Below, piece by piece: positions 1 to 64,000 of a stretch of DNA of 64,000 bases (positions within the stretch are counted from its first letter, which is position 1; every line of letters starts with the position of its first letter). The notes under the pieces are model-generated. The model made no database searches, had not been told where the DNA came from, and saw only the letters and a list, made by a program, of their open reading frames with translations. The stretch covers positions 248,001 through 312,000 of the forward strand of contig NZ_JAJFAV010000004.1 in NCBI RefSeq assembly GCF_020711235.1, read 5' to 3'. The DNA is from Hymenobacter sp. 15J16-1T3B (lineage in GTDB: Bacteria > Bacteroidota > Bacteroidia > Cytophagales > Hymenobacteraceae). The translations under genes and the position numbers were made by a program.

Positions 1-983
1 AGCAGGGCCAGGTAATGCGTGATGATGTGGCTGTTGCGCACCGTAAAGCCGCTCAGCAGCACTTCGCCGCTGGGCGAGGCCGCCCACTGCTCGGGGCTGA
101 GCACATTCCCGTCGGGGGTAAACAAGTCGCGGGACCACTGCACCCCGCTCACGCCCAGCGAGAGGCGGTGCAGGTGGCCGTCGTAGGCCAGGAAGTCATT
201 GCCGCCGAGGGCCAGCAGCTTCGTCGGGCCGATGTAGGAGCCGGGCAGCACCGTTTCGGCTCCGCGCACCCCGTCATCCGACACGAAGATGACCTTGGCC
301 ACGGCACTCGTGGCCGACAAGGAGGTGTAGCCGCTGGCGCCCACCAGCACGCCCCCCGGCTGCGGCAGCAAGGTGTTGATGACGGAGCGCACCACCGGCA
401 TGCCAAAATCCAGCGGCAGCAGCTGGCGCTGGGTGCCGTCGGCCTGCAGGTAGAGCAGCGAGGCCGCCATGCCGCGGTCCGAGAGGGCCACGACGAAGCC
501 CTGGTGCGAGTCGTCGGGGGCCAGGTCGACGATGCGGCGCGAGCTGCCGCTGAAGTCGCGCGTCCAGCGAATCGGGCCGCGCGGCGTCAGCGCCACCAGC
601 AAGTTCGGGCTGCCGAAATCCGTGGCCAGCGGCGAGTTGACCAAGCCGAGCAGCAGGTCGCCCCGGCCATTCTGGCTGGCGGCGCGCACGAAAATGTGGG
701 GAAAGCCGGGCACGTCCAGCCGCTGCTCCCAGAGCTGGCGGCCGCGGGCGTCGGTGCGCACCAGCAGCAGGCGGCGCGGAGCCGGCTGGCTGCTGCTGGC
801 TTGCTTGAGCAGTTCTTCGCCCACGAGCAGAAACCCGCCGTCGGGCTGGCGCAGGGCCTTGATGCACGACTGCGGTCGGGGGCCGGAATACAGCTGCTGC
901 CAGCTCGGTTGGGCGGCGGCCGTGCGCAGCAGCAGCGCGCAGAGGGCGCTCAGCAGGATGCGAAGTGCAGAGGAGGGTAGCAT
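1..983 (-). CDS. Secreted protein of unknown function, partial (3' end outside window)
   Basis: The frame opens at an ATG at 983 and runs without a stop to the left edge, so about 327 codons are visible and the C-terminus is missing. Residues 1-24 form a signal peptide with a hydrophobic LLSALCALLLR core and an AAA-Q cleavage region. The mature part is rich in short beta-strand units of the kind 'G-x-LLVG' and 'G-x-LLLG', and W-containing repeats such as QLWEQRL and IRWTRDF, which suggest a beta-propeller. I see no catalytic motif. It lies in the same direction as the next secreted protein, 153 bp upstream of it in transcription terms, separated by a 14-bp hairpin. Probably exported to the periplasm or surface; a type IX sorting tail could exist beyond the edge but cannot be seen. 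Function not recognised. Confidence 0.7.
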   Translation of the reverse strand, partial: MLPSSALRILLSALCALLLRTAAAQPSWQQLYSGPRPQSCIKALRQPDGGFLLVGEELLKQASSSQPAPRRLLLVRTDARGRQLWEQRLDVPGFPHIFVRAASQNGRGDLLLGLVNSPLATDFGSPNLLVALTPRGPIRWTRDFSGSSRRIVDLAPDDSHQGFVVALSDRGMAASLLYLQADGTQRQLLPLDFGMPVVRSVINTLLPQPGGVLVGASGYTSLSATSAVAKVIFVSDDGVRGAETVLPGSYIGPTKLLALGGNDFLAYDGHLHRLSLGVSGVQWSRDLFTPDGNVLSPEQWAASPSGEVLLSGFTVRNSHIITHYLAL

Positions 984-1082
984 GGACTCGATAGGCAGAA
1001 TGGTAAATGCAACACGCTGGGCCCTAGGCCCGCCTAAATGTACGGCGGCCGCGAGCAGAAGGTACACGCCGGCTCGTTAACG

Positions 1083-1121
1083 CGCCGGGGCGCCCGCCGA
1101 GATGCGACGGGCGCCCCGGCG
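1083..1121 (-). terminator. 14-bp GC-rich hairpin downstream of the CarboxypepD_reg-like gene
   Basis: Perfect arms at 1083-1096 and 1108-1121 (CGCCGGGGCGCCCG and its complement) with an 11-nt loop. It sits 16 bp past the stop of the upstream minus-strand gene. No clear U-run follows, so termination is inferred from position and stem strength. Confidence 0.5.
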
Positions 1122-1136
1122 GCCAGTTGCGGGACG

Positions 1137-2384
1137 TTATTTGGATTTGCCGGGCGGCGCGGCGGGCGGCGTGGGCACGTAGTCGAAGGGCAGGAACTCC
1201 CCGATTTTCTCGAAGCCCCAGTACTCGCCTACCGACACGGCCAGCGGGTTGAGCAGGGAGCCGTCGGCCTGGATTTCGGCGCGGCGCCCGTTGAGCCGCA
1301 GCCGCGACACCTCGCGCAAGGCGGGGTAGGCCGTGCGCGAGGCGCCCAGCGGCGACATGGCCTGCTTGTAGCGCGGGTCGGGCGCTTCGCCGAAGTAGGC
1401 CACCTGCAGCTCGCCGGTGAAGTTCAGAAACACCCGCTTGCCGTCGGCCGACACCTGGCGGATGCTGTCGATGGGCAGGGCGGCGGGGTTGAGCGTGGCG
1501 TAGATGGGCGCCGAGCGGCTCCACAGCCGCAGCGAATCTTTCTCCGATTTGGTCAGGTCGCTGCCGTCGGGGTGGCGCTCCAGCAGCATCTGACGCAGGC
1601 TGTCGGTCTGGCCAAAGCGCTTGTTCACCGTCACCTTGATCTGCTGGGCCATGAAGTTTTCGGTGCGCAGGCGGTTGCGGTACACGCTGCGCAGAAAGTG
1701 CATAAACGAGCCGTTGTAGGCCTTCAGGCGGTTAGCGGCCCACAGCCTCTGCTGAGCCTCGTCCTTGGGCTTCATTTCCTCGAACACCGGCTGTCCGTAG
1801 TACGACACGGAGCCGTCCTCGGGGTCGTAGCTAAACTCCAGGCCGAAGTACTTCAGGCGGTAGCCCAGCGCGTCGTTGTCGACCTGCAAATACTCCTTGG
1901 CCCGGGCCCGCAGCTGTTTGTCCTCCTCGTCGAAGAAAACGCGCACGGCCTCGGGGTTGCTCACGTGGCACTGCTCCGAAAACTGCGAGCCGCCCAGAAA
2001 CAGGTCGGAAAACTGCTTGTACTCCTCCGGCTTGTTGGGCTCGGGCTTGATGACGACCTCGCCCAGGCTGTTGCCCACCGGCGAGAGCAGCAGGGTGAAC
2101 TGCTGCGAGGGCCCGCTCATGGTCACGCTTTGCTTGGAAAGGCGGTAGCCCACGTAGGAGCAGACCATGTCGTAGGTGCCGTTGGGCACCCGGCTGATTT
2201 CAAACTTGCCTTGGTCCGTGGTCGACGAGCCGAAGGTGGTGTTGGCCAAAAACACGCTGGCAAACGCCAGCGGCTCCTTGGTGAGCGAGTCGAGTACGAC
2301 GCCGCTAAACCGGTTCTGTGCCTGGGCCGCCGCGCCGACGAGCAGCAGGCAACCCAGTAAAAACATCCGCAAAGAATTCTTCAT
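1137..2384 (-). CDS. CarboxypepD_reg-like domain secreted protein
   Basis: A 415-residue exported protein. The ATG at 2384 is preferred to an in-frame start 48 nt upstream because it puts a normal signal peptide (residues 1-23, ending AQA-Q) at the N-terminus. Residues about 25-105 are a carboxypeptidase-regulatory-like beta-sandwich, recognisable from FSGVVLDSLTKEPLAFASV, the TDQGKFEI turn and the NGTYDMVCSYVGY strand. This module is common in Bacteroidota outer-membrane and surface proteins. The remaining 300 residues are not a TonB-dependent barrel and match no enzyme I recognise. The family is usually annotated as a conserved hypothetical with a CarboxypepD_reg-like domain. It is likely periplasmic or surface-exposed. 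Substrate unknown. Confidence 0.8.
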   Translation of the reverse strand: MKNSLRMFLLGCLLLVGAAAQAQNRFSGVVLDSLTKEPLAFASVFLANTTFGSSTTDQGKFEISRVPNGTYDMVCSYVGYRLSKQSVTMSGPSQQFTLLLSPVGNSLGEVVIKPEPNKPEEYKQFSDLFLGGSQFSEQCHVSNPEAVRVFFDEEDKQLRARAKEYLQVDNDALGYRLKYFGLEFSYDPEDGSVSYYGQPVFEEMKPKDEAQQRLWAANRLKAYNGSFMHFLRSVYRNRLRTENFMAQQIKVTVNKRFGQTDSLRQMLLERHPDGSDLTKSEKDSLRLWSRSAPIYATLNPAALPIDSIRQVSADGKRVFLNFTGELQVAYFGEAPDPRYKQAMSPLGASRTAYPALREVSRLRLNGRRAEIQADGSLLNPLAVSVGEYWGFEKIGEFLPFDYVPTPPAAPPGKSK

Positions 2385-2452
2385 GCAAAGGGGAAATACA
2401 AAATCAGGGCCAGCCCGGCAGAGGCCGCCCATAGAACGAACAGCCGGCGCAG

Positions 2453-2613
2453 AACGTCATGTCGAGCCCCGCAGGATATCTCGCGTGCTGATGTCGAACA
2501 ATCCAAGCCCGTCCTGGCGAGCTTGTCGAGACATCTCGCCAGATAGTAACCCTCTGTTGAGGTTACTACTTGGCGTCAGCACGCGAAATTCCACGGCTGC
2601 GCTCAGTATGACG
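2453..2613. repeat. Family A palindromic repeat, degenerate nested copy
   Basis: Occupies most of the 308-bp gap between the CarboxypepD_reg-like gene and ribF. Outer arms begin AACGTCATGTCGAGC and end with the complementary GCTCAGTATGACG; the shared TCTCGCGTGCTGA / TCAGCACGCGA core is present. A second partial copy (GAGCTTGTCGAGACATCTCG) and a small AGTAACC...GGTTACT hairpin are nested inside. The arms have many mismatches, so this looks like an old copy. Confidence 0.7.
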
Positions 2614-2692
2614 CTCCGGAGGGTATCGTTCAACGAAGCAACAAAACCCAATTCGTCCGCAACGACGCTCAAAAAGGCTTTTGGCTGCCCGG

Positions 2693-3646
2693 CTAGCCGC
2701 CAATCAGGTGGGCCCGGGCTGCGTCGGCGTCCTTGGCCAGCTGCGCCTTGAGCGCGTCGAGGCCACTGAACTTCTGCTCGTCGCGCAGGCGGGCCACAAA
2801 CTGCACCGTCAGCGGCTGGTCGTACAGGTCGCCGTCGAAGTCGAGCAAGTGCGCCTCCACGGTCTCCTGCAAGTCGCCGCCCACAGTGGGCCGCACGCCG
2901 ATGTTGAGCATGGCCGGGTGCCGGGTGCCGGCCGCCGTGGTGGCCATGACGGCGTACACGCCGCGGCCCGGCACCAGCTTCAACGTTTCTTCGCAGCGAA
3001 TATTGGCCGTGGGGTAGCCAATGGTGCGCCCCAGCTGCTGGCCGCGCACCACCGTGCCCGTGAAGGGGTAGTCGTAGCCGAGGTAGCGGGCGGCCGTAGC
3101 CACGTCGCCGGCTTCCAGGGCGCGGCGGATGCGGGTGCTGCTCACGCCCACCGCGTCCACGTCCTCGCGCGGAATTTCCTCAACTTCCAGCCCGTACTCG
3201 GCCGCGTGCTGCTGCAGGTACTCGAAGCTGCCCTCGCGGTTTTTGCCGAAGCGGTGGTCGTAGCCGATGACCAGCTTGCTGGTACCGACTTTGTCCAGCA
3301 GCAGTTCGCGGATGTACTGCTCGGAGGTCCACTGGGCGAATTCGCGGGTGAACGGCACGATAAGCAGGTAATCCACCCCGTACTGCTCCAGTTTCTCGAT
3401 GCGCTCCTCCAGGGTGTTGAGCAGGTGCAGGGGCTTGGGGTCGGGGTGGGCGGGGGGCGGCGCCAGCACCAGGCGCGGGTGCGGCCAGTAGGTGATGACC
3501 ACGCTCGGCCCGCCCGACAGCCGGGCTACTTCCTGCAAACGCTGCAGAATCTGCTGGTGGCCCAGGTGCACCCCGTCGAAGGTGCCGCTGGTAACCACGG
3601 CGTTGTGGAGGCGCGGAAATTCGGCGGGGTCGCGGACTACGTGCAT
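2693..3646 (-). CDS. ribF: Bifunctional riboflavin kinase / FAD synthetase RibF
   Basis: A 317-residue protein that phosphorylates riboflavin to FMN and adenylates FMN to FAD in the cytoplasm. The N-terminal nucleotidyltransferase domain shows GTFDGVHLGH at residues 21-30 (the HxGH-type ATP site) and SSTRIRRAL at 169-177. The C-terminal flavokinase domain (about 185-310) carries GYPTANI at 210-216. Length is normal for the family. The ATG at 3646 starts immediately before the conserved domain; the long upstream open frame lacks family similarity. It is the last gene of the minus-strand group DUF3098-uppP-truB-ribF, a common Bacteroidota arrangement, but a 22-bp hairpin separates it from truB. 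Confidence 0.95.
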   Translation of the reverse strand: MHVVRDPAEFPRLHNAVVTSGTFDGVHLGHQQILQRLQEVARLSGGPSVVITYWPHPRLVLAPPPAHPDPKPLHLLNTLEERIEKLEQYGVDYLLIVPFTREFAQWTSEQYIRELLLDKVGTSKLVIGYDHRFGKNREGSFEYLQQHAAEYGLEVEEIPREDVDAVGVSSTRIRRALEAGDVATAARYLGYDYPFTGTVVRGQQLGRTIGYPTANIRCEETLKLVPGRGVYAVMATTAAGTRHPAMLNIGVRPTVGGDLQETVEAHLLDFDGDLYDQPLTVQFVARLRDEQKFSGLDALKAQLAKDADAARAHLIGG

Positions 3647-3811
3647 GGCGGAAGGGGGACTGGTGGCACTCACGCGCCGGCCGGCGTCGTGCGCGGGTTC
3701 TTGAACGCAGGTAGGCCGCCGGTGGATTTGACAGCGTACCCTACCTAGGCTTACGGCGCTGCGAAAGTAGGCACAGCCCGCCAAAAGCGGCTGGCTCGGC
3801 CGTAACCTATT

Positions 3812-3877
3812 GTTCCGGGCGGAGCGAGGAAGCTGGGCAACCGCATGTTGCGCCGGCTTCCTCGCTCCGCCCGGAAC
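3812..3877. repeat. Perfect 22-bp inverted repeat between truB and ribF
   Basis: Arms at 3812-3833 and 3856-3877 (start GTTCCGGGCGGAGCGAGGAAGC) are exactly complementary, separated by 22 nt. It lies just after the truB stop and before ribF on the minus strand. There is no U-run, so it may be an attenuating or 3'-stabilising structure rather than a classical terminator. It is unrelated in sequence to repeat families A and B. Confidence 0.75.
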
Positions 3878-3903
3878 GCTGTTGCTTGCCGCGAAATGAG
3901 TCG

Positions 3904-4734
3904 TTACTCGGTCGTTTCGTCCGCCGGGGCATCGGCTGCCGCGGCCTGCTGGGTGGCATCGTAGTGCTCCAGGCCCAGGCGGCGCTCCGGGCGGGGCGTA
4001 CGCTCCCGGCGGGGCCGCTCGGCTTCGCCCTCGGGCCGCGGCGGGCGGCGGGCTTCGATGTCGGCCATGCTCAACGCGTTTTCCAGGCGGTACTCGCCGA
4101 TGCGGGTGCGCACGAGCCGGGTGAGGTGGGCGCCGCAGCCCAGCAGCTCGCCAAAGTCGCGGGCGAGGCTGCGGATGTAGGTGCCCTTGGAGCACACGAT
4201 GCGGAAATGCACGTCGGCCCCGTCGATTTCGGGCAGCTCGAAGGCTTTGATGTCGACCTGCTTGCTCTTGATTTCGGCCGTGTCGCCGCGGCGGGCCACT
4301 TCGTAGGCCCGCTCGCCGTTGATTTTTACGGCCGAAAACAGCGGCGGCGTCTGCTCGATTAGGCCGGTGAGCTGGGCAGCGGCGGCCAGCAGGTCTTCGC
4401 GCGTGAGGTGCTGCCAGGGCCGCTCCGCGTCGACGGCCGTTTCCAGGTCAAACGACGGGGTGGTCTGGCCCAGGCGGAACACGCCGGTGTACTCCTTTTC
4501 CTGGGCCTGAATCTGGTCAATGGTCTTGGTCTTCTTGCCTGTGCAGAGGATGAGCAGGCCGGTGGCCAGCGGGTCCAGCGTGCCGGCGTGGCCGATTTTG
4601 CGCGGCTTCAGGGCGTACTTCACCTTCTTCACCACGTCGAACGAGGTCCAGCGCAGGGGCTTGTCGATGAGCAGCACTTCGCCGGGTTCCTGCTCGGGCT
4701 GGGGCACCTGCGGCTTGCGGGGGGGCTGACTCAT
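3904..4734 (-). CDS. truB: tRNA pseudouridine(55) synthase TruB
   Basis: A 276-residue enzyme that converts U55 of tRNA to pseudouridine. The signature [13 protein letters not shown] places the catalytic aspartate at D54; [11 protein letters not shown] (about 25-35) is the other N-terminal family block. The core ends near residue 215, and the last 60 residues are a low-complexity R/E/P-rich then A/D-rich tail that is not needed for the fold. The ATG at 4734 overlaps the TGA of uppP (ATGA), indicating translational coupling. Upstream in-frame sequence belongs to uppP read in another frame, so it is not part of the protein. Confidence 0.95.
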
Positions 4735-5561
4735 ACTAGTTGCAGGGAAATGTTCAGGGCCAGCATCAGCAGCAGCAGGCCGCCTACGATGATGCGGTAC
4801 ACGCCGAAAGCGCGGAAGCCGTAGCGGGCCACGAAACCCACGAACAAGCGAATGGCCAGCAGTGCCACCACGAAGGCCACCGCGTTGCCGAGCAGCAGCA
4901 GCTTGATTTCCTGGGCCGAAAACAGGTTGCTCAGGTCGTGGCCCTGGGCGTGGGCTTCCTTGTAGTAGTCGTAGAGGTCCTTGGCGGCGGCGGCGGCCAT
5001 GGTGGGCATGGCCAGGAAGAAGGCAAACTCGGCCGCGGCGCGGCGGGTCAGCTTCTGCGAGAGGCCGCCGATGATGGTAGCAGCCGAGCGGCTCACGCCC
5101 GGCACCACGGCAATGCACTGAAAGCAGCCAATGATAAACGCCTCGCGCCAGCCGGGATTGGTGACGGGGTGGCCGCCTTCCTGCGGGTCTTCCTGCGGAA
5201 ACAGCCGGTCGATGAACAGCAATACGATGCCGCCCAGCAGCAAGCTCACGCCCACCGTTGTCACCGACTCCAGCAGGGCGTCGATGTACTTCTTCAGAAA
5301 CGCGCCCACCACCACGATGGGCAGAAAGGCCACCAGCAGCTTCAGGTAGAAGTCGAAGCTCTGGAAAAAGCGCCGCCAGTACACCACCAGCACCGACAGG
5401 ATGGCGCCGAGCTGAATGACCACCAAGTAGAGCTTGGTGAAGGCCGTGGGCGGAATGCCCAGCAGGGCCGAGGCAATAATCATGTGCCCGGTGCTCGACA
5501 CGGGCAAAAACTCAGTCAGCCCCTCGACAATGGCCAGGAGCACGGCATGCCAGTAATTCAT
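4731..5561 (-). CDS. uppP: Undecaprenyl-diphosphate phosphatase UppP (BacA family)
   Basis: A 276-residue polytopic inner-membrane enzyme that dephosphorylates undecaprenyl pyrophosphate to recycle the lipid carrier for peptidoglycan and LPS; it also underlies intrinsic bacitracin tolerance. The two family signatures are visible: [14 protein letters not shown] (residues 13-26) and [10 protein letters not shown] (154-163), which form the active site. About eight hydrophobic segments span the length. It follows DUF3098 by only 10 bp and overlaps truB by 4 bp, so the three are almost certainly co-transcribed. Confidence 0.96.
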
Positions 5562-5571
5562 TTAGCAGGGC

Positions 5572-5895
5572 TTAGCGGCGCTGGTAGGTGGGCGGCGTGG
5601 TCGGGGCCACCGGCGTCACGGGAGCCGTCGGGCCGGCCGGTGCTACGGGCGCGCCGGGCGTCACCACCTGATTGACTACCGGGGCCGGGCCCGATTTGGC
5701 CATGATGGCGAAAAACTCCACCACAAAGCCTGCCGCCAGCAGCAGCGGGCCCAGCGTCAGGCCCAAAAATCCTTCGCCGTAATCAGCGCCGTCGAGGCTC
5801 ATGGTGATGAAACCGGCGGCCAGCAGGGCCAGCCCGATGAACATCAGGCGGTAGTTGCGCGGCCCGAAGGCGAAGCGGGGAGAAGGCGTGGACAT
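5572..5895 (-). CDS. DUF3098 small membrane protein
   Basis: A 107-residue Bacteroidota-specific protein. Residues 9-65 match the DUF3098 pattern: an F-x-F-G-P-R-N-Y block, a membrane segment at about 16-32, a short loop and a second membrane segment at 45-65. The last 35 residues are a Pro/Ala/Thr tail, probably disordered. The ATG at 5895 removes a long unconserved N-terminal open extension and lies 21 nt after a TACCTTTG promoter box. It is normally found between ftsX and uppP, as here, so an envelope or division role is inferred. No biochemical function is known to me. Confidence 0.85.
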   Translation of the reverse strand: MSTPSPRFAFGPRNYRLMFIGLALLAAGFITMSLDGADYGEGFLGLTLGPLLLAAGFVVEFFAIMAKSGPAPVVNQVVTPGAPVAPAGPTAPVTPVAPTTPPTYQRR

Positions 5896-5916
5896 AGAAA
5901 TAGCAGTCGGGAAAAG

Positions 5917-5924
5917 CAAAGGTA
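5917..5924 (-). promoter_or_regulatory. -7 box of the DUF3098-uppP-truB(-ribF) operon
   Basis: TACCTTTG on the minus strand matches the Bacteroidota -7 consensus TAnnTTTG and lies 21 nt before the DUF3098 ATG. A matching -33 TTTG is not obvious. Confidence 0.55.
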
Positions 5925-6102
5925 AGCGGCCGGGGGCGGACGCCGCCGATGACGCGCCAGATGGGCGCACCACAAAATTAGTTGCTTCGGCCCGGAAAGA
6001 ACGCGCTAGCGCCAACTCAGTCGGCGCGGAAACCACTGGAGGTCATGCCGGGAGCAGCCGAGGCCTCTTGCTCGGATGCTAATCTGCCTGGTTTACTAGC
6101 TA

Positions 6103-6143
6103 GCGTCAGCCCGCGAGATGCTTCGACAAGCTCGATAGGACGT
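6103..6143. repeat. Family A half-copy
   Basis: One arm only: GCGTCAGCCCGCGAGATG followed by CTTCGACAAGCTCGATAGGACG. It matches the right arm of the complete copy at 62240-62277 with several substitutions. It lies between the ftsX stop and the DUF3098 start; no second arm is visible nearby. The rest of the 288-bp gap shows only the promoter above. Confidence 0.6.
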
Positions 6144-6183
6144 TGGAATCGTGTTCTAGGCCCGTCGAATGTCTATGGGCTCG

Positions 6184-7077
6184 TCAATACAGCTCGTCCA
6201 GCGACATGCGCAGGTACTTGCGCACGGCCCGGTAGGAGCTGAAAAAGCCGATAACGCCGCCCAGCACCAGCAGCACCAGCAGCACCGCGCCGATGAGCCG
6301 GTCGTCGCGCAGCAGGGCCAGCTCGTCGAATTCGTAGTACGCGTATTGGAGCAGGGCCAGCAGCAGCAGCGCAGCCAGTGCCCCGCTCAGCACGCCTTGC
6401 CAGGTGGCGCGGCGCAGGAAGGGCTTCTGGATAAACCAGGCCGTGGCGCCCACCAGCTGCATGGAGCGGATGAGGAAGCGCTGCGAGAACAGGGCCAGCT
6501 TGATGGTATTGTTGATGAGCACGGCCACCACCAGCAGCAAAATCACCGCGAAGCCGAGCAGCACCAGGCTGATTTTGCGGATGTTCTGGTTGACCGACGT
6601 AATCAGCGTTTGCGGGTAGGTCACCTCGAACACGCCCTGCTGCTGCTGCAAATCCTGGCTGATGCGCCGCAGCTGGCTGGAATCGGCAAACTCCGGGTTG
6701 AGCTTCAGGATGTAGGCGTCGCGCAGCGGGTTGTCGCCGAGCAGGGCCACCGGGTCCTCGCCGGTGCGGTCGATGAACTGCTTCACGCCCTCTTCCTTCG
6801 ATAGAAAGCGCACCTGCGGCTGGTTTTGGCGGTAGGCAATGTAGGGCTTCTGGGCCAGCGTCCGTTGCAGGCGCAACAGCTGTGTTTCGGGCAGGTTGCG
6901 CTCCAAAAACACCTGCACCTCCAGGTTTTCCTTCACCACGCCCGAAATCTTGTGCGCGTGCACCAGCAAGAGCCCGAACAAGCCCACCACCAGCAGGGCC
7001 ATGGTAATGCTGAACATCACCATGGTGTAGGGGTAGGAGCCAAGCTTCTTCTTGCGGGCGGGGCGGAACTGGGGCAT
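6184..7077 (-). CDS. ftsX: Cell division permease FtsX
   Basis: A 297-residue FtsX-type permease. It has a short cytoplasmic N-terminus, one membrane segment at about 19-42, a periplasmic domain of roughly 120 residues (with VQVFLERNLPETQ and FLSKEEG blocks) and three further membrane segments in the C-terminal half, ending in YRAVRKYLRMSLDELY. With the ATPase FtsE it controls septal peptidoglycan hydrolases. ftsE is not adjacent here; in Bacteroidota ftsX commonly stands apart from ftsE and beside DUF3098/uppP, as in this window. A 29-bp hairpin separates it from the tamB-like gene upstream. Confidence 0.93.
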   Translation of the reverse strand: MPQFRPARKKKLGSYPYTMVMFSITMALLVVGLFGLLLVHAHKISGVVKENLEVQVFLERNLPETQLLRLQRTLAQKPYIAYRQNQPQVRFLSKEEGVKQFIDRTGEDPVALLGDNPLRDAYILKLNPEFADSSQLRRISQDLQQQQGVFEVTYPQTLITSVNQNIRKISLVLLGFAVILLLVVAVLINNTIKLALFSQRFLIRSMQLVGATAWFIQKPFLRRATWQGVLSGALAALLLLALLQYAYYEFDELALLRDDRLIGAVLLVLLVLGGVIGFFSSYRAVRKYLRMSLDELY

Positions 7078-7096
7078 CGAAGGGTAAAGGTAAGTT

Positions 7097-7167
7097 GTGA
7101 ATTTGTGAAGGGTGAAATTGTGAATGGAGGTTCTGCCAATTCACAATTTCACCCTTCACAAATTCAC
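7097..7167. repeat. Perfect 29-bp AT-rich inverted repeat between tamB-like gene and ftsX
   Basis: Arms at 7097-7125 and 7139-7167 are exactly complementary (left arm begins GTGAATTTGTGAAGGGTGAA), with a 13-nt loop. It fills almost the whole 96-bp junction between the tamB stop at 7174 and the ftsX ATG at 7077. The arm is itself internally repetitive (GTGAATTTGTGAAGGGTGAAATTGTGAAT-like phrase built on GTGAA). Much lower in G+C than the surroundings. Confidence 0.85.
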
Positions 7168-7173
7168 CTTTGA

Positions 7174-10100
7174 CTAGAGGGCCGTGCGCGGGTCGTCGTC
7201 GATGATGAGCTGCTCGCGGGCTTTGCGGCGGGCCTGCTCGCGGCGGCGCAGGCGCTTACGGGCAAACAGCTCCTGCAGGTTGTCGAACTGCTCGGTGTGC
7301 ACCACCGAGAGGCCGGCGCGGGCCTGGTTCTGCACGCCGATGTCGCGCGGGGTGGTTTCGTAGCGCAGCCGCACGCGGAACTTGCCGTCCTGGCGCAGGA
7401 AGTACTCCAGCCCGATGTCGCCGATGAGCGAGGTCTGAGCGGGGGTGATGCCGGGCGTGGGCGTGGCGGTGCTGTTGCTGCTGATGCCGCCGAAGCGCGT
7501 GACGCGCAAACGACCCTGCAATAGGCTGTAGCTCAGGCGCACCTGCAGGTTGCGCAGCTCTTCCTGGGTCACGCCGTCGAGGTTGAAGGCAATTTCCAGG
7601 TTCTGGTCGATCTGGGAGGTGAGCAGGCCCAGTTGCGTCGACAGAATCTGCCCCAGGCTGTTTTGCACGGCATTCGAGCCGCTGGTCAGGGCCGCGTTGT
7701 TGAAACCGCCGGGCTGGGTGAGCTGCCGGAACAAGAGCAGCGAAAACACCTGCCGGTTCAGCTCCTGCTCGTCGTTGCGGATGTTGGAGAGGAAGGAAGT
7801 CAGCGGGCCTTCCACCGAGGAGGGCGCGTCGTTGAACTCCAGTCCGAGCTGAATGCGCGGCAGCAGCATGTCGCCGGTTAGGTGCATCACGGCCGTCACG
7901 CTGGCGTACACGTTGCCGCTTTCGGTGTCGGTGCTGCCCGTGCCCAGGATGGGGGCCAGCGAGGTGCGCTGGGTGTAGGCCGCCGTCACGTCCATCTGGC
8001 CCTGCATCGGGTCGCCGTTCCAGGTGAGCGTGCCGCCCGGTCGCACCTGAAACTCTTTGTTGACCAGGCCCTCCAAAGTGAAGTTGTAGGCCCCGCGCAC
8101 CACTTCCAGCTGCCCGAACATGTTGAACTCGCCGCGGGTATCGATGGCCAGGCGCAGCTGCCCGGTGGCCGAGCCGCGGATAACGTCGCCGGTCGTCTCG
8201 TCCAGAATCACCTCCATGTAGGCGTCGGGCGTCACGTCGAAGGTGGCATTGAGCAGGATGCCCGAGAGGTCCACCGGCGGCTTCGAAGCGGCTATGGAAT
8301 CCTGCTTTTCGATGGGCAGGTTGCGGTTGACGAATTTGATGTAGCTGGCCTGCTGCACCGTGGTAGCGTTGTCGAGCGGCAGCGAGAGGCGCGTGCCCGA
8401 TTCGCTACGGGCCCGCACGTTTATCACCAGGTTGTCGACGGGCCCGGTCACGGAAGCGTCGCCGGTGGCGTAGGCCGTGCCGAAGTACAGCTCGTTTTGG
8501 CGGCGGGTGGTGTTGAGTACCTGCATGCGCCGGAAGTTGGCCTTCAGGGCCAAGCGCATGTTGTTGAAGCCGTTGTGGTAAATCGAGCCGTCGAGCGTGC
8601 CTTGGTTGCCGAGCACGTCGCGCAGCTTGATGTTGCGGAACACCATGCGGTCCTCGAAGAAGCGAATCTGGTCCTCGAAGGTGTAAGTCGTGTTCAGGTA
8701 GGCAAACGTCAGCTGCCCCTTCGTCACGTCGACGGTGCCGCGCAGGGAAGGCGCCGAAAACGGCCCCGTGAGGCGCAAGGTGCCGCGGCCGGTGCCGCCG
8801 AGGTTGACCAGCACGCCGGCCAGGAAAGGCTCGGCCAGCTTGATGGGCGCGTCGTTGAGCACGCCGGTCAGGTTCAGCTGGTCGTCGGGCGCACCGGTGG
8901 GCGCGATGGTGCCGGCCACGCTCAGCACGTTCTGCCCGTCGCGCACCACCGAGAGGTTGGTGCCCAGGCGGCTGGCGGCGTTGTCCCAGTTGGCCACGCC
9001 CGCCACGTTGCCGATGAGGGTGTTGTCGAAGTACAGCGAATCCACCGTCAGGCGGGCGGCCGACACCAGTTGCCCAAACACCCCGCGCACGTCGCCGCTG
9101 GCATTCACGCGGCCGCGCATGTTCTGGTTGGTCAGCGGGGCCAGGGTGGCCAGCTCCAGATCCTTCACCTCCAGGTGCAGAGTGCGCGAGGGGTCGTCGG
9201 ATACCTCGCCGGTGGCCAGAATCAGCTGGTGGCCGTTCGAGAGCGAGAAATTGGGCACCGTAATTTCGTGCCCCCCCCCGGCAATGACGATGGCGTTGTC
9301 CTGGGCAATAGTCCACTCGCGCCCCAGCAGGTTCACACCCGACTGGCGGAACACGATTTGCACCGCGTTGGGCAGAAAATCCAGCGCCCCGTTGATCTGA
9401 GCGCGGTTGGTGGTGCCCGTCTGGGCCAGCGAGGAGGAGAAGTTGATTTTGTCCTGGTCCCACACGCCTTCCACGTAAAACTGCTCGGTGCGGCCCAGGC
9501 CCGGCAGGCGCTGCCGGGTGCTGGTCACGCTGGCCTGGGCCAGCACGTCGGGCGCGTCGGGCAGCTTCGACGTCAGCAGGTCAAACGACACCTGCTCGGC
9601 CCGGATACTGTCGTACTGCACCGCTTTGGCCGTGCCGCCGAGCTGCAGAATGGACGTGGCCCCGTTGCGAAACGAGCCTTCGATGTGGGTGGAGTCGCTG
9701 ACGGTGAGCTGGGGCACGAACACGTGCAGCAGCGGGTTAGGCCGCTTCAGGTCCAGCGTCAGGTCGATGTTGTAGTCGGGAATGGTCTGGCGGCGCTTGC
9801 GGCGGTAGTAGGCCTCGGTGGCGCGGGCGTCGCCCTCGAAGTTCAGGCGGTACTCCTCGATAAGCTGCTGCACGTCGCTGAGCGCCTGCGAGAACTGGTA
9901 GTTGCCGCGGGCGCGCAGGCGAAACGCCTCCGAGCGCATGGCCAATAGCCGGTCCCCCTCGCGGCGGGTGGCCAGCAGGTCGAGCGTGTCGAGGTGCACC
10001 GAGCGGCCGTCCACGGTCAGGCGGGTGTCGCGCAAGTGGATGCGGCCCAGCAGCTCGTCCAGGGTCAGGCCCTGGAAGCGCACGTCGGCCTGGGTGCTCA

Positions 10101-11787
10101 CCACGATGGACTGGCTGGTGATGCCTAGGGCCCGCAGGTCGGCGCGGCGCACGTCGCCGACGAGGTCAAACGCCTGCCGGCCGCGGCCCCAGTTCACGTT
10201 GCCTTCCCCGGTCATCTGCAGGTTCGGGTCGTTGATGTCGATGCGGCCGTCGAATTCCTGGCGGGTCACGCGGCCGTTGGTCACCTTGATGTTGCGGTAG
10301 CGGTAGCCCTTCACCCACACCGAGGCAATGTCGGCCGTGGCGTTGACGCGGGCGGCGTCGGGGTCGAAGCCCACGCCCGACACCTTGCCGTTAACGGCCA
10401 CGTCGCGGATAACCGATTCGTCGCCGAGCAGCTTGCCGAGCTGGAAGCCGGCGGTGCGCACGGTGCCCTCGTAGCTGGAGTTGCGCGGGTCGTTCTTGAA
10501 CTTCAGGTTTACGTCGGCCGTCACGTCGCCCAGGCGGGTGTTGAAGTTGCCGTTGGCCACGAAGTCGTTGTAGAACCCGAGAAACTGCCCGTTCAAGGTG
10601 ACGGTGCCCACGCGCTCAAAATAGGGCCAGACCGAGGCCGGCAGCACCGGCTTCAGGTCTTTGGGGTTGACCACCGTGCCCGGCCGCAGGCGCAGCTCGG
10701 CAAAGGTTTCCTTCCACTCGGGCAGGCCCTGGGCCGAGATGTTGCCGATGATGTGGGTGCCGCCGTTGCTGTAGCGCAAATCGAGGTTTTTGGCCGCGAA
10801 GTCGCGCACGTAGCCCTTGGCCTCGCCCGAAATGGCTACTTCTTCGCCCCAGCCCCAGAGCTGCGGGGCAAACAGGGCAATGTCGTCGGCGTACACGCGG
10901 CTGGGCTTGAGCCGCGCCGTCACCTTCACCGAGTCGTTGAAATCGGTGAAATTCAGAAAGTGCTGGTAGTCGAAACGGACGTAGTCGGAGAGGTGCGAGC
11001 GGCCCACGCGCAAATTCAGCTTCTGGAATTCCCAGAACTTGGTGGCGTAGGTCATGTCGGCCGTCAGCTCGCGCAGCCGCGTCTTAGAGGGAATATCAAT
11101 GGCCCGCAGCCCGTCGACCTGGGCGTGAATCGTGTCGCCGCGAAACCAGATCTGCGAGAGGTCGGCGTACACGCTGTCGATGTACATGTGGGCGTAGTCC
11201 ATGGACTTGCCGTACTCCGGCACCCGCGGCTCGTCCTTGCGGTCGAGCACGAAGCGGGCGTTGCGCAGGCCCACTTGCTCCACTTTGAAGTCGAAGGGCT
11301 GGCTGGTCTTGGTCGTGTCCGGAGCGCCGAGCAGGCGCTTGAAGGCCGTCAGAAACTCGTCGAGGTTGGTTTCCTTGTTGGGCGAGTTGGGGTAGGTCAC
11401 CAGCTCGAAGCGCGGCTCCGTGAGGGTAACTTTGCTGAGGTAGAGCTTGTTGGGCGAGAAGACGGAGAAGGTGCTGATGTCGGCCTCCAGCTCCCCGATG
11501 TAGAAAAGGTTGCCGCCGCGCTTGTCGAGCACCTGCACCCGCTCCAGCACCACCTTGGTAAACGGCCGGATGTCGACGCGGCCGATGCTGACGGGCTGCT
11601 GCAGCTTGTCGGAGAGGATGGTGGCCGCGCGCTGGGCCACCTCCGTCTGCACCGCCGGCACGCGCAAGGCCAGCACGGCCGCCCCGAGCAGCAGCGCCAG
11701 CAGCAGCACGAGCCCGAGCAGGACCTTCAGGATGACCTTTATAACTTGCACGCGGGTTGGGGCGGAAGAAAGACGAGTCGGCGGCAC
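7174..11787 (-). CDS. tamB: TamB-like translocation/assembly module protein (DUF490 C-terminal domain)
   Basis: A 1537-residue protein with a single N-terminal membrane anchor (about residues 18-42, VILKVLLGLVLLLALLLGAA) and an AsmA/TamB-like N-terminal region (PVSIGRVDI, 'GNLFYIGELEADI'). A very long repetitive beta-strand body follows, and the C-terminal third has the TamB signatures: 'GTGRGTLRLTGPFSAPSLRG', 'GSATGQLRLAIDTRGEFNMF', 'GQLEVVRGAYNFTLEG' and a final LSYSLLQGRLRVTRFGG-type segment. TamB family proteins bridge the periplasm as hydrophobic-groove tubes and are linked to outer-membrane protein insertion and phospholipid transport. A tamA gene is not in the window on this side. Transcribed divergently from tsaD. 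Confidence 0.93.
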   Translation of the reverse strand: MPPTRLSSAPTRVQVIKVILKVLLGLVLLLALLLGAAVLALRVPAVQTEVAQRAATILSDKLQQPVSIGRVDIRPFTKVVLERVQVLDKRGGNLFYIGELEADISTFSVFSPNKLYLSKVTLTEPRFELVTYPNSPNKETNLDEFLTAFKRLLGAPDTTKTSQPFDFKVEQVGLRNARFVLDRKDEPRVPEYGKSMDYAHMYIDSVYADLSQIWFRGDTIHAQVDGLRAIDIPSKTRLRELTADMTYATKFWEFQKLNLRVGRSHLSDYVRFDYQHFLNFTDFNDSVKVTARLKPSRVYADDIALFAPQLWGWGEEVAISGEAKGYVRDFAAKNLDLRYSNGGTHIIGNISAQGLPEWKETFAELRLRPGTVVNPKDLKPVLPASVWPYFERVGTVTLNGQFLGFYNDFVANGNFNTRLGDVTADVNLKFKNDPRNSSYEGTVRTAGFQLGKLLGDESVIRDVAVNGKVSGVGFDPDAARVNATADIASVWVKGYRYRNIKVTNGRVTRQEFDGRIDINDPNLQMTGEGNVNWGRGRQAFDLVGDVRRADLRALGITSQSIVVSTQADVRFQGLTLDELLGRIHLRDTRLTVDGRSVHLDTLDLLATRREGDRLLAMRSEAFRLRARGNYQFSQALSDVQQLIEEYRLNFEGDARATEAYYRRKRRQTIPDYNIDLTLDLKRPNPLLHVFVPQLTVSDSTHIEGSFRNGATSILQLGGTAKAVQYDSIRAEQVSFDLLTSKLPDAPDVLAQASVTSTRQRLPGLGRTEQFYVEGVWDQDKINFSSSLAQTGTTNRAQINGALDFLPNAVQIVFRQSGVNLLGREWTIAQDNAIVIAGGGHEITVPNFSLSNGHQLILATGEVSDDPSRTLHLEVKDLELATLAPLTNQNMRGRVNASGDVRGVFGQLVSAARLTVDSLYFDNTLIGNVAGVANWDNAASRLGTNLSVVRDGQNVLSVAGTIAPTGAPDDQLNLTGVLNDAPIKLAEPFLAGVLVNLGGTGRGTLRLTGPFSAPSLRGTVDVTKGQLTFAYLNTTYTFEDQIRFFEDRMVFRNIKLRDVLGNQGTLDGSIYHNGFNNMRLALKANFRRMQVLNTTRRQNELYFGTAYATGDASVTGPVDNLVINVRARSESGTRLSLPLDNATTVQQASYIKFVNRNLPIEKQDSIAASKPPVDLSGILLNATFDVTPDAYMEVILDETTGDVIRGSATGQLRLAIDTRGEFNMFGQLEVVRGAYNFTLEGLVNKEFQVRPGGTLTWNGDPMQGQMDVTAAYTQRTSLAPILGTGSTDTESGNVYASVTAVMHLTGDMLLPRIQLGLEFNDAPSSVEGPLTSFLSNIRNDEQELNRQVFSLLLFRQLTQPGGFNNAALTSGSNAVQNSLGQILSTQLGLLTSQIDQNLEIAFNLDGVTQEELRNLQVRLSYSLLQGRLRVTRFGGISSNSTATPTPGITPAQTSLIGDIGLEYFLRQDGKFRVRLRYETTPRDIGVQNQARAGLSVVHTEQFDNLQELFARKRLRRREQARRKAREQLIIDDDPRTAL

Positions 11788-11985
11788 TGAGCCCCGGCAC
11801 GAAGACGTAAACGACGCCGGGATGGATGCTTATACGCCCCGACCCAACGGATATTCTGCAAAAAAAGCCAATTAGCGGTGAAATGGTGACATAGCGAAAT
11901 CGGGAGGGCCGTTCTGGCGGCGCCAACTGCGCGGCTGCGGCCTCCCGAGCATCCGCTCACCAGTTCCCCAATTCATCCTCTCACC

Positions 11986-12996
11986 ATGGAGCACCCAATC
12001 ATTCTGGCCATCGAGTCGTCGTGCGACGACACGGGGGCGGCCGTCATTGCCGGGGGCAATATTCTGGCCAACGTGGTGGCCTCGCAGCAGGTTCACGAGC
12101 AATTCGGCGGCGTGGTACCCGAATTGGCCTCGCGTGCCCACCAGCAGCACATCCTGCCGGTGGTGCAGGCGGCGCTGACCAAGGCCGGCATCCACAAGGA
12201 AGACCTCGACGCGGTGGCCTTCACCCAGGGGCCCGGCCTGCTCGGCTCCTTGCTGGTCGGCGGCATGTTTGCCAAGAGCTTCGCCCTGGCCCTGGGCAAG
12301 CCGCTGATTGCCGTCAACCACATGCAGGCCCACATCCTGGCGCACTTCATCGAGGAGCCGCGGCCAGCCTTTCCCATTCTGTGCCTCACGGTGAGCGGCG
12401 GCCACACCCAACTGGTCATCGTGCGCAGCCCCATGGACATGGAAATCATCGGCCAGACCCAGGACGACGCCGCCGGCGAAGCCTTCGACAAAACGGCCAA
12501 GCTGCTCGGCCTGCCGTACCCCGGCGGCCCCCGCCTCGACAAGCTGGCCCAGCAGGGCGACCCGCTGCGCTTTCCGTTCCCGGTGAACCAGATGCCCGGC
12601 TACGACTTCTCCTTTAGCGGGGTGAAAACGGCCGTGATGTACTTCCTGCGCCAGCAAACCCAGCAGAACCCGAAGTTCATCGAGGAAAACCTGGCCGACC
12701 TCTGCGCCAGCATTCAGCACACCATCCTGCAGACGCTCATCCGCCAGCTGCGCCGCGCCGCCAAGGACTACGGCCTGACCAACATTGCCATTGCCGGCGG
12801 CGTGGCCGCCAACTCCGGCCTGCGCGCCGAGCTGCAGCGCCTCGCCGACGAGCTGGGCTGGCAGGTGTTTATTCCCGCCTTTCAGTACTGCACTGACAAC
12901 GCCGGCATGATTGCCATGACCGCGCACTTTCAGTACGAGGCCGGCGACTTCGCCACCCAGCTAGCCAGCCCCGACCCGCGGCTGAAGCTGGCGTAA
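11986..12996 (+). CDS. tsaD: tRNA N6-threonylcarbamoyladenosine transferase subunit TsaD
   Basis: A 336-residue ASKHA-fold protein that transfers the threonylcarbamoyl group to A37 of ANN-decoding tRNAs, acting with TsaB, TsaE and the TsaC product. Family marks: AIESSCDDTGAA (8-19), the metal-binding HMQAH (H112 and H116), TVSGGHTQL (136-143) and CTDNAGMIA near the C-terminus, which supplies the third metal ligand. Length is standard. The ATG at 11986 begins directly with the conserved block. It is divergent from the tamB-like gene across a 198-bp gap. Confidence 0.97.
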   Translation: MEHPIILAIESSCDDTGAAVIAGGNILANVVASQQVHEQFGGVVPELASRAHQQHILPVVQAALTKAGIHKEDLDAVAFTQGPGLLGSLLVGGMFAKSFALALGKPLIAVNHMQAHILAHFIEEPRPAFPILCLTVSGGHTQLVIVRSPMDMEIIGQTQDDAAGEAFDKTAKLLGLPYPGGPRLDKLAQQGDPLRFPFPVNQMPGYDFSFSGVKTAVMYFLRQQTQQNPKFIEENLADLCASIQHTILQTLIRQLRRAAKDYGLTNIAIAGGVAANSGLRAELQRLADELGWQVFIPAFQYCTDNAGMIAMTAHFQYEAGDFATQLASPDPRLKLA

Positions 12997-13017
12997 GGGA
13001 GCTGGAGCTCGAATAAG

Positions 13018-13060
13018 AACGTCATGCTGAGCTTGCCGAAGCATCTCTACCGCTTCGTTG
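13018..13060. repeat. Family A-type arm, left (flanks the Imm50-like gene)
   Basis: 43 nt beginning AACGTCATGCTGAGCTTGCC and ending CGCTTCGTTG. It is an imperfect inverted copy of 13467-13510. It follows the tsaD stop by 22 bp. Confidence 0.8.
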
Positions 13061-13078
13061 CTTTATGAATTGCCATCA

Positions 13079-13480
13079 ATGGAACACCCTGCAATTAACT
13101 TGATCAGCAATTCAGGGCTTGTTCTTCGGCATTTTGGATACTGGCCAAGTTTACATGATGCGGTAACCGAAAGAGTTTCTTTCGAAGTAAAACCGCCAGC
13201 ATTTCGGGCATCTGCAATCTTTCTCATTGCTGCTTGCGAAACAACCGATGAGGTTGACGAAGATGGGAGTTACAACCAAGTGAAGCATTGTAACATTGAA
13301 CTTCAATTCACGGGCATACAGGAAATGAATTTTGCTCTTGATCATCAACCTGTAGTTTTTGGAATGCGCTTCGAAGGGAATGAACAGAATATCAAGTGTA
13401 TCTACTCGTCATCTGCTGGGACAGGTATTATAGTTGCAGAAGATACTCTAGTGCTGAGCTTAACTCCAACGAAGCGGTAG
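13079..13480 (+). CDS. Imm50-like / unknown accessory protein inside a palindromic element
   Basis: A 133-residue protein. I prefer the ATG at 13079 over an in-frame TTG at 13058, because the TTG lies at the edge of the left repeat arm. The N-terminal phrase FGYWPSLHDAVTERVSFE resembles Immunity protein 50 and related families ('F-x-x-WPSFHDAE'), which act as antidotes in polymorphic toxin systems or occur as orphan genes. No toxin gene is adjacent. Two 60-base lines counted inside the gene are 40-47% G+C, far below the neighbours, so recent acquisition is likely. Its stop codon lies inside the right palindrome arm. Family assignment is by motif only and uncertain; that it is a real gene is more secure. 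Confidence 0.7.
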   Translation: MEHPAINLISNSGLVLRHFGYWPSLHDAVTERVSFEVKPPAFRASAIFLIAACETTDEVDEDGSYNQVKHCNIELQFTGIQEMNFALDHQPVVFGMRFEGNEQNIKCIYSSSAGTGIIVAEDTLVLSLTPTKR

Positions 13481-13510
13481 AGATGCTCCGACTGCGCTCA
13501 GCATGACGTT
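13467..13510. repeat. Family A-type arm, right (overlaps end of the Imm50-like gene)
   Basis: 44 nt beginning CAACGAAGCGGTAGAGATGC and ending GCTCAGCATGACGTT. The outer 15 and inner 21 positions pair with the left arm at 13018-13060, with mismatches and a 1-nt length difference between. The last codons and TAG of the enclosed gene use this sequence. Confidence 0.8.
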
Positions 13511-13524
13511 CTAGATTTACAAGA

Positions 13525-13932
13525 ATGCACAACCCCTTCCGCCCCGGCGACCAGCAAACCCACCGCTACACGGTCGTGGCGGCCGACTTCGCCGCGTTTG
13601 AGGCTGGCGGCGGGCTGGTGCACCCGGTGCTGAGCACCTTCGCCCTGGCGCGCGAGATGGAGTGGGTTGGGCGCCTGTTCGTGCTGCAAATGCGCGAAGC
13701 GGGGGAGGAGGGCATCGGCACCCGGGTGGAGGTGCAGCACCACGCCCCGGCTTTCGAGGGCGAAACCGTGGAGCTGACTGCTACCTTTGCCGCCCTCGAC
13801 GGCCGCGAGCTGACCTGCACCGTAGAAGCCCGGGTGGGCGCGCGGCTGGTGGCCACCGGCCGCACCGGTCAGCGCATCGTCGACAAAGCCAAGCTCGAAG
13901 CCCGCTTTGCCGCCCTGCGCGCCGCCAGCTAA
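13525..13932 (+). CDS. Hotdog-fold thioesterase family protein (FlK-like)
   Basis: A 135-residue single hotdog domain. The segment GGGLVHPVLSTFALAREMEW resembles the fluoroacetyl-CoA thioesterase-like group, with a conserved T/S and E around the helix and GTRVEVQHHAPAF-x-GETVELTATF forming the next strands. Such proteins hydrolyse acyl-CoA thioesters; the substrate cannot be told from sequence. It starts 15 bp after the right palindrome arm and is followed by smpB 83 bp downstream on the same strand. Confidence 0.82.
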   Translation: MHNPFRPGDQQTHRYTVVAADFAAFEAGGGLVHPVLSTFALAREMEWVGRLFVLQMREAGEEGIGTRVEVQHHAPAFEGETVELTATFAALDGRELTCTVEARVGARLVATGRTGQRIVDKAKLEARFAALRAAS

Positions 13933-14015
13933 GCCCGTTTTCCGTTTACCTTCCCAACGCAACGGCGGCTTCGGCCGCGCCGCTGCTTGTTTTCCCGCGA
14001 CTCCCGATCTGCATC

Positions 14016-14486
14016 ATGGCTAAAGCCAAAGAAACCGCCCCGCGCAACGTCAACATCCAAAACCGCCGGGCCGGCTACGAATATTCCTTTCTCGCCAAAT
14101 ACACCGCCGGCATGGTGCTGGTCGGCACCGAAATCAAGAGCCTGCGCGTCGGCAACGCCAACATCACCGACGGCTACTGCACCTTCGGCTCGAACGGCAC
14201 CCTGTGGCTGCACGGCGTGACCATTGCGCAATACACCCAGGGCACCTACAACAACCACGAGCCCACCCGCCCGCGCCAGCTGCTGCTCACCAAAAAGGAA
14301 ATGCGCCAGCTGCACGACAAAAGCCAGGAGCAGGGCCTGACCATCATCCCGCTGCGCATTTTCATCGGCGAGCGGGGCTTTGCCAAGGTGGAAATTGCCC
14401 TGGCCAAGGGCAAAAAGCTCTTCGACAAGCGCGAAGACATCAAAGCCCGCGACGTGAAGCGGGAGATGGACCGCAGCCAATACTAG
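14016..14486 (+). CDS. smpB: SsrA-binding protein SmpB
   Basis: A 156-residue tmRNA partner needed for trans-translation and rescue of stalled ribosomes. The OB-fold block VGTEIKSLRVGNANI (E39-R44) and the C-terminal KGKKLFDKRE motif, which enters the empty mRNA channel, are present. The ATG at 14016 starts MAKAKE, typical of the family; the longer frame upstream overlaps the thioesterase gene in another frame. Family B repeat 14514-14702 follows 28 bp after the stop. Confidence 0.96.
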   Translation: MAKAKETAPRNVNIQNRRAGYEYSFLAKYTAGMVLVGTEIKSLRVGNANITDGYCTFGSNGTLWLHGVTIAQYTQGTYNNHEPTRPRQLLLTKKEMRQLHDKSQEQGLTIIPLRIFIGERGFAKVEIALAKGKKLFDKREDIKARDVKREMDRSQY

Positions 14487-14513
14487 CGCAAGCGTAAGCA
14501 GACGGTTCATCCC

Positions 14514-14702
14514 GTAGTCATTGCGAGCGAAGCGCGGCAATCGTTCCTCTCGTGGCACCGCCGACGCAATCCTTACCAACCGAAAACAGCCCCGCCAGAA
14601 ACCAGAGTCACTTGGTTCCAGGTGGGGCCGTTTTCAGTTAATGCTTCTTGTACCGTTGTACCCCGAGAGGAAGAATTGCCGCGCTTCGCTCGCAATGACT
14701 AC
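14514..14702. repeat. Family B nested palindrome, copy B1
   Basis: Perfect 28-bp terminal inverted repeats at 14514-14541 and 14675-14702 (left arm begins GTAGTCATTGCGAGCGAAGC). The stem continues inward through TTCCTCTCG / CGAGAGGAA. An inner, partly decayed hairpin (AAAACAGCCCCGCC...GGGGCCGTTTTC) lies near 14584-14635. Placed between smpB and the C40 peptidase gene. Confidence 0.88.
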
Positions 14703-14777
14703 TTATGGACTGCCGCCGGCAGTACGCGGCGCCGGTTTCCTTCCGTACCTTGCAGGCTGATTTACCCCTGATTATCA

Positions 14778-15581
14778 TTGGAACACGGAATTTGCGCCCT
14801 GAGCGTCGTGCCGGTGCGCGCCGAACCTTCGGATAAAGCCGAAATCGTCACCCAGCTGGTGTTCGGCGACTGTTACACCGTGCTGCTCACGCAGGGCAAC
14901 TGGCAGCAGATCCGCACCGCGGCCGACAACTACGTGGGCTGGATGGACCCCAAGCAGCACCAGCCCGTGTCGGCCGAGTACCTGGCCGCCTGGCAGGCCC
15001 AGGACCACCCGCGCAGCCTCGACGTGGTGCAGGTGGTGAGCAACGCCAAGGTGCGCGTGCCCATTACCCTGGGTGCCCGCCTGCCGTTTTTCGACGGCAT
15101 GACCCTGCGCCTCGGCGACGAGGCCTATTTCTACAACGGCGCGGCCACCAATCCCGCCAACGGGCACGGCCTGCAGGGGCCCACCGACAAGCGCACCGCC
15201 CTGCTGCTCAAGGCCGGGCAGCTGTTTTTGAAGGCGCCCTACCTCTGGGGCGGCCGCACGCTCTTCGGCGTCGACTGCTCGGGGCTGATGCAGCAGCTCT
15301 ACGGCCTCATCGGCGTGCAGCTCCCGCGCGACGCCCGCCAGCAAATCGACCACGGCCAAATCGTGCACTTCGTGGCCCAGACCCAGCCCGGCGACCTGGC
15401 TTTCTTCGACAACGCCGAGGGCAACATCATCCACGTGGGCATGCTGCTCGACGACCAGCAAATCCTGCACGCCAGCGGCGAGGTCCGCATCGACCCGCTC
15501 GACCACAACGGCATCTACAACCGCCAGCGCCAGAAGTACACCCACAAGCTGCGCCTGATCAAGCGCCTGTTGCCGGAGTAG
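14778..15581 (+). CDS. C40 family peptidase (NlpC/P60) with N-terminal SH3-like region
   Basis: A 267-residue cell-wall hydrolase. The first 55 residues resemble a bacterial SH3 domain (VVPVRAEPSDKAEIVTQL, W-x-x-I, YVGW). The C-terminal NlpC/P60 domain has the catalytic triad C167 (GVDCSGL), H219 (NIIHVG) and H231 (ILHAS). No signal peptide is evident, as in most Bacteroidota members of this group. A stop codon lies 9 bp upstream in frame, and no ATG fits, so translation must start at the TTG at 14778 (first residues then MEHGIC, like homologues). It probably cleaves D-glutamyl-mesoDAP bonds in peptidoglycan. Confidence 0.9.
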   Translation: MEHGICALSVVPVRAEPSDKAEIVTQLVFGDCYTVLLTQGNWQQIRTAADNYVGWMDPKQHQPVSAEYLAAWQAQDHPRSLDVVQVVSNAKVRVPITLGARLPFFDGMTLRLGDEAYFYNGAATNPANGHGLQGPTDKRTALLLKAGQLFLKAPYLWGGRTLFGVDCSGLMQQLYGLIGVQLPRDARQQIDHGQIVHFVAQTQPGDLAFFDNAEGNIIHVGMLLDDQQILHASGEVRIDPLDHNGIYNRQRQKYTHKLRLIKRLLPE

Positions 15582-15631
15582 CCAGCGGCGCGCCCCGCTG
15601 CTGTTGTCCGTGGCTACGGTAGCACCGGCCC

Positions 15632-15797
15632 TCATTGCCAGCGAAGCGCGGCAATCCTTCCTCCAGTAGCAGAAACGCTAGGACCAGCACCGCCCGAAAC
15701 CAGCAGCTGCAGTTTCGGGCGGTTGCTTTTTTGGTGGGTACTTGGTGGGCCGGTTGGGCCGCGGGAGGCAGGATTGTTTCGCGTTGCTCGCAATGAC
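15632..15797. repeat. Family B nested palindrome, copy B2
   Basis: Outer arms start CTCATTGCCAGCGAAGCGCG and end GCTCGCAATGAC; the right arm is more diverged (TTTCGCGTTGCTCGC). The inner hairpin pairs ACCGCCCGAAAC with GTTTCGGGCGGT near 15699-15723 and is followed by TTTTTT, so it should act as a terminator for the peptidase gene. Fills most of the 369-bp gap to the HNH gene; nothing else recognisable is in that gap. Confidence 0.85.
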
Positions 15798-15950
15798 GGC
15801 CAGTATCACCGTCTGCTGGTTGAATCGTTGGCCGCTGCTGCCAGTTTTGCGGTGGTTTCGATTTGAACCAAGCCCTTGGCTGCGTGGTTGCTAAATCGGC
15901 TGGAATCCCCTAGCTTACCGCTAGTTCCAGCTGCTTACACCACCGCGCGT

Positions 15951-16445
15951 ATGGATCAAAAAGTGCTTGTACTCAATGGCGACTATACTGCCATTACCCT
16001 GTGCAGCGTGCAGAAGGCCTTCGTGTTGCTTTACCTCGACAAAGCCGAGTTGATTGCCAACAAGGAAGGGGCTTTTTTGCGTACCGTCAGCAAGGCGTAC
16101 CCCAAACCCAGCATCATCAAGCTGCAGCGCTACGTGCGCGTGCCGTACAAGGGCATTGCCCTGAGCCGGCACAACATCATGAAGCGCGACGGATTCCAGT
16201 GTCAGTACTGCGGCTCGACCAAAAACCTGACCCTGGACCACGTGCTGCCCCGCAGCCGCGGCGGCGACTCCAGCTGGGGCAATCTGCTCACGGCTTGCGC
16301 CCGCTGCAACCACTCCAAGGGCCACCGAACCCCCGAAGAGGCCGGCCTCGTCGTCAGACAGAAGCCCAGGAAACCTACCCTGTCGAGTTTCCTCAAGCTT
16401 AGTGCCGGCACCATCGACCAGACGTGGCACGCATACCTCAACTGA
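15951..16445 (+). CDS. HNH endonuclease
   Basis: A 164-residue HNH nuclease. Zinc pairs C84/C87 (CQYC) and C116/C119 (CARC) frame the active-site block LDHVLPRSRGG (D96, H97) and the final CNHSKG. The N-terminal 75 residues (VLVLNGDYTAIT...) belong to the widespread stand-alone HNH family common in Bacteroidota and cyanobacteria chromosomes. The ATG at 15951 is chosen because homologues begin at this MDQKVLVLN block. No restriction methylase, intein or intron is nearby, so it is probably a housekeeping-type or orphan HNH protein rather than a mobile-element nuclease. A T-tract terminator follows. Confidence 0.88.
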   Translation: MDQKVLVLNGDYTAITLCSVQKAFVLLYLDKAELIANKEGAFLRTVSKAYPKPSIIKLQRYVRVPYKGIALSRHNIMKRDGFQCQYCGSTKNLTLDHVLPRSRGGDSSWGNLLTACARCNHSKGHRTPEEAGLVVRQKPRKPTLSSFLKLSAGTIDQTWHAYLN

Positions 16446-16447
16446 CA

Positions 16448-16478
16448 CCGGCGTAGCAACCTGCTACCCGGTTTTTTT
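16448..16478 (+). terminator. Intrinsic terminator of the HNH gene
   Basis: Stem CCGG-GTAGCA / TGCTAC-CCGG (6-bp core at 16453-16458 and 16462-16467 plus outer CCGG pairing) followed by seven T residues at 16472-16478, directly after the stop codon. Confidence 0.8.
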
Positions 16479-16577
16479 GTGGCCTTGACTTGCCGAGGGC
16501 AAGACCAAAAACGCCTGTCATCCTGAGGTGCCTCCTCTGCCTGCATAGTGCCGACCGCAAATCAGTACTGGCATACC

Positions 16578-16631
16578 GAGCGCAGCGAGACTTCCGGGTA
16601 AACGAAGCTATCCGAATGTCTCGCTGCGCTC
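16578..16631. repeat. 14-bp inverted repeat in the HNH-hydrolase gap
   Basis: Arms at 16578-16591 (GAGCGCAGCGAGAC) and 16618-16631 are exactly complementary with a 26-nt spacer. The arm phrase resembles the GAGCG-AGCGAGAC variant of family A elsewhere in this lineage. The rest of the 345-bp gap holds two terminators and nothing else I recognise. Confidence 0.6.
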
Positions 16632-16736
16632 AACACTGTAATCAAGAAGCGCAGCCGCGACCCGACCAAAAGGACATTGGTGGCTGCGCTAGCGGAACGT
16701 CCTTCGGCTGCGCCTCCGGATAACAGACGAACACAA

Positions 16737-16766
16737 ACGGCCCGGCAGACAAATCTGCCGGGCCGT
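16737..16766 (-). terminator. Terminator of the alpha/beta hydrolase gene
   Basis: Perfect 12-bp arms ACGGCCCGGCAG (16737-16748) and its complement (16755-16766) with a 6-nt loop, located 25 bp past the minus-strand stop at 16791. On the minus strand it is followed by TTTGTGTTCG, a weak U-rich tail. Confidence 0.75.
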
Positions 16767-16790
16767 TCTGGGCTTAAGAGCGGCTACTGC

Positions 16791-17684
16791 TTACACCAGC
16801 GGCTCGCGCCGGGTGGTGTAGCGGTTGTCGCCGCTGGGGGCGGTGGCGCCGGTGAAGTCCAGCAGGTCTTGGGTTAGGCGGTCCTTGCCGTCTTCGGTGG
16901 CGAAGAGGCCGTGCGGCTCACCGTCGTACTTGATGTAAGTGGCGCTGGGTAGCAGCTTGGCCAGCTGGTCGCCGCTCGATTCAATCGGCACGGTCTTGTC
17001 ACTGGTGCCGTGGATGATAAGCGTGGGCACCTGAATGCTGCGCACGTCCTGGCGGAAGTCGGTTTCGCTGAAGGCGCGCACGCACTCCTCGGTAGCATGC
17101 GGGGCGCCCTGCAGGCAGATCATCTGCATCCAGTCGAGGGTGGCCTGGCTCACGGGCTTGCTCACCACGCCCACGCCGTAGAACTGCTTGCCGAAGGTTT
17201 GCAGGAAGTCAGGACGGTCCTGGCGCAGGTTTTTCACCATGTCGTCGAAGGCGTCCTTGTCCACGCCGTCGGGGTTGTCATCGGTTTTGAGAAGGTAGGG
17301 CGTCACGGCCGACACGAAGGCCACTTTGCTGACGCGGGCACCGCCGTAGCGCGCCATGTAGCGGGCTACTTCGCCGCCGCCCATGGAAAAGCCCACCAGC
17401 GTCACGTTTTGCAGGTTCAGGCCTTCGAGGAGGGCGTTTAGGTCCGCGGCCAGGGTATCGTAGTCGTAGCCGTTCCAGGGCTTATCAGATTTGCCGAAGC
17501 CGCGCCGGTCGTAGGCAATGACGCGCTTGCCGTAGTGGGCCAGCGTGTGCGACTGATGCTCCCACATCTGGTGGTCGGCGGGCCAGCCGTGAATGAGCAC
17601 GACCGGGTCGCCCTGCCCCCAATCCTGATAAAACAAATTGATGTCTCGGCCCTGGGCATCTTGGCCTACTTTGATAAAGCTCAT
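16791..17684 (-). CDS. Alpha/beta hydrolase, non-haem chloroperoxidase-like
   Basis: A 297-residue alpha/beta hydrolase. The triad is S100 in GFSMGGGE, D229 in HGTSDKTVP and H258 in GEPHGLF; the oxyanion loop is HGWP at 32-35. The sequence pattern (RRGFGKSDKPWNGYDYDTLAADLN, FSMGGGEVARY) places it in the group annotated as non-haem chloroperoxidases, which are esterase/perhydrolases rather than true halogenases. A C-terminal extension of about 25 residues follows the usual end. Cytoplasmic, no signal peptide. Divergent from the DUF3298 lipoprotein gene. Confidence 0.9.
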   Translation of the reverse strand: MSFIKVGQDAQGRDINLFYQDWGQGDPVVLIHGWPADHQMWEHQSHTLAHYGKRVIAYDRRGFGKSDKPWNGYDYDTLAADLNALLEGLNLQNVTLVGFSMGGGEVARYMARYGGARVSKVAFVSAVTPYLLKTDDNPDGVDKDAFDDMVKNLRQDRPDFLQTFGKQFYGVGVVSKPVSQATLDWMQMICLQGAPHATEECVRAFSETDFRQDVRSIQVPTLIIHGTSDKTVPIESSGDQLAKLLPSATYIKYDGEPHGLFATEDGKDRLTQDLLDFTGATAPSGDNRYTTRREPLV

Positions 17685-17909
17685 GGTGTGGTTGGTTGTG
17701 GGTTAGATTTGCCCAAGACATACTTGTAAACTGTGGCCGAGGTTGTCGGCAAACTAACCCTGCGCGCGGGGCTAATTAGACGAACTGCGCCATCAATGGC
17801 AGTTGATAATCGGTGAATCGGGCCGGTGGGTCGATAAATATTTTTTGCCGGACGGCGTATAGTTGAGCAGTTCCGTCCGCCGCTACCTTGCCGGCTCTTC
17901 CCGTTTGTT

Positions 17910-19148
17910 ATGCCGCACCCGCTTCGCTTTGCCAGTGCCCGCTGGGGCTGCCTCGCCCTCGGCTTGCTAGCTGCCTGCCACTCCCGCCAGGACGCCGGCA
18001 CCGCCACCACCGCGCCACCCGCTGCCCCGCCCGCAGCGGCTGCGGTGCCCGCCGATTCGCCTGGAGCTTGGTACCGGCAGTACCGCGGCCTGCTGCCGGG
18101 CACTGCCGATAGCATCACTTTGCACCTGCAGGCCTGGCCGCGGCAAGCCAACGACTCGGAGTCGGCCGGCGTGGCGGGCTCCTACACCGGCCCCGACGGC
18201 CACCCGTACGAGCTGTTCGGCGACTACGAAGCGCCCGCGTCGGCCGACAGCTTCGTGCTCGTGGACTACAGCCCCGAGCACAACCCCGGCGAGAACAACG
18301 CCGGCATCCGCTGGCAGCTCCGGCGGAACGGGCCGGCGCTGACGGGCACCGTGGGCGGCCAACCGGTGCGCCTGCGCGAAGCCCGGCCCCTGAGCAGCCT
18401 GCCGCTGACGGCGCGCTTCTTCCAGGATTCCGTGGCGGCGTACCCGGGCCAGGCCGCTTCGCCCCACGCGCAGCTGCGCCTGCTGGCCTTGCTGCCCGGC
18501 GGCACCAGCAAGGCGGCGGCCGCCCTGCGCGACAACCTGCTGCGCCACCTGCGCGGCGACACCCTAGAAACCCAAGCCGCCCCGACGCTGGAAAAGCTGT
18601 GGCAGCAGCGCCGCCAGGAGTACGCCCGGGACTATCAGCAGGACGCCAAGGAGCGGCAGGGCGAAGCCACCGGCGACTCGCTGCCGAGCTACGCCCTGCG
18701 CTACGACAGCCAGGAGTTGATGCGCGTGCTCTGGAACCGGGCCCCGCTGCTGAGCCTGGGCTACTTCCGCTACAGCTACACCGGCGGCGCCCACGGCAGC
18801 TACACCACCGACGTACTAACCTACGACACGCGCAACGGCCGCCCGCTGCACTTCGACGACCTCTTCCGCCCCGGCGCCAACGCCCAGCTAGGGCCCCTGC
18901 TCGACGCGGCCGCCCGGCGCAGCTTCGGCCTGGCCCCCGACGCCCCGCTCGACGGCCCGCTGTTCGAAAAGCACGTGCCCGCCACCACCAACGTGTTCTT
19001 GACCGACGGCGGGGCCACGTTCGTGTACGGGCCGTACGAACTGGCTTCGTTCGCCCAGGGCGAAATCCGCCTGTTTCTCTCCTTTGAGGAGCTGAAGCCG
19101 CTGCTGCAGCCCGGCCTGCCCATCGGCGCCGACGTCGCGCGGCACTAA
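17910..19148 (+). CDS. DUF3298 domain lipoprotein
   Basis: A 412-residue exported lipoprotein: signal peptide with a lipobox ending at C23 (LLAAC), then a Pro/Ala linker. The C-terminal half (about 200-405) is the DUF4163/DUF3298 (RsiV-like) module, marked by YFRYSYTGGAHG (285-296), 'TYDTRNGRPLHFDDLF' and 'YELASFAQGEIRLFLSFEEL'. In other bacteria this fold binds lysozyme or peptidoglycan fragments; here the ligand is unknown. It is not next to a sigma factor. The ATG at 17910 follows a TACCTTGC promoter-like box at about 17884. It converges on the XRE regulator with an 18-bp gap. Confidence 0.85.
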   Translation: MPHPLRFASARWGCLALGLLAACHSRQDAGTATTAPPAAPPAAAAVPADSPGAWYRQYRGLLPGTADSITLHLQAWPRQANDSESAGVAGSYTGPDGHPYELFGDYEAPASADSFVLVDYSPEHNPGENNAGIRWQLRRNGPALTGTVGGQPVRLREARPLSSLPLTARFFQDSVAAYPGQAASPHAQLRLLALLPGGTSKAAAALRDNLLRHLRGDTLETQAAPTLEKLWQQRRQEYARDYQQDAKERQGEATGDSLPSYALRYDSQELMRVLWNRAPLLSLGYFRYSYTGGAHGSYTTDVLTYDTRNGRPLHFDDLFRPGANAQLGPLLDAAARRSFGLAPDAPLDGPLFEKHVPATTNVFLTDGGATFVYGPYELASFAQGEIRLFLSFEELKPLLQPGLPIGADVARH

Positions 19149-19166
19149 GCAAGGCGGCAGGCGGGG

Positions 19167-19367
19167 CTAGTCGTCGGCTTCCAAGATGAACAGCTCCTCG
19201 ACCGGCTTGGCAAACAGCCGCGCCACTTTCAGGGCCAGCACCGTGGAAGGCACGTACTTGGCCTGCTCCATGGCGTTGACGGTCTGCCGGCTCACGCCGA
19301 TGCGGCGGGCCACGTCTTCCTGCGTGAGGCCCAGCGCCACCCGGGCCAACTTGAGCTTATTCAGCAT
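19167..19367 (-). CDS. Small XRE-family transcriptional regulator
   Basis: A 66-residue single helix-turn-helix protein (residues 5-56): LGLTQEDVARRIGVSRQTV is the HTH, and the C-terminal LFAKPVEELF is typical of the short YozG/Cro-like group. Such regulators usually control the operon that encodes them together with a membrane protein. It overlaps the upstream membrane-protein gene by 11 bp, so the two are translationally coupled. A TGTAAA-N6-TTTACA site in the operon promoter is its candidate operator. Confidence 0.92.
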   Translation of the reverse strand: MLNKLKLARVALGLTQEDVARRIGVSRQTVNAMEQAKYVPSTVLALKVARLFAKPVEELFILEADD

Positions 19368-19830
19368 AGCGGGCGGCGCGGCTGGCGCGGTAGAGCACGT
19401 AGTGGAAGCGCAGCAGAAACAGCACCAGCGGCGTGAACATGCTGTACACCATCAGGTCGAAAAACAGCCAGTCGTAGGTCAGCACCAGCGCCAGGGCCAG
19501 CAGGGCGTAGTTGACGTACAGCGCCCAGAGCAAGGATTCCAGGCGCAGGCGCATGATGAATTCGTCCTCGGCCCGCTCGCGGGAGCAGGCGGCCAGCAAG
19601 GCGCCGGCAATGCACAGCAAGCCGCTGAGTTCGGGCAGAAAGTTGTGCCGGCTGCGCGTGTCGGCGTTGCCAAGAAGCGGGTCGAGGCGCAGCCACGCCG
19701 GCAACTGCCAGGTGAGGACGGCGGGCTCCAGCTGAAAATGCAGGTACAGCACGCCCAGCACCACGCCGGCGGCAAACAGCACCCAGCCGAGGGCCTTGTA
19801 GCGGTGCGGAAATAGGAAACGGGTATTCAT
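19357..19830 (-). CDS. Four-helix integral membrane protein, XRE-partner
   Basis: A 157-residue protein with about four membrane segments (roughly 13-33, 68-85, 102-121, 124-148) and an E-R-A-E-D-E-F acidic cytoplasmic loop between the second and third. The ATG at 19830 (MNTRFLFPHRYKALGW) is preferred over one 15 nt upstream because homologues of this pair begin at the MNTRFL block. Gene order membrane protein then XRE regulator, with an 11-bp overlap, is common in Bacteroidota. Its function is not known; a sensory or small-molecule response role is inferred from the pairing. Confidence 0.8.
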   Translation of the reverse strand: MNTRFLFPHRYKALGWVLFAAGVVLGVLYLHFQLEPAVLTWQLPAWLRLDPLLGNADTRSRHNFLPELSGLLCIAGALLAACSRERAEDEFIMRLRLESLLWALYVNYALLALALVLTYDWLFFDLMVYSMFTPLVLFLLRFHYVLYRASRAARYAE

Positions 19831-19857
19831 GAGGGTAACAATCAAGTACGCTGCAAT

Positions 19858-19896
19858 TGTAAACTATACTTTACATAAAGTCAAGCGAGGTTTACA
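19858..19896. promoter_or_regulatory. Candidate XRE operator
   Basis: Inverted repeat TGTAAA (19858-19863), CTATAC spacer, TTTACA (19870-19875), and a further TTTACA at 19891-19896, exactly 21 bp (two helical turns) from the previous one. The site is 28 bp upstream of the membrane-protein start on an AT-rich island. Symmetry and position are seen; binding by the XRE protein is inferred. Confidence 0.45.
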
Positions 19897-20045
19897 TATT
19901 GGATCCGGCTAATTCAGTTCGGCGGGAACGTGCCGCGGCCAATGGGCGTATGGCAGGAGCAGCGGGCCGCCGCGCCCGACTGAAAACTGACCAAGCTCAT
20001 CCGGCAAATCCGGGGCGGCCGCAGTCCGTAGCCGGCTCCGCGCCG

Positions 20046-20053
20046 TACCTTTG
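20046..20053 (+). promoter_or_regulatory. -7 box of the first desaturase gene
   Basis: TACCTTTG matches TAnnTTTG and is 25 nt before the ATG at 20079. No convincing -33 TTTG was seen. Confidence 0.5.
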
Positions 20054-20078
20054 CCGACCATACCGTTTACCCACCCGC

Positions 20079-21152
20079 ATGTCCGTACCCAAGTTTGCCG
20101 CCGTCCGGCAGAAAGAATCCTTTCACTACGAGCTGAAGCGCCGCGTCAACGAGTACTTCGAGCAGGCCGGCACGGCCCCGACCGGCAACGCCACGCTCTT
20201 CACCAAAGCGGCCCTGCTCACCGGCGCGCTGCTGTTTCTCTACGTCCACCTCGTATTCTTCACGCCGCCCACCGGCTGGGCCATCCTGGAGTGCGTGCTC
20301 ATGGGCGGGGTAGGGGCGGCCATCGGCTTCAACGTGATGCACGACGGGGCCCACGGCTCCTTCTCCAAGCACGGCTGGCTGAACCAGGCGGCGGCGTTTA
20401 CGCTGAACGTGTTCGGCGGTAACTCCTTCATGTGGAACATGAAGCACAATCTCATCCACCACATGTACACCAACATCGACGGGGTGGATGACGACATCGA
20501 CGCGCAACCCTGGCTGCGCCTGAGCGAGACGCAGCCGCGCCGCGCCCTGCACCGCTACCAGCACTACTACTTCTGGTTCTTGTACGCGCTGTTCTACCTG
20601 GCCTGGGTGGTGATGATGGACTACCAGAAGTACTTCAAGGGCGCCATCGGTTCGGTGCCGCTCAAGAAGATGACCTGGCAGGACCAGCTCACGTTCTGGG
20701 GCTTCAAGGTGCTCTACCTCGGCCTGTTCGTGGCGCTGCCCATCTACACCGTCGGCCTGCTGCCTTGGGTTATCGGCTTCCTGATCTTTGCCGCCGTGGC
20801 CGGCTTCTCGCTGAGCCTGGTGTTCCAGCTGGCCCACACCGTGGAGCCCGCCACCTTCCCCGTGCCCGATCAGGAAACCTTCAGCCTGGAGGACGAGTGG
20901 GCCGTGCACCAGCTCAAGACCACCGCCAACTTCGCCACCAACAACAAGCTGGTGACCTGGCTGCTGGGCGGGCTGAACTTCCAGGTGGAGCACCACCTGT
21001 TCCCGAAGATTTCGCACGTGCACTACCCGGCTATCAACAAGATCATCAAGCAGGCCTGCGCCGAATTTGACGTGGTCTACAACGAATTCCCGCGCATGCG
21101 CTCGGCCGTGCTGTCGCACGTGTTGTTCCTGCGCCAGCTGGGCCGCGCCTAA
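20079..21152 (+). CDS. Membrane fatty acid desaturase (paralogue 1)
   Basis: A 357-residue integral-membrane di-iron desaturase. The three histidine boxes are HDGAH (88-92), HNLIHH (123-128) and QVEHH (302-306); the QxxHH third box places it with front-end-type (delta-5/6-like) and some bacterial acyl-lipid desaturases rather than the HxxHH delta-9 group. Hydrophobic pairs at about 45-85 and 205-250 span the membrane. No cytochrome b5 domain is fused. The ATG at 20079 is chosen from the promoter position and the match of MSVPKFA to MSLPKFA in the second paralogue at 30403. Likely introduces double bonds into membrane fatty acids in response to temperature. Confidence 0.93.
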   Translation: MSVPKFAAVRQKESFHYELKRRVNEYFEQAGTAPTGNATLFTKAALLTGALLFLYVHLVFFTPPTGWAILECVLMGGVGAAIGFNVMHDGAHGSFSKHGWLNQAAAFTLNVFGGNSFMWNMKHNLIHHMYTNIDGVDDDIDAQPWLRLSETQPRRALHRYQHYYFWFLYALFYLAWVVMMDYQKYFKGAIGSVPLKKMTWQDQLTFWGFKVLYLGLFVALPIYTVGLLPWVIGFLIFAAVAGFSLSLVFQLAHTVEPATFPVPDQETFSLEDEWAVHQLKTTANFATNNKLVTWLLGGLNFQVEHHLFPKISHVHYPAINKIIKQACAEFDVVYNEFPRMRSAVLSHVLFLRQLGRA

Positions 21153-21178
21153 GCACCAAGCCGGCGTTTATCTTTGGA

Positions 21179-21209
21179 GGGCCGCTGCCGTTGGGTAGCG
21201 GCCCTTTTT
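21179..21209 (+). terminator. Intrinsic terminator of desaturase 1
   Basis: GGGCCGCT (21179-21186) pairs with AGCGGCCC (21197-21204) and is followed by TTTTT. Confidence 0.85.
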
Positions 21210-21291
21210 CATTGCCACGCTGAACAACGCGCGGCCGGCGGCCGAGAGCTGATGCAGCCCCTCGCCGCCGGCGCCCGGCCCCGTACCGCCG

Positions 21292-22017
21292 ATGCTGCTC
21301 CCCGTTTTCTCCCTGCTTTCCTGGCTGGCCGCGCCGGCCGCCCCGCCGGCCATTTCGCTGCAGCGCGAGCGGGACCAGATCTACGCCTGGCTGGCCTACG
21401 CCGTGGTATACCAGGATTGGCAACCCACCGCCCAACCCGATTCCAGCCGGGGCTACAACATCGGCTCGGTGCTGGTGAATGCCGACGGCTACGTGGTGCA
21501 CTGGGGGCGCAACTGCATCAACGCCACCCGCAACCTCACCCAGCACGGTGAGGTGCGGCTCATGCAGAGCTACCTGCAGCGCACCCGGCAGCGGGCCCTG
21601 CGGGGCTATACCATCTACACCACATTGGAGCCCTGCGCCATGTGCTCGGGCATGATGACGCTCACGCAAGTCACGCGCACCGTGTTTGGGCAAAGCGACC
21701 CGGAATACGGCAACGCCCTGCAGCGCCTGCAACTCGACTCCCGCGCCTGCGGCCCCGGTCACTACGGCCCCTATCCGCGCGCCGTGGAGGTCAGCCAGGC
21801 CCCCGACGCGGTGTCCTGCGCCATCGACTCGGCCTACGACCGGCACCGCGCGGAGCGCATCGTGCAGTTTTTGGCCAGTGCCGCGGTGAGGCCCCTCTAC
21901 GCCCGCGCCGCGGCCCAGCTGGCCCGCTACCGCGCCCAGCACCCCGATAACCAAGTGCGCCTCGACAGCGCGCGGCGCTTTCTGGCCCGCTTGCCCAAGA
22001 CCGAAGAGTTGCGCTAA
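21292..22017 (+). CDS. Nucleoside/nucleobase deaminase-like protein with predicted signal peptide
   Basis: A 241-residue cytidine-deaminase-fold protein. The zinc and proton-shuttle residues are intact: H85-G-E87 (QHGEVRLM) and PCAMC (C115, C118). The GMMTLTQVTRTVFGQSD stretch after it resembles the TadA/guanine-deaminase group. Unlike those cytosolic enzymes, it starts with a hydrophobic segment ending in a small-residue region (residues 1-20, FSLLSWLAAPAAPPA), which looks like a signal peptide or anchor. An extra C-terminal helical region of about 60 residues follows the core. Substrate unknown. It ends 13 bp from the convergent minus-strand gene. Confidence 0.8.
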   Translation: MLLPVFSLLSWLAAPAAPPAISLQRERDQIYAWLAYAVVYQDWQPTAQPDSSRGYNIGSVLVNADGYVVHWGRNCINATRNLTQHGEVRLMQSYLQRTRQRALRGYTIYTTLEPCAMCSGMMTLTQVTRTVFGQSDPEYGNALQRLQLDSRACGPGHYGPYPRAVEVSQAPDAVSCAIDSAYDRHRAERIVQFLASAAVRPLYARAAAQLARYRAQHPDNQVRLDSARRFLARLPKTEELR

Positions 22018-22030
22018 GGCACCCGAGTGG

Positions 22031-23572
22031 CTACTTCAGCCCGGCAAACTTGCGCTGCATGATGACCTCTACCGGCTGGTCTTCGATTTTGCTTTCCAGC
22101 CAGGAAATGATGTCGAGGTAGAGGAAGGGGCGTCGCTCGTAGGGGTTGGCCGATATGGCCAGCAGCTGGTCTTTGAGGGTGCGAAAAGCATCCTTGAGCT
22201 GGCCCGGCGTGAGGCGGCCCACGGTGCGCAGAAAGCGGAAAATCTCAATCTGCATCTGCTGCTGTTCGTTCATCTTGCCGAGGAAGCGGTAAACGGAGCG
22301 TATCTGGTAGTCCAGCATTTCGTCTTCGCCGGCCTCGTAGTGCGCAATCAAATTCAGGATGCGGGCAAAGCACTGAATGTCTTCGCGCAGGGTCACGTCC
22401 TTGTACTGAATGATGCGGTTCAGGTACTCGATGGCCTTGTGAAAGTGCCCGCTGCCGAAGTACAGGCTGGCAATTTTGTAGTAGAACACCAGCCGGCGGT
22501 GCAAGTCGAGCTGGGGCTGGAAGAGCACCAGCTTTTCCAGCAGCTCGGGCATGAGCTGCAGACCCGCCGTGAAGCGCCCTTCCAGAAACACCGCGTTGAT
22601 TTTGTGGGTGTAGATGTACTGAAACAGCAGCAGCTCGAGGTTGGGCGTGGGGCGCGTGAGCGTGGTCGCAAACTGCTCCAGCTTGGTCAGCGTAGCAGCG
22701 AACTTGCTGTAGTAAAGCAGATTGTAGAGCGCCGCCAGCAGGTTGTGCAGGCCTTTGATGTAGAGCATGGGCTGCTGGGTCTGCATCTCGGGCGCCTGCT
22801 CAAACAAATCTACCCACTTCTGCGCGTAGCGGTAGCAGGCCCGGAAGTCCTGGGTGATGGTGTAGAACCACACGTGGGCCTGGTAGTAGTAGAGCCGCTC
22901 GAAAAAGCCGGCCTGGCGCACGTCGATGCCCACCAGCGCCGCGTGAAACCGCAGGCTGATCTGCCGGGCGTCGGCCTGGCTACGGGCGTGGCCCACCCGC
23001 AAATACAGCCCGTACATGCGCAGAGCCACGTTTGAGAGCCGGTGCAGCTGCGCCACCTGCTGCACCGTGGCCAGGGCTTCCGCCGACAGGTCCTCGGCCC
23101 GGCCGCGCAGGCTGCGCGTGATATACTGGCCCTCGATGTGCTTCTCGAAATCCAGGGCCATCAGGGCCACGTGGGGCAGCTGCAGCTGCTGGGCCTGCTG
23201 CTTGGTTTTGTCGAGCATGCGCAAGGCCTGCTGGTAGAAGCCCTTGTTGTAGAGCACGCGGGCGTAGTCGAGCTGCTCGTGAAGCTGGATGTCGACGTTC
23301 TGGCCGGCGTGGTACTGGCGCAGGCTGCTGAGCAGCTGCCGGTAGAGGTTGGCCTTAAGGTTGGCCAGCTGCACCTTGCGAATGGCCGGCACCTGCTGCA
23401 GAATGCGCTCCTCGTCGTAGGCCGGCAGCGCGTCGAGGGCGTCGAAGAGCTGCAGAAACTTCAGCTCTTCGGCGGCGCCCTGGTGCCCGCTAAACAGCCG
23501 GAAATGCCGCTTCTCGGTGCGCGTCAGCGACTTTACCAGCTGAAATACGGGGTCGGTACTGCCGTTGGGCAT
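22031..23572 (-). CDS. Conserved all-helical (TPR-like) protein of unknown function
   Basis: A 513-residue, Leu/Gln/Tyr-rich protein with no signal peptide or membrane segment. Helical-hairpin repeats are visible (for example ARVLYNKGFYQQALRMLDKT and 'ASLYFGSGHFHKAIEYLNRI'), with the A/L/Y/G spacing of tetratricopeptide repeats. It begins PVFQLVKSLTRTEKRHFRLF, a block I associate with conserved hypothetical proteins of Cytophagales. Probably a cytoplasmic protein-binding scaffold. No partner is suggested by neighbours: it converges on the deaminase and diverges from ilvE. Confidence 0.8.
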   Translation of the reverse strand: MPNGSTDPVFQLVKSLTRTEKRHFRLFSGHQGAAEELKFLQLFDALDALPAYDEERILQQVPAIRKVQLANLKANLYRQLLSSLRQYHAGQNVDIQLHEQLDYARVLYNKGFYQQALRMLDKTKQQAQQLQLPHVALMALDFEKHIEGQYITRSLRGRAEDLSAEALATVQQVAQLHRLSNVALRMYGLYLRVGHARSQADARQISLRFHAALVGIDVRQAGFFERLYYYQAHVWFYTITQDFRACYRYAQKWVDLFEQAPEMQTQQPMLYIKGLHNLLAALYNLLYYSKFAATLTKLEQFATTLTRPTPNLELLLFQYIYTHKINAVFLEGRFTAGLQLMPELLEKLVLFQPQLDLHRRLVFYYKIASLYFGSGHFHKAIEYLNRIIQYKDVTLREDIQCFARILNLIAHYEAGEDEMLDYQIRSVYRFLGKMNEQQQMQIEIFRFLRTVGRLTPGQLKDAFRTLKDQLLAISANPYERRPFLYLDIISWLESKIEDQPVEVIMQRKFAGLK

Positions 23573-24005
23573 TGTAGCGGGTTTTAGGGCAATGTGCTGG
23601 CTATTAGTGCTTTGTTGGGCGAGGTAGCCGGGGTGAAGATGGTAGCGGGCTGCAAAAGTAGTTTTCGACGCGCGCCGGGCCGGTGGTATTTGCGGGCGGC
23701 ATTCGGGTAGCCTCGTGCACCGGCCTGGCGCGCCAACTTCTTCATGCCCACGTCACTGCACCCGGCGGCCACTGCCAGCCGGGCGGCGCAAGCTAAGGAG
23801 GAAGCCCGCCCGGTCGGCTACCCGATAGCCGGAAAATAATCCGCCCCCGTTCGTCTGCGCGTCCGGAGCGCCGCTCACCGCTCCGGACTCCCCGCCCCGC
23901 CGGTGCGCGCCGCGCGGGGAAGGCGTCCGGCCGCTGGCCGCCCCGGCCTTTCGTCGCCCCGCGCCGGAAGGCTTTTTACTGCGTCCGCCCTTTTCGTTTC
24001 GTTCG
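23573..24005. other. Divergent intergenic region, TPR-like gene / ilvE (433 bp)
   Basis: On the minus strand TACTTTTG at 23660-23653 is a good -7 box about 80 nt before the TPR-like ATG. A 10-bp inverted repeat GTCCGGAGCG / CGCTCCGGAC lies at 23861-23870 and 23879-23888, about 120 nt before ilvE; an attenuation role is possible but no leader peptide rich in Leu/Ile/Val codons is seen. No gene was recognised. Confidence 0.45.
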
Positions 24006-24896
24006 ATGTACTTCACCAGCCACACCGTCGCTTTTCTCGACGGCGAATTCCTGCCGGCCGCACAGGCCACCGTCGGCGCCTACGCCCAGTCGCTGCACTA
24101 CGGCTACGCCGTATTCGAGGGCATCCGGGCCTACCGCACGCCTGCGGGCCCGCGCATGTTCAAGCCCCGGGAGCATTTCGAGCGGTTTCACTATTCCTGC
24201 CAAGCCATCGGGCTGCCGCTGACGTATTCGGTGGAGGAGCTGACCGAAATCAGCTACCGGCTGCTGGAGCTGAATGGGCTGCAGGACGCCTACATCCGGC
24301 CGCTGGCCTTTGCCGGAGCGCCCAACATGAGCCTGCAGTGCCCGCCGGCCGGCAACCTGCTCGTGGCCGTGTGGGACTGGGGCAAATACCTAGGCGACCG
24401 GGCCCTGCGCCTGACCATCTCGCCCTACGAGCGGCCCAACCCCAAGGCCGTGCCCATCGAGGCCAAGGTGGCCGGGCACTACGCCAACTCCATCATTGCC
24501 AGCACCGAGGCCAAAAACCGGGGCTTCGACGAGGCCTTGCTGCTCGACATGCACGGCCACGTGGCCGAGGGGCCGGGTGCCAACTTCTTTTTCGAGCGCG
24601 ACGGGGAGCTGTTCACGCCGCCGGCCGGCAGCATTCTGCGCGGCATCACCCGCAACACCATCATCGACCTGGCCCGCGAAGCCGGCATCCGCGTCACCGA
24701 AACGTTTTTCCGACCCGAGGAGCTGCGCACGGCCACCGGTGCTTTTATGACGGGCACCGCCGCCGAAGTCGTGGGCGTAGCTGCCATCGACGAGTTGGTG
24801 TTCGACACGCCTTTCGCCCAAACCCTCGGCGCCGGCTTGGCCCGACGCTACACCGCGCTGGTCACGGGGCAAGCAGTGCCGGCCGAATCAGCCTAG
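24006..24896 (+). CDS. ilvE: Branched-chain amino acid aminotransferase IlvE
   Basis: A 296-residue class IV PLP aminotransferase that interconverts Leu/Ile/Val and their 2-oxo acids. The PLP lysine is K154 in IEAKVAGHYANS; GYAVFEGIRAY (33-43), 'EALLLDMHGHVAEGPGANFF' and 'GSILRGITRNTIIDLA' are family blocks. Length and start are standard. It precedes leuA by 257 bp on the same strand and is the natural last step of the pathway encoded downstream. D-amino-acid or aminodeoxychorismate lyase relatives are less likely given the EGIRAY motif. Confidence 0.95.
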   Translation: MYFTSHTVAFLDGEFLPAAQATVGAYAQSLHYGYAVFEGIRAYRTPAGPRMFKPREHFERFHYSCQAIGLPLTYSVEELTEISYRLLELNGLQDAYIRPLAFAGAPNMSLQCPPAGNLLVAVWDWGKYLGDRALRLTISPYERPNPKAVPIEAKVAGHYANSIIASTEAKNRGFDEALLLDMHGHVAEGPGANFFFERDGELFTPPAGSILRGITRNTIIDLAREAGIRVTETFFRPEELRTATGAFMTGTAAEVVGVAAIDELVFDTPFAQTLGAGLARRYTALVTGQAVPAESA

Positions 24897-25153
24897 GGGC
24901 GACGGGGCCTACAGCTGCAGCGCGTGGGGAGGCTCACGCTACGCCGTTTGGGTAGCTCTATCACCTCTTTCTAGGAGCGCGACAATCGGCTTTGGGTATC
25001 GTATACGGTTGTTTTGCTACCTGCTGATAAACAGATATTTGCGTTTTAAGGCGGCCCTTTTGGAAATAGTACGCCTGCCGCAACATTGTTTTTGCTGCCC
25101 CCGCCCGGCGGTGTTCTTGCGACCAGCAATTCGCTGAACCGAACCCGAAGCTC

Positions 25154-26320
25154 ATGGCAGCTCAAAAAGTACAGATCTTCGACACCACCCTGCGCGACGG
25201 GGAGCAGGTGCCGGGGTGCAAGCTCAACCGCGACGAAAAGCTTCTCATTGCCGCCCAGCTGGAACTGCTCGGCGTCGACGTCATCGAGGCCGGCTTTCCG
25301 GTATCGAGCCCCGGCGACTTTGCCGCCGTGCAGGCCATTGCCGCCCAGGTCAAGGACGCCACCGTCTGCGGCCTTTCGCGCGCCGTCGAAAACGACATCC
25401 GGGTGGCGGCCGAGGCCCTGCGCGGGGCCCGCCGCCCGCGCATTCATACCGGCATCGGTACCTCCGACCTGCACGTGCGCTACAAGTTGCAGACCACCCG
25501 CGAGGACGTGCTGCAGCGTGCCGTGGCGGCCGTGAAGCTGGCCAAGAGCTTCGTGGAGGACGTGGAGTTCTACGCCGAGGACGCCGGCCGCACCGACAAC
25601 GAATTTCTGGCCCGGGTGTGCGAGGCCGCCATCCGCGCCGGGGCCACCGTGCTCAACATCCCCGACACCACCGGCTACTGCCTGCCCGAGGAGTACGGCG
25701 CCAAAATCAAGTTTCTGCGCGAAAACGTGACCGGTATAGCGGGCGTCACGCTTTCCACCCACTGCCACAACGACTTGGGCATGGCTACCGCCAACTCCAT
25801 GGCCGGCGTACTCAATGGAGCCCGGCAGATCGAGTGCACCATCAACGGGGTAGGGGAGCGGGCCGGCAACACGGCCCTGGAGGAAGTGGTGATGATTCTG
25901 CGCCAGCACCCCTACCTGCACCTCGATACCGGCATCAATACCCGCCTGCTGGCCGAAACCTCCGCCATGGTGTCGCACCTGATGTGCATGCCGGTGCAGC
26001 CCAACAAAGCCATCGTCGGCGCCAACGCCTTTGCCCATTCCAGCGGCATTCACCAGGACGGCGTCATCAAGCACCGCGAAACCTACGAAATCATCGACCC
26101 GCGCGAAGTCGGCGTGCCCGACTCTTCCATCGTGCTGACCGCTCGCTCGGGCCGGGCCGCCCTGGCTTACCGCTTGCAGAAGCTCGGGTACGATCTGGAG
26201 CGCGCCGCCCTCAACCAGGCCTATGCCTCCTTCCTGACGCTGGCCGACCACAAAAAGGAAGTAGTCGACCACGACCTGCACGTGCTCGTGGAGCAGGAAA
26301 ATCTCGTCACCGCCGGCTAG
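25154..26320 (+). CDS. leuA: 2-isopropylmalate synthase, short form
   Basis: A 388-residue alpha/beta-barrel Claisen-condensation enzyme joining acetyl-CoA and 2-oxoisovalerate. DTTLRDGEQ at 10-18 and the metal-binding HCH (H203, H205 in STHCHND) are intact, and '[14 protein letters not shown]' matches IPMS/HMGL-like enzymes. It lacks the C-terminal LeuA-dimer regulatory domain of the 500-residue enzymes, as is usual in Bacteroidota, so leucine feedback through that domain is not expected. Homocitrate synthase is an alternative on sequence alone, but adjacency to leuC, leuD and leuB favours leucine synthesis. Confidence 0.92.
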
Positions 26321-26333
26321 GCCTGACGCCAAA

Positions 26334-26484
26334 CGTCATGCCGAGCCCTGCCAATACATCTCGCGTGCTGGCATTGAACAATTGGAACAACACGTCATGT
26401 CGAGCGTAGCCGAGACATCTCGCGTGCTGATGCCAGGTAGTAATTACTATCCGGCGAGATGTCTCGGCTACGCTCGACATGACG
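26334..26484. repeat. Family A palindrome (one half-copy plus one complete copy)
   Basis: A half-copy (AACGTCATGCCGAGCCCTGC..., 26334-26373) is followed by a complete palindrome with perfect 31-bp arms at 26393-26423 and 26454-26484 (left arm begins CGTCATGTCGAGCGTAGCCG). The spacer contains the TGCTGATGCCAGGTAGTAATTACTATCCG-like loop. It fills the 204-bp leuA-leuC junction, so it is transcribed within the operon unless it terminates. Confidence 0.85.
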
Positions 26485-26524
26485 GTCGAATTAGTCGCAT
26501 AGCCCAATTCCCACCCCGCCTATT

Positions 26525-27964
26525 ATGGCCAACACTCTCTTCGACAAAATCTGGGACGCACACGTGGTCAGCTCCATTGCGGGCGGCCAGGACGTGTTCT
26601 ACATCGACCGGCACCTCATCCACGAAGTCACCAGCCCGCAGGCCTTCGACGAGCTAGGCGCGCGCGGGCTGCCGCTGTTTCGGCGGGCGCAGATGGTGGC
26701 GACGGCCGACCACAACGTGCCGACCCGCAATCAGCACTTGCCCATTGCGGACCCGCTGTCCCGCTCGCAGGTGGATAAGCTCACCGAAAACTGCCAGAAG
26801 TACGGGGTGGAGCTGTTTGGGCTGGGCCACCAGCGCCAGGGCATCGTGCACGTCATCGGGCCGGAGCTGGGCCTTACGCAGCCGGGCATGAGCATCGTGT
26901 GCGGCGACTCGCACACCTCCACCCACGGCGCCTTCGGGGCCATTGCCTTCGGCATCGGCACCAGCCAGGTGGCGCAGGTCATGGCCTCGCAGTGCCTGCT
27001 CTTGAGCCGGCCCCGGCGCATGCGCATCACCGTCGACGGCCAGCTGCGCCCCGGCGTGACGGCCAAGGATCTGATTCTCTACATCATTGCCCAGCTCGGC
27101 ACCGGCGGGGCCACCGGCTACTTCGTGGAATACGCCGGCGAGGCGGTGCGCAGCCTGAGCATGGAAGGGCGCATGACCGTATGCAACATGAGCATCGAAA
27201 TGGGGGCCCGCGGCGGCCTGATTGCCCCCGATCAAACCACCTTCGCCTACCTGCAGGGCCGGCCCTACGCCCCGCAGGCCGAGCGGTGGCCCCAGGCCCT
27301 GGCCTATTGGCAGACGCTTTACACCGACGAGGAAGCCGAATTCGACGCCGAGGTGCGCTACGACGCGGCCGACATCGAGCCGATGATAACCTACGGCACC
27401 AACCCCGGCATGGGCCTGGCGTTGCGTACGCCCATTCCGCTGACGGTGGCGGAGGGCGAAACGGCGGGCTTTCACAAGGCGCTGCAGTACATGGGTTTTC
27501 AGCCCGGCGAGTCGCTGCTGGGCAAGCAAATCAGCCACGTGTTCATCGGCAGCTGCACCAACTCCCGCATCGAGGATTTGCGCACCGTGGCGGCCTACGT
27601 GCGCGGCCGGCAGAAGGCCCCGCACGTGGAGGCCATCATCGTGCCCGGCTCCAAGGCCGTGGAGCAGCAGGCCCGCGCCGAAGGCCTCGACCAAGTACTG
27701 GCCGCGGCGGGCTTCGAACTGCGCGAACCGGGCTGCAGCGCCTGCCTGGCCATGAACGAGGACAAGATACCGGCCGGCGCCTACTGCGTGTCGACTTCCA
27801 ACCGCAACTTCGAAGGCCGCCAGGGCCCGGGCGCCCGCACCCTGCTGGCCAGCCCGCTGGTGGCGGCCATTACCGCCGTCGAGGGCCGCTTGGTCGACGT
27901 AGCGGCCCTGCTCGAAATCATTTCCCGCACCGAACCGGCCGGCACAGTGGCCGTCAGCGCCTAG
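26525..27964 (+). CDS. leuC: 3-isopropylmalate dehydratase large subunit
   Basis: A 479-residue aconitase-fold protein that, with LeuD, isomerises 2- to 3-isopropylmalate. The [4Fe-4S] cysteines are C344 (GSCTNSR), C404 and C407 ([10 protein letters not shown]); [12 protein letters not shown] (128-139) is another signature. Length is as expected for the bacterial heterodimeric type. It is separated from leuD by 3 bp, so the two subunits are made from one message. Confidence 0.97.
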
Positions 27965-27967
27965 CTC

Positions 27968-28564
27968 ATGGAAAAGTTTGCAATTCTGCGCTCCGGCGCC
28001 GTGCCGCTGCCGGCCGAAAACGTCGATACCGACCAGATTATTCCGGCCCGCTTTCTGAAAGCTACCTCGCGGGAAGGCTTCGGCGAGAATCTATTCCGCG
28101 ACTGGCGCTACCAGCCCGACGGGCAGCCCCGGCCCGATTTCGTGCTGAACAACCCGCGCTACGCGGGTCAGATCCTGCTGGCGGGCAAAAATTTCGGCTG
28201 CGGCTCCTCGCGGGAGCATGCCGCCTGGGCCCTGTACGACGCGGGTTTCCGGGTGGTCATCAGCAGCTACTTCGCCGACATCTTCCGCGGCAACGCCCTG
28301 AACAACGGCCTGTTGCCGCTGCAGGTGTCCGAGGCGGTGCTGCAACGGCTGCTGGCCGAGGTGGAGCGGGAGCCCGGCACCGGCTTCATCGTTGATCTGG
28401 CCCGGCAGGTGCTGTTCGTGCCGGTGTGGGAGGAAAACATTGCCTTCGACATCGACCCCTACAAGAAAGAGTGCCTGCTCCACGGCTACGACGACATCGA
28501 TTTCCTGGTCAACCAACAAGCGGCCATTGCGGCCTACGAACAGCAACGGGTATGGGCATACTGA
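27968..28564 (+). CDS. leuD: 3-isopropylmalate dehydratase small subunit
   Basis: A 198-residue swivelling-domain partner of LeuC. NVDTDQIIPARFL (18-30) and GKNFGCGSSREHA (73-85) are the diagnostic blocks. The 3' end overlaps the leuB start by 13 bp, a sign of translational coupling in the order leuC-leuD-leuB. Confidence 0.97.
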   Translation: MEKFAILRSGAVPLPAENVDTDQIIPARFLKATSREGFGENLFRDWRYQPDGQPRPDFVLNNPRYAGQILLAGKNFGCGSSREHAAWALYDAGFRVVISSYFADIFRGNALNNGLLPLQVSEAVLQRLLAEVEREPGTGFIVDLARQVLFVPVWEENIAFDIDPYKKECLLHGYDDIDFLVNQQAAIAAYEQQRVWAY

Positions 28565-29673
28565 GCAAGAAAATCACCGTGCTGGCCGGCGACGGCATCG
28601 GCCCCGAAGTCTGCCGCGAAGCCATCAAGGTGCTCGACGCCGTGGCGGAGCGTTTCGGCCACGCGTTTGACTACGACCACCAACTGATGGGCGCCTGCGC
28701 CATCGACGCCACCGGCAACCCGCTGCCCGAAGCCACGCTGCAGGCCTGCTTCCGGGCCGACGCGGTGCTGCTCGGCGCCATCGGCGACCCGAAATACGAC
28801 CACAACCCGGCCGCCCCGGTGCGCCCCGAGCAAGGGCTGCTGCGCCTGCGCAAGGCGCTGGGCTTGTTTGCCAACATCCGCCCCGTGACGGCCTACGACG
28901 TGCTGCTGGCGCACTCCCCGCTGCGGCCCGAACGCATCCAGGGCACTGACCTGCTCATCTTCCGCGAGCTGACCGGCGGCATCTACTTCGGCGAAAAAGG
29001 ACGCACGGATGACGGCGCGGCCTACGACCACTGCACGTATTCGCAGGCCGAAATCGAGCGGATAGCGCACTTGGCATTTCAGTCCGCCGCAACGCGCCGC
29101 CGCCAGCTTACCCTGGTCGACAAGGCCAACGTGCTGGAAACGTCCCGGCTCTGGCGCGAGGTGGTGCAGCAGCTGGCCCCCGCGTACCCCACGGTGCAGG
29201 TCGACTACCTCTTCGTCGACAACGCGGCCATGCAGGTGATTCTGAACCCGCGGCAGTTCGACGTCATCCTGACCGAAAACATGTTCGGCGACATCATCAG
29301 CGACGAAGCCTCGGTTATTGCCGGCTCCCTGGGGTTGCTGCCCTCGGCTTCGGTGGGCAGCACGGTGGCCCTGTTCGAGCCCATTCACGGCTCCTACCCG
29401 CAGGCGGCCGGTAAGGGCATTGCCAACCCCATTGCCGCCATCCTCTCGGTGGCCCTGATGCTGGAGCACTTCGGGCTGCTGGAGGAAGCCGAGGCCGTGA
29501 AAGCCGCCGTGCAGCAGGCACTGACCCAGGGCGTGCTCACCCCCGAGCTGAACGCCGACCAGCCCAGCGGCACCGCCCAGGTCGGCAGCTACATTGCCGC
29601 CCAGGTGGCCGCGCACGACGAGTCGCCGCTGTACCTGGAAAACATCGGCGTGGGGCTGAGCACGATTATCTGA
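28552..29673 (+). CDS. leuB: 3-isopropylmalate dehydrogenase
   Basis: A 373-residue NAD-dependent oxidative decarboxylase giving 2-oxoisocaproate. GDGIGPEV (13-20), the substrate arginines around 'RLRKALGLFANIRPV' and the TENMFGDIISDEASVIAGSLG block with its metal-binding aspartates are present. The ATG at 28552 (MGILSKKITVLAGDG) is chosen because the earlier in-frame start would add 42 residues that overlap leuD with no similarity. A strong terminator follows, closing the leu operon. Confidence 0.97.
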   Translation: MGILSKKITVLAGDGIGPEVCREAIKVLDAVAERFGHAFDYDHQLMGACAIDATGNPLPEATLQACFRADAVLLGAIGDPKYDHNPAAPVRPEQGLLRLRKALGLFANIRPVTAYDVLLAHSPLRPERIQGTDLLIFRELTGGIYFGEKGRTDDGAAYDHCTYSQAEIERIAHLAFQSAATRRRQLTLVDKANVLETSRLWREVVQQLAPAYPTVQVDYLFVDNAAMQVILNPRQFDVILTENMFGDIISDEASVIAGSLGLLPSASVGSTVALFEPIHGSYPQAAGKGIANPIAAILSVALMLEHFGLLEEAEAVKAAVQQALTQGVLTPELNADQPSGTAQVGSYIAAQVAAHDESPLYLENIGVGLSTII

Positions 29674-29690
29674 CCGAATTTGAAAGCTGA

Positions 29691-29737
29691 CCGCCGCCGG
29701 GCGCCCGTCGTGGTAACGGGCGTCCGGCGGCGGTTTT
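29691..29737 (+). terminator. Terminator of the leu operon
   Basis: 18-bp arms at 29691-29708 and 29716-29733 (CCGCCGCCGGGCGCCCGT against its complement with one G-U) followed by TTTT. Confidence 0.88.
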
Positions 29738-29814
29738 GCGTTTCGCCGCCTAGCTCGGCGCTAACCCTGCGGGCGAATTGCTGCGTAACTCTACGTTCAC
29801 CTGCCTGCCCCGCC

Positions 29815-30075
29815 ATGAACACTCCCGACTCCACGGCCAATAACAACCAGCTCGTCCGTTACCGCCTCGCCCTGCCCGCCATGACCGACGACGCCAGCGT
29901 GGTGAAAGCGCGCGAAGTGCTGCAGCAGCACCAGCTGCTCGTCGACCGCGTGGCCCCGGGCGAGGCGGTGGTGGCCTCGGCTACGGGTGCCGAGCCGGAC
30001 TGGCCCGTTATCAAAGCGGCCCTGCAAGCCGCCGGGCTGGCAGTAGCGCATACCACCACCGTGGACGAAGGCTAG
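29815..30075 (+). CDS. Small conserved protein, possible HMA-like ferredoxin fold
   Basis: An 86-residue cytoplasmic protein, start at the ATG at 29815. The strand-helix-strand-strand-helix order (VRYRLALPAM, VVKAREVLQQH, LLVDRVAPGEAVVAS, WPVIKAALQAAGLAV) looks like a ferredoxin-like or heavy-metal-associated fold, but the CxxC metal site is missing. Function not recognised. It stands alone between the leu terminator and the second desaturase. Confidence 0.65.
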   Translation: MNTPDSTANNNQLVRYRLALPAMTDDASVVKAREVLQQHQLLVDRVAPGEAVVASATGAEPDWPVIKAALQAAGLAVAHTTTVDEG

Positions 30076-30402
30076 TCCGAACCAGCCGCGTAGGGCCCCG
30101 CTGAGCACCGGCGCCGCTGCCTGCGCGGTATTTTGCCCGGATGGGTTGTATTTGGTGGGATGACGCCAAAAAATAGTTTTCCAGTATAAAGCTGGCCCAC
30201 CGGCTGGGTTAGCCGCTTTTCGGGCCAGCGCGCCGCGGCGGGCCGGAGCGCCTGAACCAGACCAGCTAGTGCGCCGTTGGAATAAGCGTAACTCGCGGCA
30301 GAAACGCTGCCGCTGGAGCTGCGACCTATCGTCGGAGGGGTTCTTCGGCTCGGCTTCGGTGCCTGCGGATGCAGGCAGCCGGGGCGCATCACCCTTGCCC
30401 GA
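30076..30402. other. Intergenic region upstream of desaturase 2 (327 bp)
   Basis: No gene recognised. It contains TATTTTG- and GTATTTGG-like boxes around 30131 and 30148 that are each one base off the -7 consensus, and a short GCCTGC...GCAGGC hairpin near 30360-30376, about 27 nt before the desaturase ATG. A long 5' leader is possible. Confidence 0.35.
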
Positions 30403-31470
30403 ATGTCACTCCCCAAATTCGCCGCCTCCCGTTCTTTTCATGCCGAACTAAAACGCAGAATCAGCCTCCACTTCGAAGCCACTGGCACCTCTACGGCCGG
30501 TAGTACCGGCCTGCTTTCCAAAGCGGTGCTGCTGCTCGCGGGGTTTGTGGCGTTGTACGTACACCTGGTGTTCTTCACCCCGCCCGTGGCCGTGGCCTTG
30601 CTCGAAGCGGTGCTGCTCGGCGGCTTTATTGCCGCCATCGGCTTCAACGTGATGCACGACGGGGCCCACGGCTCCTTCTCGCGCCACAAGTGGCTGAACC
30701 ACTTCGCCGCCTTTACCCTGAACGTGCTCGGCGGCTCGTCCTTCATGTGGAACATGAAGCACAACGTGGTGCACCACGCTTACACCAACATCGACGGCAT
30801 CGACGACGACATCGACGTGCAGCCTTGGATGCGCCTGAGCAGCACCCAGAAACGCTACCGCCTGCACCGTTTCCAGCACCTGTACTTCTGGTTTCTCTAC
30901 TGCATGCTCTACCTGTCGTGGATTTTCGTGATGGACTACCAGAAGTACTTCAAGCGCAAAATCGGGACGGTGGAGCTGAAGAAAATGGCCCTGAGCGACC
31001 ATCTGGTGTTCTGGGGCTTTAAGGTGCTCAACTTCGGGCTCTACGTAGCCCTGCCCATTTACACGCTCGGCTTCCTGCCCTGGCTGGTGGGCTTCCTCAC
31101 CATTACCTGCGTGGCGGGCTTTGTGCTGAGCTTGGTGTTTCAGCTGGCCCACACCGTGGAGCACACCGCCTTTCCCATGCCCAACGAAGCCTCGCTCAAG
31201 ATGGACGACGAATGGGCCATTCACCAGATCAAGACCACGGCCAACTTCGCCACCAACAGCCGCGTCATCAGCTGGCTGGTCGGCGGGCTGAACTTCCAGG
31301 TGGAGCACCACCTGTTCCCGAAGATTTCGCACGTGCACTACCCGGCCATCAACAAAATCATCAAGCAGGTGTGCCAGGAGTTCGACGTGGCTTACAACGA
31401 ATTCCCGCGCATGCGCTCGGCCGTCCTGTCGCACGTGTTGTTCCTGCGCCAGATGGGCCGCGCCGCGTAA
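30403..31470 (+). CDS. Membrane fatty acid desaturase (paralogue 2)
   Basis: A 355-residue desaturase closely similar along its whole length to the one at 20079: the same HDGAH, HNVVHH and QVEHH boxes, the shared FFTPP segment near 60, MDYQKYFK near 180 and an almost identical last 50 residues (SHVHYPAINKIIKQ, NEFPRMRSAVLSHVLFLRQ). Differences are concentrated in the N-terminal 40 residues and the 180-240 loop and membrane region. The two copies are 9 kb apart and not tandem. They probably differ in regiospecificity or in regulation by temperature. A strong terminator follows. Confidence 0.93.
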   Translation: MSLPKFAASRSFHAELKRRISLHFEATGTSTAGSTGLLSKAVLLLAGFVALYVHLVFFTPPVAVALLEAVLLGGFIAAIGFNVMHDGAHGSFSRHKWLNHFAAFTLNVLGGSSFMWNMKHNVVHHAYTNIDGIDDDIDVQPWMRLSSTQKRYRLHRFQHLYFWFLYCMLYLSWIFVMDYQKYFKRKIGTVELKKMALSDHLVFWGFKVLNFGLYVALPIYTLGFLPWLVGFLTITCVAGFVLSLVFQLAHTVEHTAFPMPNEASLKMDDEWAIHQIKTTANFATNSRVISWLVGGLNFQVEHHLFPKISHVHYPAINKIIKQVCQEFDVAYNEFPRMRSAVLSHVLFLRQMGRAA

Positions 31471-31494
31471 GGCGGCTCCCGACAACCTCCTACG

Positions 31495-31525
31495 AAACGG
31501 CCGGCGCTTGCGTCGGCCGTTTTTG
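31495..31525 (+). terminator. Intrinsic terminator of desaturase 2
   Basis: AAACGGCCG (31495-31503) pairs with CGGCCGTTT (31514-31522), and the T-run continues beyond the stem. Confidence 0.85.
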
Positions 31526-31613
31526 TTGCCGGCTCACATGCTTATGTGGGTGCGAATGGTAGCCAGCAAAGGAGGATTTGGGTTATTTTGTATAACCCTC
31601 ACGGCCGCCCGTC

Positions 31614-32423
31614 ATGGAGCAAGCTTACCACACCCCGCCCGACTCGCCTCTGCACGACGTGCTGCGCCAGTGCTGGCAAATGGAACGTACGGCCCCGACG
31701 CGGGCGCACGAAACCATTATTCCGAAGGGGCTGGTCGAAATCATCTTCAACCTCAACGACCGGGAACCGGTAACGGCCCAGATCGAAACGCAGGCGTTTC
31801 AACTGCCGCGCTGCTTTCTGAGCGGTTTCAACTCCGTGCCGGTGCAGACCTGGATGCCCCGGCAGCACAGCTTGTTCGGCGTGGTGCTGCACCCCAGCGC
31901 CGCCGCCCGCATTTTCCGGGTCGAAGCCACCGACTTTGTCAACCAGTGCCTGGACTTGACGCTGGTGCACGCCCCGCTGCTCGACCTCTGGCACCAGTTG
32001 CTGGAGCACCCCGGCTTCGCCGAGCGCGTGGCCCTGGTGCAGCGCTGGCTGCTGCCGCTGCGGCCCGAGCCCACGGCCCAGGAACGGTTTCTCAACGACT
32101 ACCTCAACCGCGGCGCCGCGCCCGACCTCACCGTGCCCGCCCTGGCCGACCAGCTCTGCTACTCGCCCCGGCACCTCACGCGCAAGCTGCAGGCTTTGAC
32201 GGGCATGAACGCCGAGCAAACCCTGCTCTACCAGAAATACCGCCGCGCCGTCGAGCTGATGCACACCACGGAGCTGACGCTGACGGAAATTGCCCACGCC
32301 TGCCAGTTCACCGACCAGGCGCACTTCAGCAAAACGTTCCGTGGCTTCGCCTGCCTTGCGCCCCGGGAGTACCGCCGCCGCAAAAGCCACCTGCCCGGCC
32401 ACCTGTTTGCCGACGTGGGGTAG
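31614..32423 (+). CDS. AraC-family transcriptional regulator
   Basis: A 269-residue regulator. The N-terminal half (RAHETIIPKGLVEIIFNL, 'FLSGFNSVPVQTWMPRQHSLFGVVLHPSAAARIF') is of the DUF6597 type found in AraC proteins of this lineage; the C-terminal HTH_18 domain (about 165-262) shows VPALADQLCYSPRHLTRKL and 'LTEIAHACQFTDQAHFSKTF'. The cupin gene begins 80 bp downstream on the same strand and is the most likely target. The inducer is unknown. Confidence 0.9.
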   Translation: MEQAYHTPPDSPLHDVLRQCWQMERTAPTRAHETIIPKGLVEIIFNLNDREPVTAQIETQAFQLPRCFLSGFNSVPVQTWMPRQHSLFGVVLHPSAAARIFRVEATDFVNQCLDLTLVHAPLLDLWHQLLEHPGFAERVALVQRWLLPLRPEPTAQERFLNDYLNRGAAPDLTVPALADQLCYSPRHLTRKLQALTGMNAEQTLLYQKYRRAVELMHTTELTLTEIAHACQFTDQAHFSKTFRGFACLAPREYRRRKSHLPGHLFADVG

Positions 32424-32503
32424 GGGCGAATGTCCGTTACGTACAAGTTGCCGGGCGGGCCGGCGCAGACCTTTGTGGTACATCAACCAACCCCACAACG
32501 GCT

Positions 32504-33082
32504 ATGAAAACCAACCTGCCCACCTCCCCGAACCCGACCTTGCCCCACACCATCGACAACGGCCTGGGCGAGCAACTCACCTTCGTGCGCGTGGAGCCCG
32601 AGCCCGACGGCGACCGGCTCATCGTCGAAAACGCCGTGGCACCCGGCCACGGCCCGCTCATGCACACGCACTGGTTGCAAGACGAAGCCCTCACCGTGGT
32701 TAAAGGCCTGATGGGCTACCAGATTCTGGGCCAGCCCGCGCAGCTTGCCCGGGAAGGCGAAACCGTCGTGTTCAAGCGCGGCGTGCCCCACCGCTTCTGG
32801 AATGCCGGCGACGACACCATGAATTGCCGTGGCTGGGTGAAGCCCGCCAACACCCTCGTGTACTTCCTCTCCGCCGTGTACGACGCGCAGCTGAAGTCCG
32901 GCAAGCCCGAACCGGAGCAATTCGACGCCGCCTACCTGATGATGCGCTACGCCAGCGAATACGACCTGCCGACCCTGCCCACCTTCGTCAAGCGCGTTAT
33001 TATCCCCGCCACGTACCGGGTGGGCAAGCTGCTGGGTAAGTACCGGAAGTTCAAGCATGCGCCAGCGCCGGTGCTGGCTTAG
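32504..33082 (+). CDS. Cupin domain protein
   Basis: A 192-residue single-cupin protein, start at the ATG at 32504. Metal ligands are visible: H54, H56 and probably E61 in PLMHTHWLQDEA, and H96 in RGVPHRFWN. The C-terminal 80 residues are a helical extension (YLMMRYASEYDLPTLP) not seen in minimal cupins. Its enzymatic role is unknown; dioxygenase, isomerase or sensing roles are all found in this fold. The GACCTTTG box at 32469-32476 may be its own -7 element, and the AraC regulator upstream may control it. Confidence 0.82.
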   Translation: MKTNLPTSPNPTLPHTIDNGLGEQLTFVRVEPEPDGDRLIVENAVAPGHGPLMHTHWLQDEALTVVKGLMGYQILGQPAQLAREGETVVFKRGVPHRFWNAGDDTMNCRGWVKPANTLVYFLSAVYDAQLKSGKPEPEQFDAAYLMMRYASEYDLPTLPTFVKRVIIPATYRVGKLLGKYRKFKHAPAPVLA

Positions 33083-33104
33083 TATGTAATTCTGCTGGTG
33101 TCGA

Positions 33105-33127
33105 GGCCGACGTTTAACGCGTCGGCC
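33105..33127 (+). terminator. Hairpin downstream of the cupin gene
   Basis: GGCCGACG (33105-33112) pairs with CGTCGGCC (33120-33127). No T-run follows. Confidence 0.4.
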
Positions 33128-33180
33128 CTGGCTGATAAAAGCGTCTGTTGCTTGATCGTTTCTGCTTTTTTACCTGCTGC

Positions 33181-33402
33181 ATGATGTCACCCACCGTTTT
33201 TAATCTAGGCCAGTTACTAATCAGTTTGCGCCGTCTCCCGAACCGGCCAGCCGAATACCGAGTCGGCTTTTCTGCGAATGGTGAGCCGGGCTGCTCCCCG
33301 CAGGCGAGCAAACTGCTGCGTCAGCAAGCCCTGCTAAGTCAATTGTTTTGGCTGCTTACCGCTGGTATGGCAAGCACGCTGCTAAGCGGCCTGCTGGAGT
33401 GA
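33181..33402 (+). CDS. Doubtful small open frame
   Basis: A 73-residue frame (MMSPTVFNLGQLLISLRR...) in an AT-richer stretch between the cupin gene and the desaturase relic. It has one hydrophobic C-terminal segment (LLSQLFWLLTAGMASTLLSG). I recognise no family and see no promoter or clear ribosome-binding site. It may be a decayed coding remnant rather than a gene. Confidence 0.2.
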   Translation: MMSPTVFNLGQLLISLRRLPNRPAEYRVGFSANGEPGCSPQASKLLRQQALLSQLFWLLTAGMASTLLSGLLE

Positions 33403-33407
33403 GTTTG

Positions 33408-33537
33408 ACGCACTAACCGGCACTAAAGAACATTAAGCAGGTGTGCTAGGAGTGGGGCGTAAGGTCTGTGAATTCTCGCGTACATACCCGGCGGTGCCTT
33501 ACCGCATGTTGCTCCTGCGAAAGATGGGACAGGCGTA
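33408..33537 (+). pseudogene. Decayed 3' remnant of a third fatty acid desaturase
   Basis: Reading 33476-33537 in one frame gives EFSRTYPAVPYRMLLLRKMG then QA-stop, which aligns with EFPRMRSAVLSHVLFLRQMG then RA at the end of both intact desaturases. At DNA level AAGCAGGTGTGCTAGGAGT (33434-33452) matches the 30403 gene AAGCAGGTGTGCCAGGAGT, with CAG mutated to the stop TAG. Further upstream CACTAACCGGC recalls the CACTACCCGGC of SHVHYPA. Everything 5' of this, including all histidine boxes, is gone. It is the last ~40 codons of a lost paralogue. Confidence 0.8.
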
Positions 33538-33550
33538 GAAACCAAAAACT

Positions 33551-33600
33551 AAAGCAAAAGGAGATTCTAATTGCTAGTCAGAGGCTCCTTTTGCTTTTTG
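33551..33600. terminator. Bidirectional terminator at the end of the accessory gene
   Basis: AAAGCAAAAGGAG (33551-33563) pairs exactly with CTCCTTTTGCTTT (33585-33597), with A/T runs on both sides. The stop codon of the minus-strand accessory gene (33574-33576) lies in the loop. Confidence 0.8.
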
Positions 33601-34113
33601 ATCGTACTCCTTTGGCTGAAGCTCGCTTTGAACTAACCGCCAGCCTTGCTTTAAAAACGATTCGGCTTCGGAGCCTATATAGCAGCCGAATTCTAGCTTC
33701 TTAAAATGCTTCGTCAGGGTCCGGCGAAAGAACTTGTATGTTGACAAGGCATACTTCGATTTTGATGCTGTACCGATTGTGCCTTCAATAAGTACCTCGG
33801 CTCTGAAGATGCCTCCAGGACGAATAGTGATTGTGTCTGGATTAATTAGCTGATCAATAGCATAGTTAACGCTGCCTTTGCGTTGAGGGATGGCCCGCGT
33901 TTGAATAGTGCTATTGGAGGCTAGAACAAGATAGTTTGGGGACTGAGCAGACACTTGTTCAGCAATGCCTAACTCTGGGACGAGAGCAAGCGAGGAATAA
34001 TAAAGTACATCCGAGGTGTCAAAAAGGCCTGTTGCACAGTATCGAACGGCTAGCCTAGATTCTACATCAATAATGAATGGTAGTAAGTCGTGTTTGGTGG
34101 CGAAAAATCGCAT
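33574..34113 (-). CDS. Accessory protein of unknown function, atypically AT-rich
   Basis: A 179-residue protein starting MRFFATKHDLLPFI. Conserved-looking blocks are PNYLVLASNSTIQTRAI, AIDQLINPDTITIRPGGIF and KLEFGCYIGSEAESFLKQG. I recognise it only as a sporadically distributed hypothetical family; there are no signal peptide, membrane segments or catalytic motifs I can name. Three 60-base lines counted inside it are 42-50% G+C, far below neighbours. It has a complete promoter of its own (34142-34172) back to back with that of rpsA. Likely horizontally acquired; a defence or stress role is possible but unsupported. Confidence 0.75.
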   Translation of the reverse strand: MRFFATKHDLLPFIIDVESRLAVRYCATGLFDTSDVLYYSSLALVPELGIAEQVSAQSPNYLVLASNSTIQTRAIPQRKGSVNYAIDQLINPDTITIRPGGIFRAEVLIEGTIGTASKSKYALSTYKFFRRTLTKHFKKLEFGCYIGSEAESFLKQGWRLVQSELQPKEYDQKAKGASD

Positions 34114-34141
34114 GAGAGCAATCGGATAGGTCGTTGATTGC

Positions 34142-34172
34142 CAAACGTAAGGGTATTTATTCCTCGCTCAAA
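34142..34172 (-). promoter_or_regulatory. Promoter of the accessory gene
   Basis: On the minus strand TTTG (34172-34169), 19 nt, then TACGTTTG (34149-34142): an exact match to the Bacteroidota -33/-7 consensus, 28 nt before the ATG at 34113. Confidence 0.75.
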
Positions 34173-34177
34173 ATCCG

Positions 34178-34185
34178 TATCTTTG
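34178..34185 (+). promoter_or_regulatory. -7 box of rpsA
   Basis: TATCTTTG followed by GCGGCCCGCC, the arrangement seen before many translation genes in this phylum. The presumed -33 region overlaps the divergent accessory-gene promoter. Transcription would begin near 34190, leaving a leader of about 100 nt. Confidence 0.65.
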
Positions 34186-34189
34186 CGGC

Positions 34190-34294
34190 CCGCCAAGGTG
34201 GCGGAACGGCGCTTCGGCGCTGGTAATCAATAAAAAACGCGTTCCGGAGGCGGGCCCTGCGCCGGACGTGTACATCAGGGCCAACTGCAATATC
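34190..34294 (+). promoter_or_regulatory. Structured 5' leader of rpsA
   Basis: About 105 nt between the predicted start site and the ATG. Two hairpins stand at its 5' end: CCGCC-AAGGT-GGCGG (34190-34204) and GGCGC-TTCG-GCGCT (34208-34221, a UUCG tetraloop). They are followed by an A-rich tract (AATCAATAAAAAACGCG). S1 autoregulates through its leader in Enterobacteria; a similar role here is inferred only. Confidence 0.45.
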
Positions 34295-36334
34295 ATGGCA
34301 GAAGTAGTAGACAACTTCGATTGGGACAACGTCGGAGCCAACAGCTTCGGTGGCATCTACTCGAAAGAGGAGCGCGCCCGTCTCGAAGAAATGTACGCCG
34401 GCACCCTGACCACCGTCGAGGAGGAGCAGGTTGTGAAAGGCACGGTCGTTTCGGTCAATGACCGCGACGTAATCGTGAACATCGGTTTCAAATCGGACGG
34501 TCTGGTTCCGCGCTCGGAATTCCGCGACCTGGCCGAGCTGAAGCCCGGTGATGAAGTAGAAGTCTTCATCGAAGACCAGGAAGATGCCAACGGCCAGCTG
34601 ATCCTCTCGCGCAAGAAAGCGAAGATCAAGCAGGCTTGGAAGGCCATCTACGACGCCCTGGAGAACGACACCATCCTGGAAGGTGTGGTTAAGCGTCGCA
34701 CCAAAGGCGGTCTGATCATGGAGCTGGACGGCGTAGAAGCCTTCCTGCCCGGCTCGCAGATCGACGTGAAGCCCATCCGCGACTTCGACATCTACGTGGG
34801 TCGTCGCATGGAAGTGAAAGTGGTGAAAATCAACGCCGCTTTCGACAACGTGGTTGTTTCGCACAAAGTCCTCATCGAGAAGGACCTGGAGAAGCAGCGC
34901 GAAGCCATCCTCAACAACCTGGAGAAAGGCCAGATTCTCGAGGGCGTTATCAAGAACATGACCAACTTCGGCGTGTTCATCGACCTCGGCGGCGTGGACG
35001 GCCTGCTGCACATCACCGACATCTCGTGGGGCCGCATCGCTCACCCGAGCGAGGTACTGCAGCTCGACCAGAAGCTGAACGTGGTAGTGCTGGACTTCGA
35101 CGAAGCCAAGAAGCGTATCTCGCTGGGCCTGAAGCAGCTGACCCCGCACCCGTGGGATTCGCTGCCGCAAGACCTGCAGCCCGGCTCCAAAGTGCAGGGT
35201 CGCATCGTGAACGTAGCCGACTACGGCGCGTTCATGGAGATTGTACCCGGCGTTGAGGGCCTGATCCACGTATCGGAAATGTCGTGGAGCCAGCACCTGC
35301 GCAACCCGCAGGACTTCATCAAGCAGGGCGACGTAGTAGAGGCTCAGATCCTGACCCTCGACCGCGAAGACCGTAAGATGAGCCTGGGCATCAAGCAGCT
35401 GACCGAAGACCCCTGGACCCGCGCTGACTTCGGTTCGAAGTACGCTGTGGGCACCAAGCACAACGGTCTGGTGCGCAACCTGACCAACTTCGGCCTGTTC
35501 GTAGAACTGGAAGAAGGCGTAGACGGCCTCGTGCACGTATCGGACCTGTCGTGGACCAAGAAGGTGAAGCACCCCTCCGAAATGGTGAAGGTGGGCGACC
35601 GTCTGGACGTGGTAGTGCTCGAACTGGACGTAGCCAACCGTCGTCTGGCCCTGGGCCACAAGCAGCTGGAAGAAAACCCATGGGATACCTTCCAGACGGT
35701 GTTTACCCCCGGCTCGACCCACAAGGCGACCATCACCGAGAAAACCGACCGCGGTGCGGTGCTCGAGCTGCCCTACGGCATCGAAGGCTTCGCATACCCC
35801 AAGTCGCTGGCCAAAGCCGACGGCTCGTCGCCGGAAGTTGGTGAGTCGCTGGACTTCCGCGTAGTGGAATTCTCGAAGGACGACCGTCGCATCGTGCTGT
35901 CGCACACCGCTACCTACGGTGCCGGCCAGCAGGAAGAAGACAGCCGCATGGCCAAGTTCACCAAGAAGAAGCCCGCCGGCGGCAACGCTGGTGCTTCGGC
36001 CCAAGGTGAAGGCAAAGCTGCTGACCTGAAGAAAGCCGAGAAGTCGACCCTGGGTGACCTGGACGCGCTGAGCGCCCTGCGTGACCGGATGATGGGCAAC
36101 GAGCGTGAGGCCGCTGAGCAGAAGCTGAGCACCCCCGCCGCCAAGCCGGCCAAAGCTGAAGCCGCTCCCGCCGAGGAAGCTGCTCCCGCTGAAGGTGGTC
36201 TGCTGAGCACCATCGCCGACGCCGCTTCGGCCGTCGTTGACAAAGCCAAGGAAGTTGCCGGTGACGTTATCGACACCGTGAAGCACCTGGGCTCGTCGGA
36301 CGAAAACGCTGACGACAAGAAAGACAACGCGTAA
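34295..36334 (+). CDS. rpsA: 30S ribosomal protein S1
   Basis: A 679-residue protein with six S1 (OB-fold) domains at about 45-107, 126-192, 213-281, 298-368, 385-456 and 472-538. The third to fifth carry the strong pattern NFGVFIDLGGVDGLLHITD / 'YGAFMEIVPGVEGLIHVSEM' / 'NFGLFVELEEGVDGLVHVSDL'. The last 130 residues are a Lys/Ala/Glu/Pro-rich tail that is longer than in most phyla but usual in Bacteroidota. S1 brings mRNA to the small subunit, which matters here because Shine-Dalgarno sequences are weak. The codon choice (CGT, GGT, AAG) is more biased than in neighbours, as for a highly expressed gene. Confidence 0.97.
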   Translation: MAEVVDNFDWDNVGANSFGGIYSKEERARLEEMYAGTLTTVEEEQVVKGTVVSVNDRDVIVNIGFKSDGLVPRSEFRDLAELKPGDEVEVFIEDQEDANGQLILSRKKAKIKQAWKAIYDALENDTILEGVVKRRTKGGLIMELDGVEAFLPGSQIDVKPIRDFDIYVGRRMEVKVVKINAAFDNVVVSHKVLIEKDLEKQREAILNNLEKGQILEGVIKNMTNFGVFIDLGGVDGLLHITDISWGRIAHPSEVLQLDQKLNVVVLDFDEAKKRISLGLKQLTPHPWDSLPQDLQPGSKVQGRIVNVADYGAFMEIVPGVEGLIHVSEMSWSQHLRNPQDFIKQGDVVEAQILTLDREDRKMSLGIKQLTEDPWTRADFGSKYAVGTKHNGLVRNLTNFGLFVELEEGVDGLVHVSDLSWTKKVKHPSEMVKVGDRLDVVVLELDVANRRLALGHKQLEENPWDTFQTVFTPGSTHKATITEKTDRGAVLELPYGIEGFAYPKSLAKADGSSPEVGESLDFRVVEFSKDDRRIVLSHTATYGAGQQEEDSRMAKFTKKKPAGGNAGASAQGEGKAADLKKAEKSTLGDLDALSALRDRMMGNEREAAEQKLSTPAAKPAKAEAAPAEEAAPAEGGLLSTIADAASAVVDKAKEVAGDVIDTVKHLGSSDENADDKKDNA

Positions 36335-36364
36335 TTGCTGCGTCTGCCTTGCGTAGGCTAGAAG

Positions 36365-36396
36365 AAGCCCCCGGCCGCGAGGTCGGGGGCTTTTTT
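36365..36396 (+). terminator. Intrinsic terminator of rpsA
   Basis: AAGCCCCCG (36365-36373) pairs with CGGGGGCTT (36384-36392), followed by T residues to 36396. Confidence 0.88.
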
Positions 36397-36471
36397 GTGG
36401 TCCTGGGGCTCATTTTTTCCCGCACGAAACCAACGGCTTACCCGCGCCGCGGGCAAAACCGGGCGTTTTAG

Positions 36472-36502
36472 TTTGGGAAACGCGCAAGATGCCGTATGTT
36501 TG
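36472..36502 (+). promoter_or_regulatory. Promoter of tRNA-Cys
   Basis: TTTG (36472-36475), 19-nt spacer, TATGTTTG (36495-36502): a textbook Bacteroidota promoter ending 19 nt before the mature tRNA. Confidence 0.8.
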
Positions 36503-36521
36503 CGGCCCTAAGGACCACTAT

Positions 36522-36595
36522 GGTGACGTGACCGAGTGGCTAGGTAGAGGTCTGCAAAACCTCCTACAGCGGTTCGAATCCGCTCGTCACCTCCA
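36522..36595 (+). tRNA. tRNA-Cys (anticodon GCA)
   Basis: 74 nt including an encoded CCA. The acceptor stem pairs GGTGACG (36522-36528) with CGTCACC (36585-36591), discriminator T then CCA. The anticodon stem GAGGT/ACCTC holds loop CTGCAAA with GCA at the centre. The T-arm has GGTTCGAATCC. It stands alone between its own promoter and terminator. Confidence 0.95.
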
Positions 36596-36600
36596 CTGAA

Positions 36601-36633
36601 AAGCCCCCGCAGCAGCTACTGCGGGGGCTTTTT
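36601..36633 (+). terminator. Terminator of tRNA-Cys
   Basis: AAGCCCCCGCAG (36601-36612) pairs exactly with CTGCGGGGGCTT (36619-36630), followed by TTT. It can also serve the convergent minus-strand gene ending at 36669. Confidence 0.85.
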
Positions 36634-36668
36634 CATGTTGGGCAGTTGGGGAAGTTGTCGGCAGTAGT

Positions 36669-37079
36669 CTACTGCGCCGTGAGCCACTCGGCGGCCGGCA
36701 CGGCATCGGTGAAGTAATGGAAGGCGAGGGGGCTCTGCAGGGCGCTGCCCACCGCCCGGGCCGCCACGGCCGCCCCGGGCAACTCGCTTTCCACGATGGC
36801 GCAGCGGGTGTAGCCCGCCGTGCTGATGGCGGCCGGAATCCAGTGCTCGGCAATCCAGCGCTGGGCGTCGGCGGGCAGCGGCTGGCGGCGGCGCTGGTCG
36901 GTGAGCAGCTTGCCGGTGTGGTAATGCTGCAGGGCGTGAAGCGTGTGCGCGTACAGGGCGCGCAAAGCCTCTTCTTCGATGGGTACATCGGTCCACTGCA
37001 GGCACACGTAGCCGTTGGCGTGGTACGAGACGGTGGCTAGGCTGTTGTGAAAGTAAACGGAAGCGGGTGTGGTGGGCAT
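36669..37079 (-). CDS. Small cytoplasmic protein, possibly STAS/SpoIIAA-like
   Basis: A 136-residue protein; the ATG at 37079 (MPTTPASVYFHNSLATV) is chosen because homologues of this kind start near this point and the longer frame adds unconserved sequence. The order of a YVCLQWTDV strand, a helix (EEEALRALYAHTLHAL), a KLLTDQRRR strand and turn, a W-x-x-x-x-W helix and a final FHYFTD-x-x-x-AAEWL resembles a family of single-domain Bacteroidota proteins with a STAS/SpoIIAA-like fold. Function unknown; the fold assignment is a guess from pattern. Confidence 0.6.
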   Translation of the reverse strand: MPTTPASVYFHNSLATVSYHANGYVCLQWTDVPIEEEALRALYAHTLHALQHYHTGKLLTDQRRRQPLPADAQRWIAEHWIPAAISTAGYTRCAIVESELPGAAVAARAVGSALQSPLAFHYFTDAVPAAEWLTAQ

Positions 37080-37320
37080 CGGGTAAGCGAGTAGGCACGG
37101 CACATACGCACGAGTCCGGCATTCCGTTGGCGCCCAACTGGATTCGGGGCGGGCAAGGGGATGAACGGCCGGGGCGTACTTGCAAAACAATGCAAATAGC
37201 GCAAATTATCCAGGCCCCGGCGCGCCGCAAACGCGCTACACGCAACGCGCCCCGACCGTGAGGGCCGGGGCCCGCGACACTATTCAGTTGCATTCACTCA
37301 GGGGTGCTTCATAGGCAGGG

Positions 37321-38178
37321 CTATTTGGTGCGGCGGATGTAGATGTCGCCTTGTAGGGACTTAAGCAGGATTTCGGCGCCGCCGCCGTTGAGTTTGCCGT
37401 AAGTCCACTCGTCCACGTTGAGGCGGTACATGCCGTCGGTGTTGCGGCTGGTTTTGGCCTGCTTTTGCTCGGTCACCAGCTCAAAGTCGCTGTACACCTC
37501 GCCGAAATCCGACTTGAGCTTGAGCGAGGCCTTGGTTTTGGCCGGCAGCGAGAGGTCGACTTTGCCGTTGACGGTGGAAAAGGCCATGGGGGCGCCGGCC
37601 GTCACGTCGCGGAAGCTGGCGGTGATGGGGCCGTTGACGGTGTTGGCCACCGCCGAGCCGGCCACCTGCGTGAGGGCAATGCCGCCGTTGACGTTGTTGA
37701 TTTCCAGCTCGCCGTCGACGTTGCTGACGCTGATGTCGCCGTCTTGCACGGTGGCCACGCGCAGGGAAAAGCGCTGCGGCACTTTGATGGTCAGGTTCAC
37801 GGTGCGGTTGCCGGGCGGCGCCTTCACGTACACGTGGTTGTCTTTTTCCTCGACGGACAAGTCCAGGTTCGAGCCCGTGTCGACGCGGCGCAGGCCTTCG
37901 GGGGCCGGGCCGCGGGACGGCCGCCGGGTACCGCCCTCGGCTTCGATCAGCACGTCCTTGCCGTTGTAGCCGGTCACGTTGATGGAGCCGCCGATCAGCC
38001 GCACGTGCAGCACGCCGGGCTTGCCGGGGGCGCTCAGGGCGACGGTGAGTTGCTCGTTGGCGGCGCTTTTCGACTGGGCCCGGGCGGGGCCGGGCCCGCT
38101 GAGCAGGGCCAGCAGCAGCAGGGTGGAACAGAGGCTGGCGCGGGGAATCAAGGAAAGGGGTGGAGCAGAACGCTTCAT
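37321..38178 (-). CDS. DUF4097-family secreted beta-solenoid-like protein (copy 2 of operon)
   Basis: A 285-residue exported protein (signal peptide 1-34, ending ARA-Q). Its core is the DUF4097 pattern of short strands around N-V-N-G and T-V-N-G turns (for example DGELEINNVNGGI, NTVNGPITASF, STVNGKVDLSL), which builds a right-handed beta structure. The ATG at 38178 overlaps the stop of the upstream DUF4097 gene by 4 bp. It is the last gene of the sigma / anti-sigma / DUF4097 / DUF4097 unit. In other phyla DUF4097 genes also sit beside sigma or membrane-stress regulators, but a molecular function is not established to my knowledge. Confidence 0.85.
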   Translation of the reverse strand: MKRSAPPLSLIPRASLCSTLLLLALLSGPGPARAQSKSAANEQLTVALSAPGKPGVLHVRLIGGSINVTGYNGKDVLIEAEGGTRRPSRGPAPEGLRRVDTGSNLDLSVEEKDNHVYVKAPPGNRTVNLTIKVPQRFSLRVATVQDGDISVSNVDGELEINNVNGGIALTQVAGSAVANTVNGPITASFRDVTAGAPMAFSTVNGKVDLSLPAKTKASLKLKSDFGEVYSDFELVTEQKQAKTSRNTDGMYRLNVDEWTYGKLNGGGAEILLKSLQGDIYIRRTK

Positions 38179-39071
38179 CGGGGTTGCTGTTTGATGGTCA
38201 CGTCGCCGTTGAGGGTTTCGAAGCGGAAATCCTTGCCGCCCTTGCCCAGGCGCACGACCCGGTCTTTGGAGAGTTTGTATTTGGTGCCGCCGGCCGCCGC
38301 CTGCTGGGTTTGGCTGACCTGCACGGGGCGCAGTTCGGCCTCCGGAAAGTCGGTGTACAGCTCGCCGTGCATACTCTTGAAGTGCACGTCGGCAGCCACG
38401 TCGCGCGGGTAGGTCACGTTGAGCTGTCCGTTGATGGTATTATAGGAGCAAGGACCCGTCGGGCTGCTGGTGTAAGTGGCGTCCACGCTGCCGTTGACGG
38501 TGCGGGCCGTGGTGGTGCCGCGCACGTTCAGCAGGCTGATGGAGCCGTTCACGTTGTAGGCCTCGAGCTTGCTGCCCGTCACGTCCTGCACCAGCACCTT
38601 GCCGTCGGTGACGGTGGCCACGTGCAGGTTCATGGCCGCGGGCACTTTGATGACGAAGTCGAACTGGAAGTTGTAACCGGGGTCTTCGCGCCGCTCGTTG
38701 CGGTTGTTGCGGCCGCGGTTAGGGCGCGAGTCGTGGGGCCCGGCCAAGTACACGACGACGCTGTCGTTGCGCTGCAGAAAGCCGAGCACGGCTTCCCGCT
38801 TGCCGGTTTCCAGCGTCTGCGCCGATTCGGCCCGGATGGTTTTGGTGGCTTCCACCACCACTTCGTTGCCGCTGTAGCCCTGCACCGTCACCGCGCCGAT
38901 GATGTTGTACACGGCCAGGGTGCTGCGGGCCGCGTCGCCGCTCAAGCGGAATTGCTTGCTGATTTTTTCCTCGGCGCGCAGGGGGTTGTCGGTGCGGCTT
39001 TGGGCTTGGCACTGGGTGCTACATGCTAAGCTCAGCAGGATGAGCAGGGCGGGCAAGAAAGAACGTTTCAT
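38175..39071 (-). CDS. DUF4097-family secreted beta-solenoid-like protein (copy 1 of operon)
   Basis: A 298-residue exported protein with a signal peptide (1-23, LLILLSLACSTQCQAQ). C16 could be a lipobox cysteine (LSLAC), so it may be a lipoprotein. The same repeated turns as the next gene occur: LEAYNVNGSISLL, ARTVNGSVDATY, YNTINGQLNVTY, FETLNGDVTI. An Arg/Asn-rich insertion (about 113-128) interrupts the first half. Its start lies 53 bp inside the end of the anti-sigma gene, and its stop overlaps the next gene, so all three are translationally linked. Confidence 0.85.
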   Translation of the reverse strand: MKRSFLPALLILLSLACSTQCQAQSRTDNPLRAEEKISKQFRLSGDAARSTLAVYNIIGAVTVQGYSGNEVVVEATKTIRAESAQTLETGKREAVLGFLQRNDSVVVYLAGPHDSRPNRGRNNRNERREDPGYNFQFDFVIKVPAAMNLHVATVTDGKVLVQDVTGSKLEAYNVNGSISLLNVRGTTTARTVNGSVDATYTSSPTGPCSYNTINGQLNVTYPRDVAADVHFKSMHGELYTDFPEAELRPVQVSQTQQAAAGGTKYKLSKDRVVRLGKGGKDFRFETLNGDVTIKQQPR

Positions 39072-39918
39072 GGGTTTGGGCGTCGGAGGAGAGGGACTTG
39101 ATGCTTTCCTGAATTTTGGTCTTGACGGCCTCGTTGAGGTCGGGCTGGCGCAGCAGGCGGCGCAGCGGCTGCACCGAGCGTTTTTCCTGCAGCTGCACCA
39201 TCACGTCGGCCAGGGCCGACTGCACCAGCGGCGAATCCTGCTGGGCCAGGGAGCGGACCAGCCCCTGGCGCACGGCCGGCTCGTTGGGGGCCAGCTGGGC
39301 CAGGGCTTCGAGGGTGGCCAGGCGCACGTTCACGTTGTCGTCGTGGTTGAGCGTACCCAGCAGGGCTTCCACCACCTTGGGGTTGGCCTGCCTGAGCTCC
39401 TTGGTGTAGCCCACCGCCCGCAGCCGCTCGGTGGCCGAGGGCGCGTCGATAAGCGAGAGCAGCAGCACCTGGCGCATGTCCTGCACCTGCTGGGTGAGCT
39501 GGGCCAGCTCCTGCTGGCTGCCCGTGGCCGGCGCCGCCGGCTGCGGCCGCGACATCCAGTAGCCGCCGGCAATGCCCACGAGCAGCAGGCAGAGGTTGTA
39601 GGCTACCCGGGCCGCAAACTGCGGCGTGAGCCAGTTTTGCAGCCAGCTCCGGGCCTGGGCCAGCCACACCCGGGCCGGGGAGGGCTTGGCGGCTTGCTTA
39701 AACTCGCCGAGCATGGCGTAGAAGGCGGGCCGGAGCTGCTCACTGGGCTCGGGCGTGGGCACTTTCCCCAGCGTAAGCCACAGCTGCCGGGTGCTTTCCA
39801 GCTCGGCCTGGCAGTCGGGGCAGTGGGCGAGGTGGGCATCCAGCACCAGCTGCTCGGGCGGACTGAGCTCGTGGTGCAGGTAATCGAGCAATTGCTCTTG
39901 GGCTTGTTCGCAACGCAT
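39019..39918 (-). CDS. Putative anti-sigma factor: zinc finger, membrane anchor, HEAT repeats
   Basis: A 299-residue protein in three parts. Residues 1-45 carry the zf-HC2 anti-sigma motif H29-xxx-C33-xx-C36 (AHLAHCPDC). Residues 104-122 form one membrane segment (VAYNLCLLLVGIAGGYWM). The periplasmic part is a Q-rich helix then HEAT-like repeats (about 160-285: VVEALLGTLNHDDNVNVRLA, GLVRSLAQQDSPLVQSALA, SVQPLRRLLRQPDLNEAVK). It follows the ECF sigma gene by 9 bp. It most likely holds that sigma factor at the membrane and releases it on an envelope signal sensed by the HEAT domain. Confidence 0.88.
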   Translation of the reverse strand: MRCEQAQEQLLDYLHHELSPPEQLVLDAHLAHCPDCQAELESTRQLWLTLGKVPTPEPSEQLRPAFYAMLGEFKQAAKPSPARVWLAQARSWLQNWLTPQFAARVAYNLCLLLVGIAGGYWMSRPQPAAPATGSQQELAQLTQQVQDMRQVLLLSLIDAPSATERLRAVGYTKELRQANPKVVEALLGTLNHDDNVNVRLATLEALAQLAPNEPAVRQGLVRSLAQQDSPLVQSALADVMVQLQEKRSVQPLRRLLRQPDLNEAVKTKIQESIKSLSSDAQTHETFFLARPAHPAELSM

Positions 39919-39927
39919 GGCTTCCCG

Positions 39928-40479
39928 TCAGTTTTCGATTTTCAGATACATGGCCTTCAGCTCGTGCATGGCGCGGTGCACGCGCACCTTCACGGCGCCT
40001 TCGGATACGTCGAGCACGCGGGCTATTTCGGCGTACTTCAGTTCCTGAAACCGGCTCAGCAGCAGCACCTCGCGGTGGTCCTCGCTGAGGCGGGCCAGGG
40101 CCCGGTGCAGGGTAGCCACCTCCTGCTCCTGCTGCAGCCGCTCATCGGCCCCGGGGCCGCCGGGGATGGTTTCGGCCAGCGAGGCCACGTCGTGGTGGCG
40201 GCTGGCGTGGCGGTTTTGCTTCAGGTGGTCGGCCAGCACGTTGCGCGCCAAATGGTACATCCAGGTGCGGAACTCGCCTTCCCCGGTGTAGGTGTGCCGG
40301 TACTTGAGCATGCGGTAGAATACCGTCTGCACCAGGTCTTCACTGGCCTCGGCCCGGCCCAGCATGTGGTAGAGGAACTGGAACAGCTTGCGGTGGTACC
40401 GCTCGAACAATAGGCCCATCCGGTCCACTTCCCCGGCCTTGACCCGGAGCATGAGCGCGTTATCCGTAAGCGTATCCAA
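39928..40479 (-). CDS. ECF-family RNA polymerase sigma factor
   Basis: A 183-residue sigma-70 family protein with region 2 at about 20-90 (YHRKLFQFLYHMLG, ASEDLVQTVFYRML, FRTWMYHLARNVLADHLK) and region 4 at about 125-175 (RLSEDHREVLLLSRFQELKYAEIARVLDVSEGAVKVRVHRA). No region 1 or 3. It opens the four-gene minus-strand unit and presumably drives it. No clear TAnnTTTG box precedes it; a self-recognised ECF promoter is expected but its consensus is not identifiable from one site. Confidence 0.93.
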   Translation of the reverse strand: MDTLTDNALMLRVKAGEVDRMGLLFERYHRKLFQFLYHMLGRAEASEDLVQTVFYRMLKYRHTYTGEGEFRTWMYHLARNVLADHLKQNRHASRHHDVASLAETIPGGPGADERLQQEQEVATLHRALARLSEDHREVLLLSRFQELKYAEIARVLDVSEGAVKVRVHRAMHELKAMYLKIEN

Positions 40480-41251
40480 GGCGAGGCAGCAGGGTGGGAG
40501 GGTGGCTTTCTGGATGTGGACACCGCCCTTCGCGGCGAAGGTTACAGCCCGCCCGAAAATTATTTTTTCAGCGGCCGTCCCCGCGCATCCCGCCGCCGTT
40601 TGGCGGCCGTCATCTTGGCCGCGTGGCTAGGCCTGCTTTCCGCGGCGGCGGGCGCTGCGCCGGTTACCAAATTGGTTACCACGGGCCGCGGAACCCCACT
40701 GGGTGGCAAGCAGAGGCCATAAAACGCATAAAGCCCCGACTCAGGGAGTTGGGGCTTTGGGCAAACCTAGCGTGCCGGCTCGTGCCGGACAGCCAGACCT
40801 ACGAAGCGCAAGTCGGTCTTGGATTTCGGGGCTGAAAATTTTTTCGGGAACGAAGCCCGGGGCCAAACGGAAAAAAGCCGCAACCCAAGGGGCGGCGGCT
40901 TTTCTCCTTATTCCAAACAAGGTGCTTTTCAGCACCCTGTCCCCATAACCACGCGCAAACCCGATAAGTGCCTGAACAACTGGCAGTAATTGAGGGAGCT
41001 TTTGCATATTTTGAGGGAGTTGGGTCGTTCGGACCAGTGAGGCGGGCGAAAAGAACGGGTAAGCTCGGCCGTAAGCACAGCCGCTATTAGGCTTATTGGC
41101 GCGCAGCGCCTAATTTGAAGCGGGGTCGGTAAAACCGGCCCGAAACACGCCGGAAAGGCCGTTTTTGCTGCTCTCGGCTATATCCTTCGCGCTGCCCGGT
41201 CCGTAGAAGCGGGCACTTATTTCCTCCCTCTCCTCAACACCACCCCCTTGT
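40480..41251. other. 772-bp gene-poor region between sigma factor and cphA
   Basis: No convincing coding region. It contains three hairpins: AAAGCCCCGAC / GTTGGGGCTTT (40730-40740 and 40748-40758), AAAAGCCGC / GCGGCTTTT (40873-40881 and 40895-40903, T-tract on both strands) and GGTGCT / AGCACC (40921-40926 and 40931-40936). Such a series normally marks transcript ends, yet no gene ends here on either strand, so one or more small RNAs may lie in it. The last 250 bp would be the 5' region of cphA; no consensus -7 box was seen. Confidence 0.45.
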
Positions 41252-43897
41252 ATGAAAATCGTTGACCTGCGCACCATGCGCGGCCCGAGCTACTGGTCCG
41301 TCAAGCACCGCAAACTCATCGTGCTGAAGCTGGACCTGGAAGAATTGGCCGGCACTTGGAGCAATGCCGTGAAAGGCTTGCCGGCGCGCCTGCTCAAGCT
41401 GCTGCCCGGCCTGGAACAGCCCCGCAGCTCTAACCCGCGCGAACAAGCCAAACACCCGCCCCTGACCCTGGAACAACTCACCGACGGGGAACCGTGGGGC
41501 CACGTCGTGCAGCAGGTCGCCATCGAGTTGCAGCGCCTGGCCGGCATGCCGCTGAGCTGGGGCAAATCGCGCCCGGCCCACGAGGAAGGGCAGGAAATCG
41601 TGCTGTTTGAGTATCAGGAGGAGCGCGCCGGCCGCGTGGCCGCCGAAGCCGCCGTGAACCTGCTCAACGCCCTGCTGCGCAAAGACAAGTACGACCTCAA
41701 GGCCATTGTCGACGAGCTGCACGAAATCCGGGAAGAGGAATTCTTCGGCCCGAGCACCTGGAGCATCGTGGCGGAAGCGGCCTCGCGCGGCATTCCCTAC
41801 ATTCAGCTGGAGGGTTCCAACATCATTCAGCTGGGCTACGGCGTAAACCAGAAACGCATCTGGGCCACCACCTCGTCGAATACCTCGCACGCGGCGGTGG
41901 AAATTGCCGGCAACAAGAACCGCACGAAGCGCATGCTGCGCAACGCCGGCGTGCCCGTGCCCCGCGGCACCACGGTGTACTCAATAGAAGGCCTCAAGGA
42001 CGCGGTGGAGGAGCTGGGCTACCCCATCGTGACCAAGCCGCTCGACGGCAACCACGGCAAGGGCGCCACCATCAACATCGCAACCTGGAAAGAGGCGCAG
42101 GCCGGCTTCAAGGCGGCGCAGGTGTACTCGCGCGCAGTTATCGTGGAGCAGTTCATCGAGGGCTTCGACTTCCGCCTGCTCGTCATCAACGGCAAGCTGG
42201 TGGCCGCCGCCAAGCGCACCCCGGCCGCCGTAACCGGCGACGGAAAGCGCACCATTCAGGAGCTCATCGACGAGGTGAACAAGGACCCGCGCCGGGGTGT
42301 GGGCCACGAAAAGGTGCTCACCCAGATCAAAATCGACAAGCACAGCCAGCAAATTCTCAAGGCCCGCGAGCTGACGCCCAAGTCGGTGCTGCCCGAGGGC
42401 GAGGTGCTCTACCTCAAGAGCACGGCCAACATCAGCACCGGCGGCACGGCCTCCGACGTAACCGACCTGGTGCACCCCTACAACGTGCTCATGGCCGAGC
42501 GCGTGGCCGGCACCGTCGGCCTCGACATCTGCGGCATCGACGTGCTGACCACCGACATTGCCATTCCGCTCAACGAAACCCGCGGGGCCGTCATCGAGGT
42601 GAATGCCGCGCCGGGCTTCCGCATGCACATTTCGCCGGCCGACGGGCTGCCGCGCAACGTGGCTGCCCCGGTGGTCGACATGCTGTTTCCGCAGGGCTCG
42701 ACGGCGCGCATTCCCATCTTCGCCGTGACGGGCACCAACGGCAAAACCACCACCACGCTGCTGCTGGCGCACATTGTGGCCTCCAAGGGCTACAAAGTGG
42801 GCAACACCACCACCTCGGGCATCTACATCCAGGGCCGGCAGCTGCAGAGCGGCGACTGTACCGGGGCGCAGAGCGCAGAGTTTGTGCTGAAAGACCCGAC
42901 GGTGAACTTCGCCGTGCTCGAAACCGCCCGCGGCGGCATGCTGCGCTCGGGCCTGGGCTTCCACTCCTGCGACGTGGCCGTGGTGACCAACGTGGCCGCC
43001 GACCACCTCGGGCTGAAAGACATTCACACCGTGGAGGAAATGGCCGAGGTGAAGGGCGTGCTGCCGCGCACCGTGCGCAAGGGCGGCTGGGCCGTGCTCA
43101 ACGCCGACAACGACTACACCTACGCCATGCGCGAGCGGCTCGACTGCCAGGTCGCCCTCTTCAGCATGGACGACGACTCGCCCCGCATCCGGGAGCACGT
43201 GGAGGCCGGCGGGCTGGCCGCGGTGTACGAGGAAGGCTACCTGAGCATCTACCGCAACAGCTACAAGCTGCGCATCGACCGGGCCGTGGAGCTGCCGATT
43301 ACCTTCGGTGGGCGGGCCCGCTTCAACATCGAAAATGCTCTGGCCGCCGCCCTGGCCGCCTACTGCTACGGCTTCGACAAGGACGACATCAAAACCGCCC
43401 TGCGCACCTTCGTGCCGTCGGCCACGCGCACGCCCGGGCGCATGAACATCTTCCGCTTCCCGAGCTTCGAAGTCATCGTCGACTACGCCCACAACACCCA
43501 CGGCATCGAGAAATTCGCCGAGTTTCTGGAGGCCACGCCCGCCACGCACAAGGTGGGCATCGTGTCGGGCCTGGGCGACCGGCGCGAGCAGGACACCATC
43601 GACTACGCCCGCGTGGCCGGCCGCATTTTCGACGAGGTGGTGCTGCGTCAGGACCGCGACCTGCGCGGCAAAACCGCCGCCGAGCTGGAAGCCCTCATGC
43701 GCCAGGGCCTCGTCATTGATAAGCCCGACCTGCCTATCACCTACATCGAAAACGAGCCCGACGCCATCGACTACGTGCTGCAAACCGCCCGCGAAGGTTC
43801 GGTCATCACCATTTTCACCGAGGACATCAAAGCCACCATTGCCAAGCTGGAAGCCTTCGAAGCCAGCGTGCGGCAGCAGCAGCCCCAGCCCGCGTAG
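41252..43897 (+). CDS. cphA: Cyanophycin synthetase CphA
   Basis: An 881-residue enzyme that extends a poly-aspartate backbone with arginine side chains, an N/C storage polymer. Domain order: N-terminal region (1-160), ATP-grasp domain (about 215-480; YPIVTKPLDGNHGKGATI, GGTASDVTD, 'EVNAAPGFRMHISP') and Mur-ligase-like domain (about 488-870) with P-loop VTGTNGKTTTTLL near residue 493. Length is typical of CphA1. The ATG at 41252 gives the standard MKIVDLRTMRGPSYWSVKH start. The usual partner cyanophycinase (cphB) is not adjacent in this window. Confidence 0.96.
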   Translation: MKIVDLRTMRGPSYWSVKHRKLIVLKLDLEELAGTWSNAVKGLPARLLKLLPGLEQPRSSNPREQAKHPPLTLEQLTDGEPWGHVVQQVAIELQRLAGMPLSWGKSRPAHEEGQEIVLFEYQEERAGRVAAEAAVNLLNALLRKDKYDLKAIVDELHEIREEEFFGPSTWSIVAEAASRGIPYIQLEGSNIIQLGYGVNQKRIWATTSSNTSHAAVEIAGNKNRTKRMLRNAGVPVPRGTTVYSIEGLKDAVEELGYPIVTKPLDGNHGKGATINIATWKEAQAGFKAAQVYSRAVIVEQFIEGFDFRLLVINGKLVAAAKRTPAAVTGDGKRTIQELIDEVNKDPRRGVGHEKVLTQIKIDKHSQQILKARELTPKSVLPEGEVLYLKSTANISTGGTASDVTDLVHPYNVLMAERVAGTVGLDICGIDVLTTDIAIPLNETRGAVIEVNAAPGFRMHISPADGLPRNVAAPVVDMLFPQGSTARIPIFAVTGTNGKTTTTLLLAHIVASKGYKVGNTTTSGIYIQGRQLQSGDCTGAQSAEFVLKDPTVNFAVLETARGGMLRSGLGFHSCDVAVVTNVAADHLGLKDIHTVEEMAEVKGVLPRTVRKGGWAVLNADNDYTYAMRERLDCQVALFSMDDDSPRIREHVEAGGLAAVYEEGYLSIYRNSYKLRIDRAVELPITFGGRARFNIENALAAALAAYCYGFDKDDIKTALRTFVPSATRTPGRMNIFRFPSFEVIVDYAHNTHGIEKFAEFLEATPATHKVGIVSGLGDRREQDTIDYARVAGRIFDEVVLRQDRDLRGKTAAELEALMRQGLVIDKPDLPITYIENEPDAIDYVLQTAREGSVITIFTEDIKATIAKLEAFEASVRQQQPQPA

Positions 43898-43952
43898 CGC
43901 CTCCCGCAGGAATTGGGTGCCTGCCAGTGGGCGCCATGCTCGCCGAAATGCA

Positions 43953-43985
43953 AAAAGCCCCGCCGGATGGTCCGGCGGGGCTTTT
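43953..43985. terminator. Bidirectional terminator between cphA and the coiled-coil gene
   Basis: AAAAGCCCCGCCGGA (43953-43967) pairs perfectly with its complement at 43971-43985; A and T runs flank both sides of the convergent junction. Confidence 0.9.
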
Positions 43986-44028
43986 GCTTGCTTGAGTCAG
44001 CGGCTTGGTCGGCCACGGAGTCCGCGGT

Positions 44029-44976
44029 TTATTTCAGCGTGAAGGTGGTTTTGCCAATCAGGTAGCCGTCGGCGTACAGTTCCACGGTGTGCTGGCCGGT
44101 TTTGTACTCGGTGCCCTTGGCGTAGACGAATTGCACGCCCTGGCGGGTGTTGTCGTATACCAGTTCCTGCTTGGCGGTGTAGAACGCCTCGTTGCCGTCG
44201 ATAAGGAAGGTGCCGCCGCCGGTGCTCAGGTTGTACAAAGCCGCGCCGTCGGGCTCCAGCAGGCGCATCATGATCTGCTTGGTTTCCTTCGGGGCCACGT
44301 CGTTTTGCGAGAGGTTGAAGGTCACTTTGATCTTCTCCACCTTCTTGGCCTTAAACTCGTTGTTGTCGTCGTCGTCCTCCTTGTTGCGGCGGTTGATGAC
44401 GCCGATGCGGATGTTCTCGGCCCGCAGGCGCGAGGCAATGGCCACTTTCTCGCTCAGCTCCTGGTTGGTGCGCGCAATGGTGCCGATGGTGTCGGTGAGT
44501 TTGTTCTGCCGCTCCTTGAGGGTTTGCGTCTCGGTGAACAGCATCTCGTTGTCCTTCTTCAGCTGGGCAATTTCGTCGTCCTTCTGGCGCAGCTGCCGCT
44601 CGAAGTTCTGGGCGCGCTGCTGAAAGCGCTTCTGATCGGCCACCGAGAAGGAGCTGGCGCGGAAGGAGCGCAGCTTGAGCAGGTCGGCGTTGACGGAGGC
44701 AATTTTGGCTTCCAGCGAGTCATTGGCCAGGCCCATGCTCTGCAGCTCCTGGCTCTGGCGCTCAAAATCGGCCTTCAGTGTTTCGTACTGCTTGATCTGT
44801 TCCTCCAGCTTGGTGTCTTTGACCTTGATGTCGGCGGCCAGCTGTTCGTTCTGCTTCGTCTTCTGCTGGTTCATGTAGAAGAGGATGCCGTTGATGCCGA
44901 CAAGCACGAGCACCAACGCCGCCAGCAGCAGCCAGCGGTTGTTATTGCGGCGTTCGGGAGCTTGTTGTTGTTCCAT
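44029..44976 (-). CDS. Membrane-anchored coiled-coil envelope protein
   Basis: A 315-residue protein, ATG at 44976 (MEQQQAPERRNNNRW). One membrane helix at about 15-35 is followed by a periplasmic coiled coil at about 36-180 with regular heptads (KDTKLEEQIKQYETLKADFE, 'QLRQKDDEIAQLKKDNEML') and a beta-rich C-terminal domain (IKVTFNLSQNDVAPKETKQ... GQHTVELYADGYLIGKTTF). An acidic DDDDNNE linker joins the two. The layout resembles conserved Cytophagales envelope proteins of unknown function. A linking or scaffolding role across the periplasm is inferred. Confidence 0.8.
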   Translation of the reverse strand: MEQQQAPERRNNNRWLLLAALVLVLVGINGILFYMNQQKTKQNEQLAADIKVKDTKLEEQIKQYETLKADFERQSQELQSMGLANDSLEAKIASVNADLLKLRSFRASSFSVADQKRFQQRAQNFERQLRQKDDEIAQLKKDNEMLFTETQTLKERQNKLTDTIGTIARTNQELSEKVAIASRLRAENIRIGVINRRNKEDDDDNNEFKAKKVEKIKVTFNLSQNDVAPKETKQIMMRLLEPDGAALYNLSTGGGTFLIDGNEAFYTAKQELVYDNTRQGVQFVYAKGTEYKTGQHTVELYADGYLIGKTTFTLK

Positions 44977-45040
44977 AAGCGGGGGAAAAGTGAATGAAGC
45001 CGGGCCGGTCCGAGGTGCGGCCACAACGTTACCTTTACGC

Positions 45041-45071
45041 CAAAAATACACGGATTAGTTAGGCGAGCAAC
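45041..45071 (-). promoter_or_regulatory. Promoter of the coiled-coil gene
   Basis: On the minus strand GTTG (45071-45068), 19 nt, TATTTTTG (45048-45041): one mismatch at -33, exact at -7; the ATG is 64 nt downstream. Confidence 0.6.
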
Positions 45072-45101
45072 TTTACGAGCCCGCGCCGCGCGGTTTTCCC
45101 T

Positions 45102-45698
45102 ATGCCCGAATCCAATTTCGACGCCGCCTACTGGGCCGCCCGCTACGCCACCGGCCAGGACCAGTGGGACGCCGGCCGCATCACCGAGCCGCTGCGCGCC
45201 TACTTCGCCCAGCTCGGCCCGCCCGACGCGCGCCGCATCCTCATTCCCGGCGCCGGCCGCGCCTACGAGGCTGAGTACCTGCACCAAGCCGGCTGGCCCC
45301 AGGTCTTCGTGGCCGACTTCGCCGCCGAGCCTCTGCAGGCCCTGCAGCGGCGCGTGCCCGGCTTCCCCGCCGCCCACTTGCTGCAGGCCGACTTCTTCGC
45401 CCTGACCGGTGAGTTCGACCTTATCGTGGAGCAGACGTTTTTTTGCGCCCTCGACCCGGCGTTGCGCCCCGCCTACGCCCGCAAGTGCGCCGAGCTGCTG
45501 CGCCCCGGCGGCAAGCTCGTCGGCCTGCTGTTCGACGGCCCGGTGGGCCCCGGCGACGGGCCGCCCTTCGGCGGCACCCGCGCGGAATACCGCCAGCTGT
45601 TAACCCCGTACTTCGACTTTCTGCACTTCGAGCCGGCCCACAATTCCATCAAGCCGCGGCAGGGGCGGGAGCTGTTCGTCAGCCTGCGGCGCAAGTAG
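45102..45698 (+). CDS. SAM-dependent methyltransferase, TPMT family
   Basis: A 198-residue class I methyltransferase of the thiopurine S-methyltransferase-like group. The N-terminal W-x-x-RY-x-x-x-x-x-x-WD block (AAYWAARYATGQDQWDAG), the SAM loop RILIPGAGRAYEAEYL (45-60) and the acidic strand QVFVADFAAEPL (76-87) are diagnostic. EQTFFCALDP and FDGPVGPGDGPPFGG follow the family order. Members methylate thiol, selenium or halide substrates; the substrate here is unknown. Divergent from the coiled-coil gene. Confidence 0.88.
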   Translation: MPESNFDAAYWAARYATGQDQWDAGRITEPLRAYFAQLGPPDARRILIPGAGRAYEAEYLHQAGWPQVFVADFAAEPLQALQRRVPGFPAAHLLQADFFALTGEFDLIVEQTFFCALDPALRPAYARKCAELLRPGGKLVGLLFDGPVGPGDGPPFGGTRAEYRQLLTPYFDFLHFEPAHNSIKPRQGRELFVSLRRK

Positions 45699-45838
45699 AG
45701 CGCAGCTCTGCTTCGCGCAACCGTGGTGAACCCAGACAGCAATGCGGCGGTGGAGCGTAGTTAAGTGTCGCGGCGCGCTACTATTCCTGGCACTTCCCGA
45801 CCTTTGCCCGGCGCTTCTTCCAACCGCGCCCGATTCCC

Positions 45839-46663
45839 ATGATTGACACGCTCGCCCAAGCCCTGCCGCACTTCCGCAACACCAACTCCGGTCAGTTCTT
45901 CCTGATGGCCGGGCCCTGCGTCATCGAGGGCGAAGACATGGCCCTGCGCATTGCCGAGCAGGTGCGCCGCCTCACCGACCGCCTGCAGATTCCCTACGTC
46001 TTCAAGGGCTCCTACCGCAAGGCCAACCGCTCCCGCATCGATTCCTTCACCGGCATCGGCGACGAGACGGCGCTGAAGATTCTGCAGAAAGTCGGCCGCG
46101 AAATCGGCGTGCCCACGGTCACGGACATCCACGAGTCGAGCGAAGCCGCGCTGGCCGCCGAGTACGTCGACGTGCTGCAGATTCCGGCCTTCCTGTGCCG
46201 GCAAACGGAGCTGCTCGTCGCCGCCGCCGAAACCGGCAAGGTGGTCAACATCAAAAAGGGCCAGTTTCTCTCGGGCGAGGCCATGGGCTTTGCCGTCGAC
46301 AAGGTGAAGCAATCGGGCAACCCCCACGTCATCCTCACCGACCGCGGCAATAGCTTCGGCTACACCGATCTGGTGGTCGATTTCCTGAATATCCCGGCCA
46401 TGCAGCGCTTCGGCGTGCCGGTGGTGATGGACGTGACGCACTCCCTGCAGCAACCCAACCAGAGCAGCGGCGTCACCGGCGGCAAACCCGAAATGATCCA
46501 GACCATTGCCAGCGCCGCCATTGCCGCCGGCGCCGACGGCCTCTTCATCGAAACACACCCGACGCCTGCCACCGCCAAATCGGACGGCGCCAACATGCTG
46601 CAGCTCGACCGCCTCGAAAAGCTGCTGGAGCGTCTCACCCGCATCCGCGAAGCCGTGCGCTAG
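45839..46663 (+). CDS. kdsA: 3-deoxy-8-phosphooctulonate synthase KdsA
   Basis: A 274-residue barrel enzyme that condenses arabinose-5-phosphate with PEP for Kdo of lipid A/LPS. AGPCVIEGEDMALRIAEQV (24-42), FKGSYRKANRSR (55-66), 'DIPAFLCRQTELL'-type block QIPAFLCRQTELL and DVTHSLQQPN are typical. The C-x-H pattern of the metal-dependent class cannot be confirmed from motifs alone. GACCTTTG at about 45795 may be its -7 element. Family B repeat B3 follows the stop by about 30 bp. Confidence 0.96.
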   Translation: MIDTLAQALPHFRNTNSGQFFLMAGPCVIEGEDMALRIAEQVRRLTDRLQIPYVFKGSYRKANRSRIDSFTGIGDETALKILQKVGREIGVPTVTDIHESSEAALAAEYVDVLQIPAFLCRQTELLVAAAETGKVVNIKKGQFLSGEAMGFAVDKVKQSGNPHVILTDRGNSFGYTDLVVDFLNIPAMQRFGVPVVMDVTHSLQQPNQSSGVTGGKPEMIQTIASAAIAAGADGLFIETHPTPATAKSDGANMLQLDRLEKLLERLTRIREAVR

Positions 46664-46695
46664 GCGTTGGCCGTTTGCATGCAACGGCTCACCTG

Positions 46696-46862
46696 GTAGT
46701 CATGGCGAGGACGAAGCAATCGGTCCTGTACAAAGAGCCAACCGTAAAATGAGCACCGCCCGAAGCTGGTAACTCCAGTTTCGGGCGGCTTCTTTTTTAG
46801 CAGGTGCTTCTCGTACCGTTGTGCCGTGAGAGGAAGGACTGCCGCGCTTCGCTCGCAATGAC
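46696..46862. repeat. Family B nested palindrome, copy B3
   Basis: Left end GTAGTCATGGCGAGGACGAAG, shortened relative to other copies; right end GCCGCGCTTCGCTCGCAATGAC. The inner hairpin pairs CCGCCCGAA with TTCGGGCGG (around 46758 and 46785) and is followed by TTCTTTTTT, so it can terminate kdsA transcription. Confidence 0.82.
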
Positions 46863-46878
46863 GGCCAGTGAGCCGTTA

Positions 46879-47682
46879 TTACACGCCCAGCCCGCGGCCT
46901 TCGATGCGCAGCGTGAAGTGCTGCTTGGGCGCATTGTTGCGAAAGAACACCAACCCGATAAAGAACAGGTCTACGGTCGTAGTCACGGCCGGGTGGGCTT
47001 TGATGGCCTCCCAGGCCTGCTCCATTTCAGCGGACCAGTGAATATCGTCGAACACGAACACCGACTCCTCGGTGGCGTAGGGCAGGCACTGCTCCAGGTA
47101 GCGCAGCGTGGGCTCGTAGCGGTGGTTACCGTCGAAAAAGGCGAAGTCTACGGGCTGCGCAAGCTGGGCCAGGGCGGCGGGCAAGGTGTGGTCGAAGTTG
47201 CCTTCGATCAGCTCCACGTTCTGCAGGTTCAGCTTCTCGAAGGTTTCGCGCGCCACGGCGGCCGTTTCGGGGCAGCCTTCGAAGGTGAGCACGCGGGCTT
47301 GCGCGGAGGCAGCGGCCAAATAAGCCGTGGTCAGGCCCAGGGAGGTGCCCAACTCCAGTACGGTGCGCGGGCGGCGGTAGTTCACCAGTCGGAACAAGAG
47401 CTGCGCCAGCCGGGCAGGCTTGGCCGCGTGCCGGGCGACGTCGCGCACGGCCCGCTCGCGGCCGGCGCCCGTCTGGGAGCCCGCGCCGTAGTCGGTGATG
47501 CGCAGGTGGCGCTGGTCGGCCCGCAGCGCATCGCGGCGGGCCTCGATATTATCGAAGGCGTAGAACTCGCCGGTGTGGCAGATGACGTCGAGGTAGAGGG
47601 AAAAAACAAACGGGGAATGCAGCCCGTGTGCATTCCCCGAGCGAAGCCAGTAGCGGAAGTAGCGCAGTGCTTGCTGAAGCAA
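46879..47682 (-). CDS. Class I SAM-dependent O-methyltransferase-like protein
   Basis: About 267 residues. The SAM site is VLELGTSLGLTTAYLA, followed by ARVLTFEGCPE, FDHTLPAAL and the DFAFFDGNHRYEPTLRY metal/substrate block of the COMT-like group. A TTG at 47682 (then LQQALRYFRYWLRS...HGLHSPFVF) fits the family start; the in-frame ATG at 47754 would place the first 19 codons inside a 29-bp perfect palindrome and adds unconserved residues. No other ATG is available nearby. Substrate unknown; a lipid or small aromatic is typical. It converges on kdsA across B3 and is 105 bp downstream of apaG. Confidence 0.85.
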   Translation of the reverse strand: MLQQALRYFRYWLRSGNAHGLHSPFVFSLYLDVICHTGEFYAFDNIEARRDALRADQRHLRITDYGAGSQTGAGRERAVRDVARHAAKPARLAQLLFRLVNYRRPRTVLELGTSLGLTTAYLAAASAQARVLTFEGCPETAAVARETFEKLNLQNVELIEGNFDHTLPAALAQLAQPVDFAFFDGNHRYEPTLRYLEQCLPYATEESVFVFDDIHWSAEMEQAWEAIKAHPAVTTTVDLFFIGLVFFRNNAPKQHFTLRIEGRGLGV

Positions 47683-47697
47683 GGGAAATCGGTGGTT

Positions 47698-47772
47698 AAA
47701 CGGCGGAATGGTTAAATGGCGGATTGCTCTGGCATCGTCAGAACAATCCGCCATTTAACCATTCCGCCGTTT
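47698..47772. repeat. Perfect 29-bp inverted repeat between apaG and the O-methyltransferase
   Basis: Arms at 47698-47726 and 47744-47772 (left begins AAACGGCGGAATGGTTAAAT) are exactly complementary with a 17-nt loop. The arm is a near-repeat of GGCGGAATGG/TTAAATGGCGGATT-like phrases. It lies 14 bp past the apaG stop, so it probably ends or attenuates apaG transcription ahead of the methyltransferase. Confidence 0.85.
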
Positions 47773-47786
47773 GGCCAGGGGGCCAG

Positions 47787-48173
47787 TTAATTCAGTCGGA
47801 ACGGTACCACGAGGGTAAACTCGGGAATTTCGACTTCAAAGGTACGGCCGTCGGCCACGCGCTCCATCAGGTAGGTGCCGCGCATCTTGCCGATGCCGGT
47901 CTTCAGGTTGCAGCCCGACACGTACTGGTGGGCGTCGCCGGGTTCCAGGGTAGGTTGCTGGCCCACCACGCCTTCCCCCTCCACCTCGCGCACCACACCG
48001 TTGGCGTCGTAGATGTGCCAGTGGCGGCGCAGCAGCTTCACGGTGTACTCGCTGTGGTTGCGAATGTCGATTTTATAGGCAAACACGAAGTGCTCCTGCT
48101 GGGGGCTGGAATACTCCGACAAATAGTTGGTCGAGACGCTGACGGTGACGCCCTGGGTGGTTGTTGAGTTCAT
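47787..48173 (-). CDS. apaG: ApaG protein
   Basis: A 128-residue single fibronectin-III-like domain of the ApaG/DUF525 family. YSSPQQEHFVFAYKIDIRNHS, 'VKLLRRHWHIYDANG' and the GxGVVGxxPxLxPG block (GEGVVGQQPTLEPGDAHQY) are diagnostic. ApaG is linked to Co2+/Mg2+ resistance and Ap4A metabolism in Enterobacteria, with a phosphate-binding role suspected; its exact role here is unknown. Divergent from ung. Confidence 0.95.
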   Translation of the reverse strand: MNSTTTQGVTVSVSTNYLSEYSSPQQEHFVFAYKIDIRNHSEYTVKLLRRHWHIYDANGVVREVEGEGVVGQQPTLEPGDAHQYVSGCNLKTGIGKMRGTYLMERVADGRTFEVEIPEFTLVVPFRLN

Positions 48174-48223
48174 GGCGCGGGAATGACAACAGGTGTGAAT
48201 GGAGCTAACAGCAGCCTTTCAGA

Positions 48224-48255
48224 TTTGGTTTACGTACGCTCCTCGGCTACGTTTG
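48224..48255 (+). promoter_or_regulatory. Promoter of ung
   Basis: TTTG (48224-48227), 20-nt spacer, TACGTTTG (48248-48255), 34 nt before the ATG. Confidence 0.75.
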
Positions 48256-48289
48256 GCCCGCCGAACCGCATTCCGTCACCCCAAGAGGC

Positions 48290-48952
48290 ATGAGTGTAAA
48301 GATAGAAGAAAGCTGGCGCAAGGTGCTACAGCCCGAGTTTGAAAAGCCCTATTTTCAGGAGCTTATTGCGTTTGTCAAGCAGGAGTACGCTACCCAAACG
48401 GTGTATCCGGCCGGCAACCAGATTTTCCACGCCTTCGACGCGGCGCCCTTCGACCGGGTGAAAGTCGTCATCCTGGGCCAAGACCCCTACCACGGCAAGG
48501 GGCAGGCGCACGGCCTCGCGTTTTCGGTGCAGCACGGCGTGCGCACGCCCCCCTCGCTCATCAATATCTTCAAGGAGCTGGAGGACGACCTGGGCACCCC
48601 GCGTCCGCCCGACGGCAACCTGGACCGTTGGGCCGAGCAGGGCGTGCTGCTGCTCAACGCCACTCTGACGGTGCGCGCCGCCACCGCCGGCTCGCACCAG
48701 AAACGGGGCTGGGAGGAGTTTACTGACGCCGTCATCCGCAAGATTTCCGAGCAGAAGGAGCACGTGGTATTCATTCTCTGGGGCGCCTACGCCCAGAAGA
48801 AGGCCGAGCTTATCGACCAGCGCAAGCACCTCGTGCTCAAAGCCGCTCACCCCTCGCCCTACGCCGCCGACAAAGGCTTCTTCGGCTCCCGCCCCTTCAG
48901 CAAGACGAATAAGTACCTGCAGGAGCACGGCGAGGCCCCGATTCAGTGGTAG
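48290..48952 (+). CDS. ung: Uracil-DNA glycosylase, family 1
   Basis: A 220-residue base-excision repair enzyme removing uracil from DNA. The catalytic water-activating D65 is in GQDPYHG (63-69) and the second signature HPSPYAA has H187. TPPSLINIFKELEDD and LLLNATLTVRA are the other conserved segments. Length and start are standard. It has its own promoter and is followed by family B repeat B4. Confidence 0.97.
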   Translation: MSVKIEESWRKVLQPEFEKPYFQELIAFVKQEYATQTVYPAGNQIFHAFDAAPFDRVKVVILGQDPYHGKGQAHGLAFSVQHGVRTPPSLINIFKELEDDLGTPRPPDGNLDRWAEQGVLLLNATLTVRAATAGSHQKRGWEEFTDAVIRKISEQKEHVVFILWGAYAQKKAELIDQRKHLVLKAAHPSPYAADKGFFGSRPFSKTNKYLQEHGEAPIQW

Positions 48953-48985
48953 TCAACTGGCGTTGCAGGCTGCAGCGGTTCACCT

Positions 48986-49162
48986 AGCAGTCATTGCGAG
49001 GAGGCACGACGACGCAATCCTTCTTCTCGCGGCACAAACGGCCCAACTGGTACAACCCCAAAACAGCCCCGCCCGAAACTGGAGTTACCGGTTTCGGGCG
49101 GGGCTGTTTTGGGGTTGTGCTACTGGAGGAACGATTGCCGCGCTTCGCTCGCAATGACTGCT
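48986..49162. repeat. Family B nested palindrome, copy B4
   Basis: Outer ends AGCAGTCATTGCGAG and CTCGCAATGACTGCT. Inner perfect 28-bp stem at 49052-49079 and 49091-49118 (left begins ACAACCCCAAAACAGCCCCG; T-tract inside the arm), extendable by three more pairs with one G-U. This is the best-preserved inner terminator of the four copies and serves the convergent ung / lepB junction. Confidence 0.9.
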
Positions 49163-49183
49163 AGTGAGCCGCTGCTTTCGGAC

Positions 49184-50344
49184 TTAGTTAATCGTGTTGA
49201 AAATGCGGTTCCAGCGGATTTTGCCGCCCACGCCACCGTTCGGGTCCACCGACATCCAGATCAGCACCGCCTTGCCCACCACGTGGTCCTCGGGCACGAA
49301 GCCCCAGTAGCGCGAGTCGAGCGAGTTGTGGCGGTTGTCGCCCATCATGAAGTAGTAGTTCTGCTTGAAGGTGTAGCTGGTCAGCGGCTTGCCGTCCTGC
49401 AGAATCTGGCCCACGCCCAGCGAGATGTTGTCGTTGTGCTCGTAGCGCAGGATGATCTTCTCGTAAATCGGAATGTTTTGGGCCGTGAGCTGCACGGTCT
49501 GGCCTTTCTTGGGCACGGGCAGCGGGCCGTAGTTGTCGCGGTTCCAGTTCACCACTTGCGCCGGGGCCGAATGGGGGTAGTCGGGGTTGTTCGGGAAAAT
49601 GTCGATTTCAACCTTGCCGGGCTCCGCCGTTTCGCGCTCCAAGCTGCGCACGTAGGATTGCTGCTTGAAGAAGGCGGCCGTGGTAGCCGTCATGTCCACC
49701 AGGTAGGTGGGCGTCGGAAACATCGGGTTGGGCGTCGGAATGCCCTCCGCGTCGTTGTAGCTCACCACGCCGTGCTCCCGGAACGCCATCTTCAACTCGT
49801 CGTCGGGCTGCGGAATGTCCAGGCGGTAGCTGGTTTGCGACTCGGCCGGCGTCTGCTGAATCTGCCCGTTGATGAACACCTGCTGGTTTTTGATTTCCAG
49901 CACGTCGCCGGCCACGGCCACGCAACGCTTGATGTAGTTGGTGCGCAAGTCGGCCGGGTGCTGGTCCTCGAAGGGCACGTTGAACACCACCACGTCGCCG
50001 CGCTTGATTTCGGAGAAACCCGGCAGACGGAACGAGGGCAGCTGAATCAGGTCGGAGTAGCTCTTGATGCCCGTGCCCCACAGCGTCTGGTGCGTCAGCG
50101 GCACCTGCAGCGGCGTTTGGGGGGTGCGCGGCCCGTAGTGCAGCTTGCTCACAAACAGGTAGTCGCCCACCAGCAGGGAGTGCTCCATGGAGGGCGTCGG
50201 GATGGTGTACGCCTCAAAGGTGGCCCAGCGGATGAGCGTGGCGGCCACCACCGCGAAGAGGATGGCGTCGCCCCACTCGCGCCAGAAGCCTTTGGGTTTG
50301 GTCGGCTGCTCGGCCGGCTTTTTCTTCCAGAAAGTAACTGCCAT
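49184..50344 (-). CDS. lepB: Signal peptidase I
   Basis: A 386-residue S26 inner-membrane peptidase that removes signal peptides. One membrane helix at about 26-42, then the catalytic serine S52 (TPSMEHSLLVGD), the general-base lysine K139 (NYIKRCVAVAGD) and the C-terminal box MMGDNRHNSLDSRYWG. About 170 residues lie between the lysine box and this last box, longer than in the E. coli enzyme, as is usual for Bacteroidota LepB. The ATG at 50344 is chosen because upstream in-frame sequence is intergenic repeat. It is downstream of dapB in the parB-DUF5683-dapB-lepB group, separated by a hairpin region. Confidence 0.95.
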   Translation of the reverse strand: MAVTFWKKKPAEQPTKPKGFWREWGDAILFAVVAATLIRWATFEAYTIPTPSMEHSLLVGDYLFVSKLHYGPRTPQTPLQVPLTHQTLWGTGIKSYSDLIQLPSFRLPGFSEIKRGDVVVFNVPFEDQHPADLRTNYIKRCVAVAGDVLEIKNQQVFINGQIQQTPAESQTSYRLDIPQPDDELKMAFREHGVVSYNDAEGIPTPNPMFPTPTYLVDMTATTAAFFKQQSYVRSLERETAEPGKVEIDIFPNNPDYPHSAPAQVVNWNRDNYGPLPVPKKGQTVQLTAQNIPIYEKIILRYEHNDNISLGVGQILQDGKPLTSYTFKQNYYFMMGDNRHNSLDSRYWGFVPEDHVVGKAVLIWMSVDPNGGVGGKIRWNRIFNTIN

Positions 50345-50377
50345 CAGGCTGTCGGGGTGGTTAGGTGATTGGGTAAG

Positions 50378-50504
50378 TAGGTGATTAAGAAAGCGGCAAT
50401 CCAGAAAGTTCAGGGCGAGCCGAACGCGGGCCGGAAGCACGACGGCCCAAGGCCGCCCGTAACCACCAAGCCCAAACCTACTCACCTAATTTCTTAATCA
50501 CCTA
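50378..50504. repeat. AT-rich inverted repeat in the dapB-lepB gap
   Basis: TAGGTGATTAAGAAA (50378-50392) pairs with its exact complement at 50490-50504 across about 97 nt. Related GGTGATT phrases surround both arms (GGTTAGGTGATTGGG; CACCTAATCACG). Nothing coding is seen in the 168-bp gap. Confidence 0.7.
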
Positions 50505-50512
50505 ATCACGCA

Positions 50513-51232
50513 TTAAAGTCCGAGCAAATCCTTCATGCCGAACACGCCCTGCTTGCCGGGCAGCCACTCGGCGGCCAGCACCGCGCCGTGGGCGAAGCCT
50601 TCCCGCGAGAGGGCCTCGTGCTTGAGCTCCAGCACGTCGACCGGCGAAGAGTAGGTGACGACGTGCGTGCCCACCGTTTCGGCCAAGCGCTCCGAGATGA
50701 TGGCTAGCTCGTCCGGCGCTTGGGCCGGGTCGTTGCGCCATCTTTTCTTTTCGGGGTAGTGGCGCATGATGCCTTCGGCCGTGGTCAGAGCCGTGCCGCT
50801 GGGCTGGTCTACCTTGTGCACGTGGTGGATTTCGCGCACCTGCACGTCGTAGCCGCCGAACTGGTGCATTTTGGCCGCGATGTACTCGTTGAAGTGAAAA
50901 AACAGGTTGACGCCCACGCTGTAGTTGGACGCGTAGAACAGGGCGCCGCCCTTCTCCTGGGCCAGCGCCCGGGCCTCGCCGAAGTGGTGCAGCCAGCCCG
51001 TGGAGCCGCACACCACCGGCAACCCCTGGCGCAGGCAGGCCTGCACGTTGGCAAAGGCCGCGTCGGGGTGGGTGAATTCGATGGCCACGTCGGCGTTGTG
51101 CGGGCCGAACTGGTCCAGCTGCACGTCGGGGCGCGAGGGGTCAATGATACCGGCAATCTGGTGCCCGCGGCTCAGGGCGAGGGCTTCAATGGCCCGGCCC
51201 ATTTTGCCGTAGCCAATCAAAAGAATGTTCAT
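50513..51232 (-). CDS. dapB: 4-hydroxy-tetrahydrodipicolinate reductase
   Basis: A 239-residue NAD(P)H enzyme of the diaminopimelate/lysine pathway, supplying mesoDAP for peptidoglycan. The Rossmann loop is GYGKMGRAIE (7-16), VVCGSTGW (73-80) is the second nucleotide loop, and EIHHVHKVDQPSGTAL holds the catalytic H136/H137 and K140. Slightly shorter than the E. coli enzyme, as usual in Bacteroidota. It follows the DUF5683 gene by 5 bp. Confidence 0.96.
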   Translation of the reverse strand: MNILLIGYGKMGRAIEALALSRGHQIAGIIDPSRPDVQLDQFGPHNADVAIEFTHPDAAFANVQACLRQGLPVVCGSTGWLHHFGEARALAQEKGGALFYASNYSVGVNLFFHFNEYIAAKMHQFGGYDVQVREIHHVHKVDQPSGTALTTAEGIMRHYPEKKRWRNDPAQAPDELAIISERLAETVGTHVVTYSSPVDVLELKHEALSREGFAHGAVLAAEWLPGKQGVFGMKDLLGL

Positions 51233-51237
51233 GGTTG

Positions 51238-51951
51238 CTAGAAGCGACGCGGCGCGACGGGTTTCGTCGCCAAGCGCGGGGTAAAGGTAAAAGCCAGGCC
51301 GACTGCCGGGCTACCCGGTATCGGGAGGGCGTAGGGTTGCACGTTCAGCGACAGGTTGTCACTCACGTCAAAGTCGTGCAAGTGCCCGTCCACCAAGGCG
51401 TCGAGAATCTGCGCGCCGTAGGCCAGGCCGATGTAGGCGAAAAACACGTCGCGGTTGGTGCGGTAAAAGTTTAGCGCATTGGCCTGCTGGGCGTCGCCGG
51501 CGGCATCCTGCGAGTACTGTTTGGAGTGGTCACCGGTATCAATGGCGCGCGGGTCCTCGGCCGGGTCGATGCCGCTTTGGCGCAGGCGGCGGGCATCGAT
51601 GCCCGCCTTGAACTCTTTGTAGCGCTTCCAGTAGAACACCTCGCCGTAGACGGTGCCGCCCAGCGCCGCGTATACCAGCGGCAGCTTCCAGTACTTGTGG
51701 TTGTATACCTGACCGGCGCCCGGGAGCATGGCGGCCAGCAGCACGGCCTTCTGCGGGCGCGTCACGCGCATCCACAGCAGGCGCTGGTTGCGGCGCAGCG
51801 AGTCGGCCACGGTCGGGCCGGCTTGCACTTTCACTGAGTCGGGGCCGGCCGTAACGGTCTGGGCCTGCGCTGCCGGGACAGTCAGACAAAACAGCCCCAC
51901 TGCCGGTAGCAATGGGGCCATTCGAAGCCAACTAAATCTTGGGTTGCTCAT
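51238..51951 (-). CDS. DUF5683 membrane protein
   Basis: A 237-residue exported protein with a signal peptide (about 1-31, ending AQA-Q). The DUF5683 core is at about 60-230: KAVLLAAMLPGAGQVYNHKYWKLPLVYAALGG, the 'NRDVFFAYIGLAYGAQILDALVDGHLHDFD' segment and a final beta strand. The ATG at 51951 follows a good GGGGAGC ribosome-binding sequence. It is found between parB and dapB throughout Bacteroidota; its role is unknown, and the linkage is conserved rather than explained. Confidence 0.9.
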   Translation of the reverse strand: MSNPRFSWLRMAPLLPAVGLFCLTVPAAQAQTVTAGPDSVKVQAGPTVADSLRRNQRLLWMRVTRPQKAVLLAAMLPGAGQVYNHKYWKLPLVYAALGGTVYGEVFYWKRYKEFKAGIDARRLRQSGIDPAEDPRAIDTGDHSKQYSQDAAGDAQQANALNFYRTNRDVFFAYIGLAYGAQILDALVDGHLHDFDVSDNLSLNVQPYALPIPGSPAVGLAFTFTPRLATKPVAPRRF

Positions 51952-51972
51952 AATTGCTCCCCACAACGCTGC

Positions 51973-52920
51973 TTACGCCGGTTGCAGTATGCTGATGATG
52001 CGGTGCATGTCTTCGGCCGAGTCGAAGCTGATGCGAATCTCGCCCCGTCCCTGCGCCGTAGGTTTCACTTGTACGCGCGAACCAAACCGGTCGGACAGGT
52101 GCCGTTCGGCCCGCTTGATTTCGGCCACCGGCACCAACGGCGCGTCCGTGGCCGGCGTGTCGGCGTTTTTGGCCGCCGGGGCCGATACGCCTTGGCGCAC
52201 CAGCTGCTCCACGCGGCGCACCGACATTTCCTCCGTCACGATGCGGCGGAAGAGGTTCAGCTGCGCCGCCGCGTCGTCGACGCTGAGCAGGGCGCGGGCG
52301 TGGCCCATGCTGATGACGCTGTCGCGCAGCCCGATCTGAATATCGGGCGGCAGCTTGAGCAGGCGCAGGTAGTTGGTGACGGTCGAGCGGTTTTTGCCCA
52401 CTCGGTCGCCCAGCTCTTCCTGCTTGAGGTTGCACTCGCTCACCAGGCGCTGGTAGCTGAGGGCAATTTCAATGGCGTTGAGGTTTTCGCGCTGAATATT
52501 CTCGATCAGCGCCATTTCCAGCATCTGCTGGTCGTCGGCCTTGCGGATGTACGCCGGAATGGCTTCCAGGCCCGCCAGGCGCGAGGCCTGCAGGCGACGC
52601 TCGCCCGAAATCAGCTGGTAAGCCGCCGGGCCGGTCTGGCGCACCGTGACGGGCTGTATGATGCCCTGCACCTTGATACTCTCGGCCAGTTCCTGCAGCG
52701 CCTCCTGGTCGAAGTGCGTGCGGGGCTGGTAGGGGTTGGCCTCGATCTGGTCGGTCGGAATCAGCCCGACGGAATTGGCGGGGTGGGGCACCAGGCCCAG
52801 CCGCTCGCTCTTCTTCTCGTAGCTGCCTTCGATGAGGGCATTCAACCCGCGACCCAGGCCACCCACGCGGCGCTTGGCCAACGGCGTCGGGGTGGTTTTC
52901 TCTTCGTGCTTCTCTGACAT
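51973..52920 (-). CDS. parB: Chromosome partitioning protein ParB
   Basis: A 315-residue parS-binding CTPase. The N-terminal CTP-binding region has QIEANPYQPR and ISGERRLQASRLAG; MALIENIQRENLNAIE follows, then the HTH (LKQEELGDRVGKNRSTVTNYLRLL) and a C-terminal dimerisation domain after an Ala-rich linker. I prefer the ATG at 52920 (MSEKHEEK) over one 18 nt upstream. parA normally precedes parB, but here the next upstream gene is dacB. No full parS palindrome was found nearby. Confidence 0.95.
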   Translation of the reverse strand: MSEKHEEKTTPTPLAKRRVGGLGRGLNALIEGSYEKKSERLGLVPHPANSVGLIPTDQIEANPYQPRTHFDQEALQELAESIKVQGIIQPVTVRQTGPAAYQLISGERRLQASRLAGLEAIPAYIRKADDQQMLEMALIENIQRENLNAIEIALSYQRLVSECNLKQEELGDRVGKNRSTVTNYLRLLKLPPDIQIGLRDSVISMGHARALLSVDDAAAQLNLFRRIVTEEMSVRRVEQLVRQGVSAPAAKNADTPATDAPLVPVAEIKRAERHLSDRFGSRVQVKPTAQGRGEIRISFDSAEDMHRIISILQPA

Positions 52921-53170
52921 ACTCACTCTGAGGTCCATCGGCCAATCACCAGCCGACGTGAAATCAAAAATAGCAGAATCGACCGTGAAACTTCCGATTA
53001 ATTTTGTGGAACGTTGGGGTACTGCGTTGTTAATTTATTATTTATCAATATTTTATTCGTGGAACATTTTCTCGTGGGCACCCTGAACGAGCTGCTTGGT
53101 TGCGGCAGGACGATTCGCGTTGTAGCACCTGAAAGCCCACTGGTCGGGCTGGCCCCGCCGCCCTGGTGGC
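52921..53170. other. AT-rich gap upstream of parB (250 bp)
   Basis: No gene. A markedly AT-rich island (53020-53056) with TTAATTTATTATTTATCAAT lies where parA would be expected. GTGGAAC occurs twice (about 53007 and 53060) in the same orientation, as in half of a Bacteroidota parS, without the matching half. Confidence 0.5.
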
Positions 53171-54523
53171 TCACAGCTGCTCGCGTACCAAGGTTAGCAC
53201 GCGCTCCATCTCGCGGCGGATGACGCTGGTTTCGGCCAGGTGGTTGTTGTTCATGAAACTCACGGCCAACAACCGGCCCGAACGGGTGCGCAGGTAGCCG
53301 CAGAGGTTGTGGTTGTTGGTAAGGGTGCCGGTTTTGCCCCAGAACCACAGGCCTTTCGGGTCGCGGTAGGCGCGTTTGAGCGTGCCCTGCCGGCCGCCCG
53401 CCGCCAGCAGGTCGAACAAGCGGGCCTCGGGCACCAGCTTGTGGAGCTCTAACAGGAGGGCCACTTGGTTGCGCGGGGTGGTCAGGTTTTGGCGCGAGAG
53501 GCCCGAGCCGTCGACCCAGGCCACCGAATCGGGCAGGGGGCGCAGCCAGCCCTGCTGGCGCACGTATTTCATCGTCCGCGCCACGCTCAGCGTGTCGTGG
53601 CCGAGCTGGGCCGAGCAGAGCAGCAAGGTTTGCTCGGCCAGGAAATTGTCGCTGACGCGGATGCAGCGGCGCAGCAAAGAGTCGACGTTCAGGCCGTAAT
53701 ACGTCTTGGCCGTTTCGCCGGGGAGCAAGCGCCAGCGCACGGGCTGCACGTCGCGCTTCAGGGTGTCGCGCAGCAGCGTGAGCAGCAGGTTGCGGTCGGT
53801 GCGGAAGGGCACTTCGTCGACCCAGGCCCGCGGCGCCGGGAACCAGGTGTAGCGGTTGGCTTCCAGTTCGCGGCGCACGTGGTCGGGGCTGGTGGCAGCG
53901 GCGGGCGCTTTTTGGGTGGCCGCCGCAAACCACGCCGGGCGGACGGCTACGGTGTTCTGGCCGGGGCGGCGGTAATAAAAGCGCACGGTGTGGCCGTAGA
54001 TGGGAAAAGGGCCGCGCTCGGGCTGGAAATAATAGGGATAATCGTCCCAGCTCCAGCCCGGGCCGAGCTTGGCATCGGCCATCGGGGTTTCGGCGTAGCC
54101 AAGCCGACCGGGCCAGCGGCGCAGCAGCGCGTAGGCGCGGGTGCTGGGCACGTCGCCGTGGAGAAAGGTCGGGTCGGCGGTGCCCCGAAACAGCAGGGTG
54201 TCGCCGTGCACCACGTAGCGCAGGGCCGGCACCGAATCGGGCAAAATGCGCAGCGCCGCGTAGAGCGTGAGCATTTTCTGGGTGCTGGCCGGGGTGAAGT
54301 ACTTGTCGGCGTGCCAGGCGGCCAGGACTTCGCCGGTGGCCACGTCGCTGAGCTGCAGGCCGGCGTGGTGCTGGCGCAATACGGGCGAGTTGTCCAGCTC
54401 GCGCAGTAGCCAATCGGTGGGCGCGGCGGGCAGGGCCGGGGGCGCGGCGGGCGGCGTAATCTGGGCCGGAGCAACGGACGCACAACCAGCCCAGCCAAGG
54501 AGAAGCAACAAGAAACGGCGCAT
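53171..54523 (-). CDS. dacB: D-alanyl-D-alanine carboxypeptidase/endopeptidase, PBP4 (S13) family
   Basis: A 450-residue exported penicillin-binding protein. Signal peptide 1-20 (WAGCASVAPA-Q; C14 could also be lipidated). The SxxK motif is S80-T-Q-K83 (TPASTQKML), the SxN motif is in RVSDNFLAEQ, and the KTG box is WGKTGTL. The large insertion domains between SxxK and SxN are of the S13 type. It trims or cleaves peptidoglycan cross-links in the periplasm. Confidence 0.95.
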   Translation of the reverse strand: MRRFLLLLLGWAGCASVAPAQITPPAAPPALPAAPTDWLLRELDNSPVLRQHHAGLQLSDVATGEVLAAWHADKYFTPASTQKMLTLYAALRILPDSVPALRYVVHGDTLLFRGTADPTFLHGDVPSTRAYALLRRWPGRLGYAETPMADAKLGPGWSWDDYPYYFQPERGPFPIYGHTVRFYYRRPGQNTVAVRPAWFAAATQKAPAAATSPDHVRRELEANRYTWFPAPRAWVDEVPFRTDRNLLLTLLRDTLKRDVQPVRWRLLPGETAKTYYGLNVDSLLRRCIRVSDNFLAEQTLLLCSAQLGHDTLSVARTMKYVRQQGWLRPLPDSVAWVDGSGLSRQNLTTPRNQVALLLELHKLVPEARLFDLLAAGGRQGTLKRAYRDPKGLWFWGKTGTLTNNHNLCGYLRTRSGRLLAVSFMNNNHLAETSVIRREMERVLTLVREQL

Positions 54524-54544
54524 GGGGCGCCTAAGCTACGGCGA

Positions 54545-54596
54545 ATGGCGCGGCAATACGCGGGATGCGCAAGAATCCCGCGTATTGCCGCGCCAT
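54545..54596. repeat. Perfect 22-bp inverted repeat upstream of dacB
   Basis: Arms at 54545-54566 and 54575-54596 (left begins ATGGCGCGGCAATACGCGGG) with an 8-nt loop. It lies between the stop of the small secreted protein and the dacB start, both minus strand. No U-run; probably a transcript end or processing site. Confidence 0.8.
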
Positions 54597-54615
54597 CAAG
54601 CTTGACTGGGGCTGG

Positions 54616-54837
54616 TTAGCGCAGCAGTTCGTTGCGCCGCAGGGCGCGGTTGTAGTCGGATTCCTTGGCTTTGCGACGGGCAAACAACGGGGCGCGGGCC
54701 TTGGCCTTAGGCGCTTTCCGCACTTTGGCGTTGCTGGCTTCTGGCTGGGTTTTACCCGGTTCGTCGGGGAGAGAACCAGCGTTAACAGGGGCATTGGTGC
54801 CCATTAGCGCTAGCAATAGCAGGGTAACAAGTTTCAT
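54616..54837 (-). CDS. Small secreted basic protein
   Basis: A 73-residue product starting at the ATG at 54837. Residues 1-20 are a signal peptide (MKLVTLLLLALMGTNAPVNAG). The mature part is short and strongly basic (KVRKAPKAKARAPLFARRKAKESD) with no fold I recognise. An AT-rich stretch (54930-54990) upstream on the minus strand probably holds its promoter. Function unknown; a DNA-, LPS- or peptidoglycan-interacting role is conceivable from charge only. Confidence 0.6.
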   Translation of the reverse strand: MKLVTLLLLALMGTNAPVNAGSLPDEPGKTQPEASNAKVRKAPKAKARAPLFARRKAKESDYNRALRRNELLR

Positions 54838-55045
54838 ACGCAACGGGACTAGGATTAGGAAGGGGTTGATAAGAGCCAGCTCAGCGCAACAGCAACTGGA
54901 CAGGATTGCTGTATACGAGCTTCTAATTGTTGTGATGCAATTATGCGTTAAATATTTTCTTATTAAAAGTATATAATAACTAAATGCGTAGCCCAGCGTG
55001 CTTGCTAGGCTGCGCTGTAGTGGAGCTAAGGGAGTTGGGTGGCGC

Positions 55046-55444
55046 TTAGGGCAGGCGCGTGACGGTCACGCCCTGGCGCAGGGTGTTGTGCACTTCCGCC
55101 ACGCGGTCCGTGTGGGCCAGTAGTTCTTCCAGGTCGGCGGCCGGCGCGTCGGCTTCAACTTGGGCGCGGTAGCAAAAACCAGTGCCGGGCTGGCCTTCAG
55201 CTCCAAATTCGGCGCTGCATTCTACGGCTACGCTCTTCAGAGCAAGTCCCCGCCGGGCCGCTTCGCGGTACAGATCGTTGCAGAAGCAAGTAGCTAGGGC
55301 TAGCAACAACAATTCGCCTCCGTTTACTGCGCCACCCTGCCCGGTTGGTTTGGGCGGCAGCGGCAGGATTTGGACCGTGGCATTGGTTTGCACCGCCGTT
55401 TCGAAGTGGTCGGCGCTGCTGTGGATGCGGGCGTGGATGTGCAT
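55046..55444 (-). CDS. OsmC family protein
   Basis: A 132-residue OsmC/Ohr-like protein. The helix GGAVNGGELLLLALATCFCNDLYREAARR carries C53 and C55; C76 (VECSAEF) is the likely partner cysteine. The C-terminal domain has the family's ADLEELLAHTDRVAEVHNTL helix. Members reduce organic hydroperoxides with a redox-active cysteine pair, but the CxC arrangement here differs from Ohr, so peroxidase activity is uncertain. First of a run of small stress-type genes on this strand. Confidence 0.85.
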   Translation of the reverse strand: MHIHARIHSSADHFETAVQTNATVQILPLPPKPTGQGGAVNGGELLLLALATCFCNDLYREAARRGLALKSVAVECSAEFGAEGQPGTGFCYRAQVEADAPAADLEELLAHTDRVAEVHNTLRQGVTVTRLP

Positions 55445-55518
55445 AAACGGAGCCGTAAGTAGCGGTTAGCAAGCGCTTTAAGTTAAGCAGTGCCGAGTGG
55501 CTTACGTAGGGCGCTGCC

Positions 55519-55572
55519 CCTGCCGCCGCAAGCCCGACGCTGGACTGACAGCGTCGGGCTTGCGGCGGCAGG
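55519..55572. repeat. Perfect 24-bp inverted repeat between DUF4256 and OsmC genes
   Basis: Arms at 55519-55542 and 55549-55572 (left begins CCTGCCGCCGCAAGCCCGAC) with a 6-nt loop. Very stable, GC-rich, no U-run. Confidence 0.85.
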
Positions 55573-55670
55573 AGTTGCCGGTTCCTGCGCCAAGCAGATT
55601 GCGCGGGCTGTTGGCTGGGCAGGACTAGCAAGCGCAAAAGGCTCTCAGAAGCTGCTCCCGTGGTTCGGAC

Positions 55671-56240
55671 TCAGACCCGGAGCCAGCCGCGGAAGCCGCG
55701 GGCGGCGTAGTACGACGGCGCCCCGTTGTGGTACACGAACACGCGGCCGTAGCGGTGGTCGCCGAACAAGGCGCCGCCGAGCTGGCGCACGGCGGGGGGC
55801 GTCAGTAGCCAGCTGGATGTTTTTAAGTCGAACTGGCCTAAGCGCTGCAGCGCGCGGTACTGCTCCTCGTTGAGCAGCTCGATGCCCATTGCCGCGGCCA
55901 GGTCGAGGGCGTTGGCGGCCGGCTTGGGGTCCTTCCTCGATTCCTGTGCTTCCCGGTCGTAGCAGACGCTGCGGCGGCCCTGGGGGCTTTCCGCTGCGCA
56001 ATCGAAGAACAGGTACTCACCCGTCTGCTCGTCGCGGCCGACTACGTCCGGCTCGCCGCCGGTGCGTTCCATCTCGTGCAGCGACCAGAGCTTGCCGGGG
56101 CTGGCCTCCAGGTTGGTCAGCACGCCGGCCCATTCCAGGCCAGGGTGGCGGTGCGGGTGCTTCGCGAAGCGGGCTTGCAGTGCGCCAAGCAACTCCTGGC
56201 GTTGCGCGGGAGCCAATGCAGTTTCGGTTTGGGGAAACAT
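55671..56240 (-). CDS. DUF4256 domain protein
   Basis: A 189-residue cytoplasmic protein filling the DUF4256 family: 'LLGALQARFAKHPHRHPGLEW', the GGEPDVVGRDEQTGEYLFFDCAAESPQGRRSVCYD block, 'MGIELLNEEQYRALQRLGQFD', and the C-terminal GDHRYGRVFVYHNGAPSYYAARGFRGWL. The ATG at 56240 (MFPQTETA) is chosen over an in-frame start 96 nt upstream that adds unconserved residues. Function unknown in any organism as far as I know. Confidence 0.88.
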   Translation of the reverse strand: MFPQTETALAPAQRQELLGALQARFAKHPHRHPGLEWAGVLTNLEASPGKLWSLHEMERTGGEPDVVGRDEQTGEYLFFDCAAESPQGRRSVCYDREAQESRKDPKPAANALDLAAAMGIELLNEEQYRALQRLGQFDLKTSSWLLTPPAVRQLGGALFGDHRYGRVFVYHNGAPSYYAARGFRGWLRV

Positions 56241-56372
56241 AATGCGCGGATAGGGGAGGGGGCAGGTCGGTTGGCCTGGGGCAAGTACGCTTTCTGGCGC
56301 CACAAAACCCGCACGCCGGCGCGAGCAACAAATCATCCAGCTCGGCGTCCGGCGTGCGGGGAGGTAGCAAAA

Positions 56373-56399
56373 AGCCCCGGCCGGTAACGGCCGGGGCTG
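56373..56399 (-). terminator. Terminator of the DUF4242 gene
   Basis: AGCCCCGGCCG pairs with CGGCCGGGGCT around a GTAA-type loop; on the minus strand it is followed by TTTTT. It lies 27 bp past the DUF4242 stop. Confidence 0.8.
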
Positions 56400-56425
56400 C
56401 TAAGGCTGGCGGGAGCGGCCGGGGC

Positions 56426-56716
56426 TTAGTGCTGCAGCACGGTTTCTTCCGCCGTAACGGGGTCGATGATTTCTTTGACTTCGCTTACGGCGTTGGCTGG
56501 AAACCCGCCTTGGCGGGCATGCTCGCGGATGTGCGCCTCGTCGGGCGCGATGTACACGCAGTAGATTTTGTCGGCCGTGACGTAGCTGTGCAGCCACTGG
56601 ATTTCGGGGCCCATGTTGCGCAGCACGTTGCAGGAAGTTTGGGAAATACCTTTCAGCTGCTCGGCGGTCAATTGACCGGCGCCGGGAATTTCCCGCTCGA
56701 TGACATATTTCGGCAT
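56426..56716 (-). CDS. DUF4242 domain protein
   Basis: A 96-residue protein of the DUF4242 family (MPKYVIEREIPGAGQL, GISQTSCNVLRNMGPEIQWLHSYVTADKIYCVYIAPDE, IREHARQGGFPANAVSEV). Related actinobacterial proteins bind nickel through a ferredoxin-like dimer; H43, H62 and H66 are candidate ligands here. Role unknown. It has its own terminator and follows an AT-rich 164-bp upstream region. Confidence 0.88.
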   Translation of the reverse strand: MPKYVIEREIPGAGQLTAEQLKGISQTSCNVLRNMGPEIQWLHSYVTADKIYCVYIAPDEAHIREHARQGGFPANAVSEVKEIIDPVTAEETVLQH

Positions 56717-56880
56717 GGCTTCAGAAGTAGCTTTTTCCCTACTCGTATGGCTTTTCGGCGCGCCCCGTTTTTGTTCTGGTCGCTGGACTCCAGTAGATAT
56801 ATCAAAGTACTATTATTTATAATTTAAATCAAGTAAATGGCTTGGCGCAAAGCGCTTGGGGCAAGGCTATCCAAGCGGCT

Positions 56881-57327
56881 TTACACGTCGAGCAGCCGGC
56901 GGTGGTAGTTGATCTGGCCGAGGTGGTAGGTGAGGTGGGTGGTCAGGTGCGTCAGCAGAAATTCGGTGGAAGTGGGGTGCTCCAGGACCAACACGGGGTA
57001 CTCCTGCTGCAGCGCCGCCGGCGGCAGGCTCGCCAGCGTGGTAGTCACGACCTGCAGCGTCGCGTCGATGCCCAGCAGCAATTCCGGGCGGGGCACACCG
57101 CGTTGGGAAAACTCCAGCTCCCGGTTGCGCACGTAGCCCGTGTGGCCCAGCTCCCGCCCGATGTAGGTATTGAGGTTGCCCAGCAGGTGCAGGCACAGGT
57201 TGCCGGCCGAGTTGGCAATGGCGCCCGTTGTGCGCCACAGGATTTCCTCGCGGCGGTACAGCTCGATTTCCCGGCGCAGGCGCAGCAGGTCGCGGCGGAA
57301 CAAGGTCGATAACGTATCAGTGCTCAT
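56881..57327 (-). CDS. DinB-like (DUF1572) protein
   Basis: A 148-residue four-helix-bundle protein of the DinB/YfiT superfamily. Family histidines are H47 (CLHLLGNLNTYIGRELG region), H126 or H130 (LTTHLTYHLGQINYHR) and H141. Such proteins bind a divalent metal and include bacillithiol or mycothiol transferases; the substrate is unknown. Its start overlaps the end of the broken PhzF gene by 11 bp, so they were once one operon. Confidence 0.87.
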   Translation of the reverse strand: MSTDTLSTLFRRDLLRLRREIELYRREEILWRTTGAIANSAGNLCLHLLGNLNTYIGRELGHTGYVRNRELEFSQRGVPRPELLLGIDATLQVVTTTLASLPPAALQQEYPVLVLEHPTSTEFLLTHLTTHLTYHLGQINYHRRLLDV

Positions 57328-58135
57328 GGGAGTCCAGGAAAAAAGTACCGGCCAGCACCGTCACGGCCTGCCCGTAAATGGCCACGCCGTCGGGCAGCAG
57401 CTCGGTACGCATGTGCCCCGTGCGCGCCGACGACTGAAACGCCCGCAACTGCGGCTGCTGCAGCCGTTCGGCCCAGTACTTGGTCAGGAAGGTTTGCACG
57501 CCGCCCGTCACGGGGTCCTCGTTGGTGCCGGCCTAGGGCCAGAAGTAGCGGTAATGAAAATCGTAGGCAGGCGTATCGGAGCGGGCCGTCACCAGCACGC
57601 CGTTGATGCCCTCGTAGGCGCGCAGCAAGGCCGCAAAATCCGGCTGCAAGCGGGCCAACGCGGCTGCGCTGTCGATTTCGAGCAGGATGATCTTGTTGCG
57701 CGGGCTGTAGCGCGTGTTCAGGCAGTCCGTCAGCCCCAGCGCCTGTAACAGGGCATGGGGTACGCCGAGGGGCTCGGTTTCGTACACCGGAAAGCGCAGG
57801 CGGATGCTGCCGTCCTCCTCCTGCGCGCACGCCAGCTCCACCCCGGCGGGATTGACGAACACTGCCCGCCGCAGGCCGGTAGCGTCGAAGGTGATTTTGG
57901 CCGCCGCCAGGGTCGCGTGCCCGCAAAGCGGAATTTCCTGCTTGGGCGTGAAAAACCGGATGTGGTACTGGGCATCCGCCCCGGCCGGCCGCACAAAGGC
58001 CGTTTCGGAAAAGCCAATTTCGGCGGCCACGCGCTGCATGGTCGCCGCACTCAATTCGTGCGCGGGCAGGCACACGGCGGCCGGGTTGCCCGCGAAGCGC
58101 GTGGTCGTGAAGGAGTCAACAAAATAGGTTTGCAT
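57317..58135 (-). pseudogene. PhzF-family isomerase gene with an in-frame amber stop
   Basis: The frame from the ATG at 58135 (MQTYFVDSFTTTRFAGNPAAVC) is PhzF-like: catalytic-type ETAF (SETAFVRP), PLCGHATLAA and later AGTNEDPVTGG. A TAG at 57535-57533 interrupts it after residue 200 (HYRYFWP-stop-AGTNEDPVTGG). Sequence on both sides is in the same frame and fully conserved; TAG is one base from TGG (Trp), which fits the family at this position. The missing C-terminal third contains half the active site. It is a recent nonsense mutation, a sequencing error, or read-through. Confidence 0.85.
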
Positions 58136-58204
58136 GGCCCAAAGATGGGAATGGGCCGCGGGTGGTGCTGACCCGGGAGCAACCGGGCTGCCATTGCGCC
58201 CGGG

Positions 58205-58600
58205 CTACTTGACCGCCGTGGCTTCGATTTCGACCAGCAACTCAGGAAACACGAGGCGGTTCACACCGAGCAGGTTGACAACCGGCTTGGGGCTGGTGTT
58301 GGCCAGTTTGGCTTCGAGCAGGCCGTAGTGCTGAAACAACCGGTCGAAATCAACCGTGTAGACCGTCAGGCGGACCACGTGAGGCCAATCGTAGCGGCTC
58401 TGGTGCAGCACCGTTTCCAGGTTGGCAAGCGCCAGGCCGAGCTGAGCCGCCATATCGTCGGGGTGCAGAGGCTGGCCTTCGGCACTGATGGCGGCCTGCC
58501 CGGCGCAGTACAGCGTCTGCGTGCCGCCGCTCACGGCTACGGCCTGGGAAAAGCTGAAATTATCCTGCCATTGCCACGGATTTACTGCCTGCTTGTCCAT
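58205..58600 (-). CDS. RidA family protein
   Basis: A 131-residue YjgF/YER057c/UK114-type protein. TLYCAGQAAISAEGQPLHPDD, 'AQLGLALANLETVLHQ' and the VRLTVYTVDFDRLF strand are typical, and the final EIEATAV is the family end. The catalytic arginine expected just before E-x-E-x-x-A (usually in 'P-x-R-x-x-x-E') is not present in the SPKPVVNLLGVNRLVFPELLVEIEA segment at the usual place, so enamine deaminase activity is uncertain. The ATG at 58600 fits the family start. Confidence 0.88.
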   Translation of the reverse strand: MDKQAVNPWQWQDNFSFSQAVAVSGGTQTLYCAGQAAISAEGQPLHPDDMAAQLGLALANLETVLHQSRYDWPHVVRLTVYTVDFDRLFQHYGLLEAKLANTSPKPVVNLLGVNRLVFPELLVEIEATAVK

Positions 58601-58772
58601 GATTTTCGGGCTATTATCGGGTATGAATTGGTTGCCCGGTGGGGTAGCAGCCTTGCGCACTGGGAAGCCAGTTCAATACTACGACGCGGCAGCGGCAACT
58701 CCTGGCGGCAAACGGGCGCGGCACCGAAACCAGCAAGCACGGGGGCCGCTATGTCCGGCAGCGCGGGGGGGG

Positions 58773-59123
58773 CTAGGGCTTGATGACGAAAGCCCGTAGC
58801 TCGGCCATTTTTCCGTCGCGAAACCGCCACACGTCGCAGTACGCGTGCTCCACGGCGGCCCCGCTTGCGTCGGGCAAAGTGATGGTGCCCAGCGCTGTCA
58901 CAAAGTCCTCCTCGGCAATCAGTCGTTCAACCCGAAACCGGGGCGGCTGCTGGTACGCCGTGGCCATCCACGCGCGCACGGCCTGCTTGCCCCGCAGCGT
59001 CTGCTCGCCCACGAAGGTCCACTCCGTATCGTCGGTGCAGTGCGCGAGGAAGCCTTCGGTGTCGCCGGTGGTAAGGGCGGCGTTGGCCTGTTCCAGCGTG
59101 GTTTTGTTGGCGGCAGCGGGCAT
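58773..59123 (-). CDS. SnoaL-like / NTF2-fold protein
   Basis: A 116-residue cone-shaped alpha/beta-barrel protein. TTLEQANAALTTGDTEGFLAHCTDDTEWTFVGE, 'GKQAVRAWMA' and the final strand YCDVWRFRDGKMAELRAFV are characteristic of nuclear-transport-factor-2-like enzymes and ligand-binding proteins. The function cannot be told from sequence. It belongs to the minus-strand run of small genes. Confidence 0.87.
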   Translation of the reverse strand: MPAAANKTTLEQANAALTTGDTEGFLAHCTDDTEWTFVGEQTLRGKQAVRAWMATAYQQPPRFRVERLIAEEDFVTALGTITLPDASGAAVEHAYCDVWRFRDGKMAELRAFVIKP

Positions 59124-59239
59124 AAACTAGTTGGCTAAGGTGGTAAGAACAGTACGCAAGACGGCCTGGAAAACAGCGGAACTGCATTGCCGGTTGCGGC
59201 TCGCCGATGATACAGTAGCGAGAGGGCGCCGCTACGGGC

Positions 59240-59665
59240 TCAGTTGATAATTTCCCCTTTGTTCTTGGCCAGCAGCTCACGCCAGTGTTGGATTTGCTCC
59301 GGCGTCTGCCGCAGCCAGTCGGTCAGCTCGCCAACGATGCGCAACGGCGCCTGGCTGCGGTAGGAGCGCGTTGGATTGCCCGGAAATTTCTTGTCCGTCA
59401 CGTTCGGGTCGTTTTCAAAGCTGCCCGTCGGCTCCACAATGTACACCCGCTCGGGCCCCGGGCCTTGGGCCAGGGCCGCGGCCAAGCCCGCCCCGTTGGG
59501 CAAGGCCGTGAAGTAGATGTGGTTCATGACGATTTCGGGCTTGTAATTCGAGTTGAACCCAGCGGTCAGCAAGTCGCCAATTCGCAAATCGGCCCGGGTG
59601 CCGTGGTAGAAGGGGCCTTCGTCCAGCACGGTTGTGGGCGTAGGTGCGGTAGTCTCGTCTGCCAT
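59240..59665 (-). CDS. arr: NAD(+)--rifampin ADP-ribosyltransferase Arr
   Basis: A 141-residue enzyme. The family blocks GPFYHGTRADLRIGDLLTAG, SNYKPEIVMNHIYFTALPNGAGLAAALA, ERVYIVEPTGSFENDPNVTDKKFPGNPTRSYRS and PLRIVGELTDW are all present; the H-Y-D-type triad of Arr (H in YHGT, Y in IYFTA, D in NDPN) is intact. Arr inactivates rifamycins by ADP-ribosylating the C23 hydroxyl. Chromosomal arr genes are widespread in environmental bacteria; no integron or transposon is nearby, and composition matches neighbours. Confidence 0.93.
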   Translation of the reverse strand: MADETTAPTPTTVLDEGPFYHGTRADLRIGDLLTAGFNSNYKPEIVMNHIYFTALPNGAGLAAALAQGPGPERVYIVEPTGSFENDPNVTDKKFPGNPTRSYRSQAPLRIVGELTDWLRQTPEQIQHWRELLAKNKGEIIN

Positions 59666-59741
59666 CTTTCAGGGTGGAAGTGTTCGTGATGGGGGCTGTG
59701 CGGAACGCGTACTGGTAGGATGGATGGCCCGGCAACCCGGG

Positions 59742-60281
59742 CTACCGGAATTTCTTCCAGAGCTTCGGCAGCATCTTGGGCAGGTCTTCCTCTTCCCAAT
59801 CGGCCCCGGTGGTCGGCGGGGCCAGGAAGTCATAATCCAGGCCCTGGCCTCGGGCTACCGCGCGCGGAAACGTCTCGTCTTCCTCCCGGCCGGTTTGCTG
59901 CTCGTAGGCCTTGGTCGCCACGAGCAGCAGGCTTTCAAAGTCACACTCGTAGGGGCCCGGTGCTACGGCGGCCAGGGAGTCGGGGTGTTGCAAGGCCGCC
60001 GTGAACACGGCCTGCCCCTGCCCGATCAGCCAGCAGCGGAAGTAGAGGTAGGGGTCGTCGGAAACGTAGCCGTCGATAATCTTCTGCGCGGCCATGATGC
60101 CGTAGTCGTCCGCCTCGATGATAAACCGGCGTAGCGTCAGCTCGAAGCCGATGATGTCTTCCAGCGGCCGGGCGGCAAGAGCACCGATCAGGTGTTGGGC
60201 CTTGGCATCGGGGTCGGCGGGAGTGGCGGCGGCGGCCTGGTCGATAAGCTGCCAGAAGGCGGCGGTGGGCATGGCGTTCAT
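59742..60281 (-). CDS. DUF4240 domain protein
   Basis: A 179-residue cytoplasmic protein. FWQLIDQAAAATPADPDAKAQHLIGALA, the GFELTLRRFIIEADDYGIMAAQKIIDGYVSDDPYLYFRCWLIGQG block and the PYECDFESLLLVATKAYEQQTG helix are DUF4240. The family is often found near toxin, immunity or WGR-like proteins but has no known function. The ATG at 60281 or one 9 nt downstream (60272) may be used; I keep the first. Confidence 0.85.
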   Translation of the reverse strand: MNAMPTAAFWQLIDQAAAATPADPDAKAQHLIGALAARPLEDIIGFELTLRRFIIEADDYGIMAAQKIIDGYVSDDPYLYFRCWLIGQGQAVFTAALQHPDSLAAVAPGPYECDFESLLLVATKAYEQQTGREEDETFPRAVARGQGLDYDFLAPPTTGADWEEEDLPKMLPKLWKKFR

Positions 60282-60357
60282 TCGGTTGGGGCTTTTTTTC
60301 GGGGGGCTGTTGCAGACGGCGGCCAAATTTGGCGGTGAACATAGGCAAACTTGCTAG

Positions 60358-62127
<1,770 letters not shown>

Positions 62128-62147
62128 GCGGCCACCACAACGGTAAG

Positions 62148-62277
62148 CAGAACGTCATTCCGAGCTTGTCGAGGAATCTCGCGTGTTTAGCCGGATAGTA
62201 AACTTCTCGTTGAACGAGAAATACGCTACCGGCCGTCAGCACGCGAGATTCCTCGACAAGCTCGGAATGACGTTCTG
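62148..62277. repeat. Family A palindrome, longest copy
   Basis: Perfect 38-bp arms at 62148-62185 and 62240-62277 (left begins CAGAACGTCATTCCGAGCTT). The 54-nt spacer contains its own TTCTCGTT / AACGAGAA hairpin. It lies 20 bp past the pyrG stop and is a plausible transcript end. The 62278-62440 stretch that follows shows nothing I recognise. Confidence 0.9.
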
Positions 62278-62440
62278 CTGTTAACGCTTTGGTGTTAACG
62301 CTCTTTTTTGGCGGATGCTTACCAATGCGCAGCCCTCTCGGCGGCCAATTTGGCATAGCCCCCTGGCCGCGCCCGGTTGTTGCAGACGCGGCCCGGCTGC
62401 GCAGTTCAGGCAGGGTGCAGTCACTTCGCTGATTACCACG

Positions 62441-62448
62441 TACTTTTG
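62441..62448 (+). promoter_or_regulatory. -7 box of yidC
   Basis: TACTTTTG followed by CGG, matching TAnnTTTG, 70 nt before the yidC ATG at 62519. Confidence 0.55.
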
Positions 62449-62518
62449 CGGCTCCATTTGGTGGCGCTGAACTGCGTAGGCGGCGCTAACTGCTTTTTAC
62501 CCAATACCTAATCCATTC

Positions 62519-64000
62519 ATGGATAAGAATCAGGCCACGGGCCTCATGCTCATTTCGGCGCTGCTGCTGGCGTACTTGTTCTTCTTCAAGCCCAAGGCCG
62601 AAGAACAAGCCAAGCAGGCCGAGAAACCGGCCGCTGCGGCGGCCGCCAAACCCGCCGCCGCGCCCGTCCCGCTCGACTCGGCCGCCACCGCGCGCCTGCT
62701 CGGTGCTTTTGCCGCCGCCGGCCAGGGCCAGGAGCAGAATGTGGAGCTGCGCAACAGCAAAGTGAGCGTGATGCTGAGCACCCGCGGCGGCCGCCCGCAG
62801 GTAGTGCTGCTCGAAGGCGAAAAGACCTTCACCGGTCAGCCGCTGTATTTGCTCGACAAGCAGAGCGCCGACATCGACGTGCAAGTGCCGACTTCGGAAG
62901 GCCGCCGCGTGAAGCTCAGCAGCCTCTACTTCCGCCCCTCGGCCGTGACGCCGGTGACGGAAAACGGCAAGAAGGGCCAGCGCGTGCAGCTGACGGCTGA
63001 GTTGAGCCCCGGCCAGCAGATTCAGCAGACTTATACGCTGTTTGATGACTCCTACCAGCTGGGCTACAACCTGAAATTCCAGAACCTGAACGGGCTGGTG
63101 ACGGCCGAGCCGCTGACCTACACCTGGCTGGACCACGTGCGCCAGACTGAGCAGAGCGCCAAGCAGAACCGCAACCACTCGACCATCAACTACTACCTCG
63201 CCGAAGACGACCTGGGCTCCATTGCCGAGGCCAGCGAGAAGCCCGAGGAGCAGACGGCCCCCGGCGCGGTGAAGTGGATCGGCCACAAGCACGACTTCTT
63301 CACCGCCGGCCTGATTGCCGACAAGCCTTTCCCGAGCGGCAAGTTCAACACCAACGTCAACGCCGCCGACTCGTCGTACCTGAAGACCATGCAGAGCACC
63401 CTGCAGATTCCGGCCGCCGATGTGCAGTCGGAGCAGGGGGCGAGCTTTCAGTACTACTTCGGCCCGAACTCCTTCCGGGTGCTGAAGGACGTGGCGCCGC
63501 ATTTCGAGCGCAACGTGTACCTGGGCTGGGGCGTGTTCCGCTACGTGAACCGCTTCCTGGTCATCCCGGTGTTCAACTTCCTGGAGCAGTACATCAGTTC
63601 TTACGGCCTGATCATCGTGCTGCTGGTGGTGTTCCTGAAGACGCTGCTGTGGCCGCTGGTGTACAAGTCCTACCTCTCGCAGGCCAAGATGCGGGTGCTC
63701 AAGCCCGAAATCGACGAGATTAAGGAGAAGCACGGCGACGACCAGATGGCCGTGCAGCAAGCCACCATGAAGCTTTACCAGAGCACCGGCTCCAGCCCGC
63801 TGGCCGGCTGCCTGCCCATGCTGGCCACCCTGCCGATTCTCTTCGCCTTGTTCCAGTTTTTCCCCAACGCCATCGAGCTGCGCGGGGAGTCCTTCCTCTG
63901 GGCCAAAGACCTAAGCACCTACGACGCGCCCATCATCCTGCCCTTCACGCTGCCCTTCCTGGGCAACCACATCAGCCTGTTCACGGTGATGATGACCATC
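62519..64000 (+). CDS. yidC: Membrane protein insertase YidC, partial (3' end outside window)
   Basis: The frame opens at the ATG at 62519 (MDKNQATGLMLISALLLAYL) and is still open at the right edge, 494 codons in. It has an N-terminal membrane segment (about 7-24), an Ala/Lys/Pro linker, and a large periplasmic beta-supersandwich domain (about 75-350, GSFQYYFGPNSF-type block ASFQYYFGPNSFRVL at its end). The 60KD_IMP insertase core follows (YGLIIVLLVVFLKTLLWPLVYKSYLSQAKM, KLYQSTGSSPLAGCLPMLATLPILFALFQFF). YidC inserts proteins into the inner membrane alone or with SecYEG. The remaining membrane helices lie beyond the window. Confidence 0.96.
   Translation, partial: MDKNQATGLMLISALLLAYLFFFKPKAEEQAKQAEKPAAAAAAKPAAAPVPLDSAATARLLGAFAAAGQGQEQNVELRNSKVSVMLSTRGGRPQVVLLEGEKTFTGQPLYLLDKQSADIDVQVPTSEGRRVKLSSLYFRPSAVTPVTENGKKGQRVQLTAELSPGQQIQQTYTLFDDSYQLGYNLKFQNLNGLVTAEPLTYTWLDHVRQTEQSAKQNRNHSTINYYLAEDDLGSIAEASEKPEEQTAPGAVKWIGHKHDFFTAGLIADKPFPSGKFNTNVNAADSSYLKTMQSTLQIPAADVQSEQGASFQYYFGPNSFRVLKDVAPHFERNVYLGWGVFRYVNRFLVIPVFNFLEQYISSYGLIIVLLVVFLKTLLWPLVYKSYLSQAKMRVLKPEIDEIKEKHGDDQMAVQQATMKLYQSTGSSPLAGCLPMLATLPILFALFQFFPNAIELRGESFLWAKDLSTYDAPIILPFTLPFLGNHISLFTVMMTI

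Follow-up and report, generated by a model that had tools for sequence, protein, structure and literature searches.

A mobile insertion cassette (MIC), as the term is commonly understood, is a small gene held between inverted ends without a transposase of its own. Minimal mobile elements of Neisseria consist of different genes found at one site between conserved neighbours, and in integrons each gene cassette carries one attC site, always in the same orientation. In REPIN/RAYT systems, based on repetitive extragenic palindromes (REPs) of the GTAG type, inverted REP doublets occur as long hairpins and a nuclease-type gene is flanked by REPs of its own subtype. Another group, the CGTC REPs, carries the tag CGTC at the outer end and a complementary AT at the foot of the stem. 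Di Nocera et al. (2013, PMC3733652) describe CGTC REPs as mostly head-to-head dimers, present in Bacteroidetes, and report no tyrosine transposase gene between them.

The locus described here lies in a 64,000-nt stretch (the window; positions 248001-312000 of contig C37) of the genome of Hymenobacter sp. 15J16-1T3B (G000; 6.3 Mb, 42 contigs). Comparison with related genomes indicates that it is a single-gene cassette bounded by head-to-head, CGTC-tagged, REP-like arms. Like a MIC, it comprises a small gene, inverted ends and no transposase of its own; unlike a MIC in the usual sense, it has REP-like ends and appears to be exchanged at fixed sites ('docks'). Four of these docks (S1-S4) hold different genes between conserved genes in related genomes, as do the minimal mobile elements of Neisseria, but the boundary here consists of REP arms, and several sites share related cargo. 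Unlike an integron gene cassette, the unit is bounded by an inverted pair and not by one same-way attC. The likeness to REPIN/RAYT systems extends to the inverted doublets and to a nuclease-type gene between REPs of its own subtype, but the nuclease is of the GIY-YIG and not of the HUH/Y1 type, and the cargo genes are exchangeable. UPF0213 small proteins (solved relatives: PDB ID 1zg2 and 1ywl) and GIY-YIG homing endonucleases contain the same domain; the proteins considered here differ from them as a K-x-W subfamily linked to REPs.

The arms, termed family A, share with the CGTC REPs of PMC3733652 the outer tag, the AT stem foot, the head-to-head dimers and the lack of a tyrosine transposase partner. 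The families CGTC-1 to CGTC-4 of the same source have a stem of 8-9 bp, a loop of 4-5 nt and a CCA-like tail; in family A the stem measures 5 bp, the loop is long and the tail is CTC. Among the open-access papers listed, no link between GIY-YIG proteins and REPs or other palindromic repeats was found by title or abstract start, which is weak evidence of novelty, as most subscription papers lie outside this literature; nor were palindromic repeats of this kind in Hymenobacter found there by title. A Moraxella survey is the single open-access paper there to mention both GIY-YIG and repetitive extragenic palindromes, and words starting with nuclease, transposase or GIY are absent from the main text of the RepRanger paper (PMC12306157).

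The cassette between tsaD and the thioesterase gene

The left arm (positions 13016..13058, + strand, 43 nt) is a CGTC-tagged REP-like unit with the tag outside and the TACCGCTTCGTT end inside; the right arm (13469..13512, - strand, 44 nt) is its inverted copy. The two pair over 17 nt complementary at 100% and 24 nt at 96%, separated by a few mismatches and a one-base difference in length. With up to three mismatches, a 20-mer from the arm core is found in the window at the two arm sites alone (chance expectation 0.00), and a 16-mer from the outer arm occurs nine times (0.65 expected).

Between the arms lies an Imm50-like gene of 133 aa (13079..13480, + strand). Its reading frame could be opened by a TTG codon (13058-13480), although the ATG at 13079 is the likelier start, and its TAG stop codon falls within the right arm, exactly as the initial annotation had it. 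The same annotation regarded the gene as foreign-looking, in agreement with its G+C content of 43% (window, 64%; tsaD, 66%; thioesterase gene, 71%), and described a unit without a transposase of its own, of which the Imm50-like gene is indeed the sole cargo. The Pfam model Imm50 (PF15594) matches the window protein below the curated cut-off (E=1.6e-4; 22.2 bits vs 27.1 bits) and five cassette proteins from relatives at 31.1-61 bits, four of which are 33-60% identical to the window protein. Relatives of the latter occupy six places in five of the eight genus genomes searched (G000-G007, its own copy counted); none was found in the wider scan of the genome collection. Judging from the Pfam names, the gene probably serves as an orphan immunity gene that protects against interbacterial toxins.

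The cassette is flanked on the left by tsaD (11986..12996, + strand, PF00814), 90-97% identical in six other genus genomes, and on the right by an FlK-type thioesterase gene (13525..13932, + strand, PF22636), 85-91% identical in six. Elsewhere in the window, further inward-facing arm-like pairs at 2452-2616, 26331-26487 and 62150-62275 are consistent with empty or nested palindromes. Downstream of smpB (14514-14702) lies a REP palindrome of another type, TTGC, with a 77% inverted self-match; REPs of the same subtype flank a GIY-YIG gene (L244) elsewhere in G000.

Family A arms and their arrangement

The arms are by no means private to this locus: the arm pattern is found at 55 places in G000 (up to three mismatches), and the reversed control pattern at none. 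A 44-position profile derived from sequence only recovers 141 arms in G000, 126 in G006 and from 65 to at least 150 across the seven other genus genomes, the lists for G002 and G003 each ending at 150 scored candidates. Among the matches listed for G000, G002 and G003, 129 of 135 neighbouring arm pairs spanning less than 150 nt face inward, as do all 17 pairs at 150-400 nt; at 400-1000 nt there are eight inward pairs, one outward and none facing the same way. The usual form of family A is the dispersed empty palindrome. The excess of inward pairs at the longer distance is limited to the three clade genomes counted. In 118 further Hymenobacter stretches, picked by the arm pattern and including a few from the clade of the window genome, 136 inward pairs are spaced by less than 150 nt, and at 400-1000 nt there are two inward, four outward and one same-way, so that loaded elements are rare in this sample and nothing follows from orientation by itself. 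The two inward pairs are dock S3 of G005 and an element of H. latericoloratus with clean arms around a gene of 40% G+C.

The arm alignments show CGTC at one end and complementary AT at the first two stem positions. The core of a single arm folds weakly (-2.1 kcal/mol, 5-bp stem, z +0.85), and a rhizobial REP taken for comparison reaches -10.1 kcal/mol (z -4.74). Given the short stem and the weak folding, family A is best described as CGTC-REP-like and placed outside the four strict families of Di Nocera et al. Co-evolution of the two arms of one element was considered as proof of unit movement and discarded, since arms resemble each other only slightly more within elements than between them (147 of 2000 permutations). 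One element (L102; dock S2 of G001) does have a private substitution next to the tag in both arms, with no general likeness of this kind among the elements.

Exchange of contents at the docks

Comparison across the genus suggests that arm pairs act as fixed exchange sites, which enclose either a loop of some tens of nucleotides (empty) or a small AT-rich gene. Dock S1, between tsaD and the thioesterase gene, is readable in seven of the eight genomes, G006 having no thioesterase match. Arm pairs are present in four of the seven and surround different contents: the Imm50-like gene in G000, a membrane protein gene in G001, AT-rich DNA with broken or unrecognised ORFs in G002, and a second Imm50-like gene in G003, which is 33-37% identical to that of G000 (vs 97% for tsaD). 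In G001 and G003 the arms lie at identical base positions within nearly identical flanks, around unrelated genes. G007 has a single arm at the site, and G004 and G005 have none there. The view of the unit as a small cassette with palindrome arms as its boundaries therefore holds, and close relatives (G001, G002 and G003) carry arm pairs with other contents here rather than the same gene without arms.

Flank pieces combined into a 2000-base query served to locate docks S2-S6; in G001, G004, G005 and G007 the position of S2 is given by the right flank alone. At S2, two arms enclose four different genes in G001, G002, G003 and G005; a gene with one clear arm is found in G000 and G006, and a stretch of 36% G+C with an ORF and a palindrome on its right in G004, while no arms are present at the site in G007. 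The S2 cargo is on the + strand in G000 and G005 and on the - strand in G001, G002 and G003. One candidate cargo of this dock (G006_S2_b) was rejected as the resident neighbour gene. In G003 the S2 cargo (L092) is a distant relative (about 33-36%) of this resident gene.

Four different genes between two arms also occur at S3 (G002, G003, G004 and G005); G001 has an empty palindrome with unlike arms there, and family A arms are absent from the site in G000, G006 and G007. The S3 site of G007 (L107) contains a 159-aa gene without CGTC arms, adjoining part of an unrelated GGAGGGG-type palindrome that may enclose cargo too. S4 is loaded in G002, G003, G006 and G007, with several partial arms, empty in G004 and represented by a remnant in G001; nothing recognisable was found at the site in G000 and G005. 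At S5, readable on both sides in G004, G005 and G007, the last two are loaded with Imm50-type genes, whose common part shows about 51% identity, and G004 has a remnant. S6, readable on both sides in G000, G002, G003 and G006, is loaded in G002, an empty palindrome with the same left junction in G003, nested palindromes in G000, and one arm with remnants, including a GIY-YIG piece, in G006. Different cargo at one dock is thus clear for S1-S4, and S5 and S6 exhibit varying states. Empty palindromes, which the initial annotation would have counted as support at the tsaD site, are present in a sister genome at each of S3, S4 and S6; at the tsaD site one is seen only in a genome of another genus (G040, L058) and with a variant arm.

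Altogether 18 loaded elements were listed, with 313-724 nt and 40-51% G+C inside the arms (measured flanks, 58-71%); family A arm pairs around other small AT-rich genes, named as support by the initial annotation, are thus present. Pairs spanning 200-280 nt (L080, L081, L082, L087 and L093, as well as L083 at 212 nt) were excluded, since on sight they look like nested palindromes or repeats and hold no convincing gene. In L086 (388 nt) the ORF inside runs into the right arm.

Related cargo recurs at different docks. The same Imm50 gene is present at S2 of G002 and S3 of G005 (88% protein identity, 86% over DNA), the same 269-aa fusion at S2 of G006 and S5 of G007 (80% protein identity), and a 124-aa protein at S4 of G003 and S2 of G005 (79% identity); the S4 cargo of G002 corresponds to the C-terminal part of the 269-aa fusion alone (77% to G006). 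Pfam families among the cargo are Imm50, SUKH (SMI1_KNR4), DUF7668 and GIY-YIG, and the remaining cargo proteins tested gave no confident Pfam family. Of six cargo proteins compared with NCBIfam, five had no match and the sixth a far sub-threshold one. In three elements (L084, L239 and L241), family A arms enclose two genes, one of which encodes a GIY-YIG protein.

GIY-YIG and Y1 genes as candidate partners of the arms

The initial annotation proposed mobilisation in trans, for example by a RAYT. The Y1 transposase model (PF01797) has no match in G000 or G006 and 13 matches across the other six genus genomes. At these 13 loci no flanking family A arms were found; two weak matches lie more than 1 kb away. 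A RAYT as mobiliser thus finds no backing. It was the GIY-YIG gene in the S6 cassette (L084) that drew attention to GIY-YIG rather than Y1 proteins as candidate mobilisers.

Among 39 GIY-YIG matches in the genus, 30 loci were taken and 24 analysed (19 small, five long); the remaining six (L252, L253, L257, L258, L259 and L264) have no match to family A arms. A gene was scored as two-sided if a REP match faced inward on each side within 300 nt, with a pattern that allows one mismatch and was framed after viewing the genus sequences. By this measure 14 of the 19 small genes are two-sided. Four with family A arms (L238, L239, L241 and L263) fail owing to a further gene or a greater distance between gene and arm, and L243, for which the script used the wrong frame, has REPs on both sides. 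Elsewhere in the phylum, 25 loci from the best 30 of a longer list were framed and analysed, and eight are two-sided; all eight belong to the 13 of K-x-W type, vs none of the 12 of other types (types sorted by eye). The REP matches at L268, L278 and L283 are weak. In total 22 of the 44 small genes pass and 22 fail, the phylum part again being drawn from the best 30. The controls gave none of 48: 13 Y1 loci, five long GIY-YIG genes and 30 thioesterase genes, the last being one orthologous gene in 30 genomes, with S1 arms upstream facing the other way at several. Over the same 44 genes, with the same restriction to the best 30 in the phylum part, inward matches occur upstream of 27 and downstream of 25, and outward ones upstream of 12 and downstream of 12, as expected from REPs occurring in dimers or clusters. 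Some other small GIY-YIG types (G190:C1, G293:C1, L271 and L290) are arranged in tandem or accompanied by long direct repeats, not by inverted REPs.

A similar arrangement is present in the plasmid collection, from which 15 of 32 matching records were taken, spread over taxa (11 from Alphaproteobacteria, several of them Rhizobiaceae; some chromosome-sized). Inward CGTC REPs flank the GIY-YIG gene on both sides in eight records, on one side in two and not at all in five, and they are canonical (e.g., tag CGTC, 9-bp stem, 5-nt loop and CCA tail). Three 40-kb stretches from three records served as controls, and of their 110 other genes none is two-sided, as scored with an earlier script version that gave seven of 15 where the corrected one gave eight. 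On an Azospirillum lipoferum plasmid (L303, 689-982), a GIY-YIG gene flanked on each side by CGTC REPs is located between sufB and sufC.

The GIY-YIG clade appears to follow the REP subtype. On the GIY-YIG tree, the five REP subtypes of the genus require four changes, the minimum, and none of 200 shuffles was as low; the labels were assigned by eye, and near-copies favour such clustering. Starred support is limited to two REP groups, the family A group having 55/87. The GTC-cgcg genes do not form a single clade, and this label alone needs two changes. The window genome encodes two small GIY-YIG proteins, associated with two other REP subtypes; a gene of the family A subtype was not detected in it. 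PF01541 matches two small GIY-YIG proteins above the cut-off (61.8 and 66.3 bits). In an alignment of 34 proteins, some of them truncated, the conserved residues of GIY-YIG nucleases (Tyr, Tyr, Arg and Glu) are seen in most rows. From these comparisons, the small GIY-YIG nuclease emerges as a better candidate mobiliser than a RAYT.

Proposed mechanism and alternative explanations

Arm-bounded exchange of genes at docks is well supported by the genome comparison, and on this basis we favour, with moderate confidence, a homing-like mechanism ('REP-homing') in which arm-bounded cassettes are moved among docks by a small GIY-YIG endonuclease and arm-guided repair. The endonuclease, often itself encoded between REPs of the cognate subtype, would cut REP palindromes, and the break would be repaired from another arm-bounded copy as a template, with the arms of about 44 nt providing homology. 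Such repair may copy or replace the interior in either orientation, as the arms are mirror images. The unit in the window would then represent a cargo-only form, no nuclease gene of the matching family A subtype being detected in its genome.

It is possible, although we hold it to be the less probable course, that the GIY-YIG protein acts as a selfish homing endonuclease, invading REP palindromes on its own behalf, cargo being loaded as a by-product of its cuts. For one of two such proteins compared with NCBIfam, the top match is a group I intron endonuclease model, though far below the cut-off, and at most of the 19 small genus loci the gene lies between REPs with no visible cargo. Nothing speaks directly against this explanation; the cleavage step is common to it and to REP-homing, and the two differ in what is selected.

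Somewhat more doubtful is homologous recombination alone, acting through arms or flanks on DNA acquired by transformation or otherwise, in the manner of minimal mobile elements; REPs would merely mark insertion-prone spots and GIY-YIG genes would be passengers. The genes on either side of the docks are indeed conserved (85-97% identity within the genus), a swap at one dock needs no enzyme, and among several unrelated small genes GIY-YIG could be one more. However, recombination through the outer flanks does not explain the related cargo at different docks, and it leaves unexplained the match of GIY-YIG clade to REP subtype as well as the REP-flanked GIY-YIG genes of Alphaproteobacteria, set against none of 110 neighbouring genes.

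Mobilisation of the arms in trans by a RAYT (Y1, HUH) transposase, as for GTAG REPINs, with the loaded elements as REPINs carrying cargo, is very improbable: the head-to-head arms are REPIN-like and six of the eight genus genomes have Y1_Tnp matches, but the two genomes without any contain 141 and 126 arm matches, none of the 13 Y1 loci is flanked by arms or scored as two-sided when the wider REP pattern is used, and Di Nocera et al. (2013, PMC3733652) likewise report no such gene between CGTC REPs. Independent REP insertions on both flanks of an ordinary gene are scarcely credible, since, despite the abundance of arms (141 matches in G000) and outward pairs at 400-1000 nt no rarer than inward ones in the 118 Hymenobacter stretches (4 vs 2), inward pairs prevail at that distance among the matches listed for G000, G002 and G003, the S1 arms of G003 and G001 agree to the base around unrelated genes, and the interiors of the 18 loaded elements are poorer in G+C than the measured flanks.

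Implications

The cassette idea of the initial annotation is right and broader than proposed there, and the partnership between GIY-YIG proteins and REPs is put forward as a lead. In its widest form, for which the balance of probabilities is even, each subtype of CGTC REP in Bacteroidota and Proteobacteria would co-evolve with a small GIY-YIG endonuclease as its dedicated partner; nuclease-bearing elements, cargo-only elements and empty palindromes would constitute the three layers of a new class of mobile system, through which single genes, many of them for immunity, pass among fixed docks.

REP-homing offers a testable answer to the question of how CGTC-type REPs, which have been reported in several phyla, can move although no transposase is known for them. 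A simple route is also suggested by which bacteria may exchange single genes, several of them of immunity type, with neither integrase nor transposon. Should the GIY-YIG link prove true, many genes annotated as 'GIY-YIG nuclease family protein' would gain a role, and single genes that are mobile could be sought by way of REP pairs.
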